NCBI GenBank assembly: GCA_947450325.1
Contig: CANFUT010000015.1
Span: forward strand, 1-64,000
Direction: 5' to 3'
Length of the DNA stretch: 64,000 nt
From: Flavobacteriia bacterium
GTDB lineage: Bacteria; Bacteroidota; Bacteroidia; Flavobacteriales_D; Crocinitomicaceae
Position 1 is the stretch's first letter, and each line of letters starts with the position of its first letter. A model generated the notes under the pieces. It had not been told where the DNA came from, did no database searches, and was given only the letters and a program-made list of their open reading frames with translations. Position numbers and translations under genes: made by a program. Shown piece by piece: positions 1 to 64,000 of the stretch.

Positions 1-44
1 TAAACCTATGTCAGTTTAACTTTATTTTCGCTCGTTAGCGGGGT

Positions 45-74
45 CAAAGGTACACACTCTTTTTAATTCAACAA
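45..74 (-). promoter_or_regulatory. Bacteroidota-type promoter reading out of the left edge
   Basis: On the minus strand the sequence reads TTG (74-72), a 19-nt spacer, then TACCTTTG (52-45). This matches the Bacteroidota primary sigma consensus TTG-N19..21-TAnnTTTG with ideal spacing. It points to the left, so it should drive a gene beyond the window edge. In many flavobacteria gapA follows pfkA, but the identity of this gene cannot be seen here. Confidence 0.6.
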
Positions 75-253
75 GCGTTTTCAACAATCTTTTTTTAATT
101 AAATTTTAATAATGCAGGTAAATACTTGTAAATATGTGATTTAATCTTAATTAGAATTTAATATTTAATTAATGATAATAAATTCTGATACTAAACAAGC
201 AAGCTTATATAGAGTATAACGCAGAAAAAGCACTAAAAAAGAAAAGAGAAACC

Positions 254-1228
254 TTATTTAGACGTCAACATTCTACTCAACAAAGTCAATTTCTCAGTAT
301 CGAAATCAATTTTCTTGTTGATCCCATCTAAAATAGAAATCGTCTGAAGTTTGTCACCTACTGAACCAATCATCAAATTACTTTTACCATCAAGTAAAAG
401 TTGAACCGCAAAATCCCCCATTCTGGTGGCTAAAATCCTATCAAATGCAGTAGGACTGCCACCTCGTTGAATGTGTCCTAAAACGGAAGATCTTAAATCA
501 TAATTTTCTAAAAAAGGTCTTACTTTATTTATGACATCGAGCGAACCTCCTGCATCATCACCTTCCGCTACAATTATAATACTACTTCGTTTGCCTTGAT
601 TTTGCGATTTGATTTGTTGAACAAGCAACTGAATATCTGTTACTTCTTCTGGAACTAAAACCATCTCTGCCCCTGTGGCGATTGCTGAATTCAATGCGAT
701 AAATCCGGCATGTTTCCCCATTACTTCAACAAAAAAGACGCGATGATGACTTGTGGCTGTATCTCGAATTTTGTCAACCGCCTCAATGACAGTATTTAAT
801 GCAGTATCATACCCAATTGAATGGTCTGTTCCAAAAATATCATTATCAATTGTACCTGGAATTCCAATTATTGCAATCCCAATTTCTTTCGCTAAAATTG
901 TTGCTCCCGTAAAAGTTCCATCGCCGCCAACCACAATCAAACCATCAATGTTATTCTCAACTAATTTTAGAATGGCATCTTTGCGTTTTTCGGGATTCTT
1001 GAAGTCTTCACTTCGGGCAGTTCCTAAAATTGTACCGCCAAATTGAATGATATTGTCGACATCTGAATAGTTCATCTCCCAAAAATCTCCAGCCATCAAA
1101 CCTTTAAAACCATCTCTTATTCCAACAGGAATGATATTTCTATTCAAACAAGATTTTACAATCGATCTAATACAAGCATTCATCCCGGGACTATCACCAC
1201 CTGATGTTAAAAATGCGATTTTTTTCAT
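254..1228 (-). CDS. pfkA: ATP-dependent 6-phosphofructokinase
   Basis: This is 6-phosphofructokinase, which phosphorylates fructose-6-phosphate with ATP in the committed step of glycolysis, in the cytoplasm. All family signatures are present: GGDSPGMN (residues 10-17), the ATP-binding GGDGTF (101-106), the catalytic PGTIDND (124-130, Asp128 as likely base) and EVMGKHAG (168-175). At 324 residues it has the normal bacterial PfkA length. I chose the ATG at 1228, because the product then begins MKKIAFLTS as in the family; an in-frame ATG at 1252 would add eight residues with no homologous counterpart. It is followed within about 200 bp by a promoter reading out of the window, so it is probably transcribed alone. 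Confidence 0.95.
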   Translation of the reverse strand: MKKIAFLTSGGDSPGMNACIRSIVKSCLNRNIIPVGIRDGFKGLMAGDFWEMNYSDVDNIIQFGGTILGTARSEDFKNPEKRKDAILKLVENNIDGLIVVGGDGTFTGATILAKEIGIAIIGIPGTIDNDIFGTDHSIGYDTALNTVIEAVDKIRDTATSHHRVFFVEVMGKHAGFIALNSAIATGAEMVLVPEEVTDIQLLVQQIKSQNQGKRSSIIIVAEGDDAGGSLDVINKVRPFLENYDLRSSVLGHIQRGGSPTAFDRILATRMGDFAVQLLLDGKSNLMIGSVGDKLQTISILDGINKKIDFDTEKLTLLSRMLTSK

Positions 1229-1399
1229 AGCTGAAGTTTTGCCTTGATTCATATAATATAAATATAGGCATAAATAAAATAATATCTAAATTTATCGAAT
1301 TATAAATTATGGAATTCAATATGATGTTGCATCTCTATTGAAATAAAATGATTTTTCGACACCGAATCTAAAAAAATGGTGATTCAAAGCTAAGTTTAA

Positions 1400-1969
1400 A
1401 TGTTTCAAAGGAAAAGAAAAAAATACCGCTTATTGGGTGATTCAGAATTGATTGCTATTTATAAAGAAAGTCATGACACTGATTCTTTTGGCATCATCTA
1501 TGAACGTTACGGTCATTTGGTAATGGGGACTTGCATGAAATATTTAAAGGATGAATTTGAAGCTAAAGATTTGACTTCGAAAATATTTGAGGAATTAGGG
1601 GATAAAATCATCAAACATTCCATTGATTATTTCAAAGGATGGATTTACAGATTGACAAAAAATGAATGTTTGATGTATTTAAGAAAACAACAAACGAAAT
1701 TTTTAAATCAAGTTCAAATAGATTTATTAACAGAAGAATCCGAACAAATTGAGAATATTGAACCCAAACTGGTTTTACTAGAAAACACCCTTTCTGAACT
1801 TAAAACTGATCAAGAACAATGTTTGCGACTTTTTTATTTAGAAAACAAATCATATCACGAAGTTTCAGCTATTTTGAAACTCGACTTGAATAAAGTTAAA
1901 AGTGCGATTCAAAACGGCAAAAGAAATTTAAAACTTATTTTAATTCAGAACGATGAATTTAAACAATAA
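1400..1969 (+). CDS. RNA polymerase sigma factor, ECF / sigma-70 family
   Basis: A 189-residue ECF-type sigma factor. Region 2 covers roughly residues 14-100 (DSFGIIYERYGHLVMG..., then FKGWIYRLTKNECLMYLRKQ, the typical -10 recognition helix), and region 4 covers about 130-180 (a helix-turn-helix ending in VKSAIQNGKRNLK). Such factors redirect RNA polymerase to a small regulon, usually under an anti-sigma factor. The next gene starts inside this one (17-nt overlap), so the two are translationally coupled, and that partner has the cytosolic tail plus single membrane segment expected of a regulator. The signal sensed cannot be deduced. Confidence 0.9.
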   Translation: MFQRKRKKYRLLGDSELIAIYKESHDTDSFGIIYERYGHLVMGTCMKYLKDEFEAKDLTSKIFEELGDKIIKHSIDYFKGWIYRLTKNECLMYLRKQQTKFLNQVQIDLLTEESEQIENIEPKLVLLENTLSELKTDQEQCLRLFYLENKSYHEVSAILKLDLNKVKSAIQNGKRNLKLILIQNDEFKQ

Positions 1970-3017
1970 TATTTCCAATCAAGATTCACCAAACTCTCAT
2001 CTCACAAGGTCTGAGATTGATGCTTTTAGGACTGATGGTTCTAAAGTAGAATCAACGCAATTGGATGAATTCGAAAAAGATGCACTGGAAGGTTGGTCAA
2101 AAGCCAGTCAAGGAACTGAAAAAATGCGTCAACTTGATCAAAAATATTTAAGAAAATCGAATAGATTAATTTGGTTTTCAGGAATCACTTTTGTTTTACT
2201 TTTAGTAATTGCTTTTTTTAACTTGAAACAAACACAAAATCAACCAAAAAACATCTCCAAAAAAGAAGTTGTAGTTGACAAACAAGATATTGTCATTTCT
2301 AAAGAAATTCAAAAATTGGAAGAATTGCCTGAACATTTGCAAATCAATCCTGCGGTTGTTGTTTCCAATTTCAAGACCAAAGTGCAACAAATCGCGACAC
2401 AAAACAATCAAAATCAAGCAGAAAACGAAGAAGAATACTTCATATTGCCTTTAAAAGAAATTCAGCCTTATTCAATTAAACCAAAATTGACGTTAGATAA
2501 AAAACACGCCAAGGAAATTTATTTAAATGATTTTAAACTAGTAGACTATCGATCTTATCGATCAAAACCAGAAATTCAATCCAAACAAATTACACTTTCA
2601 GGAACACCTGCAGACGATGGTTTTGGAGGTCAGGAAGCTGAAAATGCAAATTGGAAATCGATTGATGTACCTTATCACGATTACATTAATCAAACGGTAG
2701 AACAATTCAAAACGGGGAATTTCAAACAAACATTGAATCGAACTCAATATATTCTGACTTTTTATCCTGATGATATCAATGCTTTGTTTTACGGTGGTTT
2801 GTGTTTTTACAACCTCAATGAAATAGATCAAGCAATAGAATCTTTTCAAAAAGTGATTGCTAATCCATTCAACAATTTTGACGAGGAGGCGCTGTGGTAT
2901 TTAGCAAATGCATACGACTTGAAAAATGACAAAGTAAAAGCGAAAGAACTTTACCAAATGATCTCCAACCAAAAAGGTTATTATACCAAACAAGCAGATA
3001 AAATGTTGAAAAAGTAA
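1953..3017 (+). CDS. Single-pass membrane protein with C-terminal TPR repeats, probable sigma-factor partner
   Basis: 354 residues. A hydrophilic N-terminal region (about 1-70, with the Bacteroidota-type FEKDALEGW motif) is followed by one membrane helix (about 73-90, IWFSGITFVLLLVIAFF), a long linker rich in charged residues and Gln/Asn, and a C-terminal TPR region (about 245-350) that includes NALFYGGLCFYNLNEIDQAIESF. Cytosol-in, periplasm-out topology is inferred. It overlaps the ECF sigma gene by 17 nt. Position and topology suggest an anti-sigma or signal-relay role, but no classical anti-sigma zinc motif is visible, so the function is inferred from context only. Confidence 0.7.
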   Translation: MNLNNNISNQDSPNSHLTRSEIDAFRTDGSKVESTQLDEFEKDALEGWSKASQGTEKMRQLDQKYLRKSNRLIWFSGITFVLLLVIAFFNLKQTQNQPKNISKKEVVVDKQDIVISKEIQKLEELPEHLQINPAVVVSNFKTKVQQIATQNNQNQAENEEEYFILPLKEIQPYSIKPKLTLDKKHAKEIYLNDFKLVDYRSYRSKPEIQSKQITLSGTPADDGFGGQEAENANWKSIDVPYHDYINQTVEQFKTGNFKQTLNRTQYILTFYPDDINALFYGGLCFYNLNEIDQAIESFQKVIANPFNNFDEEALWYLANAYDLKNDKVKAKELYQMISNQKGYYTKQADKMLKK

Positions 3018-3092
3018 TTTGAATAAACCGAAATCAAAATGCCGTAATTTTCTTTGAATTTTTTGTTCCTTTGTAGTTAAAGTTTGAGTTCT

Positions 3093-4604
3093 ATGAAAAT
3101 CACCATATCGTTATTCTTTTTTCTGCTTTTATATGCCATTTCATTTGGTCAAGCATCCAACATACTAAAATTTCAACGGTTAGATTTTGAAAGATTTCAA
3201 AAAGCATTTTTCAAAATAGAAGCGAATCCATATTTACACATTTCCGAACAAGCGCTTCAAAGCAATTTTCAAAAGTTGAGAGAAGACTTACGTTCTCCCC
3301 TTTCTCCTCTAGAGCAATATCAAAAATACGCTGCGTTTTTGGCTAAAATCCAATGTGGTCACACATCGCTAGCACCATCCAAAGCGGTTATCAAAGAATG
3401 GGGACGTGCAAATCAGAGTTTGCCTTTCGACGTTGTTTTGGTCAATAAAAAACTTTTTGCAACCGCGACACATCCAGACGACTTGATTTTACAAGCAAAA
3501 AATCAGAAAACCGCACCTAAATCTACCAAAGCAAAAGATGTCATTGTAGGAGGAACAGAAATCTACGCCATTGACCACAAAAACATTGCTGAATGGATGA
3601 AAATCATCAGTCCTTTCGTTTCATCTGATGAAAACGGCATGGATTTTAAATACTATACTGCGAGTCAATTATTTGATTTTTACAGATATTTAGCAAATCC
3701 AGAAAAGAAAGATTCAATTGAAATTCAATACATTTATAAAAAAGACACCATTTCGAAATTTGTAAAACTCCAACACCCGCTTGTAAATACAATCCGTGCG
3801 AGATTTGGAAACGACAAAATGGCAATGAAATTGAAAGATTTTGGTTCATTTAGCATTGAAAAAAACAAATACGGCTATTTCAAATTTGAAAGTTTTCAGT
3901 TTTCTAAAGGTTTGAAATATGATGCGTTTTTGAAGAGTTCCTTTGAATCAATGAAAAAGAAAAAAATCGATAAATTAATCATCGATTTAAGAGGTAACAC
4001 TGGAGGAATTATTCAAGTCGAAATATTGCGTTATCTTTTGGAAGAAGGAACCGATATTGGCGCTTATTATTTTGAAAAGCAATTGACTAAAAGTGAATTA
4101 AGAAAGCTAGGCGTAAAAATGCATAGTTGGACAACCAAAGTCTATCTCAAAAATTTGAAAGCCTTGAAAAAAGCTGACAAACGAAATCAAGAAGCCAATG
4201 GACCTTTAACGGTTGGGAAAAATTTCCCTGAAAAATTCAAAGGAAATATCGTTGTGATCACCGATGAAGGAACATTTTCTGCCGCATCGATACTGGCTTG
4301 CCATTTGAAAACACTTGCTAAAGCTAAAATTGTAGGCACGACTGCTGGAGGAAGTTTTTACGCTGGTAACGCTGGAACCTTGGAATTAGAATTGAAAAAA
4401 TCAAAGTTATCTATTCAATTGAATCCCAATTTTTTTAGCACGCAACTTTATCCAGCCGCAAACATTGATTTGGAAATCAAAAAACCGGATTTGGAAACTT
4501 TTTCAGAATCTGAAATTCCAAGTGCTAAGTTTGAATTAAATCCCAAGAAAGTAAAACCTACCGACGACCCGATAATCAAGCAAGCTGAAAAATTATTGAA
4601 GTAG
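3093..4604 (+). CDS. S41 family peptidase, secreted
   Basis: 503 residues. An N-terminal signal peptide (MKITISLFFFLLLYAISFG, cleavage probably before Gln20) sends it to the periplasm or outer membrane. The C-terminal half carries the S41 (tail-specific/tricorn-type) core: DLRGNTGG near residue 298, then TDEGTFSAAS with the likely nucleophile Ser396, then VGTTAGGS. No PDZ domain is obvious. I use the ATG at 3093; an in-frame TTG nine bases upstream is less likely. Its stop codon ends at 4604, immediately next to the stop codon of the convergent gene, so there is no room for a terminator between them. Confidence 0.85.
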   Translation: MKITISLFFFLLLYAISFGQASNILKFQRLDFERFQKAFFKIEANPYLHISEQALQSNFQKLREDLRSPLSPLEQYQKYAAFLAKIQCGHTSLAPSKAVIKEWGRANQSLPFDVVLVNKKLFATATHPDDLILQAKNQKTAPKSTKAKDVIVGGTEIYAIDHKNIAEWMKIISPFVSSDENGMDFKYYTASQLFDFYRYLANPEKKDSIEIQYIYKKDTISKFVKLQHPLVNTIRARFGNDKMAMKLKDFGSFSIEKNKYGYFKFESFQFSKGLKYDAFLKSSFESMKKKKIDKLIIDLRGNTGGIIQVEILRYLLEEGTDIGAYYFEKQLTKSELRKLGVKMHSWTTKVYLKNLKALKKADKRNQEANGPLTVGKNFPEKFKGNIVVITDEGTFSAASILACHLKTLAKAKIVGTTAGGSFYAGNAGTLELELKKSKLSIQLNPNFFSTQLYPAANIDLEIKKPDLETFSESEIPSAKFELNPKKVKPTDDPIIKQAEKLLK

Positions 4605-5642
4605 TTATTTGATAATTTTAGCCACCTCATCTAGTCCTAAAACAAGCACTGAATCTTTGAATGTTTGTTGGACTTTTATTTTAACCACGCTTCCTCGGCG
4701 TGCAGTCTTTACGCTTCCATTGTGAATAAAATCTGAGGGAATAGCGGCATATTTTTTCAATGATTTTCCAATTAACTTCACAGCTATTGTATGATCTGAA
4801 TCAAAATGCTTCCACTTTCTAACCTTAAAAAGAAGCGTCACTTTTGAACCACCTTCAACTACAGTTTTAGCTTTCCAATCCAGTTCATATTTGAAATTTC
4901 CCACTTGGGCCCAAATTTTCTCAACGGATTTGATATTTGAATAATCGGATGAATCCATTTCAACGTTAAGGGTCTTTGTACCAGTAGCTACCAGTTTTGC
5001 AACCACTTGGTGTTTGCGGATGTTTTTACCAACTTTTGCATTGATTGAAATGATTTTCCCATCAAACGGCGCCAAATAGAAGTAATTCGACATATTTGAT
5101 TCCGTCTTTTTGATTTCCTTGTAATTTTTGAGAAGATTTAAATTCGTCACGATTTTTTGCTCTTCTGCGTTACTAACTGGAGGGAAATCTGCAATCAATT
5201 GGTTTTCTGAAAGCGATGATGCAAAAACTTTCCACTTAACTAATTCGTTAGGCAAAATTAGTTTCTCTAAAATTTTAATCGCGTTATCACACTGGTTTTG
5301 AAACTGCTTTTTTTCGTCCAAATATTGTAAAAATGCATTTCTATTGTTGATTTGACACAATAATTGGTTCTTCTTAAACTGTTTTTCTCGTTGAAAGTCA
5401 ATCTCCCCTTCTTCCAGTTTACCAGCCACTTTGAATGAAAGATCAACGGTATCAGACAAAATTAAATTGGCAGTAAGGTTTAGATTAAGTTCTATTGATT
5501 TCAGCTTTACCGAAAACGCAGCATTCATCTCTTTTTTAGTTGCTTGCGCGGTTTTCACTAACGATTTCGTTTGTATCAGATAATAAATTACACAAGCAAT
5601 TAGTAGAATGAAAATCAAATAAAAAACTGCTTTTTTACGCAT
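4605..5642 (-). CDS. HlyD-like periplasmic adaptor (membrane-fusion) protein
   Basis: 345 residues with one N-terminal membrane anchor (about 5-25, AVFYLIFILLIACVIYYLI). Two half-lipoyl segments typical of membrane-fusion proteins are visible: SFKVAGKLEEG...KNQLLCQIN near 70-100 and FYLAPFDGKIISINAKVGKN near 190-215. They are separated by a helical region and followed by a beta-barrel-like tail. Such adaptors bridge an inner-membrane pump and an outer-membrane channel, but no pump or TolC gene is adjacent, so the partner is unknown. The gene stands alone, divergent from the next gene and abutting the S41 peptidase gene at its 3-prime end. Confidence 0.7.
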   Translation of the reverse strand: MRKKAVFYLIFILLIACVIYYLIQTKSLVKTAQATKKEMNAAFSVKLKSIELNLNLTANLILSDTVDLSFKVAGKLEEGEIDFQREKQFKKNQLLCQINNRNAFLQYLDEKKQFQNQCDNAIKILEKLILPNELVKWKVFASSLSENQLIADFPPVSNAEEQKIVTNLNLLKNYKEIKKTESNMSNYFYLAPFDGKIISINAKVGKNIRKHQVVAKLVATGTKTLNVEMDSSDYSNIKSVEKIWAQVGNFKYELDWKAKTVVEGGSKVTLLFKVRKWKHFDSDHTIAVKLIGKSLKKYAAIPSDFIHNGSVKTARRGSVVKIKVQQTFKDSVLVLGLDEVAKIIK

Positions 5643-5667
5643 AAATTGTGGATATAATATCGGTTCT

Positions 5668-5675
5668 CAAAAGTA
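5668..5675 (-). promoter_or_regulatory. -7 box for the HlyD-like gene
   Basis: TACTTTTG on the minus strand, 26 bp before the start codon at 5642, fits the Bacteroidota -7 consensus TAnnTTTG. No clear -33 TTG lies at 18-21 nt upstream. Confidence 0.45.
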
Positions 5676-5780
5676 CAAAATAAAGAACTTGGATTGATAT
5701 TAACCGTGGGATTAACTATATGTTAATAACTTCGTGGATAATGTATTTTACTGACTTAAAAAAAACAAGCAACTGACACC

Positions 5781-5788
5781 TATCTTTG
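5781..5788 (+). promoter_or_regulatory. -7 box for the 5812 gene
   Basis: TATCTTTG matches TAnnTTTG exactly, 24 bp before the ATG at 5812. Transcription should start around 5795. A -33 TTG at the ideal distance is not evident. Confidence 0.5.
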
Positions 5789-5811
5789 TAATTGAACGAA
5801 AACGAAATGCT

Positions 5812-6348
5812 ATGTTAGGAACGCTTATCAAACGTAGGCTGTCAGACAATCAAGTTGCGAATGTGTTTGTAAACGCATTGCTTGAGGTTGTGGACAATGG
5901 CTTCAAAGAAGTAGCAGCTTTAATTAACGACGACGCAGCCTTTGTGGCTTCTCCAAATATTTCATCTCATGAAGATGGTGAATTTGCTTTGATAGTAATT
6001 GTAGGAAATTTATCTTATCTCGAAAGTACTTTTGAAGCTGACCAAGCTTTCAGGGTAGAAAAATTGATCTTTGAAAAATTAGGCAAACTTTACGGTATGT
6101 CTGAGCAAGACTTCACGAAATTGGTACGCGAATACCAAAGCTTTATGACAAGAGTCAATCATCCTTCTAAAAACATGATTTACGCAATGTCTAAAGCGAT
6201 TTTCCACAAGTACAATTTGAATGAATTTCAAGATACTTATTTCAAAAGATTATCAGCACCAAATCCTTTGTTTTTGAAAAGAATGGATGAAGTGGTTGGA
6301 AATTTTATTTGGAACTGGGACTCATTCTTCAAGAAATATAAAATCTAA
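5812..6348 (+). CDS. Conserved hypothetical protein (178 aa)
   Basis: I do not recognise a named family. The 178-residue product has no signal peptide or membrane segment and looks globular and cytoplasmic: an N-terminal alpha/beta part (residues 1-85, with the hydrophobic strand EFALIVIVGNLSYL) and a helical C-terminal part ending NFIWNWDSFFKKYKI. It is a stand-alone gene with its own -7 box (5781-5788) and its own rho-independent terminator (6385-6412), which argues that it is a real monocistronic gene. Confidence 0.7.
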   Translation: MLGTLIKRRLSDNQVANVFVNALLEVVDNGFKEVAALINDDAAFVASPNISSHEDGEFALIVIVGNLSYLESTFEADQAFRVEKLIFEKLGKLYGMSEQDFTKLVREYQSFMTRVNHPSKNMIYAMSKAIFHKYNLNEFQDTYFKRLSAPNPLFLKRMDEVVGNFIWNWDSFFKKYKI

Positions 6349-6384
6349 AAACTTAGGGCGCCATTGGCGATAAATTGCAATCAA

Positions 6385-6412
6385 AGCTGGTCTATTTAGA
6401 CTGGCTTTTTTT
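6385..6412 (+). terminator. Rho-independent terminator after the 5812 gene
   Basis: AGCTGGTCT and AGACTGGCT pair over nine positions (two G-U pairs) around an ATTT loop and run directly into a tract of seven T. Confidence 0.75.
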
Positions 6413-6436
6413 ATGCGCTAATTAAGTGAAATAAAA

Positions 6437-6469
6437 TACAAAAAAAAATCGGGACGATAAATCCCGATT
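6437..6469 (-). terminator. Rho-independent terminator of the YtxH cluster
   Basis: On the minus strand an eight-base perfect stem (AATCGGGA / TCCCGATT, loop of seven) is followed by a run of T. It lies just past the stop codon of the YtxH gene at 6490. Confidence 0.8.
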
Positions 6470-6489
6470 CCAAATAATTTCTTGAAAGA

Positions 6490-6720
6490 TTATGCTTGAA
6501 CTTTTGACTTCACATGGTCAACGTCATTCTTACTTCTTTCGTAAAAATCATTTAATTTTCCCTTGATATCGTCAGTCATATTTTCACCTTTCGACATCAA
6601 TTTTTTTCTTGTTTCACTTCCTTTGCTTGGCGCGAAAAGTACTCCTAATGCAGCACCTACAGTTGCACCTACTAACAAAGCACCGATTAGCTTTGCATTG
6701 TTGTTGTTTGATTTTTCCAT
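6490..6720 (-). CDS. YtxH domain-containing protein
   Basis: 76 residues. After a polar start ([10 protein letters not shown]) comes a glycine/alanine-rich membrane segment (about 11-31, [20 protein letters not shown]) and the family signature [13 protein letters not shown], then a charged amphipathic helix that may form a coiled coil. YtxH proteins are small membrane-anchored proteins often linked to general or envelope stress in bacteria; their exact activity is not known. It is the last gene of a run of small minus-strand envelope genes and ends at a strong terminator. Confidence 0.85.
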
Positions 6721-6755
6721 GTTTCCTATGTATTATAAATTATTGATATTTTGAA

Positions 6756-6905
6756 TTATCGACCTCGAATGATACTTAGTAAAATCGAAATCACTGCTAG
6801 AATAAGTAAGATGTGAATCAAGCCGCCCAGGTTAAATCCTAAGAAACCGATGAACCAAAAAACTATTAAAACGACTGCTATTTGATAAAGTATTCTATTA
6901 CTCAT
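6756..6905 (-). CDS. Lmo0937-type small membrane protein
   Basis: 49 residues, nearly all membrane: MSNRILYQIAVVLIVFWFIG, then FLGFNLGGLIHILL and a short basic tail SIIRGR. This matches the two-helix Lmo0937-type family (GF.GGLIHILL core). I start at the ATG at 6905; a longer in-frame reading to 6977 would run back into the upstream gene and add unrelated residues. The upstream lipoprotein gene stops at 6910, so the two are likely co-transcribed. Function unknown; these proteins commonly occur near stress genes. Confidence 0.8.
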   Translation of the reverse strand: MSNRILYQIAVVLIVFWFIGFLGFNLGGLIHILLILAVISILLSIIRGR

Positions 6906-6909
6906 CTCA

Positions 6910-7329
6910 TTACTTTTTGGTAACCATATGTACTTCAGAATGATCACTTCCATCATCTGTTGAGTACCAAAAAGCATTTTCTTCCAATTTCAAAATTTTC
7001 AGATTGCGATTTGATTTGTCATCGTTGCCCGTCAATTGAATTCTTTCATCGTTGCTTTGAAATTTCCATGTTCCAACGCCATCGAAAAGTCCACATGAAT
7101 AACTGTAAGAACCACTTTTTGAAAATGTTTCAGTACAATCTGTGTACAAGCTTGTCAAATCATTGCCATTGACGGTATAATTATCAACTTTCCAAGTATT
7201 TGAAAGTCTTTCTGTTCTAGTGCGAAAACTGATCATTGGACCATCTTCGTATTTTTTGCAACTACTCATCAACGCCAAAACAGTTGAACCGATGGTTAAA
7301 ACAAAAATAAATGCGGTTAATTTTTTCAT
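6910..7329 (-). CDS. Lipocalin-like lipoprotein
   Basis: 139 residues with a lipoprotein signal (MKKLTAFIFVLTIGSTVLAL, lipobox LMSSC with the acylated Cys at 24). The mature part (KYEDGPMISFRTRTERLSNTWKV onward) follows the short lipocalin-like pattern common in Bacteroidota: an SNTWKVD opening strand, a GTWKF central strand and ILKLEENAFWY near the end. It is predicted to sit in the outer membrane or periplasm, with an unknown ligand. The four bases between its stop and the next start suggest one transcript with the Lmo0937-type gene. Confidence 0.75.
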   Translation of the reverse strand: MKKLTAFIFVLTIGSTVLALMSSCKKYEDGPMISFRTRTERLSNTWKVDNYTVNGNDLTSLYTDCTETFSKSGSYSYSCGLFDGVGTWKFQSNDERIQLTGNDDKSNRNLKILKLEENAFWYSTDDGSDHSEVHMVTKK

Positions 7330-7454
7330 GATATTGGTTTTAATTTATTTGCATTGAATATTAAAAATTGAATTTCAAACAACTACTCTAACAACATGTT
7401 GGATAAGAACATCTGTTAAAATAGCTGTTTTGAAAATCCATCATCAGGATAAAT

Positions 7455-8087
7455 CTAAAAACGGAATCCAATTGTTGCTTGATACCAAACGTTTTTATAA
7501 CGCGGTGTTGTTACAGTTCCTGATCCGTTATTCTTTTGAAAATCTGCTCCAGCTCTTAATCCAACAACGACATGTTTTATTGTAAAGTCAACACCGCCAA
7601 TTCCACAAAGGATATTTTTTCTGATGTTATCATTTTTAAATTCTGTTTCTTGTGCCGAAGTATTGATTGCAGATGAAAAAACATCTTTTTGGTGTATCAA
7701 ATAAGAATATTGCGGTCCCAAAACAATCGTGAAAAATGTAAGTGGTTTGAAAGCAAACAGTAAAGGAACATCAATAAAAGTAGTTGTTCTGGAAAAATCG
7801 TAAGGAGAACCAAGTAATCTTCCTGAGCCTTGAAATCCTTTTTGCGACAACAATATTTCTGGTTGAACCCCTAAATATTTTCCGATTGGAATTGAAAGAA
7901 AAGCACCACCAGCAAAACCTAATTTTCCATTTGCTTGAAAATCTTCCCCTTGTGTGTCATAAACATTTGAAAGGTTTGCTCCCACTTTTAATCCTCCTGT
8001 TAATTTTTCTCTGAAATCTTTATCCTGAGCAAATGATTGACTAGAAATCAAACAAATAGCTAAAAATAATTTTATTGAATTTTTCAT
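7455..8087 (-). CDS. Outer-membrane beta-barrel (porin/PorT-like) protein
   Basis: 210 residues: signal peptide MKNSIKLFLAICLISSQSFA, then repeated amphipathic strands with aromatic girdles (GGLKVGANLSNVYD, GFAGGAFLSIPIGKYLGVQPE, FTIVLGPQYSYLI, VVGLRAGADF) and a terminal strand YQATIGFRF ending in Phe, as expected for an outer-membrane beta-barrel. It fits the small eight-strand family often annotated as porin or PorT-like. It sits between two lipoprotein genes in the same orientation. Specific function unknown. Confidence 0.8.
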   Translation of the reverse strand: MKNSIKLFLAICLISSQSFAQDKDFREKLTGGLKVGANLSNVYDTQGEDFQANGKLGFAGGAFLSIPIGKYLGVQPEILLSQKGFQGSGRLLGSPYDFSRTTTFIDVPLLFAFKPLTFFTIVLGPQYSYLIHQKDVFSSAINTSAQETEFKNDNIRKNILCGIGGVDFTIKHVVVGLRAGADFQKNNGSGTVTTPRYKNVWYQATIGFRF

Positions 8088-8111
8088 ATTTTCTAAGTTT
8101 TTAAAATTGAA

Positions 8112-8549
8112 TTACTTCGTGTTTTTAGTTGTCAAATCTTTGAAAGCTTTACCAAAAGATTCCATGTCATGTTTGTACTCCGTTTTGAAGGCTTCCCAGT
8201 TCTCTTTTGAATTACCTTGGTAACCATCCATTTTTTGTGAAAGCATTTGATTTTTCATCTCTAAATTCAAAATCTCATCCTTGTATGCTGCGGATGCTTT
8301 TTTGTCTGAAGCAATTTTGATTTTGAAATCTTGAATGCTTTTTTCGTTTTCTGCAATGGCAACTAATTGTTCTTCTTTAAACTTGGCGATGTCAGCTTCA
8401 TTTTCTCTTTTTGCTTCTTCCAAATCTTCATTAGCCTCTCTTACATTCTCTTGTTCATCTTTTACTTTTTCAGTTGAAGATTCACAGCTTTGAAATATTG
8501 ATGCTCCAGCCAATAACATAACCGAAAGCAAGATGATAGAATTTTTCAT
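8112..8549 (-). CDS. Coiled-coil lipoprotein of unknown function
   Basis: 145 residues. A lipoprotein signal ends in lipobox IFQSC (Cys22). The mature protein is highly charged and almost entirely helical, with heptad-like EN...REANEDLEEAKREN and later KIASDKKASAAYKDEILNLE segments, so it probably forms a coiled coil anchored by a lipid. I recognise no family. It is the first gene of the minus-strand envelope cluster and starts with the same MKNSI residues as the next gene. Confidence 0.7.
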   Translation of the reverse strand: MKNSIILLSVMLLAGASIFQSCESSTEKVKDEQENVREANEDLEEAKRENEADIAKFKEEQLVAIAENEKSIQDFKIKIASDKKASAAYKDEILNLEMKNQMLSQKMDGYQGNSKENWEAFKTEYKHDMESFGKAFKDLTTKNTK

Positions 8550-8734
8550 TTTATTTGTATTAATTGTGAATGAATTTCCACACTACAAAGGTCCTCAAAT
8601 TGTGGTCGTTGGGTGTTACACAACTAAATCAAAAAGTTGTAAGATTCACACTTATAGAAATAAAAAAATCGACTGCTTATCCAACAGACGATTCAATGAG
8701 TTTTAACCTCAACTTTTGCTTTCACGCAAAGATT

Positions 8735-9166
8735 TTACATGCGATCCATGTACCAATGTAATTTCTTTTCAATTTGTTTAAAATTAAAAATGGATTGTAT
8801 AACCGTTTGAACTCTGATGAATGAAGTTTCGCTTTTTACGATATAGTCGTAAGCTTTGTGGTGCATGCAATCAATCGCTACTTCAATTTTATCTTGTGAC
8901 GAAAGCATGATCACAGGAATCAATGGATTGAACTCTTTAATAATATCTAAAGTTTCAATACCGTTCTTCACTCCTTTTTCTACTCCGTCTAGATGATAAT
9001 CTAGAATAATCAAATCTGGTTGTAATTCTAAATTTTCAATACACTTCTCGCCTGTTTCAAATGTCAAAACTTTAAAGTTTGTTTGTAGCTGAAAATCGAT
9101 GGCTAATAGTTTTAAAAATACAGCATCATCATCGACTAAAAAAACTGTTTGTTGTTTGCTATTCAT
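8735..9166 (-). CDS. Response regulator (receiver domain only)
   Basis: 143 residues forming one receiver (REC) domain with no output domain: acidic pocket VDDDA (Asp12-14), phospho-acceptor Asp56 in LIILDYHLDG, switch Ser89/Ser90 in MLSSQDK and conserved Lys111 in YIVKSE. A stand-alone receiver works by protein contact or as a phosphate shuttle. It is the last gene of a three-gene operon (AraC regulator, hybrid kinase, this gene; gaps of 9 and 35 bp), so the hybrid kinase with its Hpt domain is the probable phosphate donor. Confidence 0.9.
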   Translation of the reverse strand: MNSKQQTVFLVDDDAVFLKLLAIDFQLQTNFKVLTFETGEKCIENLELQPDLIILDYHLDGVEKGVKNGIETLDIIKEFNPLIPVIMLSSQDKIEVAIDCMHHKAYDYIVKSETSFIRVQTVIQSIFNFKQIEKKLHWYMDRM

Positions 9167-9201
9167 CTTGTTGGAGTTTTTCTTTTTATTGTTGATTATA
9201 T

Positions 9202-11610
9202 TTAATTCAATTGAATCAATTTCAATTCTTCGCTAAGTTCATCAAATGCCTGTAAACAAACACTTTCAATTTGATAAACCATATTCTCAATATCATTCAT
9301 TTGAAATTGTTCTTCTGCGAAATTCTTGATCGTTTTTGCCATTTCTTCAATTTGATTATCAATTCCCATGATCGAAAAAGAAGGAATCATTTTATGTACT
9401 ACCATTTGAAGCGTTTTCCAATCTTTACAAGCAAAACTTTCTTTCATACTAAAAATCAAGGGGGGAGTTTGTTCTAAGTAAAGTGAAATCATTTCAGACA
9501 TCAACAAAGGGTTGGATTTTGTGCGCGTCATCAAATAATTTAAATTGATACATTTCTTTTTACTCTCAACAATTTCGACATTTTTGGGAATTAACGAGGA
9601 CGTTGGATTCTTCAAAAGTCCTACAATTTTACTGTACAATAATTGCTCATCCACCGGTTTGGCCAGGTAATCATTCATACCAACCAATTTACATTTTGCT
9701 AAATCCATTGTGGTAACGTCCGCTGTTAAGGCTATTATCGGAATATTTGATTTCATTTCATTTCTTATGAACTTTGTCGCTTCAAACCCATTCATTTCAG
9801 GCATTTGTAAGTCCATCAAGATAATATCGTATTTATTTTTTTTGACTTTTTCTATGGCAATTTTTCCATTTACTACAATTTCAGATTTAAATCCAAAATC
9901 ATCAAGCAGTGTTTTCATCAAAAGTTGGTTGAGTGGAATATCCTCTACAACCAATATTTTTACCCCTTTTATTTGATCGTCTTTGTGAAAAAACGGCAAA
10001 ATAGTTTCTACATTTTCATTGGTTTTCTGAAATTTCAATCGAAAACTGAATGTTGAACCTTTTCCTAAAATACTCTGAACTTGAATTGATCCATCTTGCG
10101 ATTCAATTAATTTTTTAACTATCGCTAAGCCCAAACCTGTGCCTCCATAAATACGAGAAGTTCCAGTAGTGGCTTGTTGGAAATTTTCAAAAACGCTGGT
10201 AATCTTATTTTCTGCAATTCCAATTCCCGTATCAGCAATAGCAAACTCGATGGTCACGTCTTTTTTACTTTCCGCAATCATATTAATAGAAATAGTAATA
10301 TTTCCATTGTTGGTGAATTTGACGGCGTTGCTCATTAAATTCAATATAATTTGATGCAATCTAGCGGGATCACCAATCAAAATCTCAGGAATGGAATCAT
10401 CGTATTTACGCACTAATGTCAAGTTTTTCTCTTGAATTTTAGTTTCAAATAAATGCAACATCGCAGCAATTGAAAAAGCCATTTTAAAAGGTGCTCGCTC
10501 AAAAACCATTTTGCCAGAGTCGACTTTTGCTAAATCCAAAATGTCATTAATCAAAACAATCAATGCATCGCCACTGATTTTAATTGCTTCGATGTATTCG
10601 AGTTGCTTTTCATCAAGTTCAGTTTTCAAAACGACTTTCGTAAATCCAATAATGGCATTCATTGGAGTTCTAATTTCATGACTCATATTGGATAAAAACT
10701 GCTGTTTTGATTTGACAGCATCTTCAGCAATTTGAGTTGCCGATTCAGCTTTCAACTTCGCATCTTCAGCGGTTTTGGTCGCTTTTTCCGCAAAAACTTT
10801 TGCTTCTATCAGTTCCTTTTCAATTTTGTTTTGCGTGGTGATATCTCGAGCAACTACCACCGCACCTATTACCAATCCTTTGTCGTTTTTGTAAACTGAA
10901 CCATTCAACAGAACTGCTGTCAATCGATGGTCTTTGATCACCAACGGATAAGCGTCGACAAATCCATTTTCGAAAATTTGTTGATATACTTTTTGGGCTT
11001 CTTCTGGCTCGGTGAAGTACCTTTTGAAATCTGTATTGATTAATTTTTCTCGCTTCAATCCTGTTACCTCCATACTCTCATTGTTGAAATCGGTAATTTT
11101 CCCTTCCACACTAATCGTGAAAAGCGGATCTAAACTTGCTTCAATTAAACTTCTAGCGTAACGTGATGAAATTTCTTGACTAGATAAATCTGTAAATTTA
11201 TTTTTTAAATTGCTTGATATTTTTTCCTTGGAATTTAAAATATAATTGGAATCGTCAATGGCTGGATTGTTAAATTGAATGACCGCCCCTGCAACTTTGC
11301 CCTGTTCATTTTTAAATGGGAATGAATTCAAAACAATAGCGATTTTTTGATTTTTTAATTTCAAAAAAGTCTGAATCTCTGATTTATTTTTTTTGAGAAA
11401 AATTTCTCTGTGGTTTACTAAAAAATCTGATTCATCAAAGAAATCATTTAAATTGCTATGACGCAAAGCGTTTTTTTTACAGTCGAAAAGACGTAATAAT
11501 TTTTGATTTACTTCTAAAACATTTCCTTTAAAGTCAATAATCATCAACGCGTTTGGATTGGCATCAATCAAACATGTTTTCAAAGCGCTGGCACTATCTA
11601 TTTTTTCCAT
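9202..11610 (-). CDS. Hybrid sensor histidine kinase (PAS-PAS-HisKA-HATPase-REC-Hpt)
   Basis: 802 residues with no membrane segment, so a cytoplasmic sensor. Domain order: PAS about 13-118, PAS about 152-268 ending in ARDITTQ, an Ala/Glu/Lys coiled coil 268-303, HisKA with His311 in SHEIRTPMN, HATPase with LMSNAVKFTN (425-434), DTGIGI (470-475) and GGTGLGL (489-495), a receiver with Asp600 in ILMDLQMPEMNG, and a C-terminal Hpt domain with likely His739. All catalytic residues for a full His-Asp-His-Asp relay are present. It lies 9 bp after the AraC gene and 35 bp before the receiver gene. Confidence 0.92.
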   Translation of the reverse strand: MEKIDSASALKTCLIDANPNALMIIDFKGNVLEVNQKLLRLFDCKKNALRHSNLNDFFDESDFLVNHREIFLKKNKSEIQTFLKLKNQKIAIVLNSFPFKNEQGKVAGAVIQFNNPAIDDSNYILNSKEKISSNLKNKFTDLSSQEISSRYARSLIEASLDPLFTISVEGKITDFNNESMEVTGLKREKLINTDFKRYFTEPEEAQKVYQQIFENGFVDAYPLVIKDHRLTAVLLNGSVYKNDKGLVIGAVVVARDITTQNKIEKELIEAKVFAEKATKTAEDAKLKAESATQIAEDAVKSKQQFLSNMSHEIRTPMNAIIGFTKVVLKTELDEKQLEYIEAIKISGDALIVLINDILDLAKVDSGKMVFERAPFKMAFSIAAMLHLFETKIQEKNLTLVRKYDDSIPEILIGDPARLHQIILNLMSNAVKFTNNGNITISINMIAESKKDVTIEFAIADTGIGIAENKITSVFENFQQATTGTSRIYGGTGLGLAIVKKLIESQDGSIQVQSILGKGSTFSFRLKFQKTNENVETILPFFHKDDQIKGVKILVVEDIPLNQLLMKTLLDDFGFKSEIVVNGKIAIEKVKKNKYDIILMDLQMPEMNGFEATKFIRNEMKSNIPIIALTADVTTMDLAKCKLVGMNDYLAKPVDEQLLYSKIVGLLKNPTSSLIPKNVEIVESKKKCINLNYLMTRTKSNPLLMSEMISLYLEQTPPLIFSMKESFACKDWKTLQMVVHKMIPSFSIMGIDNQIEEMAKTIKNFAEEQFQMNDIENMVYQIESVCLQAFDELSEELKLIQLN

Positions 11611-11619
11611 TTTTGAAAG

Positions 11620-12198
11620 CTATTTTGATGATGGTTGACCGATTTCCTCTAGCGGTTTTCTCAATTTGTTTTTCAGATTTTTGAAATGAGAAGGAGAAAG
11701 TCCTGTCACTTTTTTGAACTGATTCGAAAGGTGCGCAATGCTGCTGTAATTTAATTTCCAAGCAATTTCAGTAATCGTCAACTCGCCATAAGATATCAAC
11801 TCTTTGATGCGTTCGACTTTATGGGCAATCACAAATTGTTCGATCGTGGTGCCTTGAACTTCTGAAAATAAATTGGACAAATAAGTATAATCGTGGTCCA
11901 GCTTATCACTTAAATAACTTGAAAAATTCACTTTCATTTCCTGATCTGATTCATGCACCATGGTAAAAATGGCATTTTTGATTTTTTGAATCAATACCGC
12001 ACGCTTGTCGTCCATCAATTCTAAGCCACAAAGTAAAAGTTCAGATTTCAAGACGTCTCTTTCTTCATTAGAAAGATCTTCCATGATTTCTATTTCTCCT
12101 AAATCAACCAAAATAAAATGAATTTGAAGTTTTTTCAAAACCTCTTTGACAGCCAGCTTGCAACGCGAACTTACCATGTATTTTATGTAGAGCTTCAC
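11620..12198 (-). CDS. AraC-family transcriptional regulator
   Basis: 192 residues. The C-terminal part (about 90-180) is an AraC double helix-turn-helix: LTITEIAWKLNYSSIAHLSN followed by QFKKVTGLSPSHFK. The N-terminal 85 residues are not a classical sugar-binding cupin; they begin KLYIKYMVSSRCKLAV and contain VDLGEIEI. The start is a GTG at 12198; the ATG at 12177 is the alternative. It heads the AraC, kinase and receiver operon. A 47-bp segment upstream of this gene (12245-12291) recurs upstream of the GH130 gene (15791-15837), which suggests that it controls both itself and the glycan operon. Confidence 0.85.
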   Translation of the reverse strand: MKLYIKYMVSSRCKLAVKEVLKKLQIHFILVDLGEIEIMEDLSNEERDVLKSELLLCGLELMDDKRAVLIQKIKNAIFTMVHESDQEMKVNFSSYLSDKLDHDYTYLSNLFSEVQGTTIEQFVIAHKVERIKELISYGELTITEIAWKLNYSSIAHLSNQFKKVTGLSPSHFKNLKNKLRKPLEEIGQPSSK

Positions 12199-12244
12199 TG
12201 CTTTTAAGTTTTTGGTAAAATTGCCTGCAATAATGCGTAAGGTA

Positions 12245-12291
12245 GTTATATAACTCTAGAAAAATGTTACACAATTCACAGATTCAACATT
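12245..12291 (-). promoter_or_regulatory. Candidate operator box 1 (AraC operon)
   Basis: This 47-bp segment aligns without gaps to 15791-15837. Both begin GTTATAT, both have AATGTT at offset 19-24, and both end in AATTyACAGATTCAAmATT (17 of 19 bases identical). Both lie upstream of minus-strand start codons (47 bp and 90 bp away). Use as a binding site for the AraC protein is inferred. Confidence 0.5.
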
Positions 12292-12320
12292 TTACACATT
12301 CACAATCTGTCTGATTTGTT

Positions 12321-14642
12321 TTAACTCACAGATTTGTATTTACTTGAGATCATGAATTGATTTTTCTTATTTACATAAAATGTTTTCTCTATCGTCAATC
12401 TCGCCATCAAATAACTAACAGTTGATTCAGCACCTTGATTCAAATTGATATTCGTTTCCTCCAAACCATCATAACATCCGCCCGTTTCTGGATTGTAGAT
12501 TATTTGATGTAAATGATTTTGTCCTAAAAACCAATTGAAAGAAATTTTCATGTATTGCTCATATTCAGCTGATTTATATACTTTATAAAAAAGACTCAAA
12601 GCCATGATGCAATAAGCAACATCAATCGGCTGTTCACCACCATCTAACACCTGAATATTTTCTTTTCCTCTGTGCAACCAACCGCGATTGGAAATCACTT
12701 TGATTCTGCCATTTTTCATTGTTTTTGACAACAAAAAATCAAAACTCAATTTGGCAATTTCTTCATATTTCTGAAAGCCAGAAATTTTCCAAGCACACAA
12801 CAAAGCTTCAGGCAAAATACTGTTTGCATAAGTCAAGTAACTTTCAAACCAATGCCATTCTTCATCTGCTTCGTGCATATACATCGCAACCAATCGATCC
12901 GCTAAATCGCGCATCAATTTGATATTTGCTGAAAAGCTGAACTTTTTGTGCTGATAATAAAGTCCTTTGATTACAAATGCCATCGCCCTGGTGGAATGTA
13001 TTTTATGCACATTTTTCAATGCTGCTTCAAAAATAACTTCTGCTTTGTGAATGAATTTTTCAGGCAAAATATTGTGCATCGAAATCAAATAACCCAGTGC
13101 CCAAATAGCTCGACCGTTGGAATCTGCCAAATTGGTATTGTAATTTTGGTCCGTGAAAAGAAAATCTTCATCCACATAATTTAAAAAATATCCTTCTGAA
13201 TGATAACAAAATTCAATGAAATTTAAATAGGTTTCAATCAAAGCTAAATCGGATTCATCGCTTGTCAATTCATAGTGCTGACAAATGGCAATCATCGCTC
13301 GGGCATTGTCATCTAGCGTATAACCTGTATCAATATCAGGCTGATTGACTATCGAAAACTGAACAATTCCTTTCGGTGTAGTAATTTTTTTGACATGGTC
13401 TAAATTCAATTTGGGCATGTTGTAAATCAATTCAATCGATTCGTGACTGATTTTCTCAAACAACAAAGCGTGTTGAATGGCAGAATTTTCCCAAGCGGTG
13501 GCTGCAATTCGCTGTAAACCTTTGATGCGAATTTCTTTCCTCTGATTTTCGTCTTTCAATAATTTACAAACAGCGGCTGAAAGTTGGTCTGAATTGCCAA
13601 AATCAATGATGATTCCTCCGCCGTCCAGCAAAACTTCTTTCGCATGCGGAATTGGTGTTGAAACAATGGGACAACCGCAACTCATGCCGTATGAAAAAGT
13701 GCCACTTACCGCTTGATTCGGGTCATTAGAGGTAAACAGATAAATATCCGTCATTTGCAAATATTCCAGCAATTCAGGCAATGGAACAAACGCATTGATG
13801 AATTTAACGTGGTTTTGAAGTTGCAATTTTCCGATGATTCTTTCTAACATTTCACGGTATTTTTCGCCTTCTTGTTTCACCACCGTTGGATGCGTTTTTC
13901 CGATAATCAAAAATAATACTTCAGGAAATTGATCGATGATTGCTGGCAACGCTTTCAACGTTGTTTCTATGCTTTTTCCCGAGCTCAATAAACCAAAAGT
14001 GGATAAAATCAACCTGTCGTCAAATTTGAATTTGGCTTTCAATTCTATTTTATCCAAATGTTTGACCAAATGGGTTCCGTGTGGAATGACATGGATCAAC
14101 TCAATTTCAATTTGATAATCATTGATTAGAACTTCTGCTGAAAAATTAGTCATCACAATAATTGCTTTTGAAACGGCACAAATTTGTTGCACTTTCAATT
14201 TCAAATTTTCATCAGGTTTTGGCAAAACAGTATGAAACACAAAAATCATTGGTTTTTCGATGGCATGAATTAAAAACATAAAATCGGTTTCACAATGGTG
14301 ATAAAATCCAAATTCATGCTGAAAAAGAACCATTTTCAATTCGTCAGACTGATTGATATTCTGTGCCAGTGAATTAAAATCTGCTGGTCGATCGGTGTTC
14401 AATACCGATTCAATTTTATCAGTGTAAGTGTGAATTTCATGATTGGTTTCCAACGCACAAATGTTGATTTTAAAGGATTGATTAAACTTATTATTCAATG
14501 CTTTAACCAAATCAAAAGTGTAATTGGCAATCCCGCATTCTCTCGGCGGATAGGATGAAACAATTAAAATTTCAGGTTTCTTGGTTGGAAAAATCAAATC
14601 TGAACTTTGCGAATTGACGGTATTGTTGCTGTTTCGATTCAT
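12321..14642 (-). CDS. Two-domain glycosyltransferase (GT4-type) with C-terminal alpha/alpha-toroid domain
   Basis: 773 residues. The N-terminal ~400 residues form a GT-B glycosyltransferase of the GT4 type: ILIVSSYPPRECGIANYT near 25-43, a central STFGLLSSGKSIETTLKALP hinge, and the nucleotide-sugar site region SYGMSCGCPIVSTP...EVLLDGGG near 320-346. From about 410 a second, helix-rich domain follows with TGYTLDDNARAMIA, NSNGRAIWALGYL-like and WHWFE motifs, as in (alpha/alpha)6 barrels. There is no signal peptide, so it is cytoplasmic. It starts 3 bp after the GH130 gene stop, so the pair probably makes or remodels a mannose-type glycan. Donor and acceptor are unknown. Confidence 0.8.
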   Translation of the reverse strand: MNRNSNNTVNSQSSDLIFPTKKPEILIVSSYPPRECGIANYTFDLVKALNNKFNQSFKINICALETNHEIHTYTDKIESVLNTDRPADFNSLAQNINQSDELKMVLFQHEFGFYHHCETDFMFLIHAIEKPMIFVFHTVLPKPDENLKLKVQQICAVSKAIIVMTNFSAEVLINDYQIEIELIHVIPHGTHLVKHLDKIELKAKFKFDDRLILSTFGLLSSGKSIETTLKALPAIIDQFPEVLFLIIGKTHPTVVKQEGEKYREMLERIIGKLQLQNHVKFINAFVPLPELLEYLQMTDIYLFTSNDPNQAVSGTFSYGMSCGCPIVSTPIPHAKEVLLDGGGIIIDFGNSDQLSAAVCKLLKDENQRKEIRIKGLQRIAATAWENSAIQHALLFEKISHESIELIYNMPKLNLDHVKKITTPKGIVQFSIVNQPDIDTGYTLDDNARAMIAICQHYELTSDESDLALIETYLNFIEFCYHSEGYFLNYVDEDFLFTDQNYNTNLADSNGRAIWALGYLISMHNILPEKFIHKAEVIFEAALKNVHKIHSTRAMAFVIKGLYYQHKKFSFSANIKLMRDLADRLVAMYMHEADEEWHWFESYLTYANSILPEALLCAWKISGFQKYEEIAKLSFDFLLSKTMKNGRIKVISNRGWLHRGKENIQVLDGGEQPIDVAYCIMALSLFYKVYKSAEYEQYMKISFNWFLGQNHLHQIIYNPETGGCYDGLEETNINLNQGAESTVSYLMARLTIEKTFYVNKKNQFMISSKYKSVS

Positions 14643-14645
14643 TAT

Positions 14646-15701
14646 TTATTGATTTAATAATTTTTGACTACTCACTACACTGAAATTCAATAGTTCTTGA
14701 ATTAAAGCGGATAAACTCACAGAAGCACAAGCAATTCTGACATCTGCTGCACCATAATAAATGTATAGGGTATCACCAAAAATGGCTGTTCCGGTAGGAA
14801 AACAAACGTTGTTTACTTCGCCTTCAATTTCCCATTTTTCTTCTGGTTCGAAAAGCGGATAAGGTAATCTGCTGATTTCAACTTCAGGATTTTCTAATTC
14901 TAATAAAGCTGCGCTTGCTGAATAAATGTATCCGCGAATCGTGTCGTGTACACTGTGGTAAATCAACAACCAGCCAAAAGGCGTCTCAATTGGAGGACAA
15001 CCGCCACCGATGTAACTAATTTCATGTTTGTATTTTGCGGTCAAAACGATGTGCTTTTCCAAATGCAAAAAATATTCGCTCCAAAAATCCCTGGTTAATT
15101 GACTTAACTCATCGATTTTCACTATCTGAATATCTGGCTTTATTCGATGTAAAAAACAGATTTTACCATCAATTCTTCTAGGAAAAAATATCACGTTTTT
15201 GTCCCAAATCAAACAACTGTCATTTTGATTTGGATTCTTTTTGTCCCTGTTATAGCGGTTGTATTTTTCGTTGATGACGCTTTTGGCTTCTGCCAATAAT
15301 CTGAATTCCTTGAAAGTAATTTGTGGTACTATTATTCCTTGCTTTTCAAAATGTAATAGATTTTTTGAAGTCGCCAAACACCCCAAAGCGTTCATTCCAT
15401 TGTAAGCGGTGTAGGTCAAATAGTACAAATCGTCTATTTTCACAATTCGAGGATCTTCAACACCGTGTGATTCAAAAGGAAAAGTTGGATACAAAATAGG
15501 ACATTCGGCTCTTTCAACAACTTCAAGTGGTCCTTCCAATTTACAATAACCGATAGTGGAATTATTTCTAAATTTTACGGCGCGATAAAAAACGTGTATT
15601 GTATTTCCTTCCTGAAAAATAGCAGGATTAAGTACTCCTTCGTTTTCAAAACCCAAGTTAGTTTTTTGCAATATAATACCTTCTCGCTTGACTTCCACCA
15701 T
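14646..15701 (-). CDS. Glycoside hydrolase family 130 protein (mannoside phosphorylase-like)
   Basis: 351 residues with a five-bladed beta-propeller pattern typical of GH130. Visible signatures are VEDPRIVKIDDLYYLTYTAY (about 80-100), FPRRIDGKICFLHR (about 173-186), YIGGGCPPIETPFGWLLIYH (about 233-252) and YYGAADVRIACA near the end. GH130 enzymes are mostly inverting phosphorylases acting on beta-mannosides with inorganic phosphate. It has no signal peptide. It is the first gene of a two-gene operon with the glycosyltransferase and has the shared 47-bp box upstream, which links it to the nearby AraC regulator. Exact substrate cannot be read from sequence. Confidence 0.85.
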   Translation of the reverse strand: MVEVKREGIILQKTNLGFENEGVLNPAIFQEGNTIHVFYRAVKFRNNSTIGYCKLEGPLEVVERAECPILYPTFPFESHGVEDPRIVKIDDLYYLTYTAYNGMNALGCLATSKNLLHFEKQGIIVPQITFKEFRLLAEAKSVINEKYNRYNRDKKNPNQNDSCLIWDKNVIFFPRRIDGKICFLHRIKPDIQIVKIDELSQLTRDFWSEYFLHLEKHIVLTAKYKHEISYIGGGCPPIETPFGWLLIYHSVHDTIRGYIYSASAALLELENPEVEISRLPYPLFEPEEKWEIEGEVNNVCFPTGTAIFGDTLYIYYGAADVRIACASVSLSALIQELLNFSVVSSQKLLNQ

Positions 15702-15790
15702 AATTTACACCTGAAAATTGAGCGAAATTGCTTCTTCGAATGAAGATGAATTCAGGAACTATAAAATTGATGCTATTTGGGCGATTGAAT

Positions 15791-15837
15791 GTTATATGAT
15801 TTAAAATGAATGTTGTATAATTTACAGATTCAAAATT
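15791..15837 (-). promoter_or_regulatory. Candidate operator box 2 (GH130-GT operon)
   Basis: Partner of the box at 12245-12291; see there. It lies 90 bp upstream of the GH130 start and overlaps the last eight bases of the preceding FMN-reductase gene. The GTTATAT, AATGTT and ACAGATTCAA blocks keep identical spacing in both copies. Confidence 0.5.
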
Positions 15838-16369
15838 GATTCATTCTGTTTTTTACATTTTCAATTTTCGCCAAATAGATTTGATTCAAACTTTCATCCA
15901 AAATGCCTTTTTCAGGATCAAAATTCTCTTCAAATTTGGGCAATGAAAAGTGTTCAATAATCTCGGCGGCATGTCTTGGAAATCTTGCAAGTGCTGCTTC
16001 TAAAACATTTTCTCCTCCTCTAGCCCCTGGCGAAGTTGCCAACAAAAACATTTTCTTATTGGCGAAAACTTTTCCCTCGTAGCGTGAAATCCAATCCAAT
16101 AAATTTTTGAATGCCGCTGAGTAAGAGCCATTGTGCTCCGCCATGGAAATGACCAATAAATCTGCTGATAAAATTTTCAAATAAAAATCTTTCGCATTTT
16201 CAGGAATTCCCATTTCAACTTCCAAATCAACTGAAAATAACGGTAATGAATAATCATTCAAATCCAAAAATTCGATGGTCGCATTTTCAAATTGTTTCGC
16301 TGTATAATGAGCAAAAGTTTTATTGATTGAATTTTTGCTAGAGCTTGCGCCGAATGTGGTAATTTTCAT
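15830..16369 (-). CDS. NAD(P)H-dependent FMN reductase
   Basis: 179 residues, flavodoxin-like fold. The N-terminal FGASSSKNSINKTFA is the FMN-phosphate loop, VISMAEHNGSYSAAFKNLLDW is the family signature (usually P.YNGS.P..LKN..DW; here AEHNGSYSA), and LLATSPGARGGEN follows. Such enzymes reduce flavins or quinones with NADPH and are often tied to oxidative stress. It starts 32 bp after the stop of mutS in the same orientation and may be co-transcribed with it. The substrate is unknown. Confidence 0.85.
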   Translation of the reverse strand: MKITTFGASSSKNSINKTFAHYTAKQFENATIEFLDLNDYSLPLFSVDLEVEMGIPENAKDFYLKILSADLLVISMAEHNGSYSAAFKNLLDWISRYEGKVFANKKMFLLATSPGARGGENVLEAALARFPRHAAEIIEHFSLPKFEENFDPEKGILDESLNQIYLAKIENVKNRMNQF

Positions 16370-16401
16370 AGTTTGTGCATTTATTTTTGGCTAAAGATGT
16401 T

Positions 16402-19014
16402 TCAACCGCCAGTCAACTTCTTGATTTCATTCAATTTCATCAAAGCTTCGACAGGAGTCAACGTATTGATATCAATGGTAACCAATTCTTCGCGAATTTG
16501 TTCCAAAACGGGATCGTTTAATTGAAAGAAACTCAATTGCATGTCTTTTTGCGCAATCGCTTTTTTGATTTTTTCTTTGTCTTGTCCAGCATGAGAACTT
16601 TCCAATCGCGCCAAAATTTTATTCGCAGAATTGATAACTTGCGCCGGCATTCCAGCCAATTTTGCCACGTGTATTCCGAATGAATGTTCACTTCCACCAG
16701 GAACCAATTTTCTCAAAAACAAAATGCGATTTCCAGTTTCTTTCACTGCCACATTGAAATTTTGAATGCGCTCAAATTGATTGGTCATTTCATTCAATTC
16801 GTGGTAATGCGTCGCAAAAAGTGTTTTTCCTTTGAATTTTGGATGCTCGTGGATAAACTCAGCAATCGCCCAAGCAATTGAAATTCCATCGTAAGTGCTT
16901 GTTCCTCTCCCGATTTCATCGAGCAAAATCAAACTTCTTTCTGAAAGGTTGTTCAAAATACTGGAAGTTTCATTCATTTCCACCATGAAAGTTGATTCAC
17001 CTGAAGAAATGTTATCCGATGCTCCAACGCGCGTGAAAATTTTATCCAACAATCCCAATTTGGCACTTTTCGCAGGAACAAAACAGCCCATTTGCGCCAT
17101 CAAGGAAATCAATGCCGTTTGTCGCAACAAAGCACTTTTACCAGACATATTGGGTCCTGTAATCATGATGATTTGTTGCGTTTCGTTGTCCAAATAAACA
17201 TCATTTGAAACATATTCTTCGCCCGCTTTCAATTGTTTTTCAATCACAGGATGACGACCATCTTTAATGTCAATAGCGAAAGATTCGTTCATTTCAGGAC
17301 GGATGTAATTGTTCTCTTCCGAAGTAATCGCGAACGAAATCAAGCAATCCAATTGTCCAATCAAAACGGCATTAAGCTGAATCATGTTGATATAATCCGC
17401 CATGGAAAGAATCAATTCTTGGTACAAACGAAATTCGATAGAATGAATTTTATCTTCCGCTCCGAGAATTTTTCCTTCGTATTCTTTTAATTCTTGGGTG
17501 ATGTATCGTTCAGCGTTTACTAAAGTTTGCTTGCGAATCCATTCTTCTGGCACTTTGTCTTTGTGCGTATTGGTCACTTCCAAGTAATATCCGAAAACAT
17601 TATTGAATGAAACTTTCAAACTTGGAATTCCTGTGCGTTCAGATTCTCTGACTTGCAGCGCTTCCAAATAATCTTTTCCTGAAAAAGCGATGGCACGCAA
17701 CTCGTCTAATTCTTGGTGCAAACCCGAAGCCATGATCATTCCTTTTCCTACTTGATTTGCTGGCTCTTCAACCAATGATTTTTCAATTAAATCAATCAAT
17801 GCTTGACAAGGATTCAACTGATCGGCGATTTTTTGCAAAGAACTAACTCCCGTTGATTTTAAGAGCGATTTAATCGGTGAAATTTGGCGCAAAGTGTTTT
17901 CCAAATGTTTCACTTCTTTCGGATTTACACGTCCAACAGCCACTTTTGAAATCAAACGTTCTAAATCGCCAATGTCTTTCAAATGCTCTGAAAGTTGGAA
18001 ACGCAATTCTTTATTTTCAAATAAAAACGCCACAGAATCCAATCGATCTTGAATTGGTTTCAAATCTTTGAGCGGCAAAACCATCCAGCGTTTGAGCATT
18101 CTTCCGCCCATAGGAGTTGCCGTATGATCTAATATATCAATTAACGTTGTTGCATTGTCGTTGAACGAATGAATCAATTCCAAATTTCGAACGGTAAATC
18201 GATCTAGCCAAACATACTTTTCTTCTTCGATGCGCGACAAATAAGTAATGTGACCTAATTTATCGTGTTGTGTTTCTGACAAATAATGTAAAATTGCTCC
18301 AGCAGCAATAATTCCAGCTGTTAAATTATCGACACCGAAACCTTTTAGATTTTTTGTTCCAAAATGTTTGGTCAAAGATTCGATGGCGAAATCTTCCGTA
18401 TAAACCCAATCTTCCAGCTTGTAGGCGTGGTATTTATCACTGAATTGCGTTTGATACAAACTATTCATTTTCTTCTGATAAATGATTTCGCTCGGTTCAA
18501 AACCTTGAATCAATTTATCGATGTAATCCATGTTTCCTTGGGCGATTAAAAATTCACCTGTAGAAATATCCAAGAAAGAAACGCCGTGAACTTTTTGATC
18601 CAAATGAATGGCGCACAAAAAGTTATTTCTGTTTTTCTCCAAAACCTGATCATTGAAAGAAACACCAGGTGTGACCAATTCAGTTACGCCACGTTTGACA
18701 ATGTTTTTGGTCAATTTTGGATCTTCCAATTGGTCGCAAATGGCGACACGTTGACCTGCGCGAACCAATTTGGGCAAATAAGTATCCATTGAATGATGCG
18801 GAAATCCTGCCAATTCAATGTGTGAAGAACCGTTTCGTCTTTTCGTCAAAACAATTCCTAAAATCTTGGAAGCTTTGATGGCATCTTCCCCAAAAGTTTC
18901 ATAAAAATCTCCTACCCTGAAAAGCAAAAGCGCTTGCGGATGTCGGGCTTTGATTTGATTATATTGTTTCATCAACGGAGTTTCGTCCGTTTTTTCTTCT
19001 TTCAATTTGGCCAT
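16402..19014 (-). CDS. mutS: DNA mismatch repair protein MutS
   Basis: 870 residues, full length. The mismatch-binding domain starts early, with the Phe-X-Glu wedge in [16 protein letters not shown] (about 33-48). The C-terminal ATPase has Walker [15 protein letters not shown], the [12 protein letters not shown] Walker B region and ATHYHEL, and the tail ends in helix-turn-helix dimerisation sequence. It recognises mispairs and recruits MutL. I chose the ATG at 19014 ([18 protein letters not shown]), which matches family N-termini; an in-frame extension to 19050 has no support. It diverges from the RNA methyltransferase gene. Confidence 0.96.
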
Positions 19015-19120
19015 GGATTGCTGGAAATTACCTCGTAAAAGTAAGTCCACTCTTTCTGTTTTCTTGCATCTTTAACCGATATGTTTTCAATAATTTTCAA
19101 CAAAATCAATAAATCAAGCG

Positions 19121-19128
19121 TATTTTTG
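19121..19128 (+). promoter_or_regulatory. -7 box for the RNA methyltransferase gene
   Basis: TATTTTTG matches TAnnTTTG. It lies 16 bp before the GTG at 19144, inside the longer possible reading that starts at 19081, and so favours the GTG start. A -33 TTG is not clear. Confidence 0.45.
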
Positions 19129-19143
19129 CCAAAAATTAAAAAG

Positions 19144-19674
19144 GTGAATCGAAAATTAAAACTTTGGGAATTAGATCGAGTTTCAGAAGACGAATTCAAG
19201 GTACAAGAAAAATTTCCAATCATTGTTATATTAAATGATATTAGAAGTTTAAACAACATTGGTTCGTTTTTCAGAACAGCGGATGCTTTTAATATTGAGA
19301 AGATATATTTGTGTGGAATAACCGCAACACCACCTCATCGTGACATTCACAAAACTGCGCTAGGAGCCACAGAAAGTATTGTTTGGGAACACCGAAATTC
19401 AATCATTGAATTAATCAATGAATTGAAATCTGAGAATATTTTGGTTGCTTCGATTGAACAAGCTGAAAAAACGACTTTATTGCATCAAATTGAACAAATT
19501 CCGAATCAAAAAATCGCACTTATTTTTGGAAATGAAGTGGACGGAGTTGACCAAGAAGCAATTGATGCAAGTGATTACATCGTTGAAATCCCACAATTTG
19601 GAACCAAACACAGTTTAAATGTGTCTGTTTGCGCGGGAGTGGTGCTTTGGGAATTTGCAAAGAAAAATTTCTAA
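19144..19674 (+). CDS. TrmH/SpoU-family RNA 2-prime-O-methyltransferase
   Basis: 176 residues from a GTG start, giving (M)NRKLKLWELDRVSEDEF, the usual opening of this Bacteroidota group. The SPOUT signature motifs are present: motif 1 LNDIRSLNNIGSFFRTADAF (Asn and Arg of the active site), motif 2 LIFGNEVDGVDQEAI and motif 3 IPQFGTKHSLNVSVCAGVVL, which forms the trefoil knot that binds S-adenosylmethionine. Such enzymes methylate ribose in tRNA or rRNA; the target is not certain. A longer start at 19081 exists, but a -7 promoter box falls inside that extension. Confidence 0.88.
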   Translation: MNRKLKLWELDRVSEDEFKVQEKFPIIVILNDIRSLNNIGSFFRTADAFNIEKIYLCGITATPPHRDIHKTALGATESIVWEHRNSIIELINELKSENILVASIEQAEKTTLLHQIEQIPNQKIALIFGNEVDGVDQEAIDASDYIVEIPQFGTKHSLNVSVCAGVVLWEFAKKNF

Positions 19675-19867
19675 CATTTTTTTTAATTATTAAAAACTGA
19701 ATTAAAATTAATATAAAGTCAACATTTGAAAAGCTTTAGTTACTCCTTTTAAAACTTTTTTAACCAAAATTTCAACTGTTTAGAGACAAAAAACGTTAGT
19801 AAATTGTGTAATTCTAATTTGGAATTATAATTTTTTGTTAATTTTAGTGCATCAAAAAACAATGATT

Positions 19868-21736
19868 ATGAAAAAAATATACTTATTAGCAGGTGTATTG
19901 GTTGGAACTTCTTCACTATTCGCTCAGCGTTTAGGAAATATCCCAATGGTATCTGCATCTAAAAACACGTATGCTGTAGCTAACAAAGCACATGCAACTC
20001 ACCAACAAAAAGCAGAAGGTGATATCGTTTGGTCAAATGACTTTGGAACTGCTACAGATTGGCTTCACGTAAGTGGCGTTAATCAATCAGCTGGAACATT
20101 AGGTAAATGGCAAATTGTAAATGCAATTTCTTCATCTTTAACAGCTCAAGGTTTTAACTCAACCATTCAATCAGTTTCTGGACCAACTTTCGCATTAATT
20201 GATTCTGATGCTGCTGGTGCTGGTGCTGTTCAAGACGCATATATGGAGTATACAGGTACAATTAACCTGTCAACTTTGGCTTCTGGTACTCCTCTTTATT
20301 TAGAGTTTACTGAATATTACAGACACTACCAAGAGCAAAACTTTATTGAAGTTTCAATTGATGGTGGTACAAATTGGGTAACTTATGAAGTAAATCCTGT
20401 AACTGAAGTACCAGTTAACACAACTTCATTGGTGCCAGAATACCAAATCGTTAATATTTCTTCTGCTAATGCTGCAGGGTCTGCAACTGTTAAAGTAAGG
20501 TTTCACTACGTAGGAACATACGATTGGTTTTGGGCTGTAGATGACATCAAAATTTCTGAAGCATACCAAAATGATGGTAAAATGGTCAGAAGTTTCATGA
20601 CTTCAAATCCGTCTGCTTCTCAAGGTTGTGATTACTATTTGTTGCCTGACAACCAAATTGCTGCTTTCCCTGGACACGAATTCATCACTATTGCTGAAAA
20701 CATGGGAGCTGCAACTCAAACTAACTTTAGAGTTCGAGCAACTGAGCCAGTTACCGGTTATTCAGAATTGAGTGCTGCTGGTGTTACATACGGAGCTAGT
20801 TTACCTACCAGTATGTCTGATACATTTAACATTACAAATGCATTTAATCCAATTGCATCTGCGACTGCATACAATGTAACTGTTTCAACAGAATTAGGAA
20901 TTCCTGATGGTAATACCTTAAACGATACAACTTCTTTCCGCAACATAAAGGTTGGTGGAACTGAATTTGGTCGTGACAATGGAGTTTTGGTTGCTGGAAT
21001 CACTGGCTTCGGTGGAACTGGAAACGAAATCTTAGGATGGTTTAACTACATGAACGTTTTTGCAGACTATTCAGTGGGTTCTGTTAAAACTTATATCACT
21101 GCAACACAATCAACCGGTTTCACTACTGACCAAGTTCATGCTTCAATCGAATCTTTTGATGGTACGAATTGGACAGAAGTTTTCACTACTCCAGAATATA
21201 CTGTAACTTCAGCTGATTTCGGTAAATGGTTGTCTTTGTCAAGTGATGTTGCTGTTTTGGTTCCAGGATTATACAGAGTTATTTTCTATAGAACTGAAAA
21301 TTCAACTCCTACTGTTAACAATACTTTACGTATTGGTTCTGCTCAAGCATGTCCAGATGGAACTGTAGGTGGTATCAAAGCGACAGATTTATCAACAATT
21401 GGTTTGGCTGATCCAAATGCATTGATGATTCGTATGTCTCCAGTTAGCTATTTAGGTGTAAATGATATTGATGCTGATCAATTCGGTTTATCAGTTTACC
21501 CAAATCCAGCAAATGATGAAGTAAATGTTGCTTTCAACTTGACTAACGAAGCGTTGGTTAATGTTACTGTAACTGACTTAGCTGGAAAAGTTGTTTACAC
21601 TTCAAATGGTGAAAACAATGTACCTGGTGCTCATTCAATCAAAATTAGCACTTCTAATTTCAGCAATGGAGTTTACATGGTAAACTTTAAAGCGAACAAT
21701 GAAGTTTCAACTCAAAAAATCGTAATCAGAAAATAA
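19868..21736 (+). CDS. T9SS type A sorting-domain surface protein
   Basis: 622 residues. A signal peptide (MKKIYLLAGVLVGTSSLFAQ) is followed by a beta-sandwich region (about 45-235) of the choice-of-anchor/MAM-like type: IVWSNDFGTATDWL...ALIDSDAAG...FWAVDDIKIS. A middle region of unknown fold follows. The C-terminal ~75 residues are a type A T9SS sorting domain (LSVYPNPANDEVNVAF...LAGKVVYTS...GVYMVNF...KIVIRK), so the protein is exported through the type IX system and attached to or released from the surface. An ATG at 19862 is an alternative start. Its codon use is that of a highly expressed gene, with a strong terminator after it. Confidence 0.88.
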   Translation: MKKIYLLAGVLVGTSSLFAQRLGNIPMVSASKNTYAVANKAHATHQQKAEGDIVWSNDFGTATDWLHVSGVNQSAGTLGKWQIVNAISSSLTAQGFNSTIQSVSGPTFALIDSDAAGAGAVQDAYMEYTGTINLSTLASGTPLYLEFTEYYRHYQEQNFIEVSIDGGTNWVTYEVNPVTEVPVNTTSLVPEYQIVNISSANAAGSATVKVRFHYVGTYDWFWAVDDIKISEAYQNDGKMVRSFMTSNPSASQGCDYYLLPDNQIAAFPGHEFITIAENMGAATQTNFRVRATEPVTGYSELSAAGVTYGASLPTSMSDTFNITNAFNPIASATAYNVTVSTELGIPDGNTLNDTTSFRNIKVGGTEFGRDNGVLVAGITGFGGTGNEILGWFNYMNVFADYSVGSVKTYITATQSTGFTTDQVHASIESFDGTNWTEVFTTPEYTVTSADFGKWLSLSSDVAVLVPGLYRVIFYRTENSTPTVNNTLRIGSAQACPDGTVGGIKATDLSTIGLADPNALMIRMSPVSYLGVNDIDADQFGLSVYPNPANDEVNVAFNLTNEALVNVTVTDLAGKVVYTSNGENNVPGAHSIKISTSNFSNGVYMVNFKANNEVSTQKIVIRK

Positions 21737-21757
21737 TTTCTAATTACCCACTTTTAG

Positions 21758-21790
21758 AAATCCATCGGTCATTGATCGGTGGATTTTTTT
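21758..21790 (+). terminator. Rho-independent terminator after the T9SS gene
   Basis: A 13-bp stem (AAATCCATCGGTC with GATCGGTGGATTT, G-U pairs allowed, loop ATT) runs into a long T tract. The tail of that T tract also supplies the -33 TTTG of the fabD promoter. Confidence 0.85.
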
Positions 21791-21822
21791 TTGGTATCAA
21801 ATGAACCATTTTATTATTTTTG
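21790..21822 (+). promoter_or_regulatory. fabD promoter
   Basis: TTTG (21790-21793), 21-nt spacer, TATTTTTG (21815-21822). This fits the Bacteroidota consensus. Predicted transcription start is near 21830, which excludes an upstream in-frame start at 21820. Confidence 0.6.
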
Positions 21823-21858
21823 CCCAAAATCAGTCAGATTAAAACAAAAACAAATTAT

Positions 21859-22740
21859 ATGAAAGCATACGTTTTTCCAGGTCAAGGAGCTCAATTTTCA
21901 GGAATGGGTAAAGACTTATATGACAATTCAGACATCGCAAAAAACATGTTTGACCAAGCGAATGAAATTCTTGGTTTTGACATTCAAAAAATTATGTTTG
22001 AAGGAACAGATGAAGAATTGAAACAAACCAAAGTAACGCAACCTGCAATTTTCTTACATTCTACGATTCTAGCTGCATGCTTAGGCGATGCTTTCAAGCC
22101 AGACATGGTTGCAGGACATTCATTGGGTGAATTATCCGCATTGGTTGCCAATAAAGTTTTGAAATTTGAAGACGGTTTAAAATTGGTTTACAAACGCGCT
22201 TTGGCCATGCAAGCTGCTTGTGAAGCAGTTCCATCAACAATGGCTGCGATTCTTGGGCTAGAAGACGATGTAGTAGAAAAAATTTGTGCAGAAATCGACG
22301 GAGTTGTAGTTGCTGCAAATTACAATTGTCCAGGTCAATTGGTTATTTCAGGATCAATTCCAGCAGTGGACGAAGCTTGCGTAAAGTTGACAGAAGCTGG
22401 TGCCAAAAGAGCGCTTAAATTACCTGTTGGAGGTGCTTTTCACTCACCATTGATGGAACCAGCAAGAGAAGAATTGGCTGCAGCAATTGAAGCAACTGAA
22501 TTCTCAATGCCAATTTGTGCTGTGTATCAAAATGTCAATGCAAGCGCTGTAACTGACCCACAAACAATCAAAGACAATTTGGTAGCACAATTGACAGCAC
22601 CAGTAAAATGGACGCAAATCATGCAAAATATGATCGCTGACGGTGCAACTGAAGTAATTGAAGTTGGTCCAGGAAAAGTATTGCAAGGATTATTCAAAAA
22701 AGTAGATAGAGCTTTCCCTTGTAGTTCTGCAGAAATTTAA
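21859..22740 (+). CDS. fabD: Malonyl-CoA:ACP transacylase
   Basis: 293 residues. It moves malonyl from CoA to acyl carrier protein in type II fatty-acid synthesis (cytoplasm). Key motifs: the oxyanion-hole loop FPGQGAQFSGMG (6-17), nucleophile Ser88 in VAGHSLGELSA and catalytic His195 in GGAFHSPLM. The ATG at 21859 gives the family N-terminus MKAYVFPGQGAQ. It has its own promoter (21790-21822) and its own terminator (22766-22793), so it is monocistronic here, unlike the fab clusters of many bacteria. Confidence 0.95.
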   Translation: MKAYVFPGQGAQFSGMGKDLYDNSDIAKNMFDQANEILGFDIQKIMFEGTDEELKQTKVTQPAIFLHSTILAACLGDAFKPDMVAGHSLGELSALVANKVLKFEDGLKLVYKRALAMQAACEAVPSTMAAILGLEDDVVEKICAEIDGVVVAANYNCPGQLVISGSIPAVDEACVKLTEAGAKRALKLPVGGAFHSPLMEPAREELAAAIEATEFSMPICAVYQNVNASAVTDPQTIKDNLVAQLTAPVKWTQIMQNMIADGATEVIEVGPGKVLQGLFKKVDRAFPCSSAEI

Positions 22741-22765
22741 TTTTTTTTCGATTAAAATAATTAGA

Positions 22766-22793
22766 AAACAGATCTTTTGGTCTGTTTTTTTTT
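22766..22793 (+). terminator. Rho-independent terminator after fabD
   Basis: AAACAGATC and GGTCTGTTT form a nine-pair stem with a TTTT loop, followed by a T tract. Confidence 0.85.
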
Positions 22794-22876
22794 GAATTAA
22801 AGTTATTAGTTACTGGTTTTGAACAATTGAAAATTTAAAATGTTAATACTTTTAATCATATTTGAACGTTATTAAA

Positions 22877-22907
22877 TTTGCGTTATCAAATTGTTTTTAC
22901 AATTTTG
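22877..22907 (+). promoter_or_regulatory. Promoter of the 67-aa protein gene
   Basis: TTTG (22877-22880), 19-nt spacer, CAATTTTG (22900-22907). One mismatch from TAnnTTTG; the predicted start of transcription lies a few bases before the ATG at 22926. Confidence 0.4.
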
Positions 22908-22925
22908 TACTGCACATAAAGCAAC

Positions 22926-23129
22926 ATGCATTACATGACTAATTTAGAAGAAAATAAAATTTCTTTTCACGCTCAATTGAACATCTTACACGAGATGTCA
23001 AAGTTTGCTCGTAAAATTAGAAAGCACAAGGCAACCGAAGAAGGTTCTGATTTGGAACTTTGGAATCAAAAACAAACTACTTTAGAAAATCATTACAAAG
23101 AATTGGAAGCAAGCTTGAAAGGGGCTTAA
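22926..23129 (+). CDS. Small conserved hypothetical protein (67 aa)
   Basis: A 67-residue, highly charged, all-helical protein with no signal or membrane segment: NLEENKISFHAQLNILHEMS, then KFARKIRKHKATEEGSDLEL and a terminal amphipathic helix. I recognise no family. A promoter-like pair sits just upstream, and the coding frame is intact between two non-coding stretches, so I think it is a real gene. An ATG at 22935 (MTNLEENK) is an alternative start. Function unknown. Confidence 0.6.
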   Translation: MHYMTNLEENKISFHAQLNILHEMSKFARKIRKHKATEEGSDLELWNQKQTTLENHYKELEASLKGA

Positions 23130-23385
23130 TTTTTTGGATTATTAGATTTATGGATAGTTAGATTATTGGATTGTTGGATTATTAGATTTCTCAATTCACG
23201 ACATCTTAACATCCATAAAAAAGACCCGCTTCGCAGTAAGATTTTAAGATATTAAGAGCCGTTGCTTCGCAACTTTAAGGCCAGATTACTGCTTTTGCTT
23301 CGCAATTTTGATTCGAATATCAAAACTGAAGAAAATCAAAGTCTTAAAATCCTAATATCCTAGTATCTTAATATCTTGAAAAAAT
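23130..23385. repeat. Low-complexity intergenic repeats (TTAGAT / TTAAGA / GCTTCGCA)
   Basis: 256 bp without a gene. It holds near-repeats of GGATTATTAGATT and ATTGGATTGTTGGATT (23140-23195), three copies of GCTTCGCA (about 23229, 23265 and 23299), and an imperfect inverted pair (TTAAGATATTAAGA near 23252 and TATCTTAATATCTTG near 23364). Related repeats lie at 36820-36851 and 43700-43870. Confidence 0.5.
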
Positions 23386-24027
23386 CTACTTTCGAGCTTT
23401 CATCCTCACATAAACCACTTTCTTGGTCTCAAAGAATTCTTCTTGGAACAAATCAGCAATATCAAAATAAGTGACAGATTGTTGAACAGGTTTCATTTCT
23501 TCAGCTAAATCGCCGCCTTTAAGGTATAAAATTCCGTTTGGAAATTCATTTTTTTGTTCCACTTTGAATTTGTCTTTCAACCACGTCAAGAAAACAGGCA
23601 TGGCGGTTACTGCGCGACTAACTACAAAATCAAACGTTTCTTTGATGTTTTCAGCGCGGTCATGTGTTGCGCGGACGTTTTCTAATTCCAAAGCCGCAGC
23701 GACTTCAGTTACCACTTTGATTTTCTTCCCAATCGAATCAACCAAATGAAACTGACAATTTGGAAACAAAATCGCTAATGGAATTCCTGGAAATCCTCCG
23801 CCAGTGCCTACGTCCAAAATAGAAGAATTGTCCGCAAAAGGCATCACTTTCGCTATGGCCAAAGCATGCAAGACATGTCGCTCGTAGAATTGATCTAAAT
23901 CTTTGCGTGAAATGACATTGATTTGTTCATTCCAATGTTGATACAAAGGCATTAATTGCTCAAATTGAGATTTTTGTTTGTCCGTTAAATCAGGAAAATA
24001 TTTGAGAATCAATGCGACTGAATTCAT
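23386..24027 (-). CDS. rsmG: 16S rRNA (guanine527-N7)-methyltransferase RsmG (GidB)
   Basis: 213 residues. It methylates G527 of 16S rRNA using S-adenosylmethionine. The class I methyltransferase glycine loop is clear (SILDVGTGGGFPGIPLAI, about 70-87), followed by HLVDSIGKKIKVV and FDFVVSRAVTAM, both typical of RsmG. The ATG at 24027 (MNSVALILKYFPDLT) matches family N-termini; an in-frame extension to 24096 would run through a terminator hairpin and a promoter and is rejected. It is transcribed alone from the minus strand. Confidence 0.93.
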   Translation of the reverse strand: MNSVALILKYFPDLTDKQKSQFEQLMPLYQHWNEQINVISRKDLDQFYERHVLHALAIAKVMPFADNSSILDVGTGGGFPGIPLAILFPNCQFHLVDSIGKKIKVVTEVAAALELENVRATHDRAENIKETFDFVVSRAVTAMPVFLTWLKDKFKVEQKNEFPNGILYLKGGDLAEEMKPVQQSVTYFDIADLFQEEFFETKKVVYVRMKARK

Positions 24028-24039
24028 GCTTTTTTTTGA

Positions 24040-24047
24040 CAAAAGTA
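24040..24047 (-). promoter_or_regulatory. -7 box for rsmG
   Basis: TACTTTTG on the minus strand, 13 bp before the start codon at 24027. The -33 element is not clear. Confidence 0.45.
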
Positions 24048-24079
24048 ACAAAAAAACTCCGCCTAATTGGAGCGGAGTT
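24048..24079 (-). terminator. Rho-independent terminator upstream of rsmG
   Basis: On the minus strand AACTCCGC ... GCGGAGTT forms an eight-pair stem (loop of nine) followed by a T run. It probably ends transcripts from the acyl-CoA synthetase gene about 260 bp upstream. Confidence 0.65.
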
Positions 24080-24335
24080 GATTTAATACATGTCAAATAT
24101 AATTATGATAAAATTTTTTTCAAATGGCTTTTTGTCATGGTTTCACGTTGTGTCTGCTCCGCGGTTTGAAACAAAAACACACGCCAAAAACAAATTCTTC
24201 TATTCACTTACACGACGGACTGCGTCCATCGCTACCAATATGTGATACCTAACGGCATCAAAAAATTGGTTTTAATTATTACATCTAGAATAATGCATCA
24301 TTTACTTTAAAAAAAGCATCAATTACCTTCAGAAA

Positions 24336-26102
24336 TCAATCTTGATAAATTTTATCAACGATCGTTTTATATTTTTCTAAAATGATTTTGCGTTTCAATT
24401 TCAATGTTGGCGTCAATTCATTTCCTTCAATGGTAAATTCTTTCGGCAACAATTCAATTTTCTTAATTTGTTCCCAATTACCATACAGTGTATTGAATCC
24501 AGTAACTTCTTTCTTGATTCTTTCAATTACAGCTTCGTTGGTTGCAATTTCTTCATTTGATAAATTATCGAAATTCAAATTCTTTCTCTTCGCCCAATCT
24601 TTGATGAATGCAAATCCAGGAACAATCAACGCTGCTGGAAATTTTTGGTTTTCTCCAATTACCATGATTTGCTCAATGAATCTGGATTCTTTAAACTTAT
24701 TTTCCATTGCTTGTGGAATGATAAATTTACCACCAGAAGTTTTGAAAATTTCCTTTTTGCGATCTGTAATTTTAAGGAATTTGTCTTCCACCATTTCACC
24801 GATGTCGCCCGTATGAAACCATCCTTCAACGTCGATTTCCTCTGCAGTTTTTTCGGGTAAATTGTAGTATCCCATCATCACGTTTGGACCTTTCACCAAA
24901 ATTTCCCCATCAGAAGCAAATTTCACTTTTACGCCTTTTAAAACTGTTCCAACCGTACCAATTCTAATTCCATTGATGAAATCATTTACTGAAACAACAG
25001 GCGAAGTTTCTGTCAATCCGTATCCTTCCAAAATTGGAATTCCTGCCGCCATAAAAATGCGCGCCAATCTTGGTTGCAATGCTGCACTTCCTGAAGCAAT
25101 TGCTTTCGTTTCGCCGCCTAAGGCTTCTTGCCATTTACTGAAAATCAATTTACGTGCGATAGATAATTTGAATTTGTACCAAGCTGATTTCCCGACAACA
25201 TCATATTGTTCTGCCAAGCTTACAGCCCAGAAAAACAAAGATTTTTTGATTCCTGTCAATTCATCGCCTTTCGCCATGATTTTGTCGTACACTTTCTCCA
25301 ATAATCTTGGAACAGCGGTAAAAACATGTGGTTTTACTTCGCGGATATTGTCGCCAATCGTATCCATTGATTCAGCGAAATAAATCGAACAACCTAAATA
25401 CAAATACATGTAATGCAACATGCGTTCATACACGTGACAAACTGGTAAAAACGTTAAAACGCGAGAATATTCATCCGCAGGAATTCGCTCCAAACAAGCC
25501 ATTACATTGGATAATAAATTGTTGTGCGAAAGCATCACACCTTTTGGATTTCCTGTGGTTCCTGAAGTGTAAATAATGGTTGCCAAATCTTCATTTCTGA
25601 CATTGGCTTTCAGTTCATCAATCGTTTGACTTTCGATAGGTAAACCAGCGTCAAAAACTTCTTCCCAAAAAGGAATTTCAGGTAAAAGATCAAAAGCGAA
25701 AAGATGCTCCAAAGCAGAAAGTTCGCCTTTAATGCCGTTTAATTTTTCGTATAATTCTTGATTCCCAACGAAGCAAATCTTGATTCCAGCATCTTTGAAA
25801 ATATATTTATAATCTGAAATTGAAATATTTGGATAAACAGGAACGACTATTCCTCCAACTTGTTGAATTGCAATATCTACTGTGTTCCACTCATATCGAT
25901 TGCTTGAAACAACACCCACCCTATCTCCAGGTTTAATCCCTAAAGCAACCAAACCTTTGGAAACTTTATTGACTTTTTCTACAAACTCTTGAATCGAAAC
26001 TTTATCCCATTCTCCATTTCTTTTGGTAGAAAATGTCCTTTCATTTGGGTGTCTTTCTAATTGATAATATGGAATATCAAAAAGTCTTTTTACTTCTTTC
26101 AT
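24336..26102 (-). CDS. Long-chain fatty acid--CoA ligase (AMP-binding)
   Basis: 588 residues, full length for the ANL superfamily (FadD15-like long-chain acyl-CoA synthetases). Motifs: the P-loop IIYTSGTTGNPKGVMLSH (about 174-191), GYGLTETSPVVS (about 360-371), the hinge HTGDIGE and DRKKEIFKTSGGKFI (about 430-460). It activates fatty acids through an acyl-adenylate for lipid synthesis or degradation, probably at the inner membrane face. The gene is alone, with about 430 bp of non-coding sequence upstream. Confidence 0.9.
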   Translation of the reverse strand: MKEVKRLFDIPYYQLERHPNERTFSTKRNGEWDKVSIQEFVEKVNKVSKGLVALGIKPGDRVGVVSSNRYEWNTVDIAIQQVGGIVVPVYPNISISDYKYIFKDAGIKICFVGNQELYEKLNGIKGELSALEHLFAFDLLPEIPFWEEVFDAGLPIESQTIDELKANVRNEDLATIIYTSGTTGNPKGVMLSHNNLLSNVMACLERIPADEYSRVLTFLPVCHVYERMLHYMYLYLGCSIYFAESMDTIGDNIREVKPHVFTAVPRLLEKVYDKIMAKGDELTGIKKSLFFWAVSLAEQYDVVGKSAWYKFKLSIARKLIFSKWQEALGGETKAIASGSAALQPRLARIFMAAGIPILEGYGLTETSPVVSVNDFINGIRIGTVGTVLKGVKVKFASDGEILVKGPNVMMGYYNLPEKTAEEIDVEGWFHTGDIGEMVEDKFLKITDRKKEIFKTSGGKFIIPQAMENKFKESRFIEQIMVIGENQKFPAALIVPGFAFIKDWAKRKNLNFDNLSNEEIATNEAVIERIKKEVTGFNTLYGNWEQIKKIELLPKEFTIEGNELTPTLKLKRKIILEKYKTIVDKIYQD

Positions 26103-26538
26103 AGTTTACAAGATATGTCTAAAAATAGGAATTATTTTCAAATCCTGAATTGAAAACAAAATTAATTTTTTAATCGAAGGTTTCATTTTAGAAAAATATA
26201 GAACTACAAAATGTAAATTTCGATTATTAAGAATTTCCACAAATTAAAAATTTAATTGAAGATTTTCGAAAGTCGAAAAAAAATTATTCATTTAAAATAA
26301 GGATAAGTTCGATGAAAACATACGAATATTCATTTACTCAAAACAGATGGTAACAATCGTTGCACTTTTGTGTTACAGTAATTGAGATTGATACTATTAA
26401 ATTAGACTTGCATATCAATTTCAGTTATTTTGATTTATTTAAAATACCGTCAAGGTTTTTAGATTGATATTGCCAGATTCCACTTTTTATCTGGTTTTTT
26501 AAGTGGACTTAGGTATGTTTTGATTTGTTTTAAAAGGT
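26103..26538. other. 436-bp intergenic region with an orphan terminator
   Basis: There is no gene of normal length. A 13-codon reading frame (ATG 26312 to TAA 26353, preceded by AAGGATAAG) and a plus-strand terminator (26473-26500) without any matching upstream gene hint at a small plus-strand transcript; no well-spaced promoter was found for it. Confidence 0.35.
26473..26500 (+). terminator. Orphan rho-independent terminator
   Basis: CCAGAT ... ATCTGG (six-pair stem, loop of ten) followed by six T. The nearest plus-strand annotated gene ends more than 3 kb upstream. Confidence 0.55.
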
Positions 26539-28167
26539 TTATTCAGCAGAGTAAACCTTTTTTCCTTTTATGAAAGTCATAAACGCGAAATTTTCTTGGA
26601 AAACTTCACTTGCTTTGACCTTATTTTCAAAAATCGCAAAAGTCGCGTCTTTTCCTTTTTCCAACGTTCCCAATTGATTTTCCTGAAACGATGCAAATGC
26701 ACTCCACAAGGTCATTCCTTTGATGCAATCTAAAAATGAAATTGCTTCTTTTTTCTGAAATCCTGCACCTGGAAAATTTTCTTTGTTTTTGCGATTCACT
26801 GCCGCATGAATTGTTAAAAATGGATTGATGGATTCCACTGGAAAATCTGTTCCAATACACATAATTCCCGTTTGATTCAACAACGATTGATACGCATAAG
26901 CACCCTGCATGCGGTTTTCACCCAAACGGTCTTTCGCCCAACGTTGATCTGTCGTTGCGTGCGTTGGTTGCACGGACGGAAAAGCACCGCAATTTCCCAA
27001 TCTCAAAATATCTGTCGGATCCAACACTTGCGCGTGTTCAATTCTCCAACGGTGGTCTTTTCTGACTTCGTAAATGCGTTCCATCAAATCGATGACTAAT
27101 TTATTGGTTGAATCTCCAATCGCATGCACATTCATTTGATAACCTGTAATTTCACAGATGTCAGCAATCTTTTGCATTTCTTCGAAAGGAGTTGTCAGCA
27201 CACCAAAATGTCCGGGCTCGTCTGAATATGGCTTTTTCAAACATGCGCCACGCGAACCCAAAGCGCCGTCGCCCATCACTTTGAAGCTGCGTATCGTCAT
27301 ATTGCGATATTCAAAAATTCCGTTTTTCTTCGCAAATTGAATATTTTCTGGCGTTGGATAAAGCATCGCGTATAAATTCATTTTCAATTCTTTCGAAGCT
27401 ACCATTTTCTTAAAAAAGGCAATGTCTTTGAAATTGATTCCCGCTTCGTGCACGCCCGTAATTCCATATTGAAACAATTCTTCTTGAATCTCCAAAATCG
27501 CTTGTTTCATTTCAGCATCTGGATATTTCGGCAAATTTTCAAAAACGACATTCATCGCATTATCGACCAACAAACCGCTGCATTTTCCGTCTTTTAGGTG
27601 AATAATTCCACCGTCAACCTTGGTTTCTGGTGTAATTTTCAATTGTTTCAACAAGCAATCATTCACCAAAACAGCATGACCGTCAACGCGAAACAAAGCA
27701 ACTGGAATCGGTGGGAAAACCTTGTTCAATTCCTGATTGTCTGGCAAAGCGGTTTCAGACCAAAGTGATTGATCCCAACCTCTACCAACGATGAATTTTT
27801 TCCCCGTTCGAGAAGCGTATTTTTCTAATCGCACAATGATTTCATTCATCGATTTTGAACCAACTAAATCTGCGTTTAATTTCTGTTGTGCGAGTCCGAG
27901 TAAATGCCCGTGCGCATCCGTAAATCCAGGATACATATCTCTTCGGCCTGCGTCAATCATTTCATCCGCCGCATATTTGTTTTGGATTTGTCGATCTGGT
28001 CCCACCTCCACAATTTTCCCATCGGTTATCGCAATGGCTTCGTATTCGTGATTATTGTCATCCATCGTGTGGATTTTCGCATTGTGAATGATTAAATCCA
28101 CCGAACGACCTTTGTAACAAGCTGAAAATAAAATCAGTGAAATGCCGAAAAAGAAAAATTTATTCAT
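26539..28167 (-). CDS. Amidohydrolase family lipoprotein (YtcJ-like)
   Basis: 542 residues. The N-terminus MNKFFFFGISLILFSAC has a lipobox (Cys17), so it is probably a periplasm-facing or outer-membrane lipoprotein, which is frequent for this family in Bacteroidota. The metal-dependent hydrolase core is intact: GFTDAHGHLLGL (first metal His pair), MNVHAIGDSTNK, RIEHAQVLDP and GTDFPVESINPF (metal Asp). YtcJ-like enzymes hydrolyse amides or similar bonds, with unknown substrate here. It lies 10 bp after the SDR gene stop and closes a three-gene operon. Confidence 0.85.
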   Translation of the reverse strand: MNKFFFFGISLILFSACYKGRSVDLIIHNAKIHTMDDNNHEYEAIAITDGKIVEVGPDRQIQNKYAADEMIDAGRRDMYPGFTDAHGHLLGLAQQKLNADLVGSKSMNEIIVRLEKYASRTGKKFIVGRGWDQSLWSETALPDNQELNKVFPPIPVALFRVDGHAVLVNDCLLKQLKITPETKVDGGIIHLKDGKCSGLLVDNAMNVVFENLPKYPDAEMKQAILEIQEELFQYGITGVHEAGINFKDIAFFKKMVASKELKMNLYAMLYPTPENIQFAKKNGIFEYRNMTIRSFKVMGDGALGSRGACLKKPYSDEPGHFGVLTTPFEEMQKIADICEITGYQMNVHAIGDSTNKLVIDLMERIYEVRKDHRWRIEHAQVLDPTDILRLGNCGAFPSVQPTHATTDQRWAKDRLGENRMQGAYAYQSLLNQTGIMCIGTDFPVESINPFLTIHAAVNRKNKENFPGAGFQKKEAISFLDCIKGMTLWSAFASFQENQLGTLEKGKDATFAIFENKVKASEVFQENFAFMTFIKGKKVYSAE

Positions 28168-28177
28168 CGAAAATAGT

Positions 28178-28948
28178 TTATTGTTTGTAAAAAACAGTCG
28201 CTGAAGCTTGTGCTGTTGGCATGATCACCAAATCATTGATCGTCACATGTTTTGGACGTGTTGCCGCAAAATAAATCGTTTCTGCAATGTCTTCAGCAAC
28301 CAATGGGTCAAAACCGTTATACGTTGCATCTGCAGTGGCTTGATCGCCTTTGAATCGCACCAATGAAAATTCAGTATCTGCTGCGCCCGGAGCGATGTTC
28401 GTGACTTTGATATTGTAAGCAACCAAATCGATGCGCATGGATTTTGACAAAGCGTCCACAGCGTGTTTCGAAGCACAATAAACGTTTCCACCTGCGTACA
28501 CTTCTTTTCCTGCGATGCTTCCCAAATTGAAAATGTGACCAGCTTTTTTCGCTTTCAAAAATGGAATTACGGCTTTGCTGACATACAACAATCCTTTGAT
28601 GTTGGTGTCAATCATGCGTTCCCAATCGTCTACAATTCCTTCATCAATTGGAGATCTTCCGACGGCCAAACCTGCGTTGTTTACTAGCATTGTCAAACGA
28701 GTTGACCAACTTGCAGGAATCGATTGAATGGCTTGATTGACTTCGTTTTCAACACGCACATCGAAACACAAATTCAAGACTGAAACGCCAAAATTGGATT
28801 CCAATTCTGTTTTCAAAGTTTCTAATCTATCCGCTCTTCTTCCTGTGGCGATGATGTCGTATCCGTTTTGCGCAAAAATGCGTGCTGTTGCTTGTCCAAA
28901 TCCAGATGTTGCGCCGGTGATTAAAATTACGTTGTTTGTTGCTTCCAT
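28178..28948 (-). CDS. Short-chain dehydrogenase/reductase (YdfG-like)
   Basis: 256 residues, classical SDR: NAD(P)-binding ITGATSGFGQATA (about 9-21) with Arg/Arg after the second strand (TGRRADRL, NADP preference), NNAGLA, active-site Ser in LGSIAGKEVYAGG and the YCASK catalytic pair. The pattern resembles YdfG-type 3-hydroxy acid dehydrogenases. The true start is the ATG at 28948; the upstream in-frame extension lies inside the preceding gene and makes no sense. Its first 22 nt overlap the end of the membrane-protein gene, so translation is coupled. Confidence 0.88.
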   Translation of the reverse strand: MEATNNVILITGATSGFGQATARIFAQNGYDIIATGRRADRLETLKTELESNFGVSVLNLCFDVRVENEVNQAIQSIPASWSTRLTMLVNNAGLAVGRSPIDEGIVDDWERMIDTNIKGLLYVSKAVIPFLKAKKAGHIFNLGSIAGKEVYAGGNVYCASKHAVDALSKSMRIDLVAYNIKVTNIAPGAADTEFSLVRFKGDQATADATYNGFDPLVAEDIAETIYFAATRPKHVTINDLVIMPTAQASATVFYKQ

Positions 28949-30399
28949 TTTTCGGGGATTGAAATAATAAAAATACTGAGTACAAAAATAGCCATATAAG
29001 CCGGAATTCGATAGCGCACAATCGCACCAGCGACAGGAGTTGTCCAACCGACCAATGCCAAGATCGAAATGCTGAAAAGAATCAGCGTGAAAATCAATTT
29101 TTGTTCTTCGACATTCAATTTTCGACGTTTGATAATCGCGAAAATCAGAAAACCAAGCACGCCAATGACTTCCAAAGCGGACGGATATTTCATCGCGCCA
29201 CCATTGTCCCATAAAAACGGGCGCAACAACGCATTCGCAATGGCTTGCGGAGCAGAAGTGACTAAATTTGAAAAAGAATGATCGATGCGCTGAATTGGAA
29301 TCAAACTCACAGAACTGTCTTCAACGACATACAATTTCCATTTTTCGCCTTTCGGTTCGAGGTGAATCGGTTTGAAATCATTTTTTCGGTAAATCCATTT
29401 TTGCTTCGCGTCTGTTGGTTCGAGTAATTCAACCACAGAATCTTTCACGCGCAAGCGATTCAAATGGGCGTTGTAGAAGAAATAAAACTGATTGGAATCT
29501 TTCATCGCATACAATCCGCCTTCGCCCACGTGGATGGAATCGATTTGTTTGACGGTTAAATCGTCGGTAAATTTTTGGCGCAAGTTGGGGAAAAGCAAAA
29601 CTAATCCAGCGCAAAACAGCAAAAAGGTACCCAAACTGAATATCGGAATATGGCGATATACCAATCGACTCCAATTCCTGAAAAACAACGCGAAAAGCAA
29701 GCATATCAACACATACGGCTTGAAACAGACAAGCAACAGAATTCCTGAAATCAAGAAAATCGTTTTGCGTTTCGTGGACAATTCACCCAACAAAGCATGC
29801 GCAATTAATCCCAATCCGAGAATCAAAAACGGTTCTTTCAAGATTCCTGCGGACCAAAAAAGTAGATTCGGCAACGCCAACATTCCCCAAAAAAACAAAC
29901 TGGATTTTAACTGTACTCGTTGCTGAAAAGCCAACACCAAATGGCGCATTCCGAACAAGGAAATGAGTCCCATGAAAATGGCGTGAATGTATGCGTTTCC
30001 ACAGGAAATAAAAAACAACAAACTGTTGATGCGAATCACATTTTGCGAATCGTTGATCAAGTTGCTATCCCCGCGCGACCACAATTTGGTATCTTGCAAA
30101 TACTGCTGAATGATTTCAGGCGATTGGTTCCACCCTGTAAGAAATTTGAAATAATCTACCGGCGATTTGTAAAAAACTCCGTGCAAAATGCGACTGTCTT
30201 TCAGGTACGCAAACGCATCGCTCGAAGGATAAAAATGGGCATACAAATAGATGAACAAAAACCCAACAGCCGACTTGACCAAAAAGGCATATTCAAAACC
30301 CAAATTCGGTTCATTTTGCCCAAAACGCAAACGCCAAAAGCGCAATCCTACAAAAAGGACAACAACCCAAACAAGCGCATACAGAATTGAATTTTCCAT
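28927..30399 (-). CDS. Polytopic membrane protein of unknown function
   Basis: 490 residues. About eight to ten membrane helices are seen in two blocks: residues about 7-260 (including AVGFLFIYLYAHFY, FWGMLALPNLLFWSAGILKEP and ISGILLLVCFKPYVLICLLF) and about 410-480. Between them lies a soluble loop of ~130 residues (about 285-395) that is likely periplasmic. The LPNLLFWSAGILKEP segment and overall layout resemble large glycan polymerase or GT-C-like proteins, but I cannot assign one. The ATG at 30399 has a well-placed promoter upstream. First gene of an operon with the SDR and amidohydrolase genes. Confidence 0.7.
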   Translation of the reverse strand: MENSILYALVWVVVLFVGLRFWRLRFGQNEPNLGFEYAFLVKSAVGFLFIYLYAHFYPSSDAFAYLKDSRILHGVFYKSPVDYFKFLTGWNQSPEIIQQYLQDTKLWSRGDSNLINDSQNVIRINSLLFFISCGNAYIHAIFMGLISLFGMRHLVLAFQQRVQLKSSLFFWGMLALPNLLFWSAGILKEPFLILGLGLIAHALLGELSTKRKTIFLISGILLLVCFKPYVLICLLFALFFRNWSRLVYRHIPIFSLGTFLLFCAGLVLLFPNLRQKFTDDLTVKQIDSIHVGEGGLYAMKDSNQFYFFYNAHLNRLRVKDSVVELLEPTDAKQKWIYRKNDFKPIHLEPKGEKWKLYVVEDSSVSLIPIQRIDHSFSNLVTSAPQAIANALLRPFLWDNGGAMKYPSALEVIGVLGFLIFAIIKRRKLNVEEQKLIFTLILFSISILALVGWTTPVAGAIVRYRIPAYMAIFVLSIFIISIPEKWKQQTT

Positions 30400-30414
30400 T
30401 GTTTCAATGATTTT

Positions 30415-30443
30415 CAAAAGTAAGAAATTGTTTTGATTTCCAA
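30415..30443 (-). promoter_or_regulatory. Promoter of the membrane protein-SDR-amidohydrolase operon
   Basis: Minus strand: TTG (30443-30441), 18-nt spacer, TACTTTTG (30422-30415), with the ATG 15 bp further on. A near-consensus Bacteroidota promoter that also rules out a start upstream of 30399. Confidence 0.6.
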
Positions 30444-30483
30444 CTTTTAAAAGCGGGATGATAAAAATTGTGATATTAAGAAA

Positions 30484-30519
30484 ATAAAAAAAGCGACTCT
30501 CATTTCACTGAAAGTCGCT
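30484..30519 (-). terminator. Rho-independent terminator of the large T9SS gene
   Basis: On the minus strand AGCGACT ... AGTCGCT (seven pairs, with further pairing inside the loop) followed by a run of seven T. Confidence 0.75.
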
Positions 30520-30546
30520 AGGATTAAAATTTGATTTAAATTGAAT

Positions 30547-33500
30547 TTATTGCTTCACAAAACGCAAAGTTTGAATGTTTTCTCCTTGTACATTGTTTAC
30601 ATGTATCAAGTAAATACCACCTTGAAAATGATTTACATCAATCTCGTTGTTTTCATTACTCAATTCCCAAGTTCCCATCGTGTTACCAAGAACTGAGAAA
30701 ATAGTTGCTGAAACTGTTTCATTCTCTTCTAAAGCCAAATTGATTGAAAGTTTGTTTTTCACAGGATTTGGATAAACGATCAATTTGATTTTTGAATCTG
30801 TATTTGAAGTTGGAATTTTCATCGATTTTTTGTCTCCTTCTTCAACTTCTAAAAAGTGATACGTTAAATCTAATGGTTTTGTAAACGACAATAGAATACT
30901 TGCTTGGTGCGCAGTTAAAACATCTTCTTTGTTTTCTGCTATTTCAGTCAATCTTTTTACATAGTACTCTTGATTTCCCTTTTCATTAAAGAAAGAAAAA
31001 TAATCTTCAGATTTTAGCAATTCAGCTTTGATTTTCAATAAATCGATGAAATCTTGACTGAATTTAACTTTTTCGTTTTGAAGTGAGCTAACAACTGATT
31101 CAACATCTTTTTCGCCGATTTGCAACTCAGCAAGCATTTTCAAACTTTCTTCATCCGCATATTGCGATAACAATTCGATTAGTGTCGCATTTTTATTTTC
31201 AATTAACGTATCTAAAAGTATTTCTTGAAGTTTGGAATTTTTTTCTAATTGTTTAATTCCTTGTTCTAAAAAAGCAAATTCTTCCTCTGTCACTTTATTG
31301 TTTTCTAACTCCTCAGATTGATTACTATTCAACATTGAAACCTCTCCATCACCATTTTTTAACTTAATTGTGCCATAAGTATAATTAGTAGGACAGAATT
31401 CCATAGAAAAAGCATTTAATGGTTGACCTAGCGTAATTAACGAATTAGTGTATGAGTCTAAATTAAAAAATGCTTGGTTACATCCTCTATAAACTATGGC
31501 ATTTTGAACTAAATTACTTGGTGATATTTGAAAGTCATGTTCAGGAAGTGATTCTTGATGCATCGAAAAATGATTGTTGGCTGCATTCTTATTATTTTGA
31601 TAAACAGGTAATGATGAATTATTTGGTAATCCTTGATAGTATTTAATTTTTCCATTTATAGAGGTAATATCATTTTTATAAATTGGATCTAGGAAATAAT
31701 TACACCTCCAAACAAGTCCAAAATTTGTAAGATTATTTGGAAAGATTGGCGCTGAACCATTGGTTCCTTCAGATTGACATCCAATCTTGAGCTTTGAAAA
31801 TGAATTTCGATATACAATATTTTCAGCAGTACCGGAATTGGCAATAACGATTCCATAAGAATTGGCTGATCCATCTGTAATTGCTAGGTCGTTAGATTCT
31901 AGAAATGTATTTTCCTCTATTTTGTACCCTGTACTTCCAATTAAATAAATACCTGCTGCTTGGTAATTAGTTGGTGGATTACCTAGCATTTCGCGAACTT
32001 CAAAAGTATTTCTTATAATTTGTTCTGCGATTGTTCCACTAACTGCAATACCGATTTGATTATTTGTAAAGAAATTCCCATCTGATCTGAAAGTTGAAGT
32101 ACTATTTGAAGAAATGCTAAAAATACCGTACGTTAAATTTTTAAAAGTATTCATATCATCCGGTTCTGGGCATCCTGAAACAGAACAACTTCTATCAACT
32201 GAAAATCCTGCATTTGTCGCCAAAATACCAGTGCCTTGAAAGTTTGTTGGAAACAAAGCCATGTTCGAATTGATGAAATCACATCCAAGAACAAAAACAC
32301 CACTCACATTTTTCAATGTTAGGTGATTTCCTAATTGCAAAGTAGGAATATTTAATAAATTATCTGTTTTAAATAGACAATTTGTAAATTTGGAAACATT
32401 AGGTAAACCACTTCCCACGTAATCTGCAAGTATCACGTCATTTTGATTATTCAAAAAAGTAGAATTTGTAGCTCGAATAATCCCTCCAAACTTGCCAGAA
32501 ATGACTGCTCCTGTTGTTGGATTAGTTGCCCGAGCAGCTGCACCATATAATGCGTTTTCAATTCTTGAATTGATTCCTTGAATTATTAATCTTCCTTGCC
32601 TAGAATTGGTTAATGAACCTTGCGTATAACTTGCATTTCCCCAAACTTCAACACCATGCCACATTGAATTGCCACATCCGTTAAAGCTTGTTAATACAGA
32701 ATTGTTTATTGTCAATTTACCACCTTGAAGTATACTGCCAGTTGCTTCTTGGATAATTACCCTTGCGCCTGGTGCAAATTCAAAAGTCATCCCAGTTATT
32801 GTAATATCCACACCTGCGGGAATTACTAGCGAAGTTTCAATTCGCACAATACCACTTGTGGAATTAAACGGGTTATTAGAAAGTCCTCCTTGTGACCATG
32901 TTCCAGAGGTTGTTGCTGTAAATGTACTTTCATCAAATGGAGCAGCATTTAAGCAGCATTCAGTATTTGTTAAATACTCGTTTGAGTAATTAGCTCCATC
33001 AATTTGGCCTGGTAAAGTATATCCAAATAAATGCTTATTATCAACAAAGGTTGAACCTTGAGAATTGATTCCAAGATTTAAGACATAATTGAAGGCGATA
33101 ATAGGGTTAGTAGAAAAATTAGCAGCCGTTGGTGTATTTGGATTCGTCAGTCTAAAAAGTCCAGTCGCACTTGCAAAATACATATTACCATCTAAAGCAA
33201 GTTCTATAGAGCCAAATTGTATCTGGTCTTGTCGTGTTTGTGGAATTGCTAGAGGATTAACAGGATATGTAGCGTTTGTTAGGTCAATTGTATATACTCT
33301 CTGACTTACAGGCTGAGTTAATGGACTTGCTTCATTGGTAGAGCAAGTGAAATAAATCAAATTTTTATTCGGAGAAAATTCTATTCCTGCAATTGGTTTT
33401 GCAACTGTTGACGGACTTCCTACAATGGGTACATTTATTGTTTGATTATTTAACAATGTTAAAAAATTTTGGCTTACTTCAAAATATTTTACGCAATAAT

Positions 33501-34422
33501 TATCCACATTTCCAAAACCAATTCTTGATTCAAAAGCAATTTTAAAAGTATTTGTTACACTGTCAAATACCATTTCTAATTCTGCACGAGTTTGGCTCGC
33601 GGAGATAATCGTTGAATGATTGAATCTTTTCCAATATCTTAATGTACCATCTGATAAAATTTTGATGGAGTACAAATTGTTTTTCATTTTGCAAGCAATA
33701 ATTCTACTGCCATCAAGTTGTAGTTTTGAACCGGCAATGGAAGCTGTACTCATCGAGCAATCTTCAGCCCAAGATGCTGCAGTAACTTGTGTGTCACCAT
33801 TTGTATTTATAGGATTAGATGTAGTTGTGCTCGTAAATATAGGATTTGAAATGGTTAATCCTAAAAAACTAGGTGTTGGCTCATACCATACTCCACGTGC
33901 AATTACAACCCCTAAAATAGCATCATAAATTGCGTAAACAGGCACAGAACTCGCATATCCTGGCAAAGATTTTTGACCTGAATCACCACTCCAATACGTT
34001 GCGACCCCAAAAATGTAATATTGATTACAATTTTTGGGATGCGGAACAATTAATTGCTCTGCACCACCATCTCCTTCAGGTTGGTTGAAATTACCGATGG
34101 TTAGCTGATTTGGCTGACTCGCAGACCAAGCATAATCTCGATATTGCCCATTAGTACCATCGTAAATGGCGCCATCAATGATAAAGAATTTCAACGCGCC
34201 AGTTGCAATGTCACTGATACCATTTGAACCGTGGAGTGCACTCCAACCATCGTAATAGTCGAAAGGGTCTGATGGATCGTTTGTGGGGAGTGGGGTGATG
34301 GGGAGTGGTTGAGCAACATTTGTTGTCGCTGGCCTTGACACCCGTGGTGCACTGATCCAAACAGGATTTTGCGACCAACAACAAATTGGTAGGCAAATTG
34401 TAAAAAAAAGTTTTTTTAGCAT
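30547..34422 (-). CDS. Large T9SS type A surface protein with beta-helix region
   Basis: 1,291 residues. A signal peptide (MLKKLFFTICLPICCWS) precedes a beta-propeller-like region (about 30-480, repeated ISNPIFTSTT-, KLQLDGSRIIACKM- and NLIYFTCSTNE-type strands), then a right-handed beta-helix region (about 520-960: ITGMTFEFAPGARVIIQEAT, LTNCLFKTDNLLN-like turns), then a charged helical stretch (about 1,050-1,200) and a C-terminal type A sorting domain (LIVYPNPVKNKLSINLAL...GGIYLIHVNN...TLRFVKQ). It is secreted by T9SS. The start is the ATG at 34422; the longer reading crosses the divergent promoter region. It is transcribed away from the XRE gene. Confidence 0.85.
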   Translation of the reverse strand: MLKKLFFTICLPICCWSQNPVWISAPRVSRPATTNVAQPLPITPLPTNDPSDPFDYYDGWSALHGSNGISDIATGALKFFIIDGAIYDGTNGQYRDYAWSASQPNQLTIGNFNQPEGDGGAEQLIVPHPKNCNQYYIFGVATYWSGDSGQKSLPGYASSVPVYAIYDAILGVVIARGVWYEPTPSFLGLTISNPIFTSTTTSNPINTNGDTQVTAASWAEDCSMSTASIAGSKLQLDGSRIIACKMKNNLYSIKILSDGTLRYWKRFNHSTIISASQTRAELEMVFDSVTNTFKIAFESRIGFGNVDNYCVKYFEVSQNFLTLLNNQTINVPIVGSPSTVAKPIAGIEFSPNKNLIYFTCSTNEASPLTQPVSQRVYTIDLTNATYPVNPLAIPQTRQDQIQFGSIELALDGNMYFASATGLFRLTNPNTPTAANFSTNPIIAFNYVLNLGINSQGSTFVDNKHLFGYTLPGQIDGANYSNEYLTNTECCLNAAPFDESTFTATTSGTWSQGGLSNNPFNSTSGIVRIETSLVIPAGVDITITGMTFEFAPGARVIIQEATGSILQGGKLTINNSVLTSFNGCGNSMWHGVEVWGNASYTQGSLTNSRQGRLIIQGINSRIENALYGAAARATNPTTGAVISGKFGGIIRATNSTFLNNQNDVILADYVGSGLPNVSKFTNCLFKTDNLLNIPTLQLGNHLTLKNVSGVFVLGCDFINSNMALFPTNFQGTGILATNAGFSVDRSCSVSGCPEPDDMNTFKNLTYGIFSISSNSTSTFRSDGNFFTNNQIGIAVSGTIAEQIIRNTFEVREMLGNPPTNYQAAGIYLIGSTGYKIEENTFLESNDLAITDGSANSYGIVIANSGTAENIVYRNSFSKLKIGCQSEGTNGSAPIFPNNLTNFGLVWRCNYFLDPIYKNDITSINGKIKYYQGLPNNSSLPVYQNNKNAANNHFSMHQESLPEHDFQISPSNLVQNAIVYRGCNQAFFNLDSYTNSLITLGQPLNAFSMEFCPTNYTYGTIKLKNGDGEVSMLNSNQSEELENNKVTEEEFAFLEQGIKQLEKNSKLQEILLDTLIENKNATLIELLSQYADEESLKMLAELQIGEKDVESVVSSLQNEKVKFSQDFIDLLKIKAELLKSEDYFSFFNEKGNQEYYVKRLTEIAENKEDVLTAHQASILLSFTKPLDLTYHFLEVEEGDKKSMKIPTSNTDSKIKLIVYPNPVKNKLSINLALEENETVSATIFSVLGNTMGTWELSNENNEIDVNHFQGGIYLIHVNNVQGENIQTLRFVKQ

Positions 34423-34437
34423 AATTATAGTTTTTAG

Positions 34438-34445
34438 CAAATCTA
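34438..34445 (-). promoter_or_regulatory. -7 box for the large T9SS gene
   Basis: TAGATTTG on the minus strand, 16 bp before the start codon at 34422. No TTG at the usual distance. The whole 94-bp divergent region between 34422 and 34517 is the natural place for an XRE operator, but I see no obvious dyad. Confidence 0.4.
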
Positions 34446-34516
34446 ACAATGATTTGACATTTTTTTTGTATTTTGGTGGTACTAAATTTAGTGTATTTGG
34501 TTCTAATTTATACGTT

Positions 34517-34864
34517 ATGGCTAAAAAAATAGGGGAAAAAATCCGGCAAATTCGTGAACTAAAAGGCATGTCACAAGAGTATGTTGCAAGTGAATTAGGG
34601 GTATCACAAAAAGCATATAGTAAAATGGAAACCAGTCAAACTAAAATTGACTGGGATAAAATTACATCGGTAGCAAAAATTTTCAGTATTGATGCATTGG
34701 ATATTGTCTCGTTTGACGATAATTTAGTTTTTAATAATTATTCTCGAGCTGGAAAGGCACAAACATTTAATAATATGCCAAATGATTTTATTGATATGTA
34801 TGAAAAAAGAATTGAAGAATTAAAAGAAGAAGTGATTTTCTTACGTTCACAATTAATGCGTTAA
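34517..34864 (+). CDS. XRE-family helix-turn-helix regulator
   Basis: 115 residues. The N-terminal helix-turn-helix (about 5-60) is a standard Cro/CI fold: KIRQIRELKGMSQEYVASEL, then GVSQKAYSKMETSQT and ITSVAKIFSID. The C-terminal ~40 residues are a charged helix (FIDMYEKRIEELKEEVIFLRSQL) that could form a coiled-coil dimer. I start at the ATG at 34517; the reading can be extended upstream to 34454, but that part encodes no helix-turn-helix sequence. One base separates its stop codon from the next gene, so regulator and surface protein are co-transcribed. Confidence 0.85.
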   Translation: MAKKIGEKIRQIRELKGMSQEYVASELGVSQKAYSKMETSQTKIDWDKITSVAKIFSIDALDIVSFDDNLVFNNYSRAGKAQTFNNMPNDFIDMYEKRIEELKEEVIFLRSQLMR

Positions 34865-34865
34865 G

Positions 34866-36788
34866 ATGAGGTTTATGATTTTTCGCCTAGCATTATTTTA
34901 CTTTTTATTTGATTATTCACTTTCATTACAATGTCAAACGATAATGTTTCAAGATTCTTGGAGAGGCGGAATAACTGCTGCTGGAGGATACACAGGAGAA
35001 AGTGCTGGTACAATAAATTTCAATTTGGACATCGAGTCAATGTCTACCATTAAAAAAGCATATATCATTGCAGGAGCTAATGGCAAACCTGAACCTATTA
35101 CAATTAATTTAAATGGAAACTTAATTGAGTTTTCTGAAAATTCATCATTCACTAATACATTTATTGGTCAATCTGGACCTCCAGGACCAACTAAAAATTA
35201 TTTTCAAGAAGTAACAGAAATTATTGATAGCAACGTCAATAATTATACTTTAACTGTTCCTGCTCAAAATAACTTAGATTATAATAGATTTGCTTTTTAT
35301 TACCTAATTGTTTGTTACGAAAATCAATTTTCACCAGTTTGCGCTTCATCAATTATTATTCATGATCAGAATGTACAAGGCATCTTAAATTACAATTTAA
35401 ATGATCTTTCTGCTATGAATACTTCAGAAGAAATTGCACTATCTTTTAATGGTTTTACATATTGCAGTACATTATTAGATGGGTCTTTTGTTTTGGTGAA
35501 TTCAAATAATATTGGTTCAATAGGTGGTGAAGAACCAAATAGTTTAGTTCAATATTGTGATGGAGTAAATAGCCATTTTAAATACAGTAATAATACAATA
35601 GTTGGTATTTCAAACGATACACCAGATAATTTGATGAACGGCACTGATGCACTAGCAAATATAAATAATTATGTGACTAATTATTCTACATCTTTGAACT
35701 TGAAACTCGAATACTTTAATTTGGCAAATATTGATGGCTGTAAATCAAATTCACCTGTTTGTTGGGTGATAGCCTACTCAACCCCATGCCAACCCCAAAA
35801 CGTAACCGTTACGCCCGACACCACCATCTGCCCAGACACCCAAGTGCAACTTTCAGCCACTGGCGGTACTTCGACAGGCACAGCACCAGCTTATGAATGG
35901 TGGCCACACAAAGATTTATCCTGTTACGATTGTCCAAATCCAATTTTTTCGGGAGATTCTTCTCAGCTTTACACAGTGCGTATTTGGGGCAATGACAGTT
36001 GTTCGGTGGTGCGCCCCATCATGATTCATGTGCGCACAAAACCCAAAACTACTTTGTATAACCAAAGCAATAGTTTGTGCGCAGATTCTACCGCCTTTGT
36101 AAATTGGCAAACAGCAGGCGCAAATACCTATTCGCTAGACAATGGTGCTTTTCAACCTGCTGGTTTTTACAATCAATTGCCAGCCGGCGAGCATCTTTTG
36201 ACCGTGCGCGACGCATTTGGTTGCACGTACGACACCTTGGTTTTGATTGATGATTATAGCAGTGTAGTTGCCAATTTGAGCGTATCTCCCCTTTCTGGCG
36301 AAGCGCCGTTGGTCGTGCAAATCACGAACCAAAGCACCGAATTCACAGATTACAGTTGGAGCGTGAACAACAACATTCAACCCAACGCAAGCAATTCATT
36401 TGAAGCTTTTACCGCTGGCGAATACACCATCCAACTCATCGCTTGGCAAAATGATCCAACGTGCGCCGACACTGCTTTTCAAACGATTTCGGTTACAAGT
36501 GCTGGTTTTTACATTCTAGGAAGCAGTTTGGTTTCCGCTAGTAGCAATGCACAAAATACCTTTTCGGTGCTTACGAATGGTACGCCCATCGTAAAAGTCA
36601 ATTTATACGATGTCCAAGGCAGATTATTGAAAACCAAAACCATCCTACAACTCATCGCTGGTTCCAACACGATTTGGAGTGCATCAGAATTGAGTGATAT
36701 TGCCTCAGAAATGGTTCTCTACAGAATCGAATGGCAAAATGCAGCTGAAAGCGGCGAATTGAAAGGGAAAGTTTTGATTCTAAAGTGA
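34866..36788 (+). CDS. Secreted PKD-domain protein with T9SS-type C-terminus
   Basis: 640 residues. Signal peptide (about 1-24), a unique N-terminal region (about 25-300: FQDSWRGGITAAGGYTGES...), a Cys-containing segment (DTTICPDTQVQLSATGG...CYDCPNP, about 318-360), a PKD-like domain (about 468-545, VSPLSGEAPLVVQITNQST) and a C-terminal sorting-like domain (VNLYDVQGRLLKTK...LKGKVLILK). Base composition changes inside the gene near 35770: the first 300 codons are AT-rich, the rest is clearly richer in G and C with different codon use. That break coincides with a domain border and suggests a recombined mosaic gene. Confidence 0.75.
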   Translation: MRFMIFRLALFYFLFDYSLSLQCQTIMFQDSWRGGITAAGGYTGESAGTINFNLDIESMSTIKKAYIIAGANGKPEPITINLNGNLIEFSENSSFTNTFIGQSGPPGPTKNYFQEVTEIIDSNVNNYTLTVPAQNNLDYNRFAFYYLIVCYENQFSPVCASSIIIHDQNVQGILNYNLNDLSAMNTSEEIALSFNGFTYCSTLLDGSFVLVNSNNIGSIGGEEPNSLVQYCDGVNSHFKYSNNTIVGISNDTPDNLMNGTDALANINNYVTNYSTSLNLKLEYFNLANIDGCKSNSPVCWVIAYSTPCQPQNVTVTPDTTICPDTQVQLSATGGTSTGTAPAYEWWPHKDLSCYDCPNPIFSGDSSQLYTVRIWGNDSCSVVRPIMIHVRTKPKTTLYNQSNSLCADSTAFVNWQTAGANTYSLDNGAFQPAGFYNQLPAGEHLLTVRDAFGCTYDTLVLIDDYSSVVANLSVSPLSGEAPLVVQITNQSTEFTDYSWSVNNNIQPNASNSFEAFTAGEYTIQLIAWQNDPTCADTAFQTISVTSAGFYILGSSLVSASSNAQNTFSVLTNGTPIVKVNLYDVQGRLLKTKTILQLIAGSNTIWSASELSDIASEMVLYRIEWQNAAESGELKGKVLILK

Positions 36789-36819
36789 AAATGGATTAGA
36801 CAAGGTTCACATTTCATCT

Positions 36820-36851
36820 AATAATCTATTAATCCAATAATCTATTAATCC
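36820..36851 (+). repeat. Perfect 16-bp tandem duplication
   Basis: AATAATCTATTAATCC occurs twice head to tail between the PKD-protein gene and the aconitase gene. Its reverse complement resembles the GGATTATTAGAT repeats at 23140-23195. Confidence 0.7.
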
Positions 36852-36877
36852 AACTACCCAAAAATCCTCCAAAAACA

Positions 36878-36908
36878 TTGACCAAATAATTTATAATACC
36901 TAAATTCG
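36878..36908 (+). promoter_or_regulatory. acn: Possible promoter of the aconitase gene
   Basis: TTG (36878-36880), 20-nt spacer, TAAATTCG (36901-36908); one mismatch from TAnnTTTG. Forty bases separate it from the ATG at 36948. Confidence 0.35.
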
Positions 36909-36947
36909 CACACGACAAAATAAAGATACAATTTAACACATATTTCT

Positions 36948-39221
36948 ATGGTTTTTGATTTAGACATGATTAAGAAAGTGTATGCTAAATTTCCGGAGCG
37001 CATTCAGGCGGCACGTGAAATTACGGGCAAACCGTTGACACTTTCAGAAAAAATCCTTTACGCTCACTTGTGGGACGGAAATGCAACTACAGCATTTGAA
37101 AGAGGAAAATCTTACGTGGATTTTGCACCAGACCGTGTAGCGATGCAAGATGCAACGGCGCAAATGGCGTTGTTACAGTTTATGCAAGCAGGTAGAAAAA
37201 AAGTGGCTGTTCCATCTACGGTGCATGCAGATCACTTGATTCAAGCAAAATTAGGCGCAAGCAAAGATTTACAAGAATCGCTAAATCAAAACAACGAAGT
37301 ATTTAACTTTTTGTCATCCATTTCAAACAAATATGGTATCGGTTTCTGGAAACCAGGAGCTGGAATCATTCACCAAGTAGTACTAGAAAACTACGCATTC
37401 CCAGGTGGAATGATGATTGGAACAGATTCTCACACAGTGAACGCTGGTGGATTGGGAATGGTTGCAGTTGGAGTTGGTGGTGCTGACGCGGTAGACGTGA
37501 TGGCTGGAATGGCTTGGGAATTGAAATTTCCTAAATTAATCGGAATCAAATTGACTGGAAAACTGAATGGTTGGACTTCTGCGAAAGACGTTATTTTGCG
37601 TGTGGCAGATATCTTGACTGTAAAAGGTGGAACGGGTGCAATTGTAGAATATTTTGGAGACGGTGCGATTTCACTTTCTTGTACAGGAAAAGGAACGATT
37701 TGTAACATGGGCGCTGAAATTGGAGCAACAACTTCAACTTTCGGTTACGATGATTCAATGCGTAGATATTTGGCTGCAACTGGTCGTCAGGAAGTAGTTG
37801 ACGCAGCAGATGCGATTGCTGAGCACTTGACTGGAGATGCTGAAGTTTATGCAAACCCTGAATTGTATTTTGACCAAGTGATTGAAATCAATTTGTCAGA
37901 ATTGGAACCATACATCAACGGACCTTTCACGCCAGACAGAGGAACACCAGTTTCTAAAATGCGTGCAGAAGCAGAAGCAAATGGATGGCCATTGAAAGTT
38001 GAATGGGGATTAATTGGTTCTTGTACAAACTCTTCTTACGAAGACATGGCGCGCGCTGCTTCTATCGTAGAACAAGCGGTTGCTCACGGGATTTCTCCAA
38101 AAGCAGAATTTGGAATCAATCCAGGTTCTGAGCAAGTACGTTACACAATCGACCGCGATGGAATCATTGCAACATTCGAAAAAATGGGTACGAAAGTGTT
38201 TACAAATGCTTGTGGACCATGTATCGGACAATGGGACCGTGAAGGTGCTGAAAAACAAGAAAAAAATACCATCGTTCACTCTTTCAACCGTAATTTCTCG
38301 AAAAGAGCGGATGGAAATCCAAATACACACGCGTTTGTGACTTCACCAGAAATGGTTGCAGCATTGGCAATTGCAGGTGATTTAGGATTTAATCCATTGA
38401 CAGATACGTTGACAAATGACAAAGGAGAGCAAGTAAAATTGAATCCTCCAAAAGGAGATGAATTGCCAACCAAAGGATTTGATGTTGAAGATCCAGGATA
38501 CCAAGCGCCAGCAGAAGATGGAAGTGGTGTAACAATCGCTGTAAGTCCAGATTCTTCTCGTTTACAATTGTTGGAAAACTTCCCACTTTGGGACGGAAAA
38601 AATATTTTGGGTGCGAAATTATTGATCAAAGCCAAAGGAAAATGTACAACTGACCACATTTCTATGGCTGGTCCATGGCTGAAATACAGAGGTCACTTAG
38701 ACAACATTTCAAACAACATGTTGATTGGTGCTGAAAATGCATTCAACGGAAAAGCAAACTGTGTTGTAAATCAATTGACAGGTGCAGAAGGAGAAGTTCC
38801 TGCAGTACAAAGAGCATACAAAGCGGCTGGAGTTCCATCAATCGTTGTGGGAGATCACAACTATGGTGAAGGTTCATCTCGTGAGCACGCTGCGATGGAG
38901 CCACGTCATTTAGGTGTTCGTGCGATCATTGTGAAATCATTTGCGCGTATCCACGAAACAAACTTGAAAAAACAAGGAATGTTAGGATTGACGTTTGCGA
39001 ACGAAGCAGATTACGATAAAATCCAAGAAGCAGATACATACAACTTCACAGATTTGGAATCTTTTTCTCCAGACAAGCAATTGACTTTGGAAATCGTTCA
39101 TGCAGATGGTTCGAAAGAAAACATCGCATTGAATCATACTTACAACCAACAACAAATTGAGTGGTTCAAAGCAGGTTCAGCGTTGAATTTGATTAAATTA
39201 GAAAGTCAGAAAAATAGCTAA
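36948..39221 (+). CDS. acn: Aconitate hydratase (mitochondrial-type)
   Basis: 757 residues. It converts citrate to isocitrate in the TCA cycle with a 4Fe-4S cluster. The cluster cysteines are in [11 protein letters not shown] (about 358-368) and [11 protein letters not shown] (about 420-430), the substrate region [14 protein letters not shown] is at about 159-172, and the swivel domain ends with [22 protein letters not shown]. Length and motif spacing match the mitochondrial-type (Aco2-like) family usual in Bacteroidota. A near-promoter lies upstream and a perfect 13-bp-stem terminator follows. Confidence 0.95.
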
Positions 39222-39241
39222 TAAGCGATTTGATAAAATGA

Positions 39242-39277
39242 AAATAGGCTGTTCGATTTGAACAGCCTATTTTTTTT
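39242..39277 (+). terminator. Rho-independent terminator after aconitase
   Basis: A perfect 13-bp stem (AAATAGGCTGTTC / GAACAGCCTATTT) with a five-base loop followed by a T tract. It can also act for the convergent lipoprotein gene, with a shorter T run on that side. Confidence 0.9.
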
Positions 39278-39288
39278 GCGGTGTATTT

Positions 39289-39798
39289 TTATCTATATTC
39301 TATTAATATTCTTCGTCCTCTACTCCTTGTTTCACTATCTCGTTCTATCCAAATTAATTTATACTTTGGAAATATTTTTTCAATCTTTAGCGTGTCTTTT
39401 TCTGTAATTATTAGCTTTTTGTTGATTCCCCATTTTGCTGTTATATTCTCCCCACCAATTGATGACAAATAATTTTTGTCGCTTTTTAGTTTCTCAATCT
39501 TTGTTACAACAGGGCCTTCAGATAAATAGTTCCAAAATTCGGTAAATTCACCTTGATCGTTGAAGATGTATTTATCTTCAATATCAAACTCAAAATCTTC
39601 CATTGTAAATGTACAATCGTATTTACTTGCAATTAAAAAATCCTTTTTTGTTCCTGAACATTTAGTCAAATTTGGGCTATGTTCTTCATCATGGACAATA
39701 TACATCGCAATGATTTTAGCATTTTCTGGTATTTTAATATCGGTGGTTGAACAACCAGTTATAAAATAAAGAAATAATACAATTGATCCTTTTTTCAT
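39289..39798 (-). CDS. Lipoprotein of unknown function
   Basis: 169 residues from the ATG at 39798. The N-terminus MKKGSIVLFLYFITGC carries a lipobox (Cys16). The mature part is mixed alpha/beta and charged, with FDIEDKYIFNDQGEFTEFWN and a basic end RGRRILIEYR; I recognise no domain. Longer in-frame starts (39816, 39855) would place a hairpin terminator-like element inside the coding region and are unlikely. The gene is isolated, facing aconitase, and its upstream region consists of a repeated intergenic element. Confidence 0.6.
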   Translation of the reverse strand: MKKGSIVLFLYFITGCSTTDIKIPENAKIIAMYIVHDEEHSPNLTKCSGTKKDFLIASKYDCTFTMEDFEFDIEDKYIFNDQGEFTEFWNYLSEGPVVTKIEKLKSDKNYLSSIGGENITAKWGINKKLIITEKDTLKIEKIFPKYKLIWIERDSETRSRGRRILIEYR

Positions 39799-39809
39799 TA
39801 TAAATTTGA

Positions 39810-39927
39810 AAGCCATCGATTCACTCGGTGGCTTTTTTTTGTGTTTTTTTGCCACGGATGCACGGATTTCACGGAAAGAGGATAATTTAATTTCTCCTAA
39901 AAAATCCGTGCATCCGTGGCTAAAAAC
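39810..39927 (+). repeat. Composite hairpin element, copy 1
   Basis: A 9-bp terminator-like hairpin (AGCCATCGA/TCGGTGGCT, then eight T; 39811-39840) is followed by a perfect 19-bp inverted repeat, GCCACGGATGCACGGATTT at 39851-39869 and its complement at 39902-39920. The whole block recurs in inverted orientation at 43890-44024. No plus-strand gene needs a terminator here, so the element rather than the gene context explains the hairpin. Confidence 0.75.
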
Positions 39928-39936
39928 TTATTTTAT

Positions 39937-41487
39937 TTAATCAATCAAAATCAATTTACCTGAAGCTACTCTATTTTTAGCATCTTTCATTTGGTAGAAA
40001 TAAATACCTGCTTTTTGTGCTGACAAATCGATTTCTGTAGTATATCCGTGAAATTCTTGCTGGCTTACTTTTTGTCCCAAGGCATCGAAAACAGTCAGTT
40101 GAATGTCGTTGATTTCAGCTTGCTCAACGTGGAAAATTCCAGTTGAAACATTTGGGTAAATCTTGATTAATGAAGCCAACGTTTGTTCGCCAACACTTCC
40201 TAAAAAGCTTACGCAATCTACTACCGATTCTAAAGTTTGAGTTGTAATTGTTGCAGGATTTGAAAAAGTGTTTAAACCTGTAGAAGAAACAAATACGATA
40301 TCATTTGCAACAATCGGACTCGTTACCACGGTGGCAGCATTGTCTTCACTTAAACAATATACAGTTGAGTTTTCAAAATTCTCATCCATTTTGATGATTC
40401 CAATGTGTTTTTGAACCAAAAGCTTAACTCCATAAATTGGTCCATTTCCAACAGCGAAAACGCGTTTGTTTTTGGTTTCAACGATAGCTACACCAATCAT
40501 AAATGGTCTTTTGTATGCAACGGTTGCATTTAATTCTTTGTTTGCCTTAAAAATTCTTGAGCCAAAGTCAGCAGGATTCATAAAAATGAATGAACTGTCA
40601 GATTGCATCTCAAATTTTAACTCATCAGGAAATTGGCAATCTTGCCCAAAGAAAACGGTTTCGTTTGCATTTTCTCCGTTGAAATCAGTTTTTATTACAG
40701 CAATTGAATAGTTGTTTAAATCGAGTGTCAACATCGCAGGACCGTGATTGGTCATTTCCATGCCGTAAGTTTTAGCATTCAAATATTTTTTGGTCCATTC
40801 ATAATCTCCAGCATCTGTGAAATGATGTAAAGTACCAAACTTGGTTGCGGTCGTGCTGTCGTTGTAACCTGAAACATATAATCCATTCGAAGGTGTCGAT
40901 TGAATCGCATTCACATAAACGGTAGAATCTCCAGCAGCATCTAAAATATGCGTCCAATCTACAATTCCATTCGATGATAATTTAGCAACGAAAATACTTT
41001 CGCCGTAATTGATATTCCCCGCAACTGCATATCCACCGTCATTCATTTCTGTAACCGCACTGATTTCATAATATGAATTGTTTGCAATTGCCAAAGATTT
41101 AGACCAAAGCGTATCGCCCAAATCATTCAATTTCAAAATGTAACCTTCGTATTGCAAGTTATTATTATTGACAGCTTTTCCAACTGCAACATAATCGTTG
41201 TTACTGGTTTCTATCAGTTGATTGAAAACTACATCGTTTGAAAGTGGACTTTGAACATCTACAAATTTATTCCAAAGATAATTTCCCAAAGAATCGACTT
41301 TACAGATAAATCCTGCGTCGAAATAGGAAATTCCGGCAAGTAGCAAACCACCGTCAGAAGTTGCCAAAACAGCATTGGCTTCTAAATCACCCGCAGCTTT
41401 GTAAAAAACTTTGGTGTAAAGTGAATCTTGTGACCAAGTGTTCATTGTCATTAAAGTGACAATTGTTAAGAGTAAGTTTTTTTTCAT
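39937..41487 (-). CDS. T9SS type A sorting-domain protein
   Basis: 516 residues. Signal peptide MKKNLLLTIVTLMTMNTWS, then beta-propeller-like repeats of the form DGGLLLAGISYFD, NDYVAVGKAVNNN, DGGYAVAGNINYG, NGLYVSGYND (about 45-210), as in secreted proteins that list event-like beta strands. The C-terminal ~75 residues form a type A sorting domain (LIKIYPNVSTGIFHVEQ...ALGQKVSQQEF...AGIYFYQM...SGKLILID). Exported by T9SS. I use the ATG at 41487; a TTG three codons upstream is possible. Function beyond surface location unknown. Confidence 0.82.
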   Translation of the reverse strand: MKKNLLLTIVTLMTMNTWSQDSLYTKVFYKAAGDLEANAVLATSDGGLLLAGISYFDAGFICKVDSLGNYLWNKFVDVQSPLSNDVVFNQLIETSNNDYVAVGKAVNNNNLQYEGYILKLNDLGDTLWSKSLAIANNSYYEISAVTEMNDGGYAVAGNINYGESIFVAKLSSNGIVDWTHILDAAGDSTVYVNAIQSTPSNGLYVSGYNDSTTATKFGTLHHFTDAGDYEWTKKYLNAKTYGMEMTNHGPAMLTLDLNNYSIAVIKTDFNGENANETVFFGQDCQFPDELKFEMQSDSSFIFMNPADFGSRIFKANKELNATVAYKRPFMIGVAIVETKNKRVFAVGNGPIYGVKLLVQKHIGIIKMDENFENSTVYCLSEDNAATVVTSPIVANDIVFVSSTGLNTFSNPATITTQTLESVVDCVSFLGSVGEQTLASLIKIYPNVSTGIFHVEQAEINDIQLTVFDALGQKVSQQEFHGYTTEIDLSAQKAGIYFYQMKDAKNRVASGKLILID

Positions 41488-41549
41488 TTTCTTCAATTTT
41501 GATATTAGTAAAAACGAAATACTATGCTAATTCGTTTGTAATTAAGAAT

Positions 41550-43676
41550 TTATTTTATCCACATTAATTTTTCACGTTCTACTTTCATGCGCAAGAAACC
41601 GAAAGTAACTGTGACAATTGTTCCTGAAATTTCTTCCACACTTCCAGATTGTTTGGTTTCAATCAATTTCACCACTGAACCAACTTTGATTTTGTCTCGC
41701 TGGTAAGTATCAACTTCAGGTTTTCCTGGTTTCACTTTTTTGGGTTTATTCGCATTGACTTCGGATTTCAGCTTTTCAGCCAATTTTACTTGTTCAATTT
41801 TCCCTCTTTCAACCGTTAAATATTTTTTCACCTCCTCTATCAAAGGCTGATTGGCGTCTTTTTTTCTAGTTTTCGTTTGATATCGATCGATGAAGGTTTT
41901 CAGTTTTTTCCCTAAATTGACATATTTGTTGTCGCGCTCCATGGCGATTTGCTGTTGCGCCAATTTTTCTTCGAAGCGTTTTTTCTTTTCGTTGTAGGAA
42001 ACACGTGCTTCTTCGGCCAATTGTTGCGCTTCAATGTGCTCGTTGTTGAGTTTTTCTAGATACGTTTTCTCCCGTTGCAACTCGCTCAATAACCTGTCCA
42101 TATTGACTTTGTGTTCGTCAATTTTCGTTTTGGCTTCTTCAATCAATTCCAATGGAATTCCATTGATTTGCGCCACTTCGAAGGTAAACGAACTTCCTGG
42201 TTGACCAATCGAAAAACGATACAGCGGTTCCAAGGTTTCCGTATTGAACAACATGCACCCATTGATGGCATTTTTCAAACGATCTGCTTTCAATTTGATG
42301 TTTCCATAATGCGTGGTGATGACACCAAAACATTTTTTATTGTACAATTGCTCGAAGAAAACTTCCGCCAAAGCGCCGCCTAAATCGGGATCTGAACCGG
42401 TTCCAAATTCATCCAACAACAACAAAGTTTTGCGATTGGAAACTTCCAAAAAATGCTTCATTCGCTTCAGTCGATACGAATAAGTACTCAATTCATTTTC
42501 TATCGATTGATTGTCGCCAATATCCGTTAGAATGGAATGAAAAAAGGACATTTTACTGTTTGGATGCACCGAAACCAATAAACCAGCCTGCAACATTAAC
42601 TGCGACAATCCAATGGTTTTTAAAGTAATACTTTTTCCACCAGCATTCGGACCAGAAATGACCAACATGCGCGAAAATTTGTCCATGATCAAATTCTGTG
42701 GCAAAGTTTTCTTTCCAATGGCACGGTTATTTTTCCATAAAATCGGATGAAAAGCATTGATCAATTCGATATGGGGTTCGTCTGAAATGGAGGGTAAATC
42801 TGCGTTTAAATCAATTGCCAGTTTTGCTTTGGCATTAATAAAATCCAATTCCGTCAATAAATTCTGGTAACCTTGAATCAAAGGAAAATGATGTGCAATA
42901 GATTTAGTGAGCGCTTGCAAAATTCTGAAAATCTCTTTGCGTTCATCGTCGGTCAACAATTCTAATTCGCTATTCAATCCAACATTTACTTCTGGTTCGA
43001 TGTAAGTCAAGCTTCCCGTTTTCGAAGAACCAACGACAGAACCTTTGATTTTTCTTTTGTGTGTAGACTGAACTGTCAGCACTCGACGATCATTGACAAA
43101 AGTTTCTTTGGTATCTCCCAACAAACCTTCTTTCAATAATTTGCGCATTTCTTTGTCAAAATTTCGGTTGATTTGATTTCGAACCGCATTGATTTTTTGA
43201 CGAATAGCATATAGTGCTGGCGAAGCATCGTCTTTGATATTTCCGCGTCGATCGAAAACTTTTTCAATCGCTTCGATGATTTCTTTGGTATAGTAAACTT
43301 CATTGAGCAAACCGACCAAATTGGGATATTCTTTTTCGCGTTTATCAAAGAAATATAAGATCGCATTCACCAACTCAGATGCACGTGAAATGCGCACAAA
43401 ACCTTCTTGTTCGAGCACCGCATTGTGAATCGGCAAAAACCTCAATTCCTTCTGTAATTCGTCAAAATCAAGTCCTGGAAAAGATTCACCTTCCGTCTTA
43501 ATCGTATGAAATTCTTTCAATTTATCCAATTCCAAACGCAAAAAATTGGTTTGAGAAGTTGGCATCAATTCTTTCAATCGCTTTTTAGCCGTCGGACCAA
43601 TCCCCAACTCTTCCAACCATTCTTGAATCGTTGTAAATTCTAAGTCCTGTAACGTTTGCTGATCGAATGAATTCAT
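41550..43676 (-). CDS. mutS2: MutS2-family ATPase without Smr domain
   Basis: 708 residues. The C-terminal half is a MutS-type ATPase: Walker A SGPNAGGKSITLKT, LLLDEFGTGSDPDLGGALAEVFF (Walker B) and TTHYGNIK. A long coiled coil (about 530-640, EELQREKTYLEKL-type) follows. Unlike the long MutS2 proteins, it ends at about 708 residues with FLRMKVEREKLMWIK and has no C-terminal Smr nuclease domain. MutS2 proteins act on recombination intermediates or collided ribosomes; without Smr, nuclease activity is not expected. It has a -7 box just before the start. Confidence 0.85.
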   Translation of the reverse strand: MNSFDQQTLQDLEFTTIQEWLEELGIGPTAKKRLKELMPTSQTNFLRLELDKLKEFHTIKTEGESFPGLDFDELQKELRFLPIHNAVLEQEGFVRISRASELVNAILYFFDKREKEYPNLVGLLNEVYYTKEIIEAIEKVFDRRGNIKDDASPALYAIRQKINAVRNQINRNFDKEMRKLLKEGLLGDTKETFVNDRRVLTVQSTHKRKIKGSVVGSSKTGSLTYIEPEVNVGLNSELELLTDDERKEIFRILQALTKSIAHHFPLIQGYQNLLTELDFINAKAKLAIDLNADLPSISDEPHIELINAFHPILWKNNRAIGKKTLPQNLIMDKFSRMLVISGPNAGGKSITLKTIGLSQLMLQAGLLVSVHPNSKMSFFHSILTDIGDNQSIENELSTYSYRLKRMKHFLEVSNRKTLLLLDEFGTGSDPDLGGALAEVFFEQLYNKKCFGVITTHYGNIKLKADRLKNAINGCMLFNTETLEPLYRFSIGQPGSSFTFEVAQINGIPLELIEEAKTKIDEHKVNMDRLLSELQREKTYLEKLNNEHIEAQQLAEEARVSYNEKKKRFEEKLAQQQIAMERDNKYVNLGKKLKTFIDRYQTKTRKKDANQPLIEEVKKYLTVERGKIEQVKLAEKLKSEVNANKPKKVKPGKPEVDTYQRDKIKVGSVVKLIETKQSGSVEEISGTIVTVTFGFLRMKVEREKLMWIK

Positions 43677-43680
43677 GGTG

Positions 43681-43688
43681 CAAAAATA
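43681..43688 (-). promoter_or_regulatory. -7 box for mutS2
   Basis: TATTTTTG on the minus strand, ending five bases before the ATG at 43676; the transcript would be leaderless or nearly so. Confidence 0.4.
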
Positions 43689-43689
43689 C

Positions 43690-43889
43690 TTATTTTAGTT
43701 AGACAATAGACCGGAGACAATAGACTTTAGACATTAGACCGACGACATTAGACTTTCTGAATTGCCTTAGTTTATCCATTTAACTTAAAGTTATAAAGCA
43801 ATAACAAAAAATTAGTCTAATAGTTGCGCAGCAAAGGGTCTAATGTCTAACATCTAATAGCGTAGCGGGTCTTTTTTCAAGACTAAATG
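43690..43889. repeat. Degenerate TTAGAC repeats between mutS2 and the composite element
   Basis: The stretch repeats AATAGAC/TTAGAC-type units on one side (43700-43755) and GTCTAAT/TCTAAC units on the other (43812-43860), so the two arms are inverted relative to each other. GCGCAGCAAAG and GCGTAGCGGG interrupt them, much like the GCTTCGCA motifs at 23229-23306. Confidence 0.5.
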
Positions 43890-44024
43890 AGTTTTTAGCC
43901 ATGGATGCACGGATTATTTTATTAAAAATTAAATCCCTCCTTTTTACCATGAAATCCGTGGCATCCGTGGCATCCGTGGCAAAAAAAACATAAAAAAAAA
44001 GCCACCGAATGAATCGATGGCTTT
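43890..44024 (-). repeat. Composite hairpin element, copy 2
   Basis: Inverted copy of 39810-39927: dnaN-side hairpin (44001-44021), T tract, then the GCCACGGAT palindrome (43898-43915 against 43952-43980). This copy has three tandem 9-bp ATCCGTGGC units (43954-43980). It contains the terminator that serves dnaN. Confidence 0.75.
43992..44023 (-). terminator. Rho-independent terminator of dnaN
   Basis: Minus strand: GCCATCGA/TCGGTGGC stem (eight to ten pairs, loop of five), then nine T, 22 bp past the dnaN stop codon. Confidence 0.8.
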
Positions 44025-44044
44025 TAGAATATTTGTGGTTGGGA

Positions 44045-45163
44045 TTATCTGTTTAACATTACAGGCATTACCAACATCAAGATGTCTTCATTTTCATTGT
44101 CGGACGTTGCAGGAACTAATAATCCAGCTCTGCTTGGTTCGCTCATTTGGATTTTGATTTCTGGTGTGTCGATGTTGTTCAACATTTCCATCAAAAATCT
44201 TGAGTTGAAACCGATTTCCATGTCTACACCGTCGTAAGAACAAGTCAAACGCTCGTTTGCTTCGTTGTTGAAATCTAAATCTTCAGCAGAAAGTGACAAT
44301 TCAGAACCAGCAATTTTAAGCTTGATTTGGTGTGTTGTTTTGTTTGAGAAAATCGAAACTCGTTTGATAGAACCTAAGAATTGTAATCTATCAACAGTCA
44401 ATACATTTGGATTTTCTTTTGGAATAACCGCTTCGTAATTTGGATATTTTCCGTCGATTAAACGACACATTAAAACCAAATCATTGAAAGTAAAAACCGC
44501 ACTTGAATCAGAATATTCAATCAACACTTCTTCGTCGCCTCTCAAGTTTGATTTCAACATGTTCAACGGTTTCTTTGGCAAAATGAAAGATGAACTTCCT
44601 GTTGCTTGTGAATCTGTTCTTTTGTATCTAACCAATTTGTGTGCATCTGTTGCTACAAAAATAATTTCTGCTGGCGAAAATTGACAAAAAACACCGCTCA
44701 TGACAGGACGTAAATCGTCGTTTCCTGTTGCAAACAAAGTTTTGCTGATTGCTTTCGAAATGATATCTCCAGAAACACGAATTTTATCGCTGTTTTCAAT
44801 CATTGGCGCTTTTGGGAAATCGTCACCGTTGTAACCAACCATTTTAGATTTACCATTGTCGTAAGAAATCTCAATTCCGAAATTAGAACGATCTACCAAG
44901 AAAGTACAAGGTTGATCTGGAAGATTTTTTAAAATATCCAATAAAATTTTAGCAGGAATTGCAATTTTGCCTGATTCGTTGGCTTCGACTTCCAATTTTG
45001 TACGCATGGTCGTTTCTAAATCTGAAGCAGAAATAGTCAATTCTCCATCTACAATATCAAAAAGGAAATTGTCCAAAATTGGCAATGTATTGCTAGTGCT
45101 AAGTACACCACTGATACTTTGTAGGTGTCTCAATAACGTGGTACTCGAAACGATAAAGTTCAT
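44045..45163 (-). CDS. dnaN: DNA polymerase III sliding clamp (beta subunit)
   Basis: 372 residues, three repeated clamp domains of ~120 residues each. Family features: N-terminal MNFIVSSTTLLRHLQSISGV, GKIAIPAKILLDILKNLPD, DDLRPVMSGVFCQ, VATDAHKLVRYK (about 170-181), RVSIFSNKTTHQIKL and the terminal LMLVMPVMLNR. The clamp tethers the polymerase to DNA. It lies downstream of the gldF-gldG-DUF4340 genes in the same orientation, as in many Flavobacteriales, with a -7 box of its own upstream. Confidence 0.96.
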   Translation of the reverse strand: MNFIVSSTTLLRHLQSISGVLSTSNTLPILDNFLFDIVDGELTISASDLETTMRTKLEVEANESGKIAIPAKILLDILKNLPDQPCTFLVDRSNFGIEISYDNGKSKMVGYNGDDFPKAPMIENSDKIRVSGDIISKAISKTLFATGNDDLRPVMSGVFCQFSPAEIIFVATDAHKLVRYKRTDSQATGSSSFILPKKPLNMLKSNLRGDEEVLIEYSDSSAVFTFNDLVLMCRLIDGKYPNYEAVIPKENPNVLTVDRLQFLGSIKRVSIFSNKTTHQIKLKIAGSELSLSAEDLDFNNEANERLTCSYDGVDMEIGFNSRFLMEMLNNIDTPEIKIQMSEPSRAGLLVPATSDNENEDILMLVMPVMLNR

Positions 45164-45184
45164 CTTCTTTTATTCTTTTGATAA

Positions 45185-45192
45185 CAAATATA
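45185..45192 (-). promoter_or_regulatory. -7 box for dnaN
   Basis: TATATTTG on the minus strand, 22 bp before the ATG at 45163, between dnaN and the DUF4340 gene. No TTG at the ideal -33 position, so dnaN may also be read from the gldF promoter. Confidence 0.4.
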
Positions 45193-45197
45193 CATTT

Positions 45198-46268
45198 TTA
45201 CTTTTTGTTGGCAGATTTTTTCTTCAAAAGCTTTTCATCATTTCCAACATTTTGAGGAGCTTGACCGAAATAAATGTGTCCCATCATCAATGGTGAGAAC
45301 ACAAAATACTGACATTTCACCAAATCTCCTGAAGGTAAAACACACCAGAAGCGATTGACATCAGCATTGGTTGAATCTCCAAAATCATTTACTTCTTTAA
45401 CGCCAGTACCTTTCATTCGGTACATTTTCAACTTGTTCAATTTTCCATTTACTTCCTTTACAGAAAGTTCACAAAATGGCGTGGATTTTTTCAAACTGTC
45501 TATTTGTTTTGGTCCAAATTCATAATTGACCAATTCAAAATGGATTTTTCTGTAGTTATTCAAATAGCGAACAGCCATGTTTGTATCGATATTTGGAATG
45601 ATTTTCCCAACGTGTTTTACTGTAAACTGATTTCCATTTTTTTCCACGGAAAAACTTCTATTTGGAACATCGTTGAATTTCACATCCACTTTGGCGATTT
45701 CATCTCTTTCTAGTGCAAAAATATTGGTACATTTCCAGCGTCTTGGATCTGCAAAAAATCTTGGTTCGATAATTCCGTTCAAGCCTTTCACTTTCATGAT
45801 GACAGGCAAATCACTTTTTTCGTCAGGTGTTTCCAGCAACATGTAAGTTCCATAATGATCTTGCGTTGAAAATCCGATATACCAAGTTTTTGACCATTCT
45901 CCGTGTTGAAAAATCTCCACCTTGATGTTATTTGCAGCCATGCGATTGGTGATGTTTTTGATCGCCTGCTCCGGAATATATCCTTTGAATTCAATGTTTC
46001 TGAATGTCTCTAACATCATGTGAACTGGCTCTTGAATGATACAATCGCCTTTTGCATCTGTCCATTCTCCACCGACAGCAAGTTTCATCTCAAATTTATT
46101 GTTGTAAGCATCCGTCAAAATGATTTTGTCAATGCTTGTTGTATCTTCGATTGAAAACTCTAGCAATTCAGAATCTGACTTTCCGCTATTTCTCACCAAA
46201 TTAGTAGCTAAAAAAGCCAAGAAACCTAGAATTGCAATGGCAACAACTAAAACGATATTTTTTTTCAT
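45198..46268 (-). CDS. DUF4340 domain-containing membrane-anchored protein
   Basis: 356 residues with one N-terminal membrane anchor (about 5-25, IVLVVAIAILGFLAFLATNLV) and a beta-rich extracytoplasmic part. ELLEFSIEDTTSIDKIILTD and WTDAKGDCIIQ are the usual opening strands of the DUF4340 family, which is often encoded next to GldG-like ABC-transporter proteins. The gene follows gldG by 47 bp in the same direction, so it probably assists the GldFG complex. Function unproven. Confidence 0.8.
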   Translation of the reverse strand: MKKNIVLVVAIAILGFLAFLATNLVRNSGKSDSELLEFSIEDTTSIDKIILTDAYNNKFEMKLAVGGEWTDAKGDCIIQEPVHMMLETFRNIEFKGYIPEQAIKNITNRMAANNIKVEIFQHGEWSKTWYIGFSTQDHYGTYMLLETPDEKSDLPVIMKVKGLNGIIEPRFFADPRRWKCTNIFALERDEIAKVDVKFNDVPNRSFSVEKNGNQFTVKHVGKIIPNIDTNMAVRYLNNYRKIHFELVNYEFGPKQIDSLKKSTPFCELSVKEVNGKLNKLKMYRMKGTGVKEVNDFGDSTNADVNRFWCVLPSGDLVKCQYFVFSPLMMGHIYFGQAPQNVGNDEKLLKKKSANKK

Positions 46269-46315
46269 TGAACTATTTTTTCTTTATTAAATCTTCGAAT
46301 ATTGAAGTTTCAAAA

Positions 46316-48283
46316 TTAATTTCTAGTATATTTTCTCTTACGCAAATAAAGCATCAATCCTGCAAAAACCAGAATAATTCCACTTGGCAAAAGCATGTTG
46401 ATGAATTTGTAAAATCCAGCATCAACTTGCACTTTTTCTTTGTCGATGGCATGAATGTCAATTTGTTTACTTCTCAAATCCAACACTGAATTGTCGCCCA
46501 TCATGTAATCCACCATATTCTGAAAAAACTCTTGATTTCCATAAATCAATGGCGGCACACCTTGCATTTGAGCAACAGTTTCGTCAAATTTCAATTCATT
46601 GAAAGCGTTTGGAATGTAATTGTAAGTTCCAGTCATTTTATCTGGCACAGAATCATATCTATTTTGCAAAAATGTACCATTTCCAACTACCAAAACTTTT
46701 CCTTCCGATGTACTTGATTCTTTGTATTTGGACAATTTATTTTTTGCGTAGGCATCTACTATTCTGTTCTTAAAGTGAGAAGTAAATTTCCCTTCTACTA
46801 AACCAGCCAAGCAAAGTTTGTTGTTTTCATCTTCCGGATCTGGCGCTAACATTGGGTTTTTCCCATAACTTGCAGGAATTGACAAACTAATCATCGGCGC
46901 TAAACCAGTCATGGAAGAATTGGTTGAAGATGTCAAAATCGGAGAAGCTACATTCGTGCTATTTCCAACAAATTGAATTTCAGAAGCATATTTCAACAAT
47001 ACTGGATCGATATTTCTCGCAATTGGATGCTTTGTTTGTGTAGCGCGAATGAAGAAAAACCACGGAATAAATCCTTGTTCAGAAGCGGGTATCGCTTTTG
47101 GTGCGCAACGAACATCAAACACATAATTGTCGTTGACTTTGATTCCGTAATCGTACAACATTTTGTCTAACTCAATATTCGTTCTTGTAGTATGAGCAAC
47201 GCCAGTTCGCAGCAAAGTATCTTCTTCAAACGACAATTTATCTACAAAACACATCAATCTTCCGCCGTTCATTACAAATTGATCGATGATGTATTTGTCT
47301 TTTTCAGAAAAAGCTGAACGTGGTCGAGCGATGACCAAACCTCTTACGCCGTTTAATGCGTCGATTGAATCATTTAATATTAGATCTTCGACCGTGTAAT
47401 AAGGTGAAATCAAAGCTCTTGCACGCTGAGTTTGCGCCAATGTCAATTCTCCATGACCTTGCAAAAATGCAATTCTTGGTTTGTTTGATTGTGTAGCACG
47501 ACGAATTCCGCTGATAATCATGTATTCCAAATTGTTGATGGAATTTTGAATTTGATCGTCGAAAGACTCATTCAAGGTGTAAAATTTTCCTTGTGGTGTT
47601 CCGGGCAAAAATTGAATGTGATTGACAGTACTTCCACCGTAATCGATTTCCGCTCCAGGCCACAAAAGCAATTGATTTTGCGCACCATCTTTCATGTACA
47701 TCAAACCCATTGGAACAATTCCTTTTCCTTTGTTATAGATCGTTTCTTGCATGTACAATCTATCTTCTTCAGAACCAGCTAAAGGATCAACGAAAGTATA
47801 TTCAATTCGCGAACCTGCGTATTCTTTGAATTCTTTCAGTTTATCTTCGATTGCATTTTTGAAACGTTGCACTTCCGCAGGTAAATTCCCAGCCAAATAG
47901 ATTTTGATTGAAACCCTGTCAGCGAAATTCTTGGTATTTGACAAATATTCAATTGTACCGTCTGAAAGTGAATACCTTTTATCTTCAGTCACATCAAATC
48001 GCGCATACATGTATGAACCAATGATGTTAATTAATACAACAGAAGCAATTAGAATCATTAAAAATGTCCAATTGTAAACTCCTTTAAAAACTGATTTATT
48101 TTCAACACCCTTATTTTTTTTACTCAAAAAACTTATCCATAAACTAGCGATAATTGGCTCAATCAATGCAAAAATTGACCAACGAACTTTAGAAAAATTT
48201 AATTTTTCAGCTCTATTTACACAATAAATAATTCCAATTAACCTGAACGCAATTAATAGTATTAAGAGAATAGTAGAATTCAT
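46316..48283 (-). CDS. gldG: Gliding motility ABC transporter protein GldG
   Basis: 655 residues. Core GldG features: a membrane helix (about 72-90) followed by DVTEDKRYSLSDGT, then the GldG/IFT52-like domain (IAFLQGHGELTLAQTQ, GLVIARPRSAFSEKDKYIIDQFVMNGGRLMCFVDK) and a C-terminal membrane helix (about 628-648, FINMLLPSGIILVFAGLMLYL) with a basic tail. Compared with GldG of about 560 residues, this protein has ~65 extra N-terminal residues with two more membrane helices. GldG works with GldF and the ATPase GldA, which is not in this window, in gliding motility. It starts 7 bp after the gldF stop. Confidence 0.88.
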   Translation of the reverse strand: MNSTILLILLIAFRLIGIIYCVNRAEKLNFSKVRWSIFALIEPIIASLWISFLSKKNKGVENKSVFKGVYNWTFLMILIASVVLINIIGSYMYARFDVTEDKRYSLSDGTIEYLSNTKNFADRVSIKIYLAGNLPAEVQRFKNAIEDKLKEFKEYAGSRIEYTFVDPLAGSEEDRLYMQETIYNKGKGIVPMGLMYMKDGAQNQLLLWPGAEIDYGGSTVNHIQFLPGTPQGKFYTLNESFDDQIQNSINNLEYMIISGIRRATQSNKPRIAFLQGHGELTLAQTQRARALISPYYTVEDLILNDSIDALNGVRGLVIARPRSAFSEKDKYIIDQFVMNGGRLMCFVDKLSFEEDTLLRTGVAHTTRTNIELDKMLYDYGIKVNDNYVFDVRCAPKAIPASEQGFIPWFFFIRATQTKHPIARNIDPVLLKYASEIQFVGNSTNVASPILTSSTNSSMTGLAPMISLSIPASYGKNPMLAPDPEDENNKLCLAGLVEGKFTSHFKNRIVDAYAKNKLSKYKESSTSEGKVLVVGNGTFLQNRYDSVPDKMTGTYNYIPNAFNELKFDETVAQMQGVPPLIYGNQEFFQNMVDYMMGDNSVLDLRSKQIDIHAIDKEKVQVDAGFYKFINMLLPSGIILVFAGLMLYLRKRKYTRN

Positions 48284-48290
48284 AATCTTA

Positions 48291-49022
48291 TTATTTCTTT
48301 AATGATTTAATAACTGTAAGTGCAGATGCCATGAAAATGGTTATTACTCCCAAAAAGTAAACGATATCACTCGTGTCGATTACGCCGCGTTTGATAGAGT
48401 CATAGTGAACACTGATTCCACAATATTTGATGATAGAATCAAAACCGCCCATCAAACTGAAAGAACCGAGTAAAGTCAGTCCATCATAAAAAATCCAGCA
48501 CAAAAACATCGCTAAAATGAAAGCAACAATTTGACTCGAAGTAATTGAAGAAGCGAAAATTCCGATGGCAACAAACGTTGAACCCAACAAAATCAATCCA
48601 ATGTATGAAGTGAATGTCGCTCCATCATCGATAATTCCCACTGGATTTCCTAAATAATGCATAGAAATGTAGAAAATCAATGTTGGAATCAAGGTTATGA
48701 CAACCAAGGTTACGCCAGCAAAATATTTTGCCAATAAGATTCTCAAATCAGAAATTGGTCTGGTGAACAACAATTCAATCGTTCCAGTTCTTCTTTCCTC
48801 TGCAATTGAACGCATGGTTATCGCAGGAATGAGGATTAAGAAAATCAACGGGGACAAATTGAAAAATGGAATCAAATCAGATTCTGAACCTTCTAACAAA
48901 TTGGTATTGTATGAGATAACCCAATGAAACAGTCCTGATGTAATCAAGAAAATCAAAATAAAAATGTATCCAATGATTGAACTCAGGAAACTCCGAATTT
49001 CTTTAAAATATAAAGCTTTCAT
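48291..49022 (-). CDS. gldF: Gliding motility ABC transporter permease GldF
   Basis: 243 residues with six membrane helices (first at about 13-33, IIGYIFILIFLITSGLFHWV). The family signature LIPAITMRSIAEERRTGTIELLFTRPISD (about 60-88) marks an ABC-2-type permease. It is the membrane partner of GldG and begins the gldF-gldG-DUF4340(-dnaN) run. A near-consensus promoter lies 20 bp upstream. The ATPase gene gldA is not next to it, as is also the case in several flavobacteria. Confidence 0.9.
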   Translation of the reverse strand: MKALYFKEIRSFLSSIIGYIFILIFLITSGLFHWVISYNTNLLEGSESDLIPFFNLSPLIFLILIPAITMRSIAEERRTGTIELLFTRPISDLRILLAKYFAGVTLVVITLIPTLIFYISMHYLGNPVGIIDDGATFTSYIGLILLGSTFVAIGIFASSITSSQIVAFILAMFLCWIFYDGLTLLGSFSLMGGFDSIIKYCGISVHYDSIKRGVIDTSDIVYFLGVITIFMASALTVIKSLKK

Positions 49023-49042
49023 CTAAAATTTTAAATAACGCC

Positions 49043-49073
49043 CAAAATTAGGATTAATGTTGGAATTATTCAA
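49043..49073 (-). promoter_or_regulatory. gldF promoter
   Basis: Minus strand: TTG (49073-49071), 20-nt spacer, TAATTTTG (49050-49043), 20 bp before the start codon. Confidence 0.6.
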
Positions 49074-49176
49074 CACTATCTTTTGAATAGTATCAAGGGT
49101 CTATTGTTTGGAACTTTTTTTTGCGGTAATTAGGAATTAGGGAATAGGATTTAGGCATTGGGGAAGAAAACTTCAA

Positions 49177-49362
49177 GGCAAACGCATTTAACTTAAAAAA
49201 ATAAAATAGCTCCGTAGGAGCGACATGTTTGTAACGACGGTTTCGATATATATCGGAATCGTCGAACAAACAAATGCATGAATTCCCTTTTTGGCATGCA
49301 TTTTTGAAAAAATCATGACAAAAAACCTTTGTTCGAAATATCAGCTTTTAAATGCGTTTGCC
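49177..49362 (+). repeat. 186-bp element with 15-bp terminal inverted repeats, copy A
   Basis: Flanked by a perfect 15-bp inverted repeat (GGCAAACGCATTTAA at 49177-49191 and its complement at 49348-49362). Inside are a TAGCTCCGTAGGAGC hairpin (49207), a GACGG...CGTC hairpin around CGATATATATCG (49236-49263) and a GCATG...CATGC block. 49207-49362 is ~90 percent identical to the reverse complement of 59626-59782. It sits between the gldF and rlmH genes and holds no gene. It resembles a MITE or a structured RNA element. Confidence 0.8.
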
Positions 49363-49435
49363 CTTAATAATCCATTGACTTGCTTTCTTCTCGGTTTGCA
49401 AAAAAAAATGTAATCTTGTAATCTCAATTTTAAGC

Positions 49436-49909
49436 ATGAAAATCAAAGTAATTTGTATTGGTAAAACCGGAAAAGGATTCTTGGAAGAAGGAGAAACGAC
49501 TTATTTGAATCGATTGAAACATTATGTTCCCGTTGAGCGCATAGAAATTCCTGATTTAAAAAATGCCAAAAGTTTGACTGTCGACCAAATTAAAAAACAC
49601 GAAGGCGATTTGATTCTTTCGAAAGTGAACAGTGGTGAACAACTGTATTTATTGGACGAACACGGAAAAACGTTTACTTCGGAGAAATTCGCTGATTTCT
49701 TGCAACAACGTTTCAACCAAGGTGGACATGCTTTGACTTTGGTAATTGGCGGACCTTATGGTTTTTCGGAGGAAGTTTACAAAGCTGCCAGTGGCAAAAT
49801 ATCACTTTCAGAATTGACATTTTCACATCAAATGGTGCGCATGATTTTGTTTGAGCAATTGTATCGTGGCATGACCATTTTGAGAGGAGAACCTTATCAT
49901 CATAGTTGA
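49436..49909 (+). CDS. rlmH: 23S rRNA (pseudouridine1915-N3)-methyltransferase RlmH
   Basis: 157 residues, standard length. SPOUT-fold enzyme that methylates pseudouridine 1915 of 23S rRNA in the assembled ribosome. The knot motifs are clear: LYLLDEHGKTFTSEKFADFL (about 63-82), LVIGGPYGFSEEVY (about 102-115) and SELTFSHQMVRMILFEQLYRGMTILRGEPYHHS at the C-terminus, which ends in the conserved YHH. It is a single plus-strand gene in a mainly minus-strand stretch. Confidence 0.95.
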   Translation: MKIKVICIGKTGKGFLEEGETTYLNRLKHYVPVERIEIPDLKNAKSLTVDQIKKHEGDLILSKVNSGEQLYLLDEHGKTFTSEKFADFLQQRFNQGGHALTLVIGGPYGFSEEVYKAASGKISLSELTFSHQMVRMILFEQLYRGMTILRGEPYHHS

Positions 49910-49954
49910 AAAACCCAAACATCGAAAAAACTCCGACATGTGAATTTTCAATAA

Positions 49955-50716
49955 TTATTGTGCACAAAATCCACCATCGATGATTTGCGTCGTACCTGTG
50001 ATAAATTGACTTTCATCGCTGGCTAAAAACAACACCAATTTTGCTATTTCTTCTGGCTCGGCATATCTTCCTAATGGAATCATCGCTTCGAATTGTTTTT
50101 GCACATCTTTCGCATGTCCTGCCGAAGCGCCTTCTTCGATTGAACGCATCATTCTGTTATTGACTGGGGAAGGATGCACAGAATTGACCCTGATTTTTCT
50201 CGCTGCGACTTCAAGTGCTGTCGTTCTCATGATTCCAACAACTGCGTGCTTGCTTGTCACGTAAGCATCCAAATGCGCAGAACCAACAATTCCAGCAACT
50301 GAAGAAGTCATGATGATACTTCCACCGTCATTCATTTGTGGAATTACATATTTGTTTCCTTGCCAAACGCCTTTTACATTGACAGCAATTACTTGGTCAA
50401 AAATCTCTTCTGGATAATCGACAATGGGACAAACAACGCCTTCGATGCCCGCATTATTGAAAAAAACATCAATTTTGCCGAAAATTTTCACCGTTTCGTT
50501 GACGTAGTTTTCAACGTCTTTGGACTTTGAAACATCAGCCACACAAAAGTGGACATCTTCACTGCCCAATTCAGTTATCGTTTTTTCTAAATCTGTTTTG
50601 TTTTTGTCAACCAACATCACTTTGGCGCCTTCTGACAAGAAAATTTTGGCGGTCACTTTTCCGATACTTCCAGCACCACCTGTAATGATGGCTACTTTGT
50701 CTTGCAATCTTTTCAT
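49955..50716 (-). CDS. SDR family oxidoreductase
   Basis: 253 residues, classical SDR: NAD-binding TGGAGSIGKVTA (about 13-24), Asp37 after the second strand (VDKN, NAD preference), NNAG (about 88-91), SSVAG with the active-site Ser, and YVTSK. The C-terminus GTTQIIDGGFCAQ is typical of glucose 1-dehydrogenase-like SDRs. Substrate unknown. The cupin lipoprotein gene stops 20 bp before its start, so the two are likely one transcript. Confidence 0.85.
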   Translation of the reverse strand: MKRLQDKVAIITGGAGSIGKVTAKIFLSEGAKVMLVDKNKTDLEKTITELGSEDVHFCVADVSKSKDVENYVNETVKIFGKIDVFFNNAGIEGVVCPIVDYPEEIFDQVIAVNVKGVWQGNKYVIPQMNDGGSIIMTSSVAGIVGSAHLDAYVTSKHAVVGIMRTTALEVAARKIRVNSVHPSPVNNRMMRSIEEGASAGHAKDVQKQFEAMIPLGRYAEPEEIAKLVLFLASDESQFITGTTQIIDGGFCAQ

Positions 50717-50736
50717 ACTAGTTAATTTTAAAATTT

Positions 50737-51243
50737 TTAGCGTTTTTCAGTCGTTTTACCATCAAATTTCTCAGCGATTTCATCCGCTTCTTTTTTGGTT
50801 TTTCGAATGATTTTGTCCTCGTGATTGGGCGGAGAATAAATGGTATATAATTTCAAATCCCATTTATCATCTGTATTAATGATATTGTGCTTTGCACCAG
50901 CCGGAACAATAATCGCATCTCCAATTATTATTTGGCGAACATGATCATTGATAATGCACTGCCCCATTCCATTTTCCACTCTAAAAAATTGTTCAACTGA
51001 GGTGTGTGTTTCCTCCCCTATTTCTTCTCCAGGTTTTAAGGACATGACCACCAATTGCATATTTTTTCCAGTGTATAAAACTTGTCTGAAATTTTTGTTT
51101 TGAAGTGTGATAACTTCAATGTTTCCTTCGTAACCTTTCATATTTTTTGATTTAAAATTTTCTTTTTCGTGAATCGATGATTTCTGTTCGCAAGCTGATA
51201 TCAGGACACTAAGCGCTGGAACAATCCAAATTTTACAATTCAT
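50737..51243 (-). CDS. Cupin-domain protein with lipoprotein signal
   Basis: 168 residues. The C-terminal ~135 residues form one cupin: LKPGEEIGEETHTSVEQFFRVENG (metal motif 1, with GEEIGEETH and Glu) and GDAIIVPAGAKHNIIN (motif 2). Residues 1-34 form a lipoprotein signal with lipobox LISAC (Cys18). Most relatives of this cupin start directly at the MKGYEGNIEVITL segment (residue 35 here) and are cytoplasmic, so here the cupin appears to carry an added export signal. The start at residue 35 remains a possible alternative. Confidence 0.75.
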   Translation of the reverse strand: MNCKIWIVPALSVLISACEQKSSIHEKENFKSKNMKGYEGNIEVITLQNKNFRQVLYTGKNMQLVVMSLKPGEEIGEETHTSVEQFFRVENGMGQCIINDHVRQIIIGDAIIVPAGAKHNIINTDDKWDLKLYTIYSPPNHEDKIIRKTKKEADEIAEKFDGKTTEKR

Positions 51244-51579
51244 AGTGTTTGTTTTGATTACAAATTTCTATGATTTGACTAGATAAAATCTTACGAAATT
51301 CTTGTTCAATGTTGTGAAATTTTGAGCAAGTAGTTCTATTGCCACCAAATAGTTATAAAAACTAAACTTTCATTCAAAATATCATTCCCAACAAAGCTGC
51401 CAAACTGAGTTATACCGAAATCGCTAAAAAGTCAATTGAAAAATGAAATAAAAAATTGATTGAAGTAAAGTGTTTTTTCTCTTGCCAGGGATTATCTGCG
51501 ATGCGGCTTCGCGTTGCAGGGAAGTCGCTGATTATTTTTTTTGCCACGGATGACACGGATATCACGGATTTTTTGCTAC

Positions 51580-51790
51580 GGATGGCACGGATTTTTTTTA
51601 GAATCTAACCCAGTTCCATCCCTTTTGGGGATGAAATGTGGGTAAAAAAGAACACCACAATCGAGAACTCGTCGCGGTAGGGACGAAATAAAACATTTGC
51701 TTTTACGGAAATCTCAATCATCGAGAGAAAGCCCAACTAAAACTTAGGGAAAATTGTTAAATGCCCATCATTCTCAAAAGGGTTAACGTT
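51580..51790 (+). repeat. Intergenic repeat Y, copy 1 (211 bp)
   Basis: Direct repeat of 52622-52832, same length, roughly 85 percent identical. It contains the hairpin CATCCCTTTTGGGGATG, GTGGGTAAAAAAGAACACCAC and GTAGGGACGAAATAAAAC, and ends in TTAACGTT. Confidence 0.85.
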
Positions 51791-51911
51791 CCGCGGCTTT
51801 GCGCCGTGGCGGCAAGTTAAGAATAAATGTAATAAGAAATTCTGATGTTCGGAGTATTTTCCAAGAAAGACAAACCAGCTATTGCGCGAAACCGCTCTTG
51901 TAGGCAGTTAT
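51783..51911 (-). repeat. Imperfect inverted-repeat element with TAAC...GTTA ends (1)
   Basis: The left side reads TTAACGTTCCGCGGCTTTGCG, the right side GCGCGAAACCGC...GCAGTTA. It sits directly after the stop codon of the SUKH gene (in the direction of that gene). Similar elements lie at 54425-54557 and, in part, at 52823-52840. Confidence 0.5.
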
Positions 51912-51915
51912 CGTA

Positions 51916-52383
51916 CTATCTTCTTTCACGTTCCTCTTTTTTAAGTGCAATTAAATGCGCTATAAATTCAGATAAACTGTTTCCAATTTGTTTTATTCTT
52001 AATTGTTGATATTCACTTATGGCTTCATAAACTTTGGGATTATTTCCTTCGTCTAAATACACAAAAAAGAATTGATCACCTCCATTATAAATGTCAATTA
52101 CGTAAAATGGTCTTTCAATTTTCAAATTACTGTCTTCCAAAACTTCTTTGACAATATTCTGCAATTCCTGTTGAGTTTCACAAAGGCCATAATCCAAACC
52201 ATCACAATATCCTCCGGCTAAAAACAACAATTCTTTCAAAGCTTTAGGAAATATTGCAACATTGTTAAACTGTTTTTCTAAAGTTTTAATTTCTTCGATT
52301 GGCAAAGGTTTGTTTTTGACAGTCTGACCAGAAAAATTTATATAAGAATGATTTATAAGTTCTGTTAAATATTCAATTTCCAT
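51916..52383 (-). CDS. SMI1/KNR4 (SUKH) family protein
   Basis: 155 residues. SUKH fold signature: PIEEIKTLEKQFNNVAIFPKALKELLFLAGGYCDG (about 27-63), then a hydrophobic core FYVIDIYNGGDQFFFVYLD (about 93-112) and a terminal helix. SUKH proteins are frequently immunity proteins against nuclease toxins in contact-dependent or polymorphic toxin systems, but others have unrelated roles. No toxin gene is adjacent. It is a single gene between repeats in the accessory island. Confidence 0.8.
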   Translation of the reverse strand: MEIEYLTELINHSYINFSGQTVKNKPLPIEEIKTLEKQFNNVAIFPKALKELLFLAGGYCDGLDYGLCETQQELQNIVKEVLEDSNLKIERPFYVIDIYNGGDQFFFVYLDEGNNPKVYEAISEYQQLRIKQIGNSLSEFIAHLIALKKEERERR

Positions 52384-52423
52384 CGATAAAAGAGTTTTGA
52401 GATAATTGCCTACAATTTATTTA

Positions 52424-52564
52424 TACACGATAAAAATAACCCTTTTATTTCGCATGTGCAACCAAAGTCGAATCGCTTGGCGAAACTGGTGTTTCGGGTT
52501 ATTCATTTTAAAAATCGGCGAATCGACTCTTCATTTGCTGTATACTTTTGGTGCTGACATGTGC
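52424..52564 (+). repeat. Intergenic repeat X, copy 1 (141 bp)
   Basis: Aligns without gaps to 56460-56600, roughly 85-90 percent identical. Core: TTGGCGAAACTGGTGTTTCG followed by GGTTATTCATTTT. Both copies flank accessory genes on the same strand arrangement. Confidence 0.85.
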
Positions 52565-52621
52565 TTATATTTAACTTCGTATCTGCTTTGCAGTGCAAGG
52601 AAATCACGGATTATTTACTCT

Positions 52622-52832
52622 GGATGGCACGGATTTCTTTTAGTATCCAACCCTGCTCCATCCCTTTTGGGGATGAAATGTGGGTAAAAAAGAACACCAC
52701 ACTCGATAACTCGTCGCAGTAGGGACGAAATAAAACTTTTGCTTTTAAGGAAATCTCGATTATCGAGAGAAAACCTAACTAAAACTTAGCGGAAATTTTT
52801 AAATGCCTGTAATTCAAAAAAGGGCTAACGTT
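52622..52832 (+). repeat. Intergenic repeat Y, copy 2 (211 bp)
   Basis: See copy 1 at 51580-51790. This copy ends in CTAACGTT, 17 bp from the stop codon of the caspase gene, as copy 1 ends near the SUKH gene. Confidence 0.85.
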
Positions 52833-52848
52833 TTGCGCGTATGTGATG

Positions 52849-53592
52849 TTAAAGGCTGTTTAATTTTATTGCAAATGGGAAATTCAAGTTTTCTTCACTA
52901 TCATTTATCGTTACAACTTGTGGATTCTGATCAAAATTTGATTTGAATTTCAAATACTGATGAGCTAAATCATTCGCATCATTTATAGATAATACGCTTT
53001 CGCTATTTTGGCTCTCATACCATTCCAAAGATGTTTTTAGCAATGAATAAGTATAGTCGCCTCCTAATTCTGTATCATTACTTATTTCTCCAACAGAGCA
53101 AGCATACGCTATAGAAATACCATCTGTACTTTCAGAAACTATTTGCATGTATTTTTCACTAGAATTTGGTTGATTTAAAGTTGATTTAAAGCATAAATAT
53201 TCAGGGCCTGAGAAACTTGAGTATTCTTCAACTATGGATTTTCGGCAAGTATCAATAATTATTAGGGCTTTAGGTGCTTTTATAATCGAAACTAATTGAG
53301 AAACAGAAAGTGATTCGGAGTCATTTATTGCAATATTCGTTTCTTTTAAACCTTGTTGACCATGGCCGGAAAAATATACAAGTAAGAAATCAGTATATGT
53401 ACTCTGGAATAATTCGATTAAATTTTCAGATGGACATTTAAACAGTCCTGTTATTTCATTATCCTCCCAAGAACCACCAATAGGTGATTTTAAAAAACTT
53501 ACAAAGTGATGTAAATCTGTGTCTACGCCCCTTAAATACTGCTTCGTGTTCTTTGGCCCTGGTGAACCGATCATTATAGCTTTTCTTATCAT
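52849..53592 (-). CDS. Caspase-like (C14) protease
   Basis: 247 residues with no signal or membrane segment. The caspase-hemoglobinase fold is clear: IMIGSPGPKNTKQYLRGVDTDL at the N-terminus, the catalytic His77 in LLVYFSGHGQQG and the nucleophile Cys116 in ALIIIDTCRKS, each after a hydrophobic strand. There is no attached TPR, WD40 or other effector-associated domain, so the enzyme must be controlled in trans. The gene starts 117 bp after the DnaA-like gene, on the same strand, inside the accessory island. This setting is typical of bacterial conflict systems in which a protease is triggered by a sensor, so a role in defence is inferred and unproven. Confidence 0.82.
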   Translation of the reverse strand: MIRKAIMIGSPGPKNTKQYLRGVDTDLHHFVSFLKSPIGGSWEDNEITGLFKCPSENLIELFQSTYTDFLLVYFSGHGQQGLKETNIAINDSESLSVSQLVSIIKAPKALIIIDTCRKSIVEEYSSFSGPEYLCFKSTLNQPNSSEKYMQIVSESTDGISIAYACSVGEISNDTELGGDYTYSLLKTSLEWYESQNSESVLSINDANDLAHQYLKFKSNFDQNPQVVTINDSEENLNFPFAIKLNSL

Positions 53593-53709
53593 ATTTTAAT
53601 TGAATTTAATGTTTTCGAACATGCGCATACCCTTTTCGGGTTGTGCTTGCACGCTGTTTTAGTCCGGTTTATAAAGGTTTCAGAACTTAATTGTTATTTA
53701 TGATTCTAT

Positions 53710-54384
53710 TCAGTAATATTTTTTCACGATTTGAATATCAGGGGTAGTATCCCCTAATGCCCTTTTCGCAAAAATGGATATTATCAACCCTTCAATTTCT
53801 CTTACACTTAAATTATTAAGACCTCCAATGTAATTGATAGATTCTGAACACAAATCCATTTTTTCAGACTTGAGTAATTGTTTAATGATTATTTCCTTTT
53901 CTATCACCGATGGCCTAGTGATTTTTATTTCTTTTTGAACTATTGGAACTTTTGTTCCTTCGTTATACGTGAAAATTATTTTCGTATTTACATTTTTGAG
54001 AACTTCAACAATCTTATTACTGATTTCCTTATTTGAGCTTTCGTAAAAACTATCGATAAGAATCAAGGATTTACTATTTAAGAATTCTTTATTAAAAATT
54101 GTCAACTCATTATTTTCAGAGTTATTGGAAATCAATCTTTCAAAGCTTGAATAAAATACTTCCTTTCCCCTTTCGTTGACTTCAATTTTGTTTAGTATAG
54201 CTAAAGCAAGATGAGTTGCACCATTACCAATTGTACTGGAAATGCCTAGCACATTATACGGAGTCACTGATAGAGCAAATTCAATTGCAGTTGATTTTGC
54301 TGTTGTATTTGTGTCGACAGAGATGAAATTCTCGAAACTTGCGCGTTCTTTTGCAGGATAAGTGCTTGAATATTTGTTTGTCAT
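53710..54384 (-). CDS. Degenerate DnaA/Hda-like AAA+ domain protein
   Basis: 224 residues. The order of motifs follows DnaA domain III: FENFISVDTNTTAKSTAIEFA (17-37), then GISSTIGNGATHLALAI (47-63) at the Walker A position, SKSLILIDSFYES (104-116) at Walker B, and NNLSVREIEGLIIS (190-203), the DnaA SNVRELEGA region. Three catalytic positions are changed: the Walker A Lys is Ala56 (GNGATH for GLGKTH), the second Walker B Asp is Ser112, and the arginine-finger motif is absent. DnaA domains I, II and IV (DNA binding) are also missing. It is probably a nucleotide-free or weakly binding relative. Its partner is likely the caspase encoded next to it. Confidence 0.7.
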   Translation of the reverse strand: MTNKYSSTYPAKERASFENFISVDTNTTAKSTAIEFALSVTPYNVLGISSTIGNGATHLALAILNKIEVNERGKEVFYSSFERLISNNSENNELTIFNKEFLNSKSLILIDSFYESSNKEISNKIVEVLKNVNTKIIFTYNEGTKVPIVQKEIKITRPSVIEKEIIIKQLLKSEKMDLCSESINYIGGLNNLSVREIEGLIISIFAKRALGDTTPDIQIVKKYY

Positions 54385-54424
54385 TTTTTTAAATATTTAT
54401 CTTTAGGTTGTTGGTTTTAAACTT

Positions 54425-54557
54425 GCCTATAACGGTTTGCGGCTTTGCGAAGAAGCGGAATTGGGAAACGCAATGCTTTAGATTAAACGAATATACCAAG
54501 AAAAACGAATGCTTCAAACTCGCAACAATGCCCGCTTATAGCAAAACTGCTGTTATG
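54425..54557 (-). repeat. Imperfect inverted-repeat element with TAAC...GTTA ends (2)
   Basis: The left side reads CTATAACGGTTTGCGGCTTTG, the right side CTTATAGCAAAACTGCTGTTATGC, and the two arms are partly complementary over ~135 bp. It lies between the zinc-finger nuclease stop and the DnaA-like start, like an attC site between two cassettes. No integrase gene is present in the window. Confidence 0.55.
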
Positions 54558-54602
54558 CACTGTACCGTTATTTAAAATATGCTTGCCTTTTGAATTAATT
54601 AG

Positions 54603-56288
54603 TTAATCTCTTTCGTTCCATTTTAGGCGACCCGAACAATAGGGACACCACGATTTTCTGTTAATAATACTTTTAGGTTGCGCTGGCCAAATATGACCTT
54701 TAGAACATTGCCAGGTTAATTTACTGACATTATTTATATATGTTTTTGATAAGCATTTACCACCTCTAGTTTTTGCTATCTCTAACATTTCATCAATTGT
54801 ATGTTTCGATTTACCTGCACATTGCTTGCACCATGAGCCAAGCTTAATACTACTAGGAGATGCAGGCCAAGTGTGACTCTGTGAACATTCCCATATTAAA
54901 GGAGTTCTGCTATTAATATATACACTTGATAAGCATCGGCCATTTCTGTCAATCGCTATCTTCTGCATTTCTTCAATTGTACCTTTCTTTGTTCCAGCAC
55001 AATCTGGACACCAACCACCCATTTTTAATTTGTTAAAAGTTGGAGTCCATGTATGCTTTTTCTCACACTCTACAAGAAGTTTTGACTGATTGTTTACATA
55101 TTCATTGCTTAGTAACCTACCTTTTTTAGTCTCAACTAATTGCTTAATTTCATTTAATATAGAGTGATTTTCGTAAAAATCATTAAGTAAATAGTTAAGA
55201 TCTGTATCAATGAATGCAATCTTATGTCGAGATAATTCATTTTTTATAAATGATACCAATTTTGTATCAGTTTCGACTTTATTAAAAGGAATAATAATTA
55301 GTTTAATACCTAAATGCTCACATTCATTCAATTTAATACTATCGCGAATTCTCATTTCGCATAGCTTGTCTTCACTCTTATTAAAAAAGCGTCCAATATC
55401 GTAATGCTGCTCGCCGTTATACTCAAATGCAAGATTATATTCTTTTGAATATCCATCAAGCTCATAACCACTTTCAAGGATTCTTCGTGATTTACGAAAT
55501 TCTGTATTCAATAATCTCTCAAGTATGTATTTGCACTTTGCTTCTTGTTTATACCAATTACAATGAGGGCACCATGATTTGTGCTTAACGTCTGTTGGCC
55601 TTGCTTCCCAAGTATGATTATCCTTACATTTCCATTTAAGTTTTGTAGAGCTGTTTATATACATATCTGACAAGCACTCTCCACCCTTAGATTTGGCGAT
55701 GGCTCTCATTTCCTCAATGGTTCCTAATTCTAGACCTGCGCAAGTACGACACCAAGACCCACTGTTTTTTATATCTCCAGGCCTTGAGTAAAAAATATGG
55801 CCTGATTTACATTTGAATTTCAACTTATTATTTTTGCCTTCATACTTTAATGAAAGACAAATTCCCCCTTTGATTATGGCAATTTTTTTAAAATCTTCAA
55901 TTGTCGATAACCTTCTTGGAGAACATTCTCTGCATCCAATTCCTTTCAAAAGATGTTCGGGAGTCAATTCGAATAAATGACCATTAGAACAATTAAATTT
56001 AAGTTTAATATTTCCACCCTTGTATTCATTGGATAGGAGTTCAAAGCCACGATTTCTCGCTACTGATTCTAATGATTGAATAGTATGGCGTGTTTGCTTT
56101 CTTCCTGTACAATCAGGACACCAATAGTTTCTATTGAAAATAGCTCTTGGTTCTAAGGAAAATAAATGTCCTTTGTCACATTTCCAACTAAGTTTTATTC
56201 GGCCATTGGTGTAACTTTCTGACAAACAAATGCCACCTTTCTTCTTTGCAAGGTTTTGAAAAAATTCAATATTATATTTCATTTCCAT
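54603..56288 (-). CDS. Seven-zinc-finger protein with central EDxHD/Vsr-like nuclease
   Basis: 561 residues. Seven treble-clef-like repeats of ~45 residues share the pattern GG-CLS-Y-NxxxKLxWxC-xGH-W...P..I...WCPxC. They are repeats 1-4 at about 18-60, 80-122, 140-183 and 202-243, and repeats 5-7 at about 389-430, 449-490 and 509-551. Between repeats 4 and 5 (about 245-340) lies a PD-(D/E)XK-related domain, ELDGYSKEYNLAFEYNGEQHY, with candidate Asp278, Glu289, Glu293 and His295, then IRDSIKLNECEHLGIKLIIIPF, as in Vsr-like homing endonucleases with the EDxHD motif. It is probably a DNA-cutting, DNA-binding enzyme; whether mobile or defensive is not known. A start at the second Met (56282) is possible. 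Confidence 0.78.
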   Translation of the reverse strand: MEMKYNIEFFQNLAKKKGGICLSESYTNGRIKLSWKCDKGHLFSLEPRAIFNRNYWCPDCTGRKQTRHTIQSLESVARNRGFELLSNEYKGGNIKLKFNCSNGHLFELTPEHLLKGIGCRECSPRRLSTIEDFKKIAIIKGGICLSLKYEGKNNKLKFKCKSGHIFYSRPGDIKNSGSWCRTCAGLELGTIEEMRAIAKSKGGECLSDMYINSSTKLKWKCKDNHTWEARPTDVKHKSWCPHCNWYKQEAKCKYILERLLNTEFRKSRRILESGYELDGYSKEYNLAFEYNGEQHYDIGRFFNKSEDKLCEMRIRDSIKLNECEHLGIKLIIIPFNKVETDTKLVSFIKNELSRHKIAFIDTDLNYLLNDFYENHSILNEIKQLVETKKGRLLSNEYVNNQSKLLVECEKKHTWTPTFNKLKMGGWCPDCAGTKKGTIEEMQKIAIDRNGRCLSSVYINSRTPLIWECSQSHTWPASPSSIKLGSWCKQCAGKSKHTIDEMLEIAKTRGGKCLSKTYINNVSKLTWQCSKGHIWPAQPKSIINRKSWCPYCSGRLKWNERD

Positions 56289-56459
56289 ATTTTAACTTCG
56301 AGTTTGAAGGTATCCAATTGAATAATTTCATTAAAATTCAAATATAGGAAGCTTATTAAATGTATAATTAATTATTCACATACTTTTTACCTCGTGCCTG
56401 TAAAGATATCGCTGTTGGTTCTGAAGATGATTGTATAGGTATTGTGCATAACTTATTGA

Positions 56460-56600
56460 TACACGATAAAACTAACACTTTTATTTCGCATGTACAACCC
56501 CAGTCGAATAGCTTGGCGAAACTGGTGTTTCGGGTTATTCATTTTACAAATCGCCGAATCAACACTTCATTTGCTGTATGATTTTGGTGCTGATATGTGT
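56460..56600 (+). repeat. Intergenic repeat X, copy 2 (141 bp)
   Basis: See copy 1 at 52424-52564; same orientation. This copy closes the accessory island on its right side. Confidence 0.85.
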
Positions 56601-56805
56601 GTATTTTCGGTTATTTTACCTCTTTTATGCCCCAAAAGCTCCCGTATAAATCGCAAATCAGTGCCGCTTTACATCAAATGCAAGAGTTAAATGTGTCTCA
56701 AACAATGCAAAGTTACAGGTTTTTAATATTAGCAATTGTATCACTTTTATTTAAAAAAACCAACACTAAACTCATGTGTCACGAACAGGTCTATCAAAAA
56801 ATCCC

Positions 56806-56813
56806 TACCTTTG
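56806..56813 (+). promoter_or_regulatory. -7 box for the ABC-F gene
   Basis: TACCTTTG, a perfect TAnnTTTG, ends five bases before the ATG at 56818. The transcript would be leaderless, and the in-frame extension to 56776 would place the promoter inside the gene. Confidence 0.5.
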
Positions 56814-56817
56814 CGGC

Positions 56818-58761
56818 ATGATTAATTTAGAGCAACTTGGGGTCTTTCTTCCTCAAGGTTTTTTGTTTAAAGACATAACATTACAAATCAATAAAGGTGA
56901 TAAAATCGGACTTGCGGGCAAAAATGGCGCAGGAAAATCAACACTTTTGAAGTTGATTGCCGATTGGGAAAAGCCTTCCGAAGGAAAAATTCACAGACCT
57001 AAAGATTCAACGATTGGATTTTTAACCCAAGATATTAAAATCGATACCACCAAATCTGTCTTCGATTATTTGAATTTCTCAAATGAATTGTTGAACAGTT
57101 TACGCACCAGATTAGACCAAATTAACCACGATTTAGTGGCTCGTACAGATTATGAAGCCGATTCATATTTGGCTTTGTTGGATGAATTAAACGAAGTAAA
57201 CGACCAATTCAATTTACACGAAGGTTTTCAATGGGAAGAGAAAATTACTGCGACTTTAGAAGGTTTAGGTTTTTTTCCGTCAGACTTTGACAAACCGCTT
57301 TCCTCTTTTTCTGGAGGTTGGAAAATGCGTGCTGAATTGGCGAAAATTTTGGTCAATCAACCAGATATTATTTTGCTCGATGAGCCGACCAATCACTTGG
57401 ATATTATTTCCATTTCGTGGTTGGAAAACTACTTGCAAAAGTTTGAAGGTGCTGTGATTGTGATTTCTCACGACCGTTTGTTTTTGGATAATGTAACGAA
57501 ACGAACATTGGAGATTTCGCAAGGAAAAGTGTGGGATTATCCATACAATTATTCGCGTTACAAAGAAAAACGTGAAGAAGAATTGGCGCTGATGGTGAAT
57601 GCCAAAAAGCAACAAGAAAAAGACATCAAGCACACCAAAGAATTGATCGACAAGTTCCGTGCGAAGAAAAACAAAGCTTCTTTTGCGCAATCGTTGATTA
57701 AAAAATTGGATAAAACCGAAATCATTGAAATCGAAAGCAATGCCATTGCCAAAATGAAAATGCAATTTCCACTGAGTATTCAGCCTGGAAAATGGATTTT
57801 GGAAATGAAAGATGCTGGAAAAACGTATGGCGACAAACAGCTTTTCAAAAACATCAACATTACTGTTGGTCGCGGAGAAAAAATCGCTTTGCTTGGACCG
57901 AATGGTGTTGGTAAATCCACTTTGCTGAAATTGGTGATGAAAACCATAGAAGGTGAAGGTGTGATGGAATACGGTCACAATGTGCAAATTACGTATTTCG
58001 CGCAAGATCAAGCAGAAAAATTAGATGTCAACAAAACGATTTACGAAACCGTTGATGACATTGCAGAAGGTGAAATCAGAAAAGATTTACGCAGTATTTT
58101 GGGAACTTTCTTGTTTTCTGGTGAAGACATCGACAAAAAAGTCGGCGTACTTTCTGGAGGAGAAAGAACCCGTTTGGCTTTGTGTCAATTGTTGTTGAGT
58201 CCTTGTAATTTCTTGATTCTCGATGAGCCAACGAACCACCTTGACATTCAAAGCAAGGAAGTTTTGAAACGCGCCTTGATCGATTATGAAGGAACATTTA
58301 TTGTTGTTTCTCACGACCGTGAATTTTTGGACGGATTGACAAATCGTATTTGGGACATTCAAGACAAAACCTTGAAAATTCACCATTACGATGTGAAAGA
58401 ATATTTGGCTATGAAGATGTCTTCCCCAGATGCAGATGCCAAAAACACCTTGAAACCAACGGTGAAAGAAGTGGTAAAAGTGGAAGAAAAAGTGGTCAAA
58501 GAGCCGGTTTCATTCGAAGAACAAAAAGAATTGAAACGCAAACGCACGCAATTTCAAAATCAAATCAAGAAATCGGAAGAAATGATTGCCGCTTTGGAAA
58601 CAAAAATCGCCAATATGGATGAAGTTTTGACAACCTTGGATTACACCGACGAAGCGAAATCATCGAAAGTATTGGCAGACTATGCAGATGCGAAAAAGCA
58701 ATTAGACGAAACGATGCTTGTTTGGGAGCAAGCGGTGGAAGATTTAGATAATTTGAAATAA
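56818..58761 (+). CDS. ABC-F family ATPase
   Basis: 647 residues, two fused ABC ATPase domains with no membrane segments: Walker A GLAGKNGAGKSTLLKL (about 27-42) and LLGPNGVGKSTLLKL (about 360-374), ABC signatures LSSFSGGWKMRAELAK and LSGGERTRLALCQ, Walker B LLDEPTNHLDI twice, a P-site linker between the domains and a long C-terminal coiled coil (about 560-645). ABC-F proteins bind ribosomes and adjust translation or give resistance. It has its own promoter and is followed after 9 bp by the DUF2797 gene. Confidence 0.93.
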   Translation: MINLEQLGVFLPQGFLFKDITLQINKGDKIGLAGKNGAGKSTLLKLIADWEKPSEGKIHRPKDSTIGFLTQDIKIDTTKSVFDYLNFSNELLNSLRTRLDQINHDLVARTDYEADSYLALLDELNEVNDQFNLHEGFQWEEKITATLEGLGFFPSDFDKPLSSFSGGWKMRAELAKILVNQPDIILLDEPTNHLDIISISWLENYLQKFEGAVIVISHDRLFLDNVTKRTLEISQGKVWDYPYNYSRYKEKREEELALMVNAKKQQEKDIKHTKELIDKFRAKKNKASFAQSLIKKLDKTEIIEIESNAIAKMKMQFPLSIQPGKWILEMKDAGKTYGDKQLFKNINITVGRGEKIALLGPNGVGKSTLLKLVMKTIEGEGVMEYGHNVQITYFAQDQAEKLDVNKTIYETVDDIAEGEIRKDLRSILGTFLFSGEDIDKKVGVLSGGERTRLALCQLLLSPCNFLILDEPTNHLDIQSKEVLKRALIDYEGTFIVVSHDREFLDGLTNRIWDIQDKTLKIHHYDVKEYLAMKMSSPDADAKNTLKPTVKEVVKVEEKVVKEPVSFEEQKELKRKRTQFQNQIKKSEEMIAALETKIANMDEVLTTLDYTDEAKSSKVLADYADAKKQLDETMLVWEQAVEDLDNLK

Positions 58762-58770
58762 TTCAATCAG

Positions 58771-59571
58771 ATGCAATCACACATTGGTCAACTTCATAAA
58801 ATGTCGGTTACATTAGCCGATCCGATTCAATACACGTTGGATTTAGATGTTCCCATCGACATGAATGCATTGATAGGCAAGGAAATCAAACTTTCATGGT
58901 ACGGCGGAATTCAATGTATTTCTTGCGGAAAACCAACGAAAAAATCGTTCAGCCAAGGATTTTGCTACACTTGCTATTTGAAAGCACCAGAAGCAGCTGA
59001 TTGCATTTTAAGACCAGAATTGTGTCGCGCGCATTTGGGCGAAGGACGCGATATCGAGTGGGAAGAACGCAACCACAATCAACCACATTTCGTGTATTTC
59101 GCTGCATCAGATGTTGTGAAAGTCGGCGTCACGAGATCAACACAAATCCCAACGCGCTGGATTGACCAAGGCGCAAGTTCAGCGATCAAAATTGCAGAAA
59201 CGCCAAATCGATATTATGCAGGCGTGATTGAAGTTGCCTTGAAAGATTATTTCACCGACAAAACCAATTGGCGCAATATGCTCCAAAACAAACAAGATGA
59301 AAGCATCGATTTGGTGGAAGAAAAATGGCGTTTGGAGGAAATCTTACCTGCAGATTTAATGGCTTTTTTCACCGAAGACGATGAAATCGAAACTTTGCAT
59401 TTTCCTGTGGAAACTTATCCAACTTCTGTCAAAAGTGTTGGTTTTGATAAAGAAAATACGATTGAAGGAAAATTAATGGGAATCAAAGGGCAATATTTGA
59501 TTTTTGAAAATGGCGCGGTTTTGAATATTCGCAAGCATACGGGGTATATTGTGGAGTTGAGTTTTGAGTGA
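58771..59571 (+). CDS. DUF2797 domain-containing protein
   Basis: 266 residues. A zinc ribbon with Cys49, Cys52, Cys65 and Cys68 (CISCGKPTKKSFSQGFCYTC) is followed by HFVYFAASDVVKVGVTRSTQIPTRWIDQGA, which resembles the GIY-YIG nuclease strand-turn pattern, and by a charged tail. It is a member of DUF2797, whose function is unknown. It lies 9 bp after the ABC-F gene stop and probably shares its transcript. An internal ATG at 58801 is an alternative start. Confidence 0.8.
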   Translation: MQSHIGQLHKMSVTLADPIQYTLDLDVPIDMNALIGKEIKLSWYGGIQCISCGKPTKKSFSQGFCYTCYLKAPEAADCILRPELCRAHLGEGRDIEWEERNHNQPHFVYFAASDVVKVGVTRSTQIPTRWIDQGASSAIKIAETPNRYYAGVIEVALKDYFTDKTNWRNMLQNKQDESIDLVEEKWRLEEILPADLMAFFTEDDEIETLHFPVETYPTSVKSVGFDKENTIEGKLMGIKGQYLIFENGAVLNIRKHTGYIVELSFE

Positions 59572-59625
59572 AAAAATTACTATAAATTTAGTCTGTAATT
59601 TTGAAATACATTATATTTCTCATTG

Positions 59626-59782
59626 GGCAAACGCATTTAAAAACTAATTTTTCGAACAACGGCTTTTTGTCATGATTTTTATCAAAAATACATGCCAAAA
59701 AGGGAATTCATACATTTGTTTGTTCGACGATTCCGATATATATCGGAACCGTCGTTACAAACATGTCGCTCCTATGGAGCTA
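59626..59782 (-). repeat. Dispersed element, copy B
   Basis: Inverted copy of 49207-49362 (same internal hairpins, about 90 percent identical). It keeps the GGCAAACGCATTTAA end but lacks the second terminal repeat, so it is truncated or lost one end. It lies downstream of the DUF2797 gene. Confidence 0.8.
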
Positions 59783-59801
59783 TAATCTCGTGTGATGAGA
59801 T

Positions 59802-60542
59802 TTAAAGAGAGAAATTCGGAAAAACTGATTTCACAAACGACACCAATCCAACAACTAAAATCAGTCCCAAAACGAGGAATTTGAATTGTTTGTCAGAAAA
59901 TAAATTCAATGCTTTTTTGCCAATCAATGTTCCCAATAAACTGACCACCAACAAAATCGGAATCAAATACAAATCATGTTTGTGCACGTACCCGTTTGAA
60001 ACATAGACCACGCTCCTACTGAAATCAATTCCCAAATCGATTACTGCCGAAGTGGCGATAAAAATTTCCTTTTTGAGATTAAAAGCAGCCAATGTCAATC
60101 CACGAATGGCGCCACCAGTGCCCAATAATCCAGCGGTGACTCCAGAAAGTGCGCCGCCAGTAATTGCGTTGAATTTGGTTGGTTTCAATTCCAAATTTTT
60201 GAAAACCAATAAAATTGAACTCATCAAAATCAGAAAAATCGCCAATGAAAACTGCAAGATTTTGGTGTCTAAATATTTGCTCAAAACAGCGCCTAAAATG
60301 ACAAATGCCACTGCGGGAATTCCAATTCTGATGATCAATTGCTTATCGACGCCTTTTCGGAATATGGCGATTTTGGAAAGATTACTTGACAAATGAAATA
60401 ATGCGGTAATTCCTAACACAGAATCGAAATCCAGGAAAAATCCAGCGATGGGAACAAAAAACAACGAAGAACCAAAACCACCAACTGTTCCTAAAATTTC
60501 AGCCACTAAAGCCAACAACATAAAATAAATCAAGTGCTCCAT
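59802..60542 (-). CDS. TauE/SafE-family membrane protein
   Basis: 246 residues, about eight membrane helices (first: MEHLIYFMLLALVAEILGTVGG). The family pattern GGFGSSLFFVPI near the N-terminus and GGALSGVTAGLLGTGGAIRGL in the middle mark the TauE/SafE anion-exporter family. Members export sulfite or other sulfur-containing or organic anions, but the substrate here is unknown. It is a single gene; no sulfur genes are adjacent. Confidence 0.85.
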   Translation of the reverse strand: MEHLIYFMLLALVAEILGTVGGFGSSLFFVPIAGFFLDFDSVLGITALFHLSSNLSKIAIFRKGVDKQLIIRIGIPAVAFVILGAVLSKYLDTKILQFSLAIFLILMSSILLVFKNLELKPTKFNAITGGALSGVTAGLLGTGGAIRGLTLAAFNLKKEIFIATSAVIDLGIDFSRSVVYVSNGYVHKHDLYLIPILLVVSLLGTLIGKKALNLFSDKQFKFLVLGLILVVGLVSFVKSVFPNFSL

Positions 60543-60712
60543 TCTGAACTATTGGTCTCGCTTTGATTGGCGATCTGAATTGATGCGATAAAGTTAATTT
60601 AAAAATAGAAAAACTGCGTTTAAGCGTTTTGGATTGCAAAAAAACGTTGTGTTTTATTGCGAAATACTGAATAAAATAAGGTGCGTAAGTGTTTCTAACG
60701 GATAAGCAACAC

Positions 60713-61957
60713 TTAGTTTTTACCTTGCTTAATTTCCGCCTTCAAATCAATAATAAATGAATCAATCGCACCTCTCGTAATGTGCGGCATCATCACAATT
60801 TTCCACCATTTCGGTTTGTTTTCATAAGAATCCGCGACCAAAAAATATTTCTTCGCCACTTTTTCAGGAATTTCTTCCGCATGAATCGCGATAATATTGA
60901 TGAATGGATTTCGATAATAATGAATTCCCAATTGATCTAACTGACAACAAATATCTGTGGTTTTGTCATTCAACATTTGCATTTTCGCTGTCCAACCTGC
61001 AGATCCGTGTGTATGCAACACCATCCAAACCGCTACCGCATTGGCACCAGAACGACTGCCACACAATGTATGATCCGTTCCCGGAACATATTGCGCTTCC
61101 GAAGTTTTCACATATTTCATCAATCCTTTTCGGACTAAGAAAATTCCAGTTCCATAGGGAGTTTGCAACATTTTGTGCGCATCAATCGTGATGGAAGAAA
61201 TGTGTTTATTTTGAAATGTAAACGCGCTTTTTTGATTGGTAAATGGATAAATAAATCCACCAAAAGCACCGTCAACATGCAATTTAAAATTGATATTTTT
61301 AGCTGTAATCAATCGCGTTACCTCATCGATATCATCCACAGAACCAAACATGGTCGTTGACATATTCATGATGATGATAAAATACTTGATTCCATTTGAT
61401 TGCGCTGCGTCGATTTGTAAATTCAATGCTTCCAAATCAATCGCTCGATTTTCAGGATTCACTTTGGCAACCAAAGATTCAATATTCAACAAATTGATTC
61501 CTTTTGAAAAAGAATAATGACTGTCTTCGGAATAAATCACGCCAATTTCGTTCATTTTGGCGCCAAATTCTTCTACAAAATAATTCCTGTAAATCCACAA
61601 AGCTTCGATGTTTGCTTCTGTTCCACCAGAAGCGATGTAGCCATCTTGCGCGTCTTCATCTCCTCTGAAAATCTGTTCCGCGCACAAATTGATTAAATCC
61701 AATTCCAACGCTTGTGTACCTTTGAAAATTTTTTCAGCACCCACCAAAGTGTGACAACCAATGTGATTCGGATTGGCAATTAAAGTCGATAAAAAAGGTG
61801 CGTTTTCCAAAAATGGCGCATCGTCGTAAAAAACGTCTGAATCGAGAAAAGTTGCTGGCAAACCTAGAATCGAAGAATTGCGGTAATTCACATTTTTACT
61901 CAATGCTTCAGTGACTGTTTTATTGATTTTATCTGCGGTAAATTTTGGCCAAAACAT
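60713..61957 (-). CDS. Pyridoxal-dependent decarboxylase (group II)
   Basis: 414 residues. PLP-binding group II decarboxylase: YIASGGTEANIEALWIYRN (about 106-124), HYSFSKGINLLNIESL, the cofactor-binding KLHVDGAFGGFIYP with Asp, and SSITIDAHKMLQTPYG with the Schiff-base lysine in DAHKM. It resembles the aspartate/tyrosine/glutamate decarboxylase branch that also includes MfnA-like enzymes. The substrate is not certain. It is followed, in the opposite direction of reading, by the cco accessory genes; they are not obviously related. Confidence 0.85.
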   Translation of the reverse strand: MFWPKFTADKINKTVTEALSKNVNYRNSSILGLPATFLDSDVFYDDAPFLENAPFLSTLIANPNHIGCHTLVGAEKIFKGTQALELDLINLCAEQIFRGDEDAQDGYIASGGTEANIEALWIYRNYFVEEFGAKMNEIGVIYSEDSHYSFSKGINLLNIESLVAKVNPENRAIDLEALNLQIDAAQSNGIKYFIIIMNMSTTMFGSVDDIDEVTRLITAKNINFKLHVDGAFGGFIYPFTNQKSAFTFQNKHISSITIDAHKMLQTPYGTGIFLVRKGLMKYVKTSEAQYVPGTDHTLCGSRSGANAVAVWMVLHTHGSAGWTAKMQMLNDKTTDICCQLDQLGIHYYRNPFINIIAIHAEEIPEKVAKKYFLVADSYENKPKWWKIVMMPHITRGAIDSFIIDLKAEIKQGKN

Positions 61958-61977
61958 GTAGAAATAGTATTAGTAAA

Positions 61978-62694
61978 TTAAATTTTGTGACACACTTGTT
62001 GAACAATCACGCCTGTTTTAGGACTCACTTTCGCTTCTGGACTGACATAAGGAATTCCCAAATTGAGTCCGCGAAGAATGAGTAAAAGTGCCATGATTCC
62101 AACAAATACTGGAACTGCTTTGCGAATATTTTCTCTGAATTTGATGCTGATAAAATCCCGAATTACAGTCAAAGTCATCATCGCAGGAATGGTTCCTAAA
62201 CCAAATCCAACCATAAACAAAGCACCAGAAAATGCATTTCCTGTAGCAATTGATCCGGCAATTCCCAAATAAACCAAACCGCAAGGAAGCAAACCATTCA
62301 GAACACCGATAAAAAACAACGCTTCTTTGGTATTCTGACCAAAAAGTTGACTGATATTACTTTTTATTTTCCCTAAAAGCATCATCAAAATGCCATTGCT
62401 TTTATTGATGAATTTGATTTTTGGAACGAAAAGTAAAATTAGAATCAGCGAACCAAGCGTAAGCGAAAGAAAACTCTGCCATCCAGCCATTACAAATCCC
62501 TGACCCAAAAGTCCGAAAAGTGTTCCAATGGCTGCGTAAGTAGTAACTCTTCCCGCATTGTAAATCAAGCTGCCAGTAAAAATTGACAGTTGAGAGGTAC
62601 GTTTGACAGGAATCGTTAGTGCAATTGGTCCGCACATTCCGACGCAGTGAAAACTACCCAAAAAGCCGAGCGTAAAAGCTGCTAGAAAAAACAT
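61978..62694 (-). CDS. TauE/SafE-like (UreH-domain) protein of the cbb3 oxidase cluster
   Basis: 238 residues, six membrane helices. FLAAFTLGFLGSFHCVGMCGPIALTIP carries the HC..MC motif typical of this group, which is encoded with cytochrome cbb3 oxidase genes in Bacteroidota and may help copper or haem handling. It starts 2 bp after the ccoH gene stop, so it is in one operon with ccoG and ccoH. Confidence 0.85.
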   Translation of the reverse strand: MFFLAAFTLGFLGSFHCVGMCGPIALTIPVKRTSQLSIFTGSLIYNAGRVTTYAAIGTLFGLLGQGFVMAGWQSFLSLTLGSLILILLFVPKIKFINKSNGILMMLLGKIKSNISQLFGQNTKEALFFIGVLNGLLPCGLVYLGIAGSIATGNAFSGALFMVGFGLGTIPAMMTLTVIRDFISIKFRENIRKAVPVFVGIMALLLILRGLNLGIPYVSPEAKVSPKTGVIVQQVCHKI

Positions 62695-62696
62695 TT

Positions 62697-63134
62697 TTAC
62701 TTGATTTGAATAAATCCTTCGTTGTAATATTGAATGTTTTCAACTTCCCAGTTTACTTGCATTTTATACAACCCTTTTTTCAGACTTTTGATAGAAATAC
62801 CTTTTGTGTTCAAAGTATCTGCTTGAATTTTAATGTTTTTATCCAAAACAGCATCCGAAGGACGGAAGAAAAATATTTTTCCACTCGTTTGTTGTCCTTT
62901 GAATTGATCTGGAAAATCCAATACCAATTCATCGTTTTGCACTTGCCAAGACAATTGTTCGCTCAACGCCTTGGTTCTATCCATTTGGTTGATTTTGTCT
63001 TGAAATTGCAATTCTTGCTCGTAATAATCTTTTGAAACCAAATCAACTTTTTGGCTCATCGACATGCTGACCATTGTAACTATTAACAGTACAAATCCAG
63101 AATACAACAATGTAATTTTAACTCCCCAACTCAT
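62697..63134 (-). CDS. ccoH: cbb3 oxidase accessory protein CcoH (FixH)
   Basis: 145 residues with one N-terminal membrane helix (about 6-25, ITLLYSGFVLLIVTMVSMSM) followed by VDLVSKDYYEQELQFQDKIN and a beta-rich periplasmic domain (KGLYKMQVNWEVENIQYYNEGFIQI), as in FixH/CcoH. It helps to assemble cytochrome cbb3 oxidase. The ccoG gene stops 3 bp before its start and the TauE/SafE-like gene follows after 2 bp, all in one operon. Confidence 0.9.
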   Translation of the reverse strand: MSWGVKITLLYSGFVLLIVTMVSMSMSQKVDLVSKDYYEQELQFQDKINQMDRTKALSEQLSWQVQNDELVLDFPDQFKGQQTSGKIFFFRPSDAVLDKNIKIQADTLNTKGISIKSLKKGLYKMQVNWEVENIQYYNEGFIQIK

Positions 63135-63137
63135 AAC

Positions 63138-64000
63138 TTAATGTTTTAAAGTAATTGGTCCAAGAAAAGTTGTCTTCACTGTTTGCAGCTTTTCTTTACC
63201 AGAATAAATATTAACTAAAATCGTTGTCTTTCTATCATGTATCGCCTTCTTAGGCAAGATAATGAAGAAAGAACTTTCAGCTTTAGATACTTTTTTAATC
63301 ACAATATCTTTTCCAATCATTTCGATTTCGCCTTTCATGGCTTCTAGTTTCAATTTGACTGAAATATCATTGTGCGTTTTATTTAATAATTTGATGTTAT
63401 ACAAGTTACTGATATGAGTAGAATCATGTTCTTGAAACAACATTCCTGGTGTTCGCAGAATGGTTACGTCCACATCTCTTCGAGTGATCAATAAGGCCGC
63501 TAAAATTCCCATTAAAACAATCAAAACGACTGTGTATGCTTTGATACGTGCGGTGAATTTCAATTTCTCACCTTTCGCAATTCCTTCTTCCGAAGCATAG
63601 CGAATCAATCCTTTTGGAGAACCAACGCTTTCCATCATGTGATCGCAGACATCGATACAAGCCGTACAATTGGTACATTCCAACTGCGTACCATTTCTAA
63701 TGTCGATTGCCACTGGACAAACTTTCACACATTGAAAACAATCGATGCAATCACCTTTTGGTTTTTCTTTGTTTTTAGAAAATTTTCCTCTTGGTTCACC
63801 TCTCAAATAATCATAAGCCACCAAGATTGAATTTCTATCGGTCATTACACCTTGCAAACGTCCATAAGGACAAACAATCAAACAAACTTGCTCTCTGAAC
63901 CAAGTGTAAACAGCGTAAAAAATTCCTGTAAAAAGCAACAACGCGGTGAAACCTCCGATGTGCATTTTAATTGGCTCTTGAATGATTTTGAATAATTCGT
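63138..64000 (-). CDS. ccoG: cbb3 oxidase accessory protein CcoG (partial, 5-prime end beyond the window)
   Basis: The last ~287 residues of CcoG (RdxA/FixG), an iron-sulfur membrane protein needed for cbb3 oxidase copper reduction and assembly. Two 4Fe-4S clusters are seen: CIDCFQCVKVCPVAI and CTNCTACIDVCDHMM. Before them lies FREQVCLIVCPYGRLQGV, and after them one membrane helix (AYTVVLIVLMGILAALLITRR) and the C-terminal Ig-like domain. The frame stays open to 64000 (reading NLFKIIQEPIKM just before the first in-window Met), so the N-terminal part lies outside the window. Confidence 0.9.
   Translation of the reverse strand, partial: ELFKIIQEPIKMHIGGFTALLLFTGIFYAVYTWFREQVCLIVCPYGRLQGVMTDRNSILVAYDYLRGEPRGKFSKNKEKPKGDCIDCFQCVKVCPVAIDIRNGTQLECTNCTACIDVCDHMMESVGSPKGLIRYASEEGIAKGEKLKFTARIKAYTVVLIVLMGILAALLITRRDVDVTILRTPGMLFQEHDSTHISNLYNIKLLNKTHNDISVKLKLEAMKGEIEMIGKDIVIKKVSKAESSFFIILPKKAIHDRKTTILVNIYSGKEKLQTVKTTFLGPITLKH

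Follow-up and report, generated by a model that had tools for sequence, protein, structure and literature searches.

A putative pseudo-ATPase related to DnaA domain III on mobile, defence-type DNA

DnaA occurs almost universally and many regulators act on it, and a copy of its motor domain that is conserved yet catalytically dead and that resides on mobile DNA would be unusual. Such a copy appears to be encoded on the minus strand at 53710..54384 of the window, the 64,000-nt stretch of Crocinitomicaceae DNA (contig CANFUT010000015.1) analysed in the present study. The open reading frame starts with an ATG at 54384 and comprises 224 codons, and plus-strand frame 1 over the same interval contains many stops. 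The assignment as a DnaA domain III pseudo-ATPase gene was based on the ORF, family models, homologues, alignment and fold.

First, the protein is a recognisable relative of DnaA. Matches were obtained with the Pfam Bac_DnaA model (PF00308; 3e-9, 37.7 bits, cut-off 23) and with the NCBIfam DnaA model TIGR00362 (1.5e-15), although the curated cut-off of the latter was not reached (57.2 bits vs 343.9). DnaA chains in the PDB were matched at 1.2e-7 with the single sequence and at 1e-15 with the family profile. Judged by these matches, the likeness to DnaA is far above chance. In NCBIfam, a DnaC-like model was matched at 0.0012 and Hda at 0.035. The AlphaFold2 model, built from a six-row alignment, is of moderate quality (pLDDT 66.4, pTM 0.55), and its best Foldseek match was domain III of Thermotoga DnaA (2.8e-10, TM 0.70). 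Comparison of the model with DnaA domain III using VIA-align gave a Z of 14.9 and an rmsd of 3.1 over 202 residues, and Hda ranked next (Z 13.2), followed by more distant AAA+ proteins (Z no higher than 11.9). The protein extends from the N-linker of domain III to the end of that domain, and domains I, II and IV are absent; the identity to the DnaA of the same genome is 27%. Since four defining features of DnaA are missing, the protein is, on the aligned sequences, a DnaA-derived stand-alone domain III and not a DnaA.

Second, the residues expected to support ATP hydrolysis have been replaced or lost. In the alignment, motifs were placed using 13 DnaA proteins chosen for GKTH, which serve only to locate the motifs. 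An initial annotation made from the letters alone had described a domain of the DnaA initiator family with a lysine-to-alanine change at residue 56, a Walker B DD changed to DS and no RLKSRF motif, and these claims have held. Residue 56 is Ala (GNGATHL compared with GLGKTHL in DnaA), Walker B reads ILIDSF compared with IIDDVQ, and Box VII (RLxSRFxWGL), which carries the arginine finger, is missing. The SNVRELEGA-like stretch mentioned there is present as SVREIEGL, and the sensor 2 Arg is retained in the window protein; we take the finger and sensor 2 residues to correspond to those of DnaA. The reported lack of domains I, II and IV and the descent from the initiator family were likewise borne out, the latter by sequence, homologues and fold; the best-matching folds were DnaA domain III and then Hda, the two families that the annotation had named as expected best hits. 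That the protein has been "reduced to a binding module" we can only infer. The surroundings of the gene, overlooked in that annotation, matter, because an integron-like array is found here and defence-like islands elsewhere.

Third, the replacements are shared by all known copies. Six copies were found in five genomes, including that of the window, all in one bacterial family. The identity to the window protein is 94% in genome G453, 39% in G708 and 36% in G642; genome G430 also has homologues, of which the N-terminal part and the C-terminal part each appear twice, always at contig ends, and we read these parts as two split copies. GNGATHLA is present in all six N-terminal parts, with A56 in each, IDS is present in every homologue part that includes Walker B, and the RLxSRFxWGL box is missing in all six C-terminal parts. 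A normal Walker A, which the initial annotation had taken as a sign of recent mutation, was not found among the homologues. By comparison, GKTH was read in 52 of 52 DnaA loci from the same family and order, which represent 51 distinct genes (G672 was counted twice) and some of which end at contig ends; eight of these loci fell outside the first pattern and, read separately, also gave GKTH. The patterns for Walker B, the finger and sensor 2 in the DnaA loci were rough and partly off target or empty, and only GKTH is relied on. Because all six copies carry GATH and all of these DnaA loci carry GKTH, GATH is, on the evidence of these alignments, a trait of a conserved pseudo-ATPase subfamily. A recent point mutation in Walker A was also considered and is rejected, as GATH is common to all six copies.

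The distribution of this subfamily is very narrow, in searches that might miss more diverged members. When 84,980 species genomes were scanned once with degenerate patterns, 5 loci were obtained, consistent with the four other known genomes. Among 395 genomes of the phylum, only the genome of the window was recovered, whether the search used the protein (at 1e-15) or the GNGATHLA pattern, and among 399 genomes of the order, searched at 1e-8, the matches besides the known homologues were long, DnaA-sized frames. No homologue was found in phages, plasmids or viral contigs at the sensitivity used. With six copies in five genomes, the evidence for conservation comes from four independent lineages. 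The identity between lineages is 30-39%, which, together with the 27% identity to the DnaA of the same genome, points to an old split.

These data bear on one alternative, namely that the gene is a decaying, non-functional fragment of DnaA. The truncated domain content, the loss of catalytic residues and the pseudogene remnants in the surrounding array are in keeping with decay, and so are the two N-terminal parts of G430, which show no sign of constraint (dN 0.011, dS 0.014, 4 differences). However, the frames are open in all copies despite 30-39% identity between lineages, and the same replacements occur throughout. Between the window and G453, dN is 0.023 and dS 0.083 over 220 codons, giving a dN/dS of approximately 0.28, measured on few changes (11 synonymous and 12 non-synonymous codons), and eight consecutive residues are invariant across the copies. 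The two C-terminal parts of G430 gave a dN of 0.011 and a dS of 0.069 with 8 differences. Contradicted by conservation across four lineages, decay is the least probable account considered herein.

The pattern of conservation indicates which part of the protein has been maintained. Twenty-two of the 107 alignment columns filled in all six rows are invariant, one of which (L210) is an artefact caused by the truncated ends of the G430 rows. According to our assignment, 16 of the 22 belong to four elements: the N-linker (F17, F20 and N26), the strand that leads into the P-loop (I48 and S50), the P-loop itself, and Walker B, where I110-D111-S112 is strictly conserved. The longest invariant run is GNGATHLA, with 8 columns, a length reached in 3 of 20,000 column shuffles, although this test overstates independence, as two pairs among the six rows are near-identical. 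Because GNGATHLA is the longest invariant run, the nucleotide pocket appears to have been disarmed yet not left to decay, and the strict conservation of the remaining pocket speaks against the protein being just a leftover scaffold. The sensor 2 Arg is retained in four of the six copies and lost in both G430 copies, so the pocket is not uniformly retained across copies. The invariant retention of a P-loop lacking its lysine raises a structural question in itself: either a ligand is still held in the lysine-less pocket, or the loop now serves as a protein-contact surface.

One further reading concerns another part of the domain. The initiator-specific motif of DnaA sits between strand 2 and Walker B, and in the moderate-quality model two helices (81-91 and 99-103) are predicted in that position, although the stretch is shorter than in DnaA. 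The protein could then be a module for binding single-stranded DNA, or a nucleic-acid receptor, derived from this motif and acting without DnaA as a target. A role as nucleic-acid receptors has been proposed for inactive NTPases (PMC8195603). We consider this reading quite unlikely.

Fourth, the gene is found in varied settings, several of which resemble defence loci. The G642 copy lies among genes for YhcG/DUF1016, Bro-N, GmrSD and an IetA-like AAA protein, and on one G430 contig, AbiEi/AbiEii genes are found together with that for a Schlafen-group helicase; according to PADLOC and Pfam names, these settings would be defence-like islands. In G642, a cyclic-phosphate processing receiver domain (PF20274, 3.5e-24) is encoded directly after the DnaA-like gene, at L069:7836-8210. 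The protein itself gave no match in PADLOC-DB 2.0, at E 10 for the window protein and at 0.001 for the G708 copy. The G453 copy is adjoined at L067:8268-11539 by genes for a 478-aa protein judged by eye to be a putative lipoprotein, for a small protein that contains hydrophobic stretches, and for a protein of 477 aa with a weak likeness to tubulin (Pfam Tubulin at 0.002, under the cut-off).

In G708, the copy adjoins a WYL regulator, two genes of a family here called TRIDF and a gene for a UVR-motif protein, and a similar cluster can be pieced together across unjoined contig ends in G430, where a WYL gene and two TRIDF genes lie next to the N-terminal parts, and the gene for the UVR protein lies next to the C-terminal parts. 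This arrangement raises the possibility of a nucleotide or ligand sensor, in which occupancy of a non-hydrolysing pocket would switch binding to a UVR-motif or TRIDF partner, and the invariant pocket residues around the missing lysine would fit such a role. On the other hand, AAA+ proteins that lose the Walker A lysine normally no longer bind nucleotide, and the copies in the window, G453 and G642 have no WYL/TRIDF/UVR cluster alongside. TRIDF genes were found in 48 of 240 family genomes, and because 44 of these 48 lack a DnaA-like gene of the present kind, the latter is an optional passenger of TRIDF clusters. No DnaA-like gene was observed among ORFs of at least 70 aa in 20 stretches around TRIDF genes, and among the examined loci with TRIDF or UVR genes, it occurs only at those of G708 and G430. 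A sensor is on balance doubtful. TRIDF itself is a beta-rich family, often paired around a WYL regulator and often accompanied by a UVR-motif protein (members include L068:4442-4918, L068:5992-6405 and L070:6470-6946). No Pfam match over the cut-off was obtained for the three members scanned, and a model with pLDDT 72 gave no PDB match by Foldseek at E 0.001 (best 0.019); TRIDF looks like a widespread uncharacterised module.

Fifth, the gene in the window appears to lie in a mobile block within a cassette-like array. A blastn comparison revealed a 797-bp block at 53644..54440 (minus strand) as the sole strong DNA match to a stretch of G453, L067:6945-7739, which holds the 94%-identical gene copy. 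Because the flanks of the shared block are unrelated, the gene, with about 60 bp on each side, seems to move as one unit. An attC-like site is located upstream of the gene at 54424..54562 (minus strand; GCATAAC ... CGCAAAGCCGCAAACCGTTATAG), found by repeat and pattern searches, and its GTTATAG end is no more than about 10 bp from one border of the mobile block. A second site with the same core follows the SMI1/KNR4 gene at 51780..51916 (minus strand), found in the same way. When up to 2 mismatches are allowed, the core, TAACGNTNNGCGGCTTTGCG, which we presume to be attC-like, has two occurrences in the entire genome, both in the array, compared with one for a reversed control pattern, and 0.02 matches to a near-identical pattern would be expected in the window.

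On the minus strand, the array begins with a recombinase remnant at 56441..56740, which corresponds to the 3' end of a tyrosine-recombinase gene and is interrupted by stops, and in which 56591-56740 matches the integron integrase model TIGR02249 at E 1.2e-7 with 4 stops. This remnant is followed by the treble-clef gene at 54603..56288 (minus strand, 561 aa, repeated zinc fingers, DUF4379/CapR by Pfam/family match), the attC-like site, the DnaA-like gene, the caspase-like gene and a 242-nt repeat. The order continues with a second copy of the recombinase tail (52405..52571, minus strand, 87%, recombinase likeness judged by eye), which heads the SMI1/KNR4 (SUKH-1) gene at 51916..52383 (minus strand, 155 aa, family match), then the second attC-like site and the 242-nt repeat again. 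Both repeat pairs are 87% identical (242 nt, 51554-51795/52596-52837; 167 nt, 52405-52571/56441-56607), and they frame the array as two tandem units, with a recombinase tail at the start and the 242-nt repeat at the end of each. Further repeat copies were observed at the syntenic locus of G453 (L157), and the 242-nt repeat also occurs in G699 (L155). In the 561-aa protein, the zinc fingers flank a middle stretch that resembles a Vsr/HNH-type nuclease by eye.

Taken together, the array seems to be integron-like, with genes that move singly, as far as the arrangement of repeats and blocks allows. It is not called an integron because no integrase above the TIGR02249 cut-off was found in the window genome or in 240 genomes of its family, the single-strand folding of the attC-like sites was not better than that of shuffles (z 0.93 and 0.08), and a clear attC-like site could not be discerned between the DnaA-like gene and the caspase gene. 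The recombinase remnants could stem from a XerC/D-like enzyme instead of an integron integrase. G453 encodes a 524-aa tyrosine recombinase with a long N-terminal extension (L090:164-1738), which matches part of the integron integrase model at 9e-41, below the cut-off, and is a possible source of the recombinase tails. Rfam models searched against 48000-60000 of the window yielded nothing relevant, the one match being a weak snoRNA hit (0.63) under the gathering threshold.

The neighbour of the DnaA-like gene in this array suggests another partnership. A caspase-like (C14) gene at 52849..53592 (minus strand, 247 aa) encodes a His-Cys dyad (SGHG His77, DTC Cys116) and shows a weak match to the model for EACC1-associated caspases (25.6 bits, cut-off 140). 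In the window, it is the sole accepted defence gene adjacent to the DnaA-like gene, from which it is separated by 117 bp on the same strand. The two genes might therefore form a unit in which the pseudo-AAA+ protein senses the replication proteins of an invader and triggers the protease. However, the syntenic locus of G453 (L157:8692-9747) carries the caspase block (window 52605-53659, 95%) without the DnaA-like gene. The caspase copy itself occupies L157:8759-9499 (96%), and about 25 kb of the same contig separate the block from the DnaA-like gene. The homology blocks of the two genes meet at 53644-53659, which, by these comparisons, marks a junction between separate modules, and a tblastn search with the caspase detected no relative in seven stretches (6.6-14.7 kb) around the other DnaA-like copies. 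The caspase was thus judged to be a separate module and not an obligate partner, a role weakened by the separate blocks in G453 and by the absence around other copies, and the probability of a two-gene unit is small.

Herein, we propose that the gene encodes a stand-alone DnaA domain III that has lost hydrolysis and acts, as a pseudo-ATPase on mobile, defence-type DNA, as a decoy that stalls DnaA or helicase-loader assemblies. This proposal is tentative, and we put it somewhat below an even chance. ATP hydrolysis would have been lost, most simply once and long ago, and the gene would since have been maintained as a pseudo-ATPase on mobile, defence-type DNA. As neither the catalytic pocket nor the finger is present, no motor role is expected, and we infer that the protein would work stoichiometrically. 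It may join or cap an assembly of DnaA or of a DnaA/DnaC-like helicase loader, of either the host or an invader, and stall it; such stalling would amount to a dominant-negative decoy action. As for the pocket that remains, it could keep a nucleotide bound in a fixed state or accommodate a residue supplied by the partner.

In the opposite reading, the protein would be active without the lysine, as an ATPase or helicase loader belonging to a phage-like element. This reading would draw on the PHROG comparison, in which the best match is the DnaC-like loader phrog_50 (2.8e-5, and 5.1e-8 for the G708 copy). Nevertheless, three catalytic features are missing, and no phage or viral-contig homologue was found; an active loader is very improbable. 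A stronger form of the decoy proposal is a mobile "pseudo-initiator", in which the DnaA domain III decoy, with three catalytic positions disarmed, passes between bacteria as a single-gene defence cassette that poisons DnaA or helicase-loader assemblies and would either block the replication of invading DNA or arrest the host. We regard this specific form as unlikely, although worth stating. If the protein is a decoy, it would constitute a compact inhibitor of natural origin, directed at DnaA or at phage helicase loaders.

In a search of the open-licence literature, no prior description of a DnaA-like pseudo-ATPase or of a DnaA-like defence protein was found, and the protein is best placed by comparison with known systems. 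With DnaA domain III (PDB 2z4r, 8bv3, 8btg), it shares the AAA+ fold, the N-linker pattern F..F.....N, the glycines, Thr and His of the P-loop, the first Asp of Walker B and, in four of six copies, the sensor 2 Arg; it differs from DnaA in the K-to-A change in Walker A, the D-to-S change in Walker B, the missing Box VII arginine finger and the absence of domains I, II and IV. Hda, the regulatory inactivator of DnaA (PDB 3bos, 3sc3), is also a stand-alone DnaA-like AAA+ domain of similar size and ranks second to DnaA among the fold families (for 3bos, Z 13.2 and an rmsd of 5.6 over 192 residues). However, Hda retains the Walker motifs and the arginine finger, and the present protein scores 13.7 bits with TIGR03420, for which the cut-off is 194.8. 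The DnaC/IstB-type helicase loaders (PF01695, phrog_50) are relatives within the AAA+ initiator clade and gave weak matches, below the PF01695 cut-off (17.8 vs 24.1), whereas the matches to DnaA are much stronger.

A further parallel is provided by the inactive NTPases of conflict systems (PMC7159879 and PMC8195603), in which dead NTPases occur in defence-type loci and dead enzymes act as decoys or dominant-negative parts of bacterial conflict systems. The inactive NTPases described there are iSTAND, FtsK and MinD/ParA-like, unlike the DnaA-derived protein reported here, and the word "DnaA" does not occur in the main text of either source. If the present protein is a decoy, the theme of dead enzymes in bacterial conflicts would extend to the replication initiator. 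Binding to DnaA by a protein from a mobile element has a precedent in YfdR of a cryptic prophage, which, according to PMC4776307, binds DnaA, and extra copies of its gene cluster reduce initiation.
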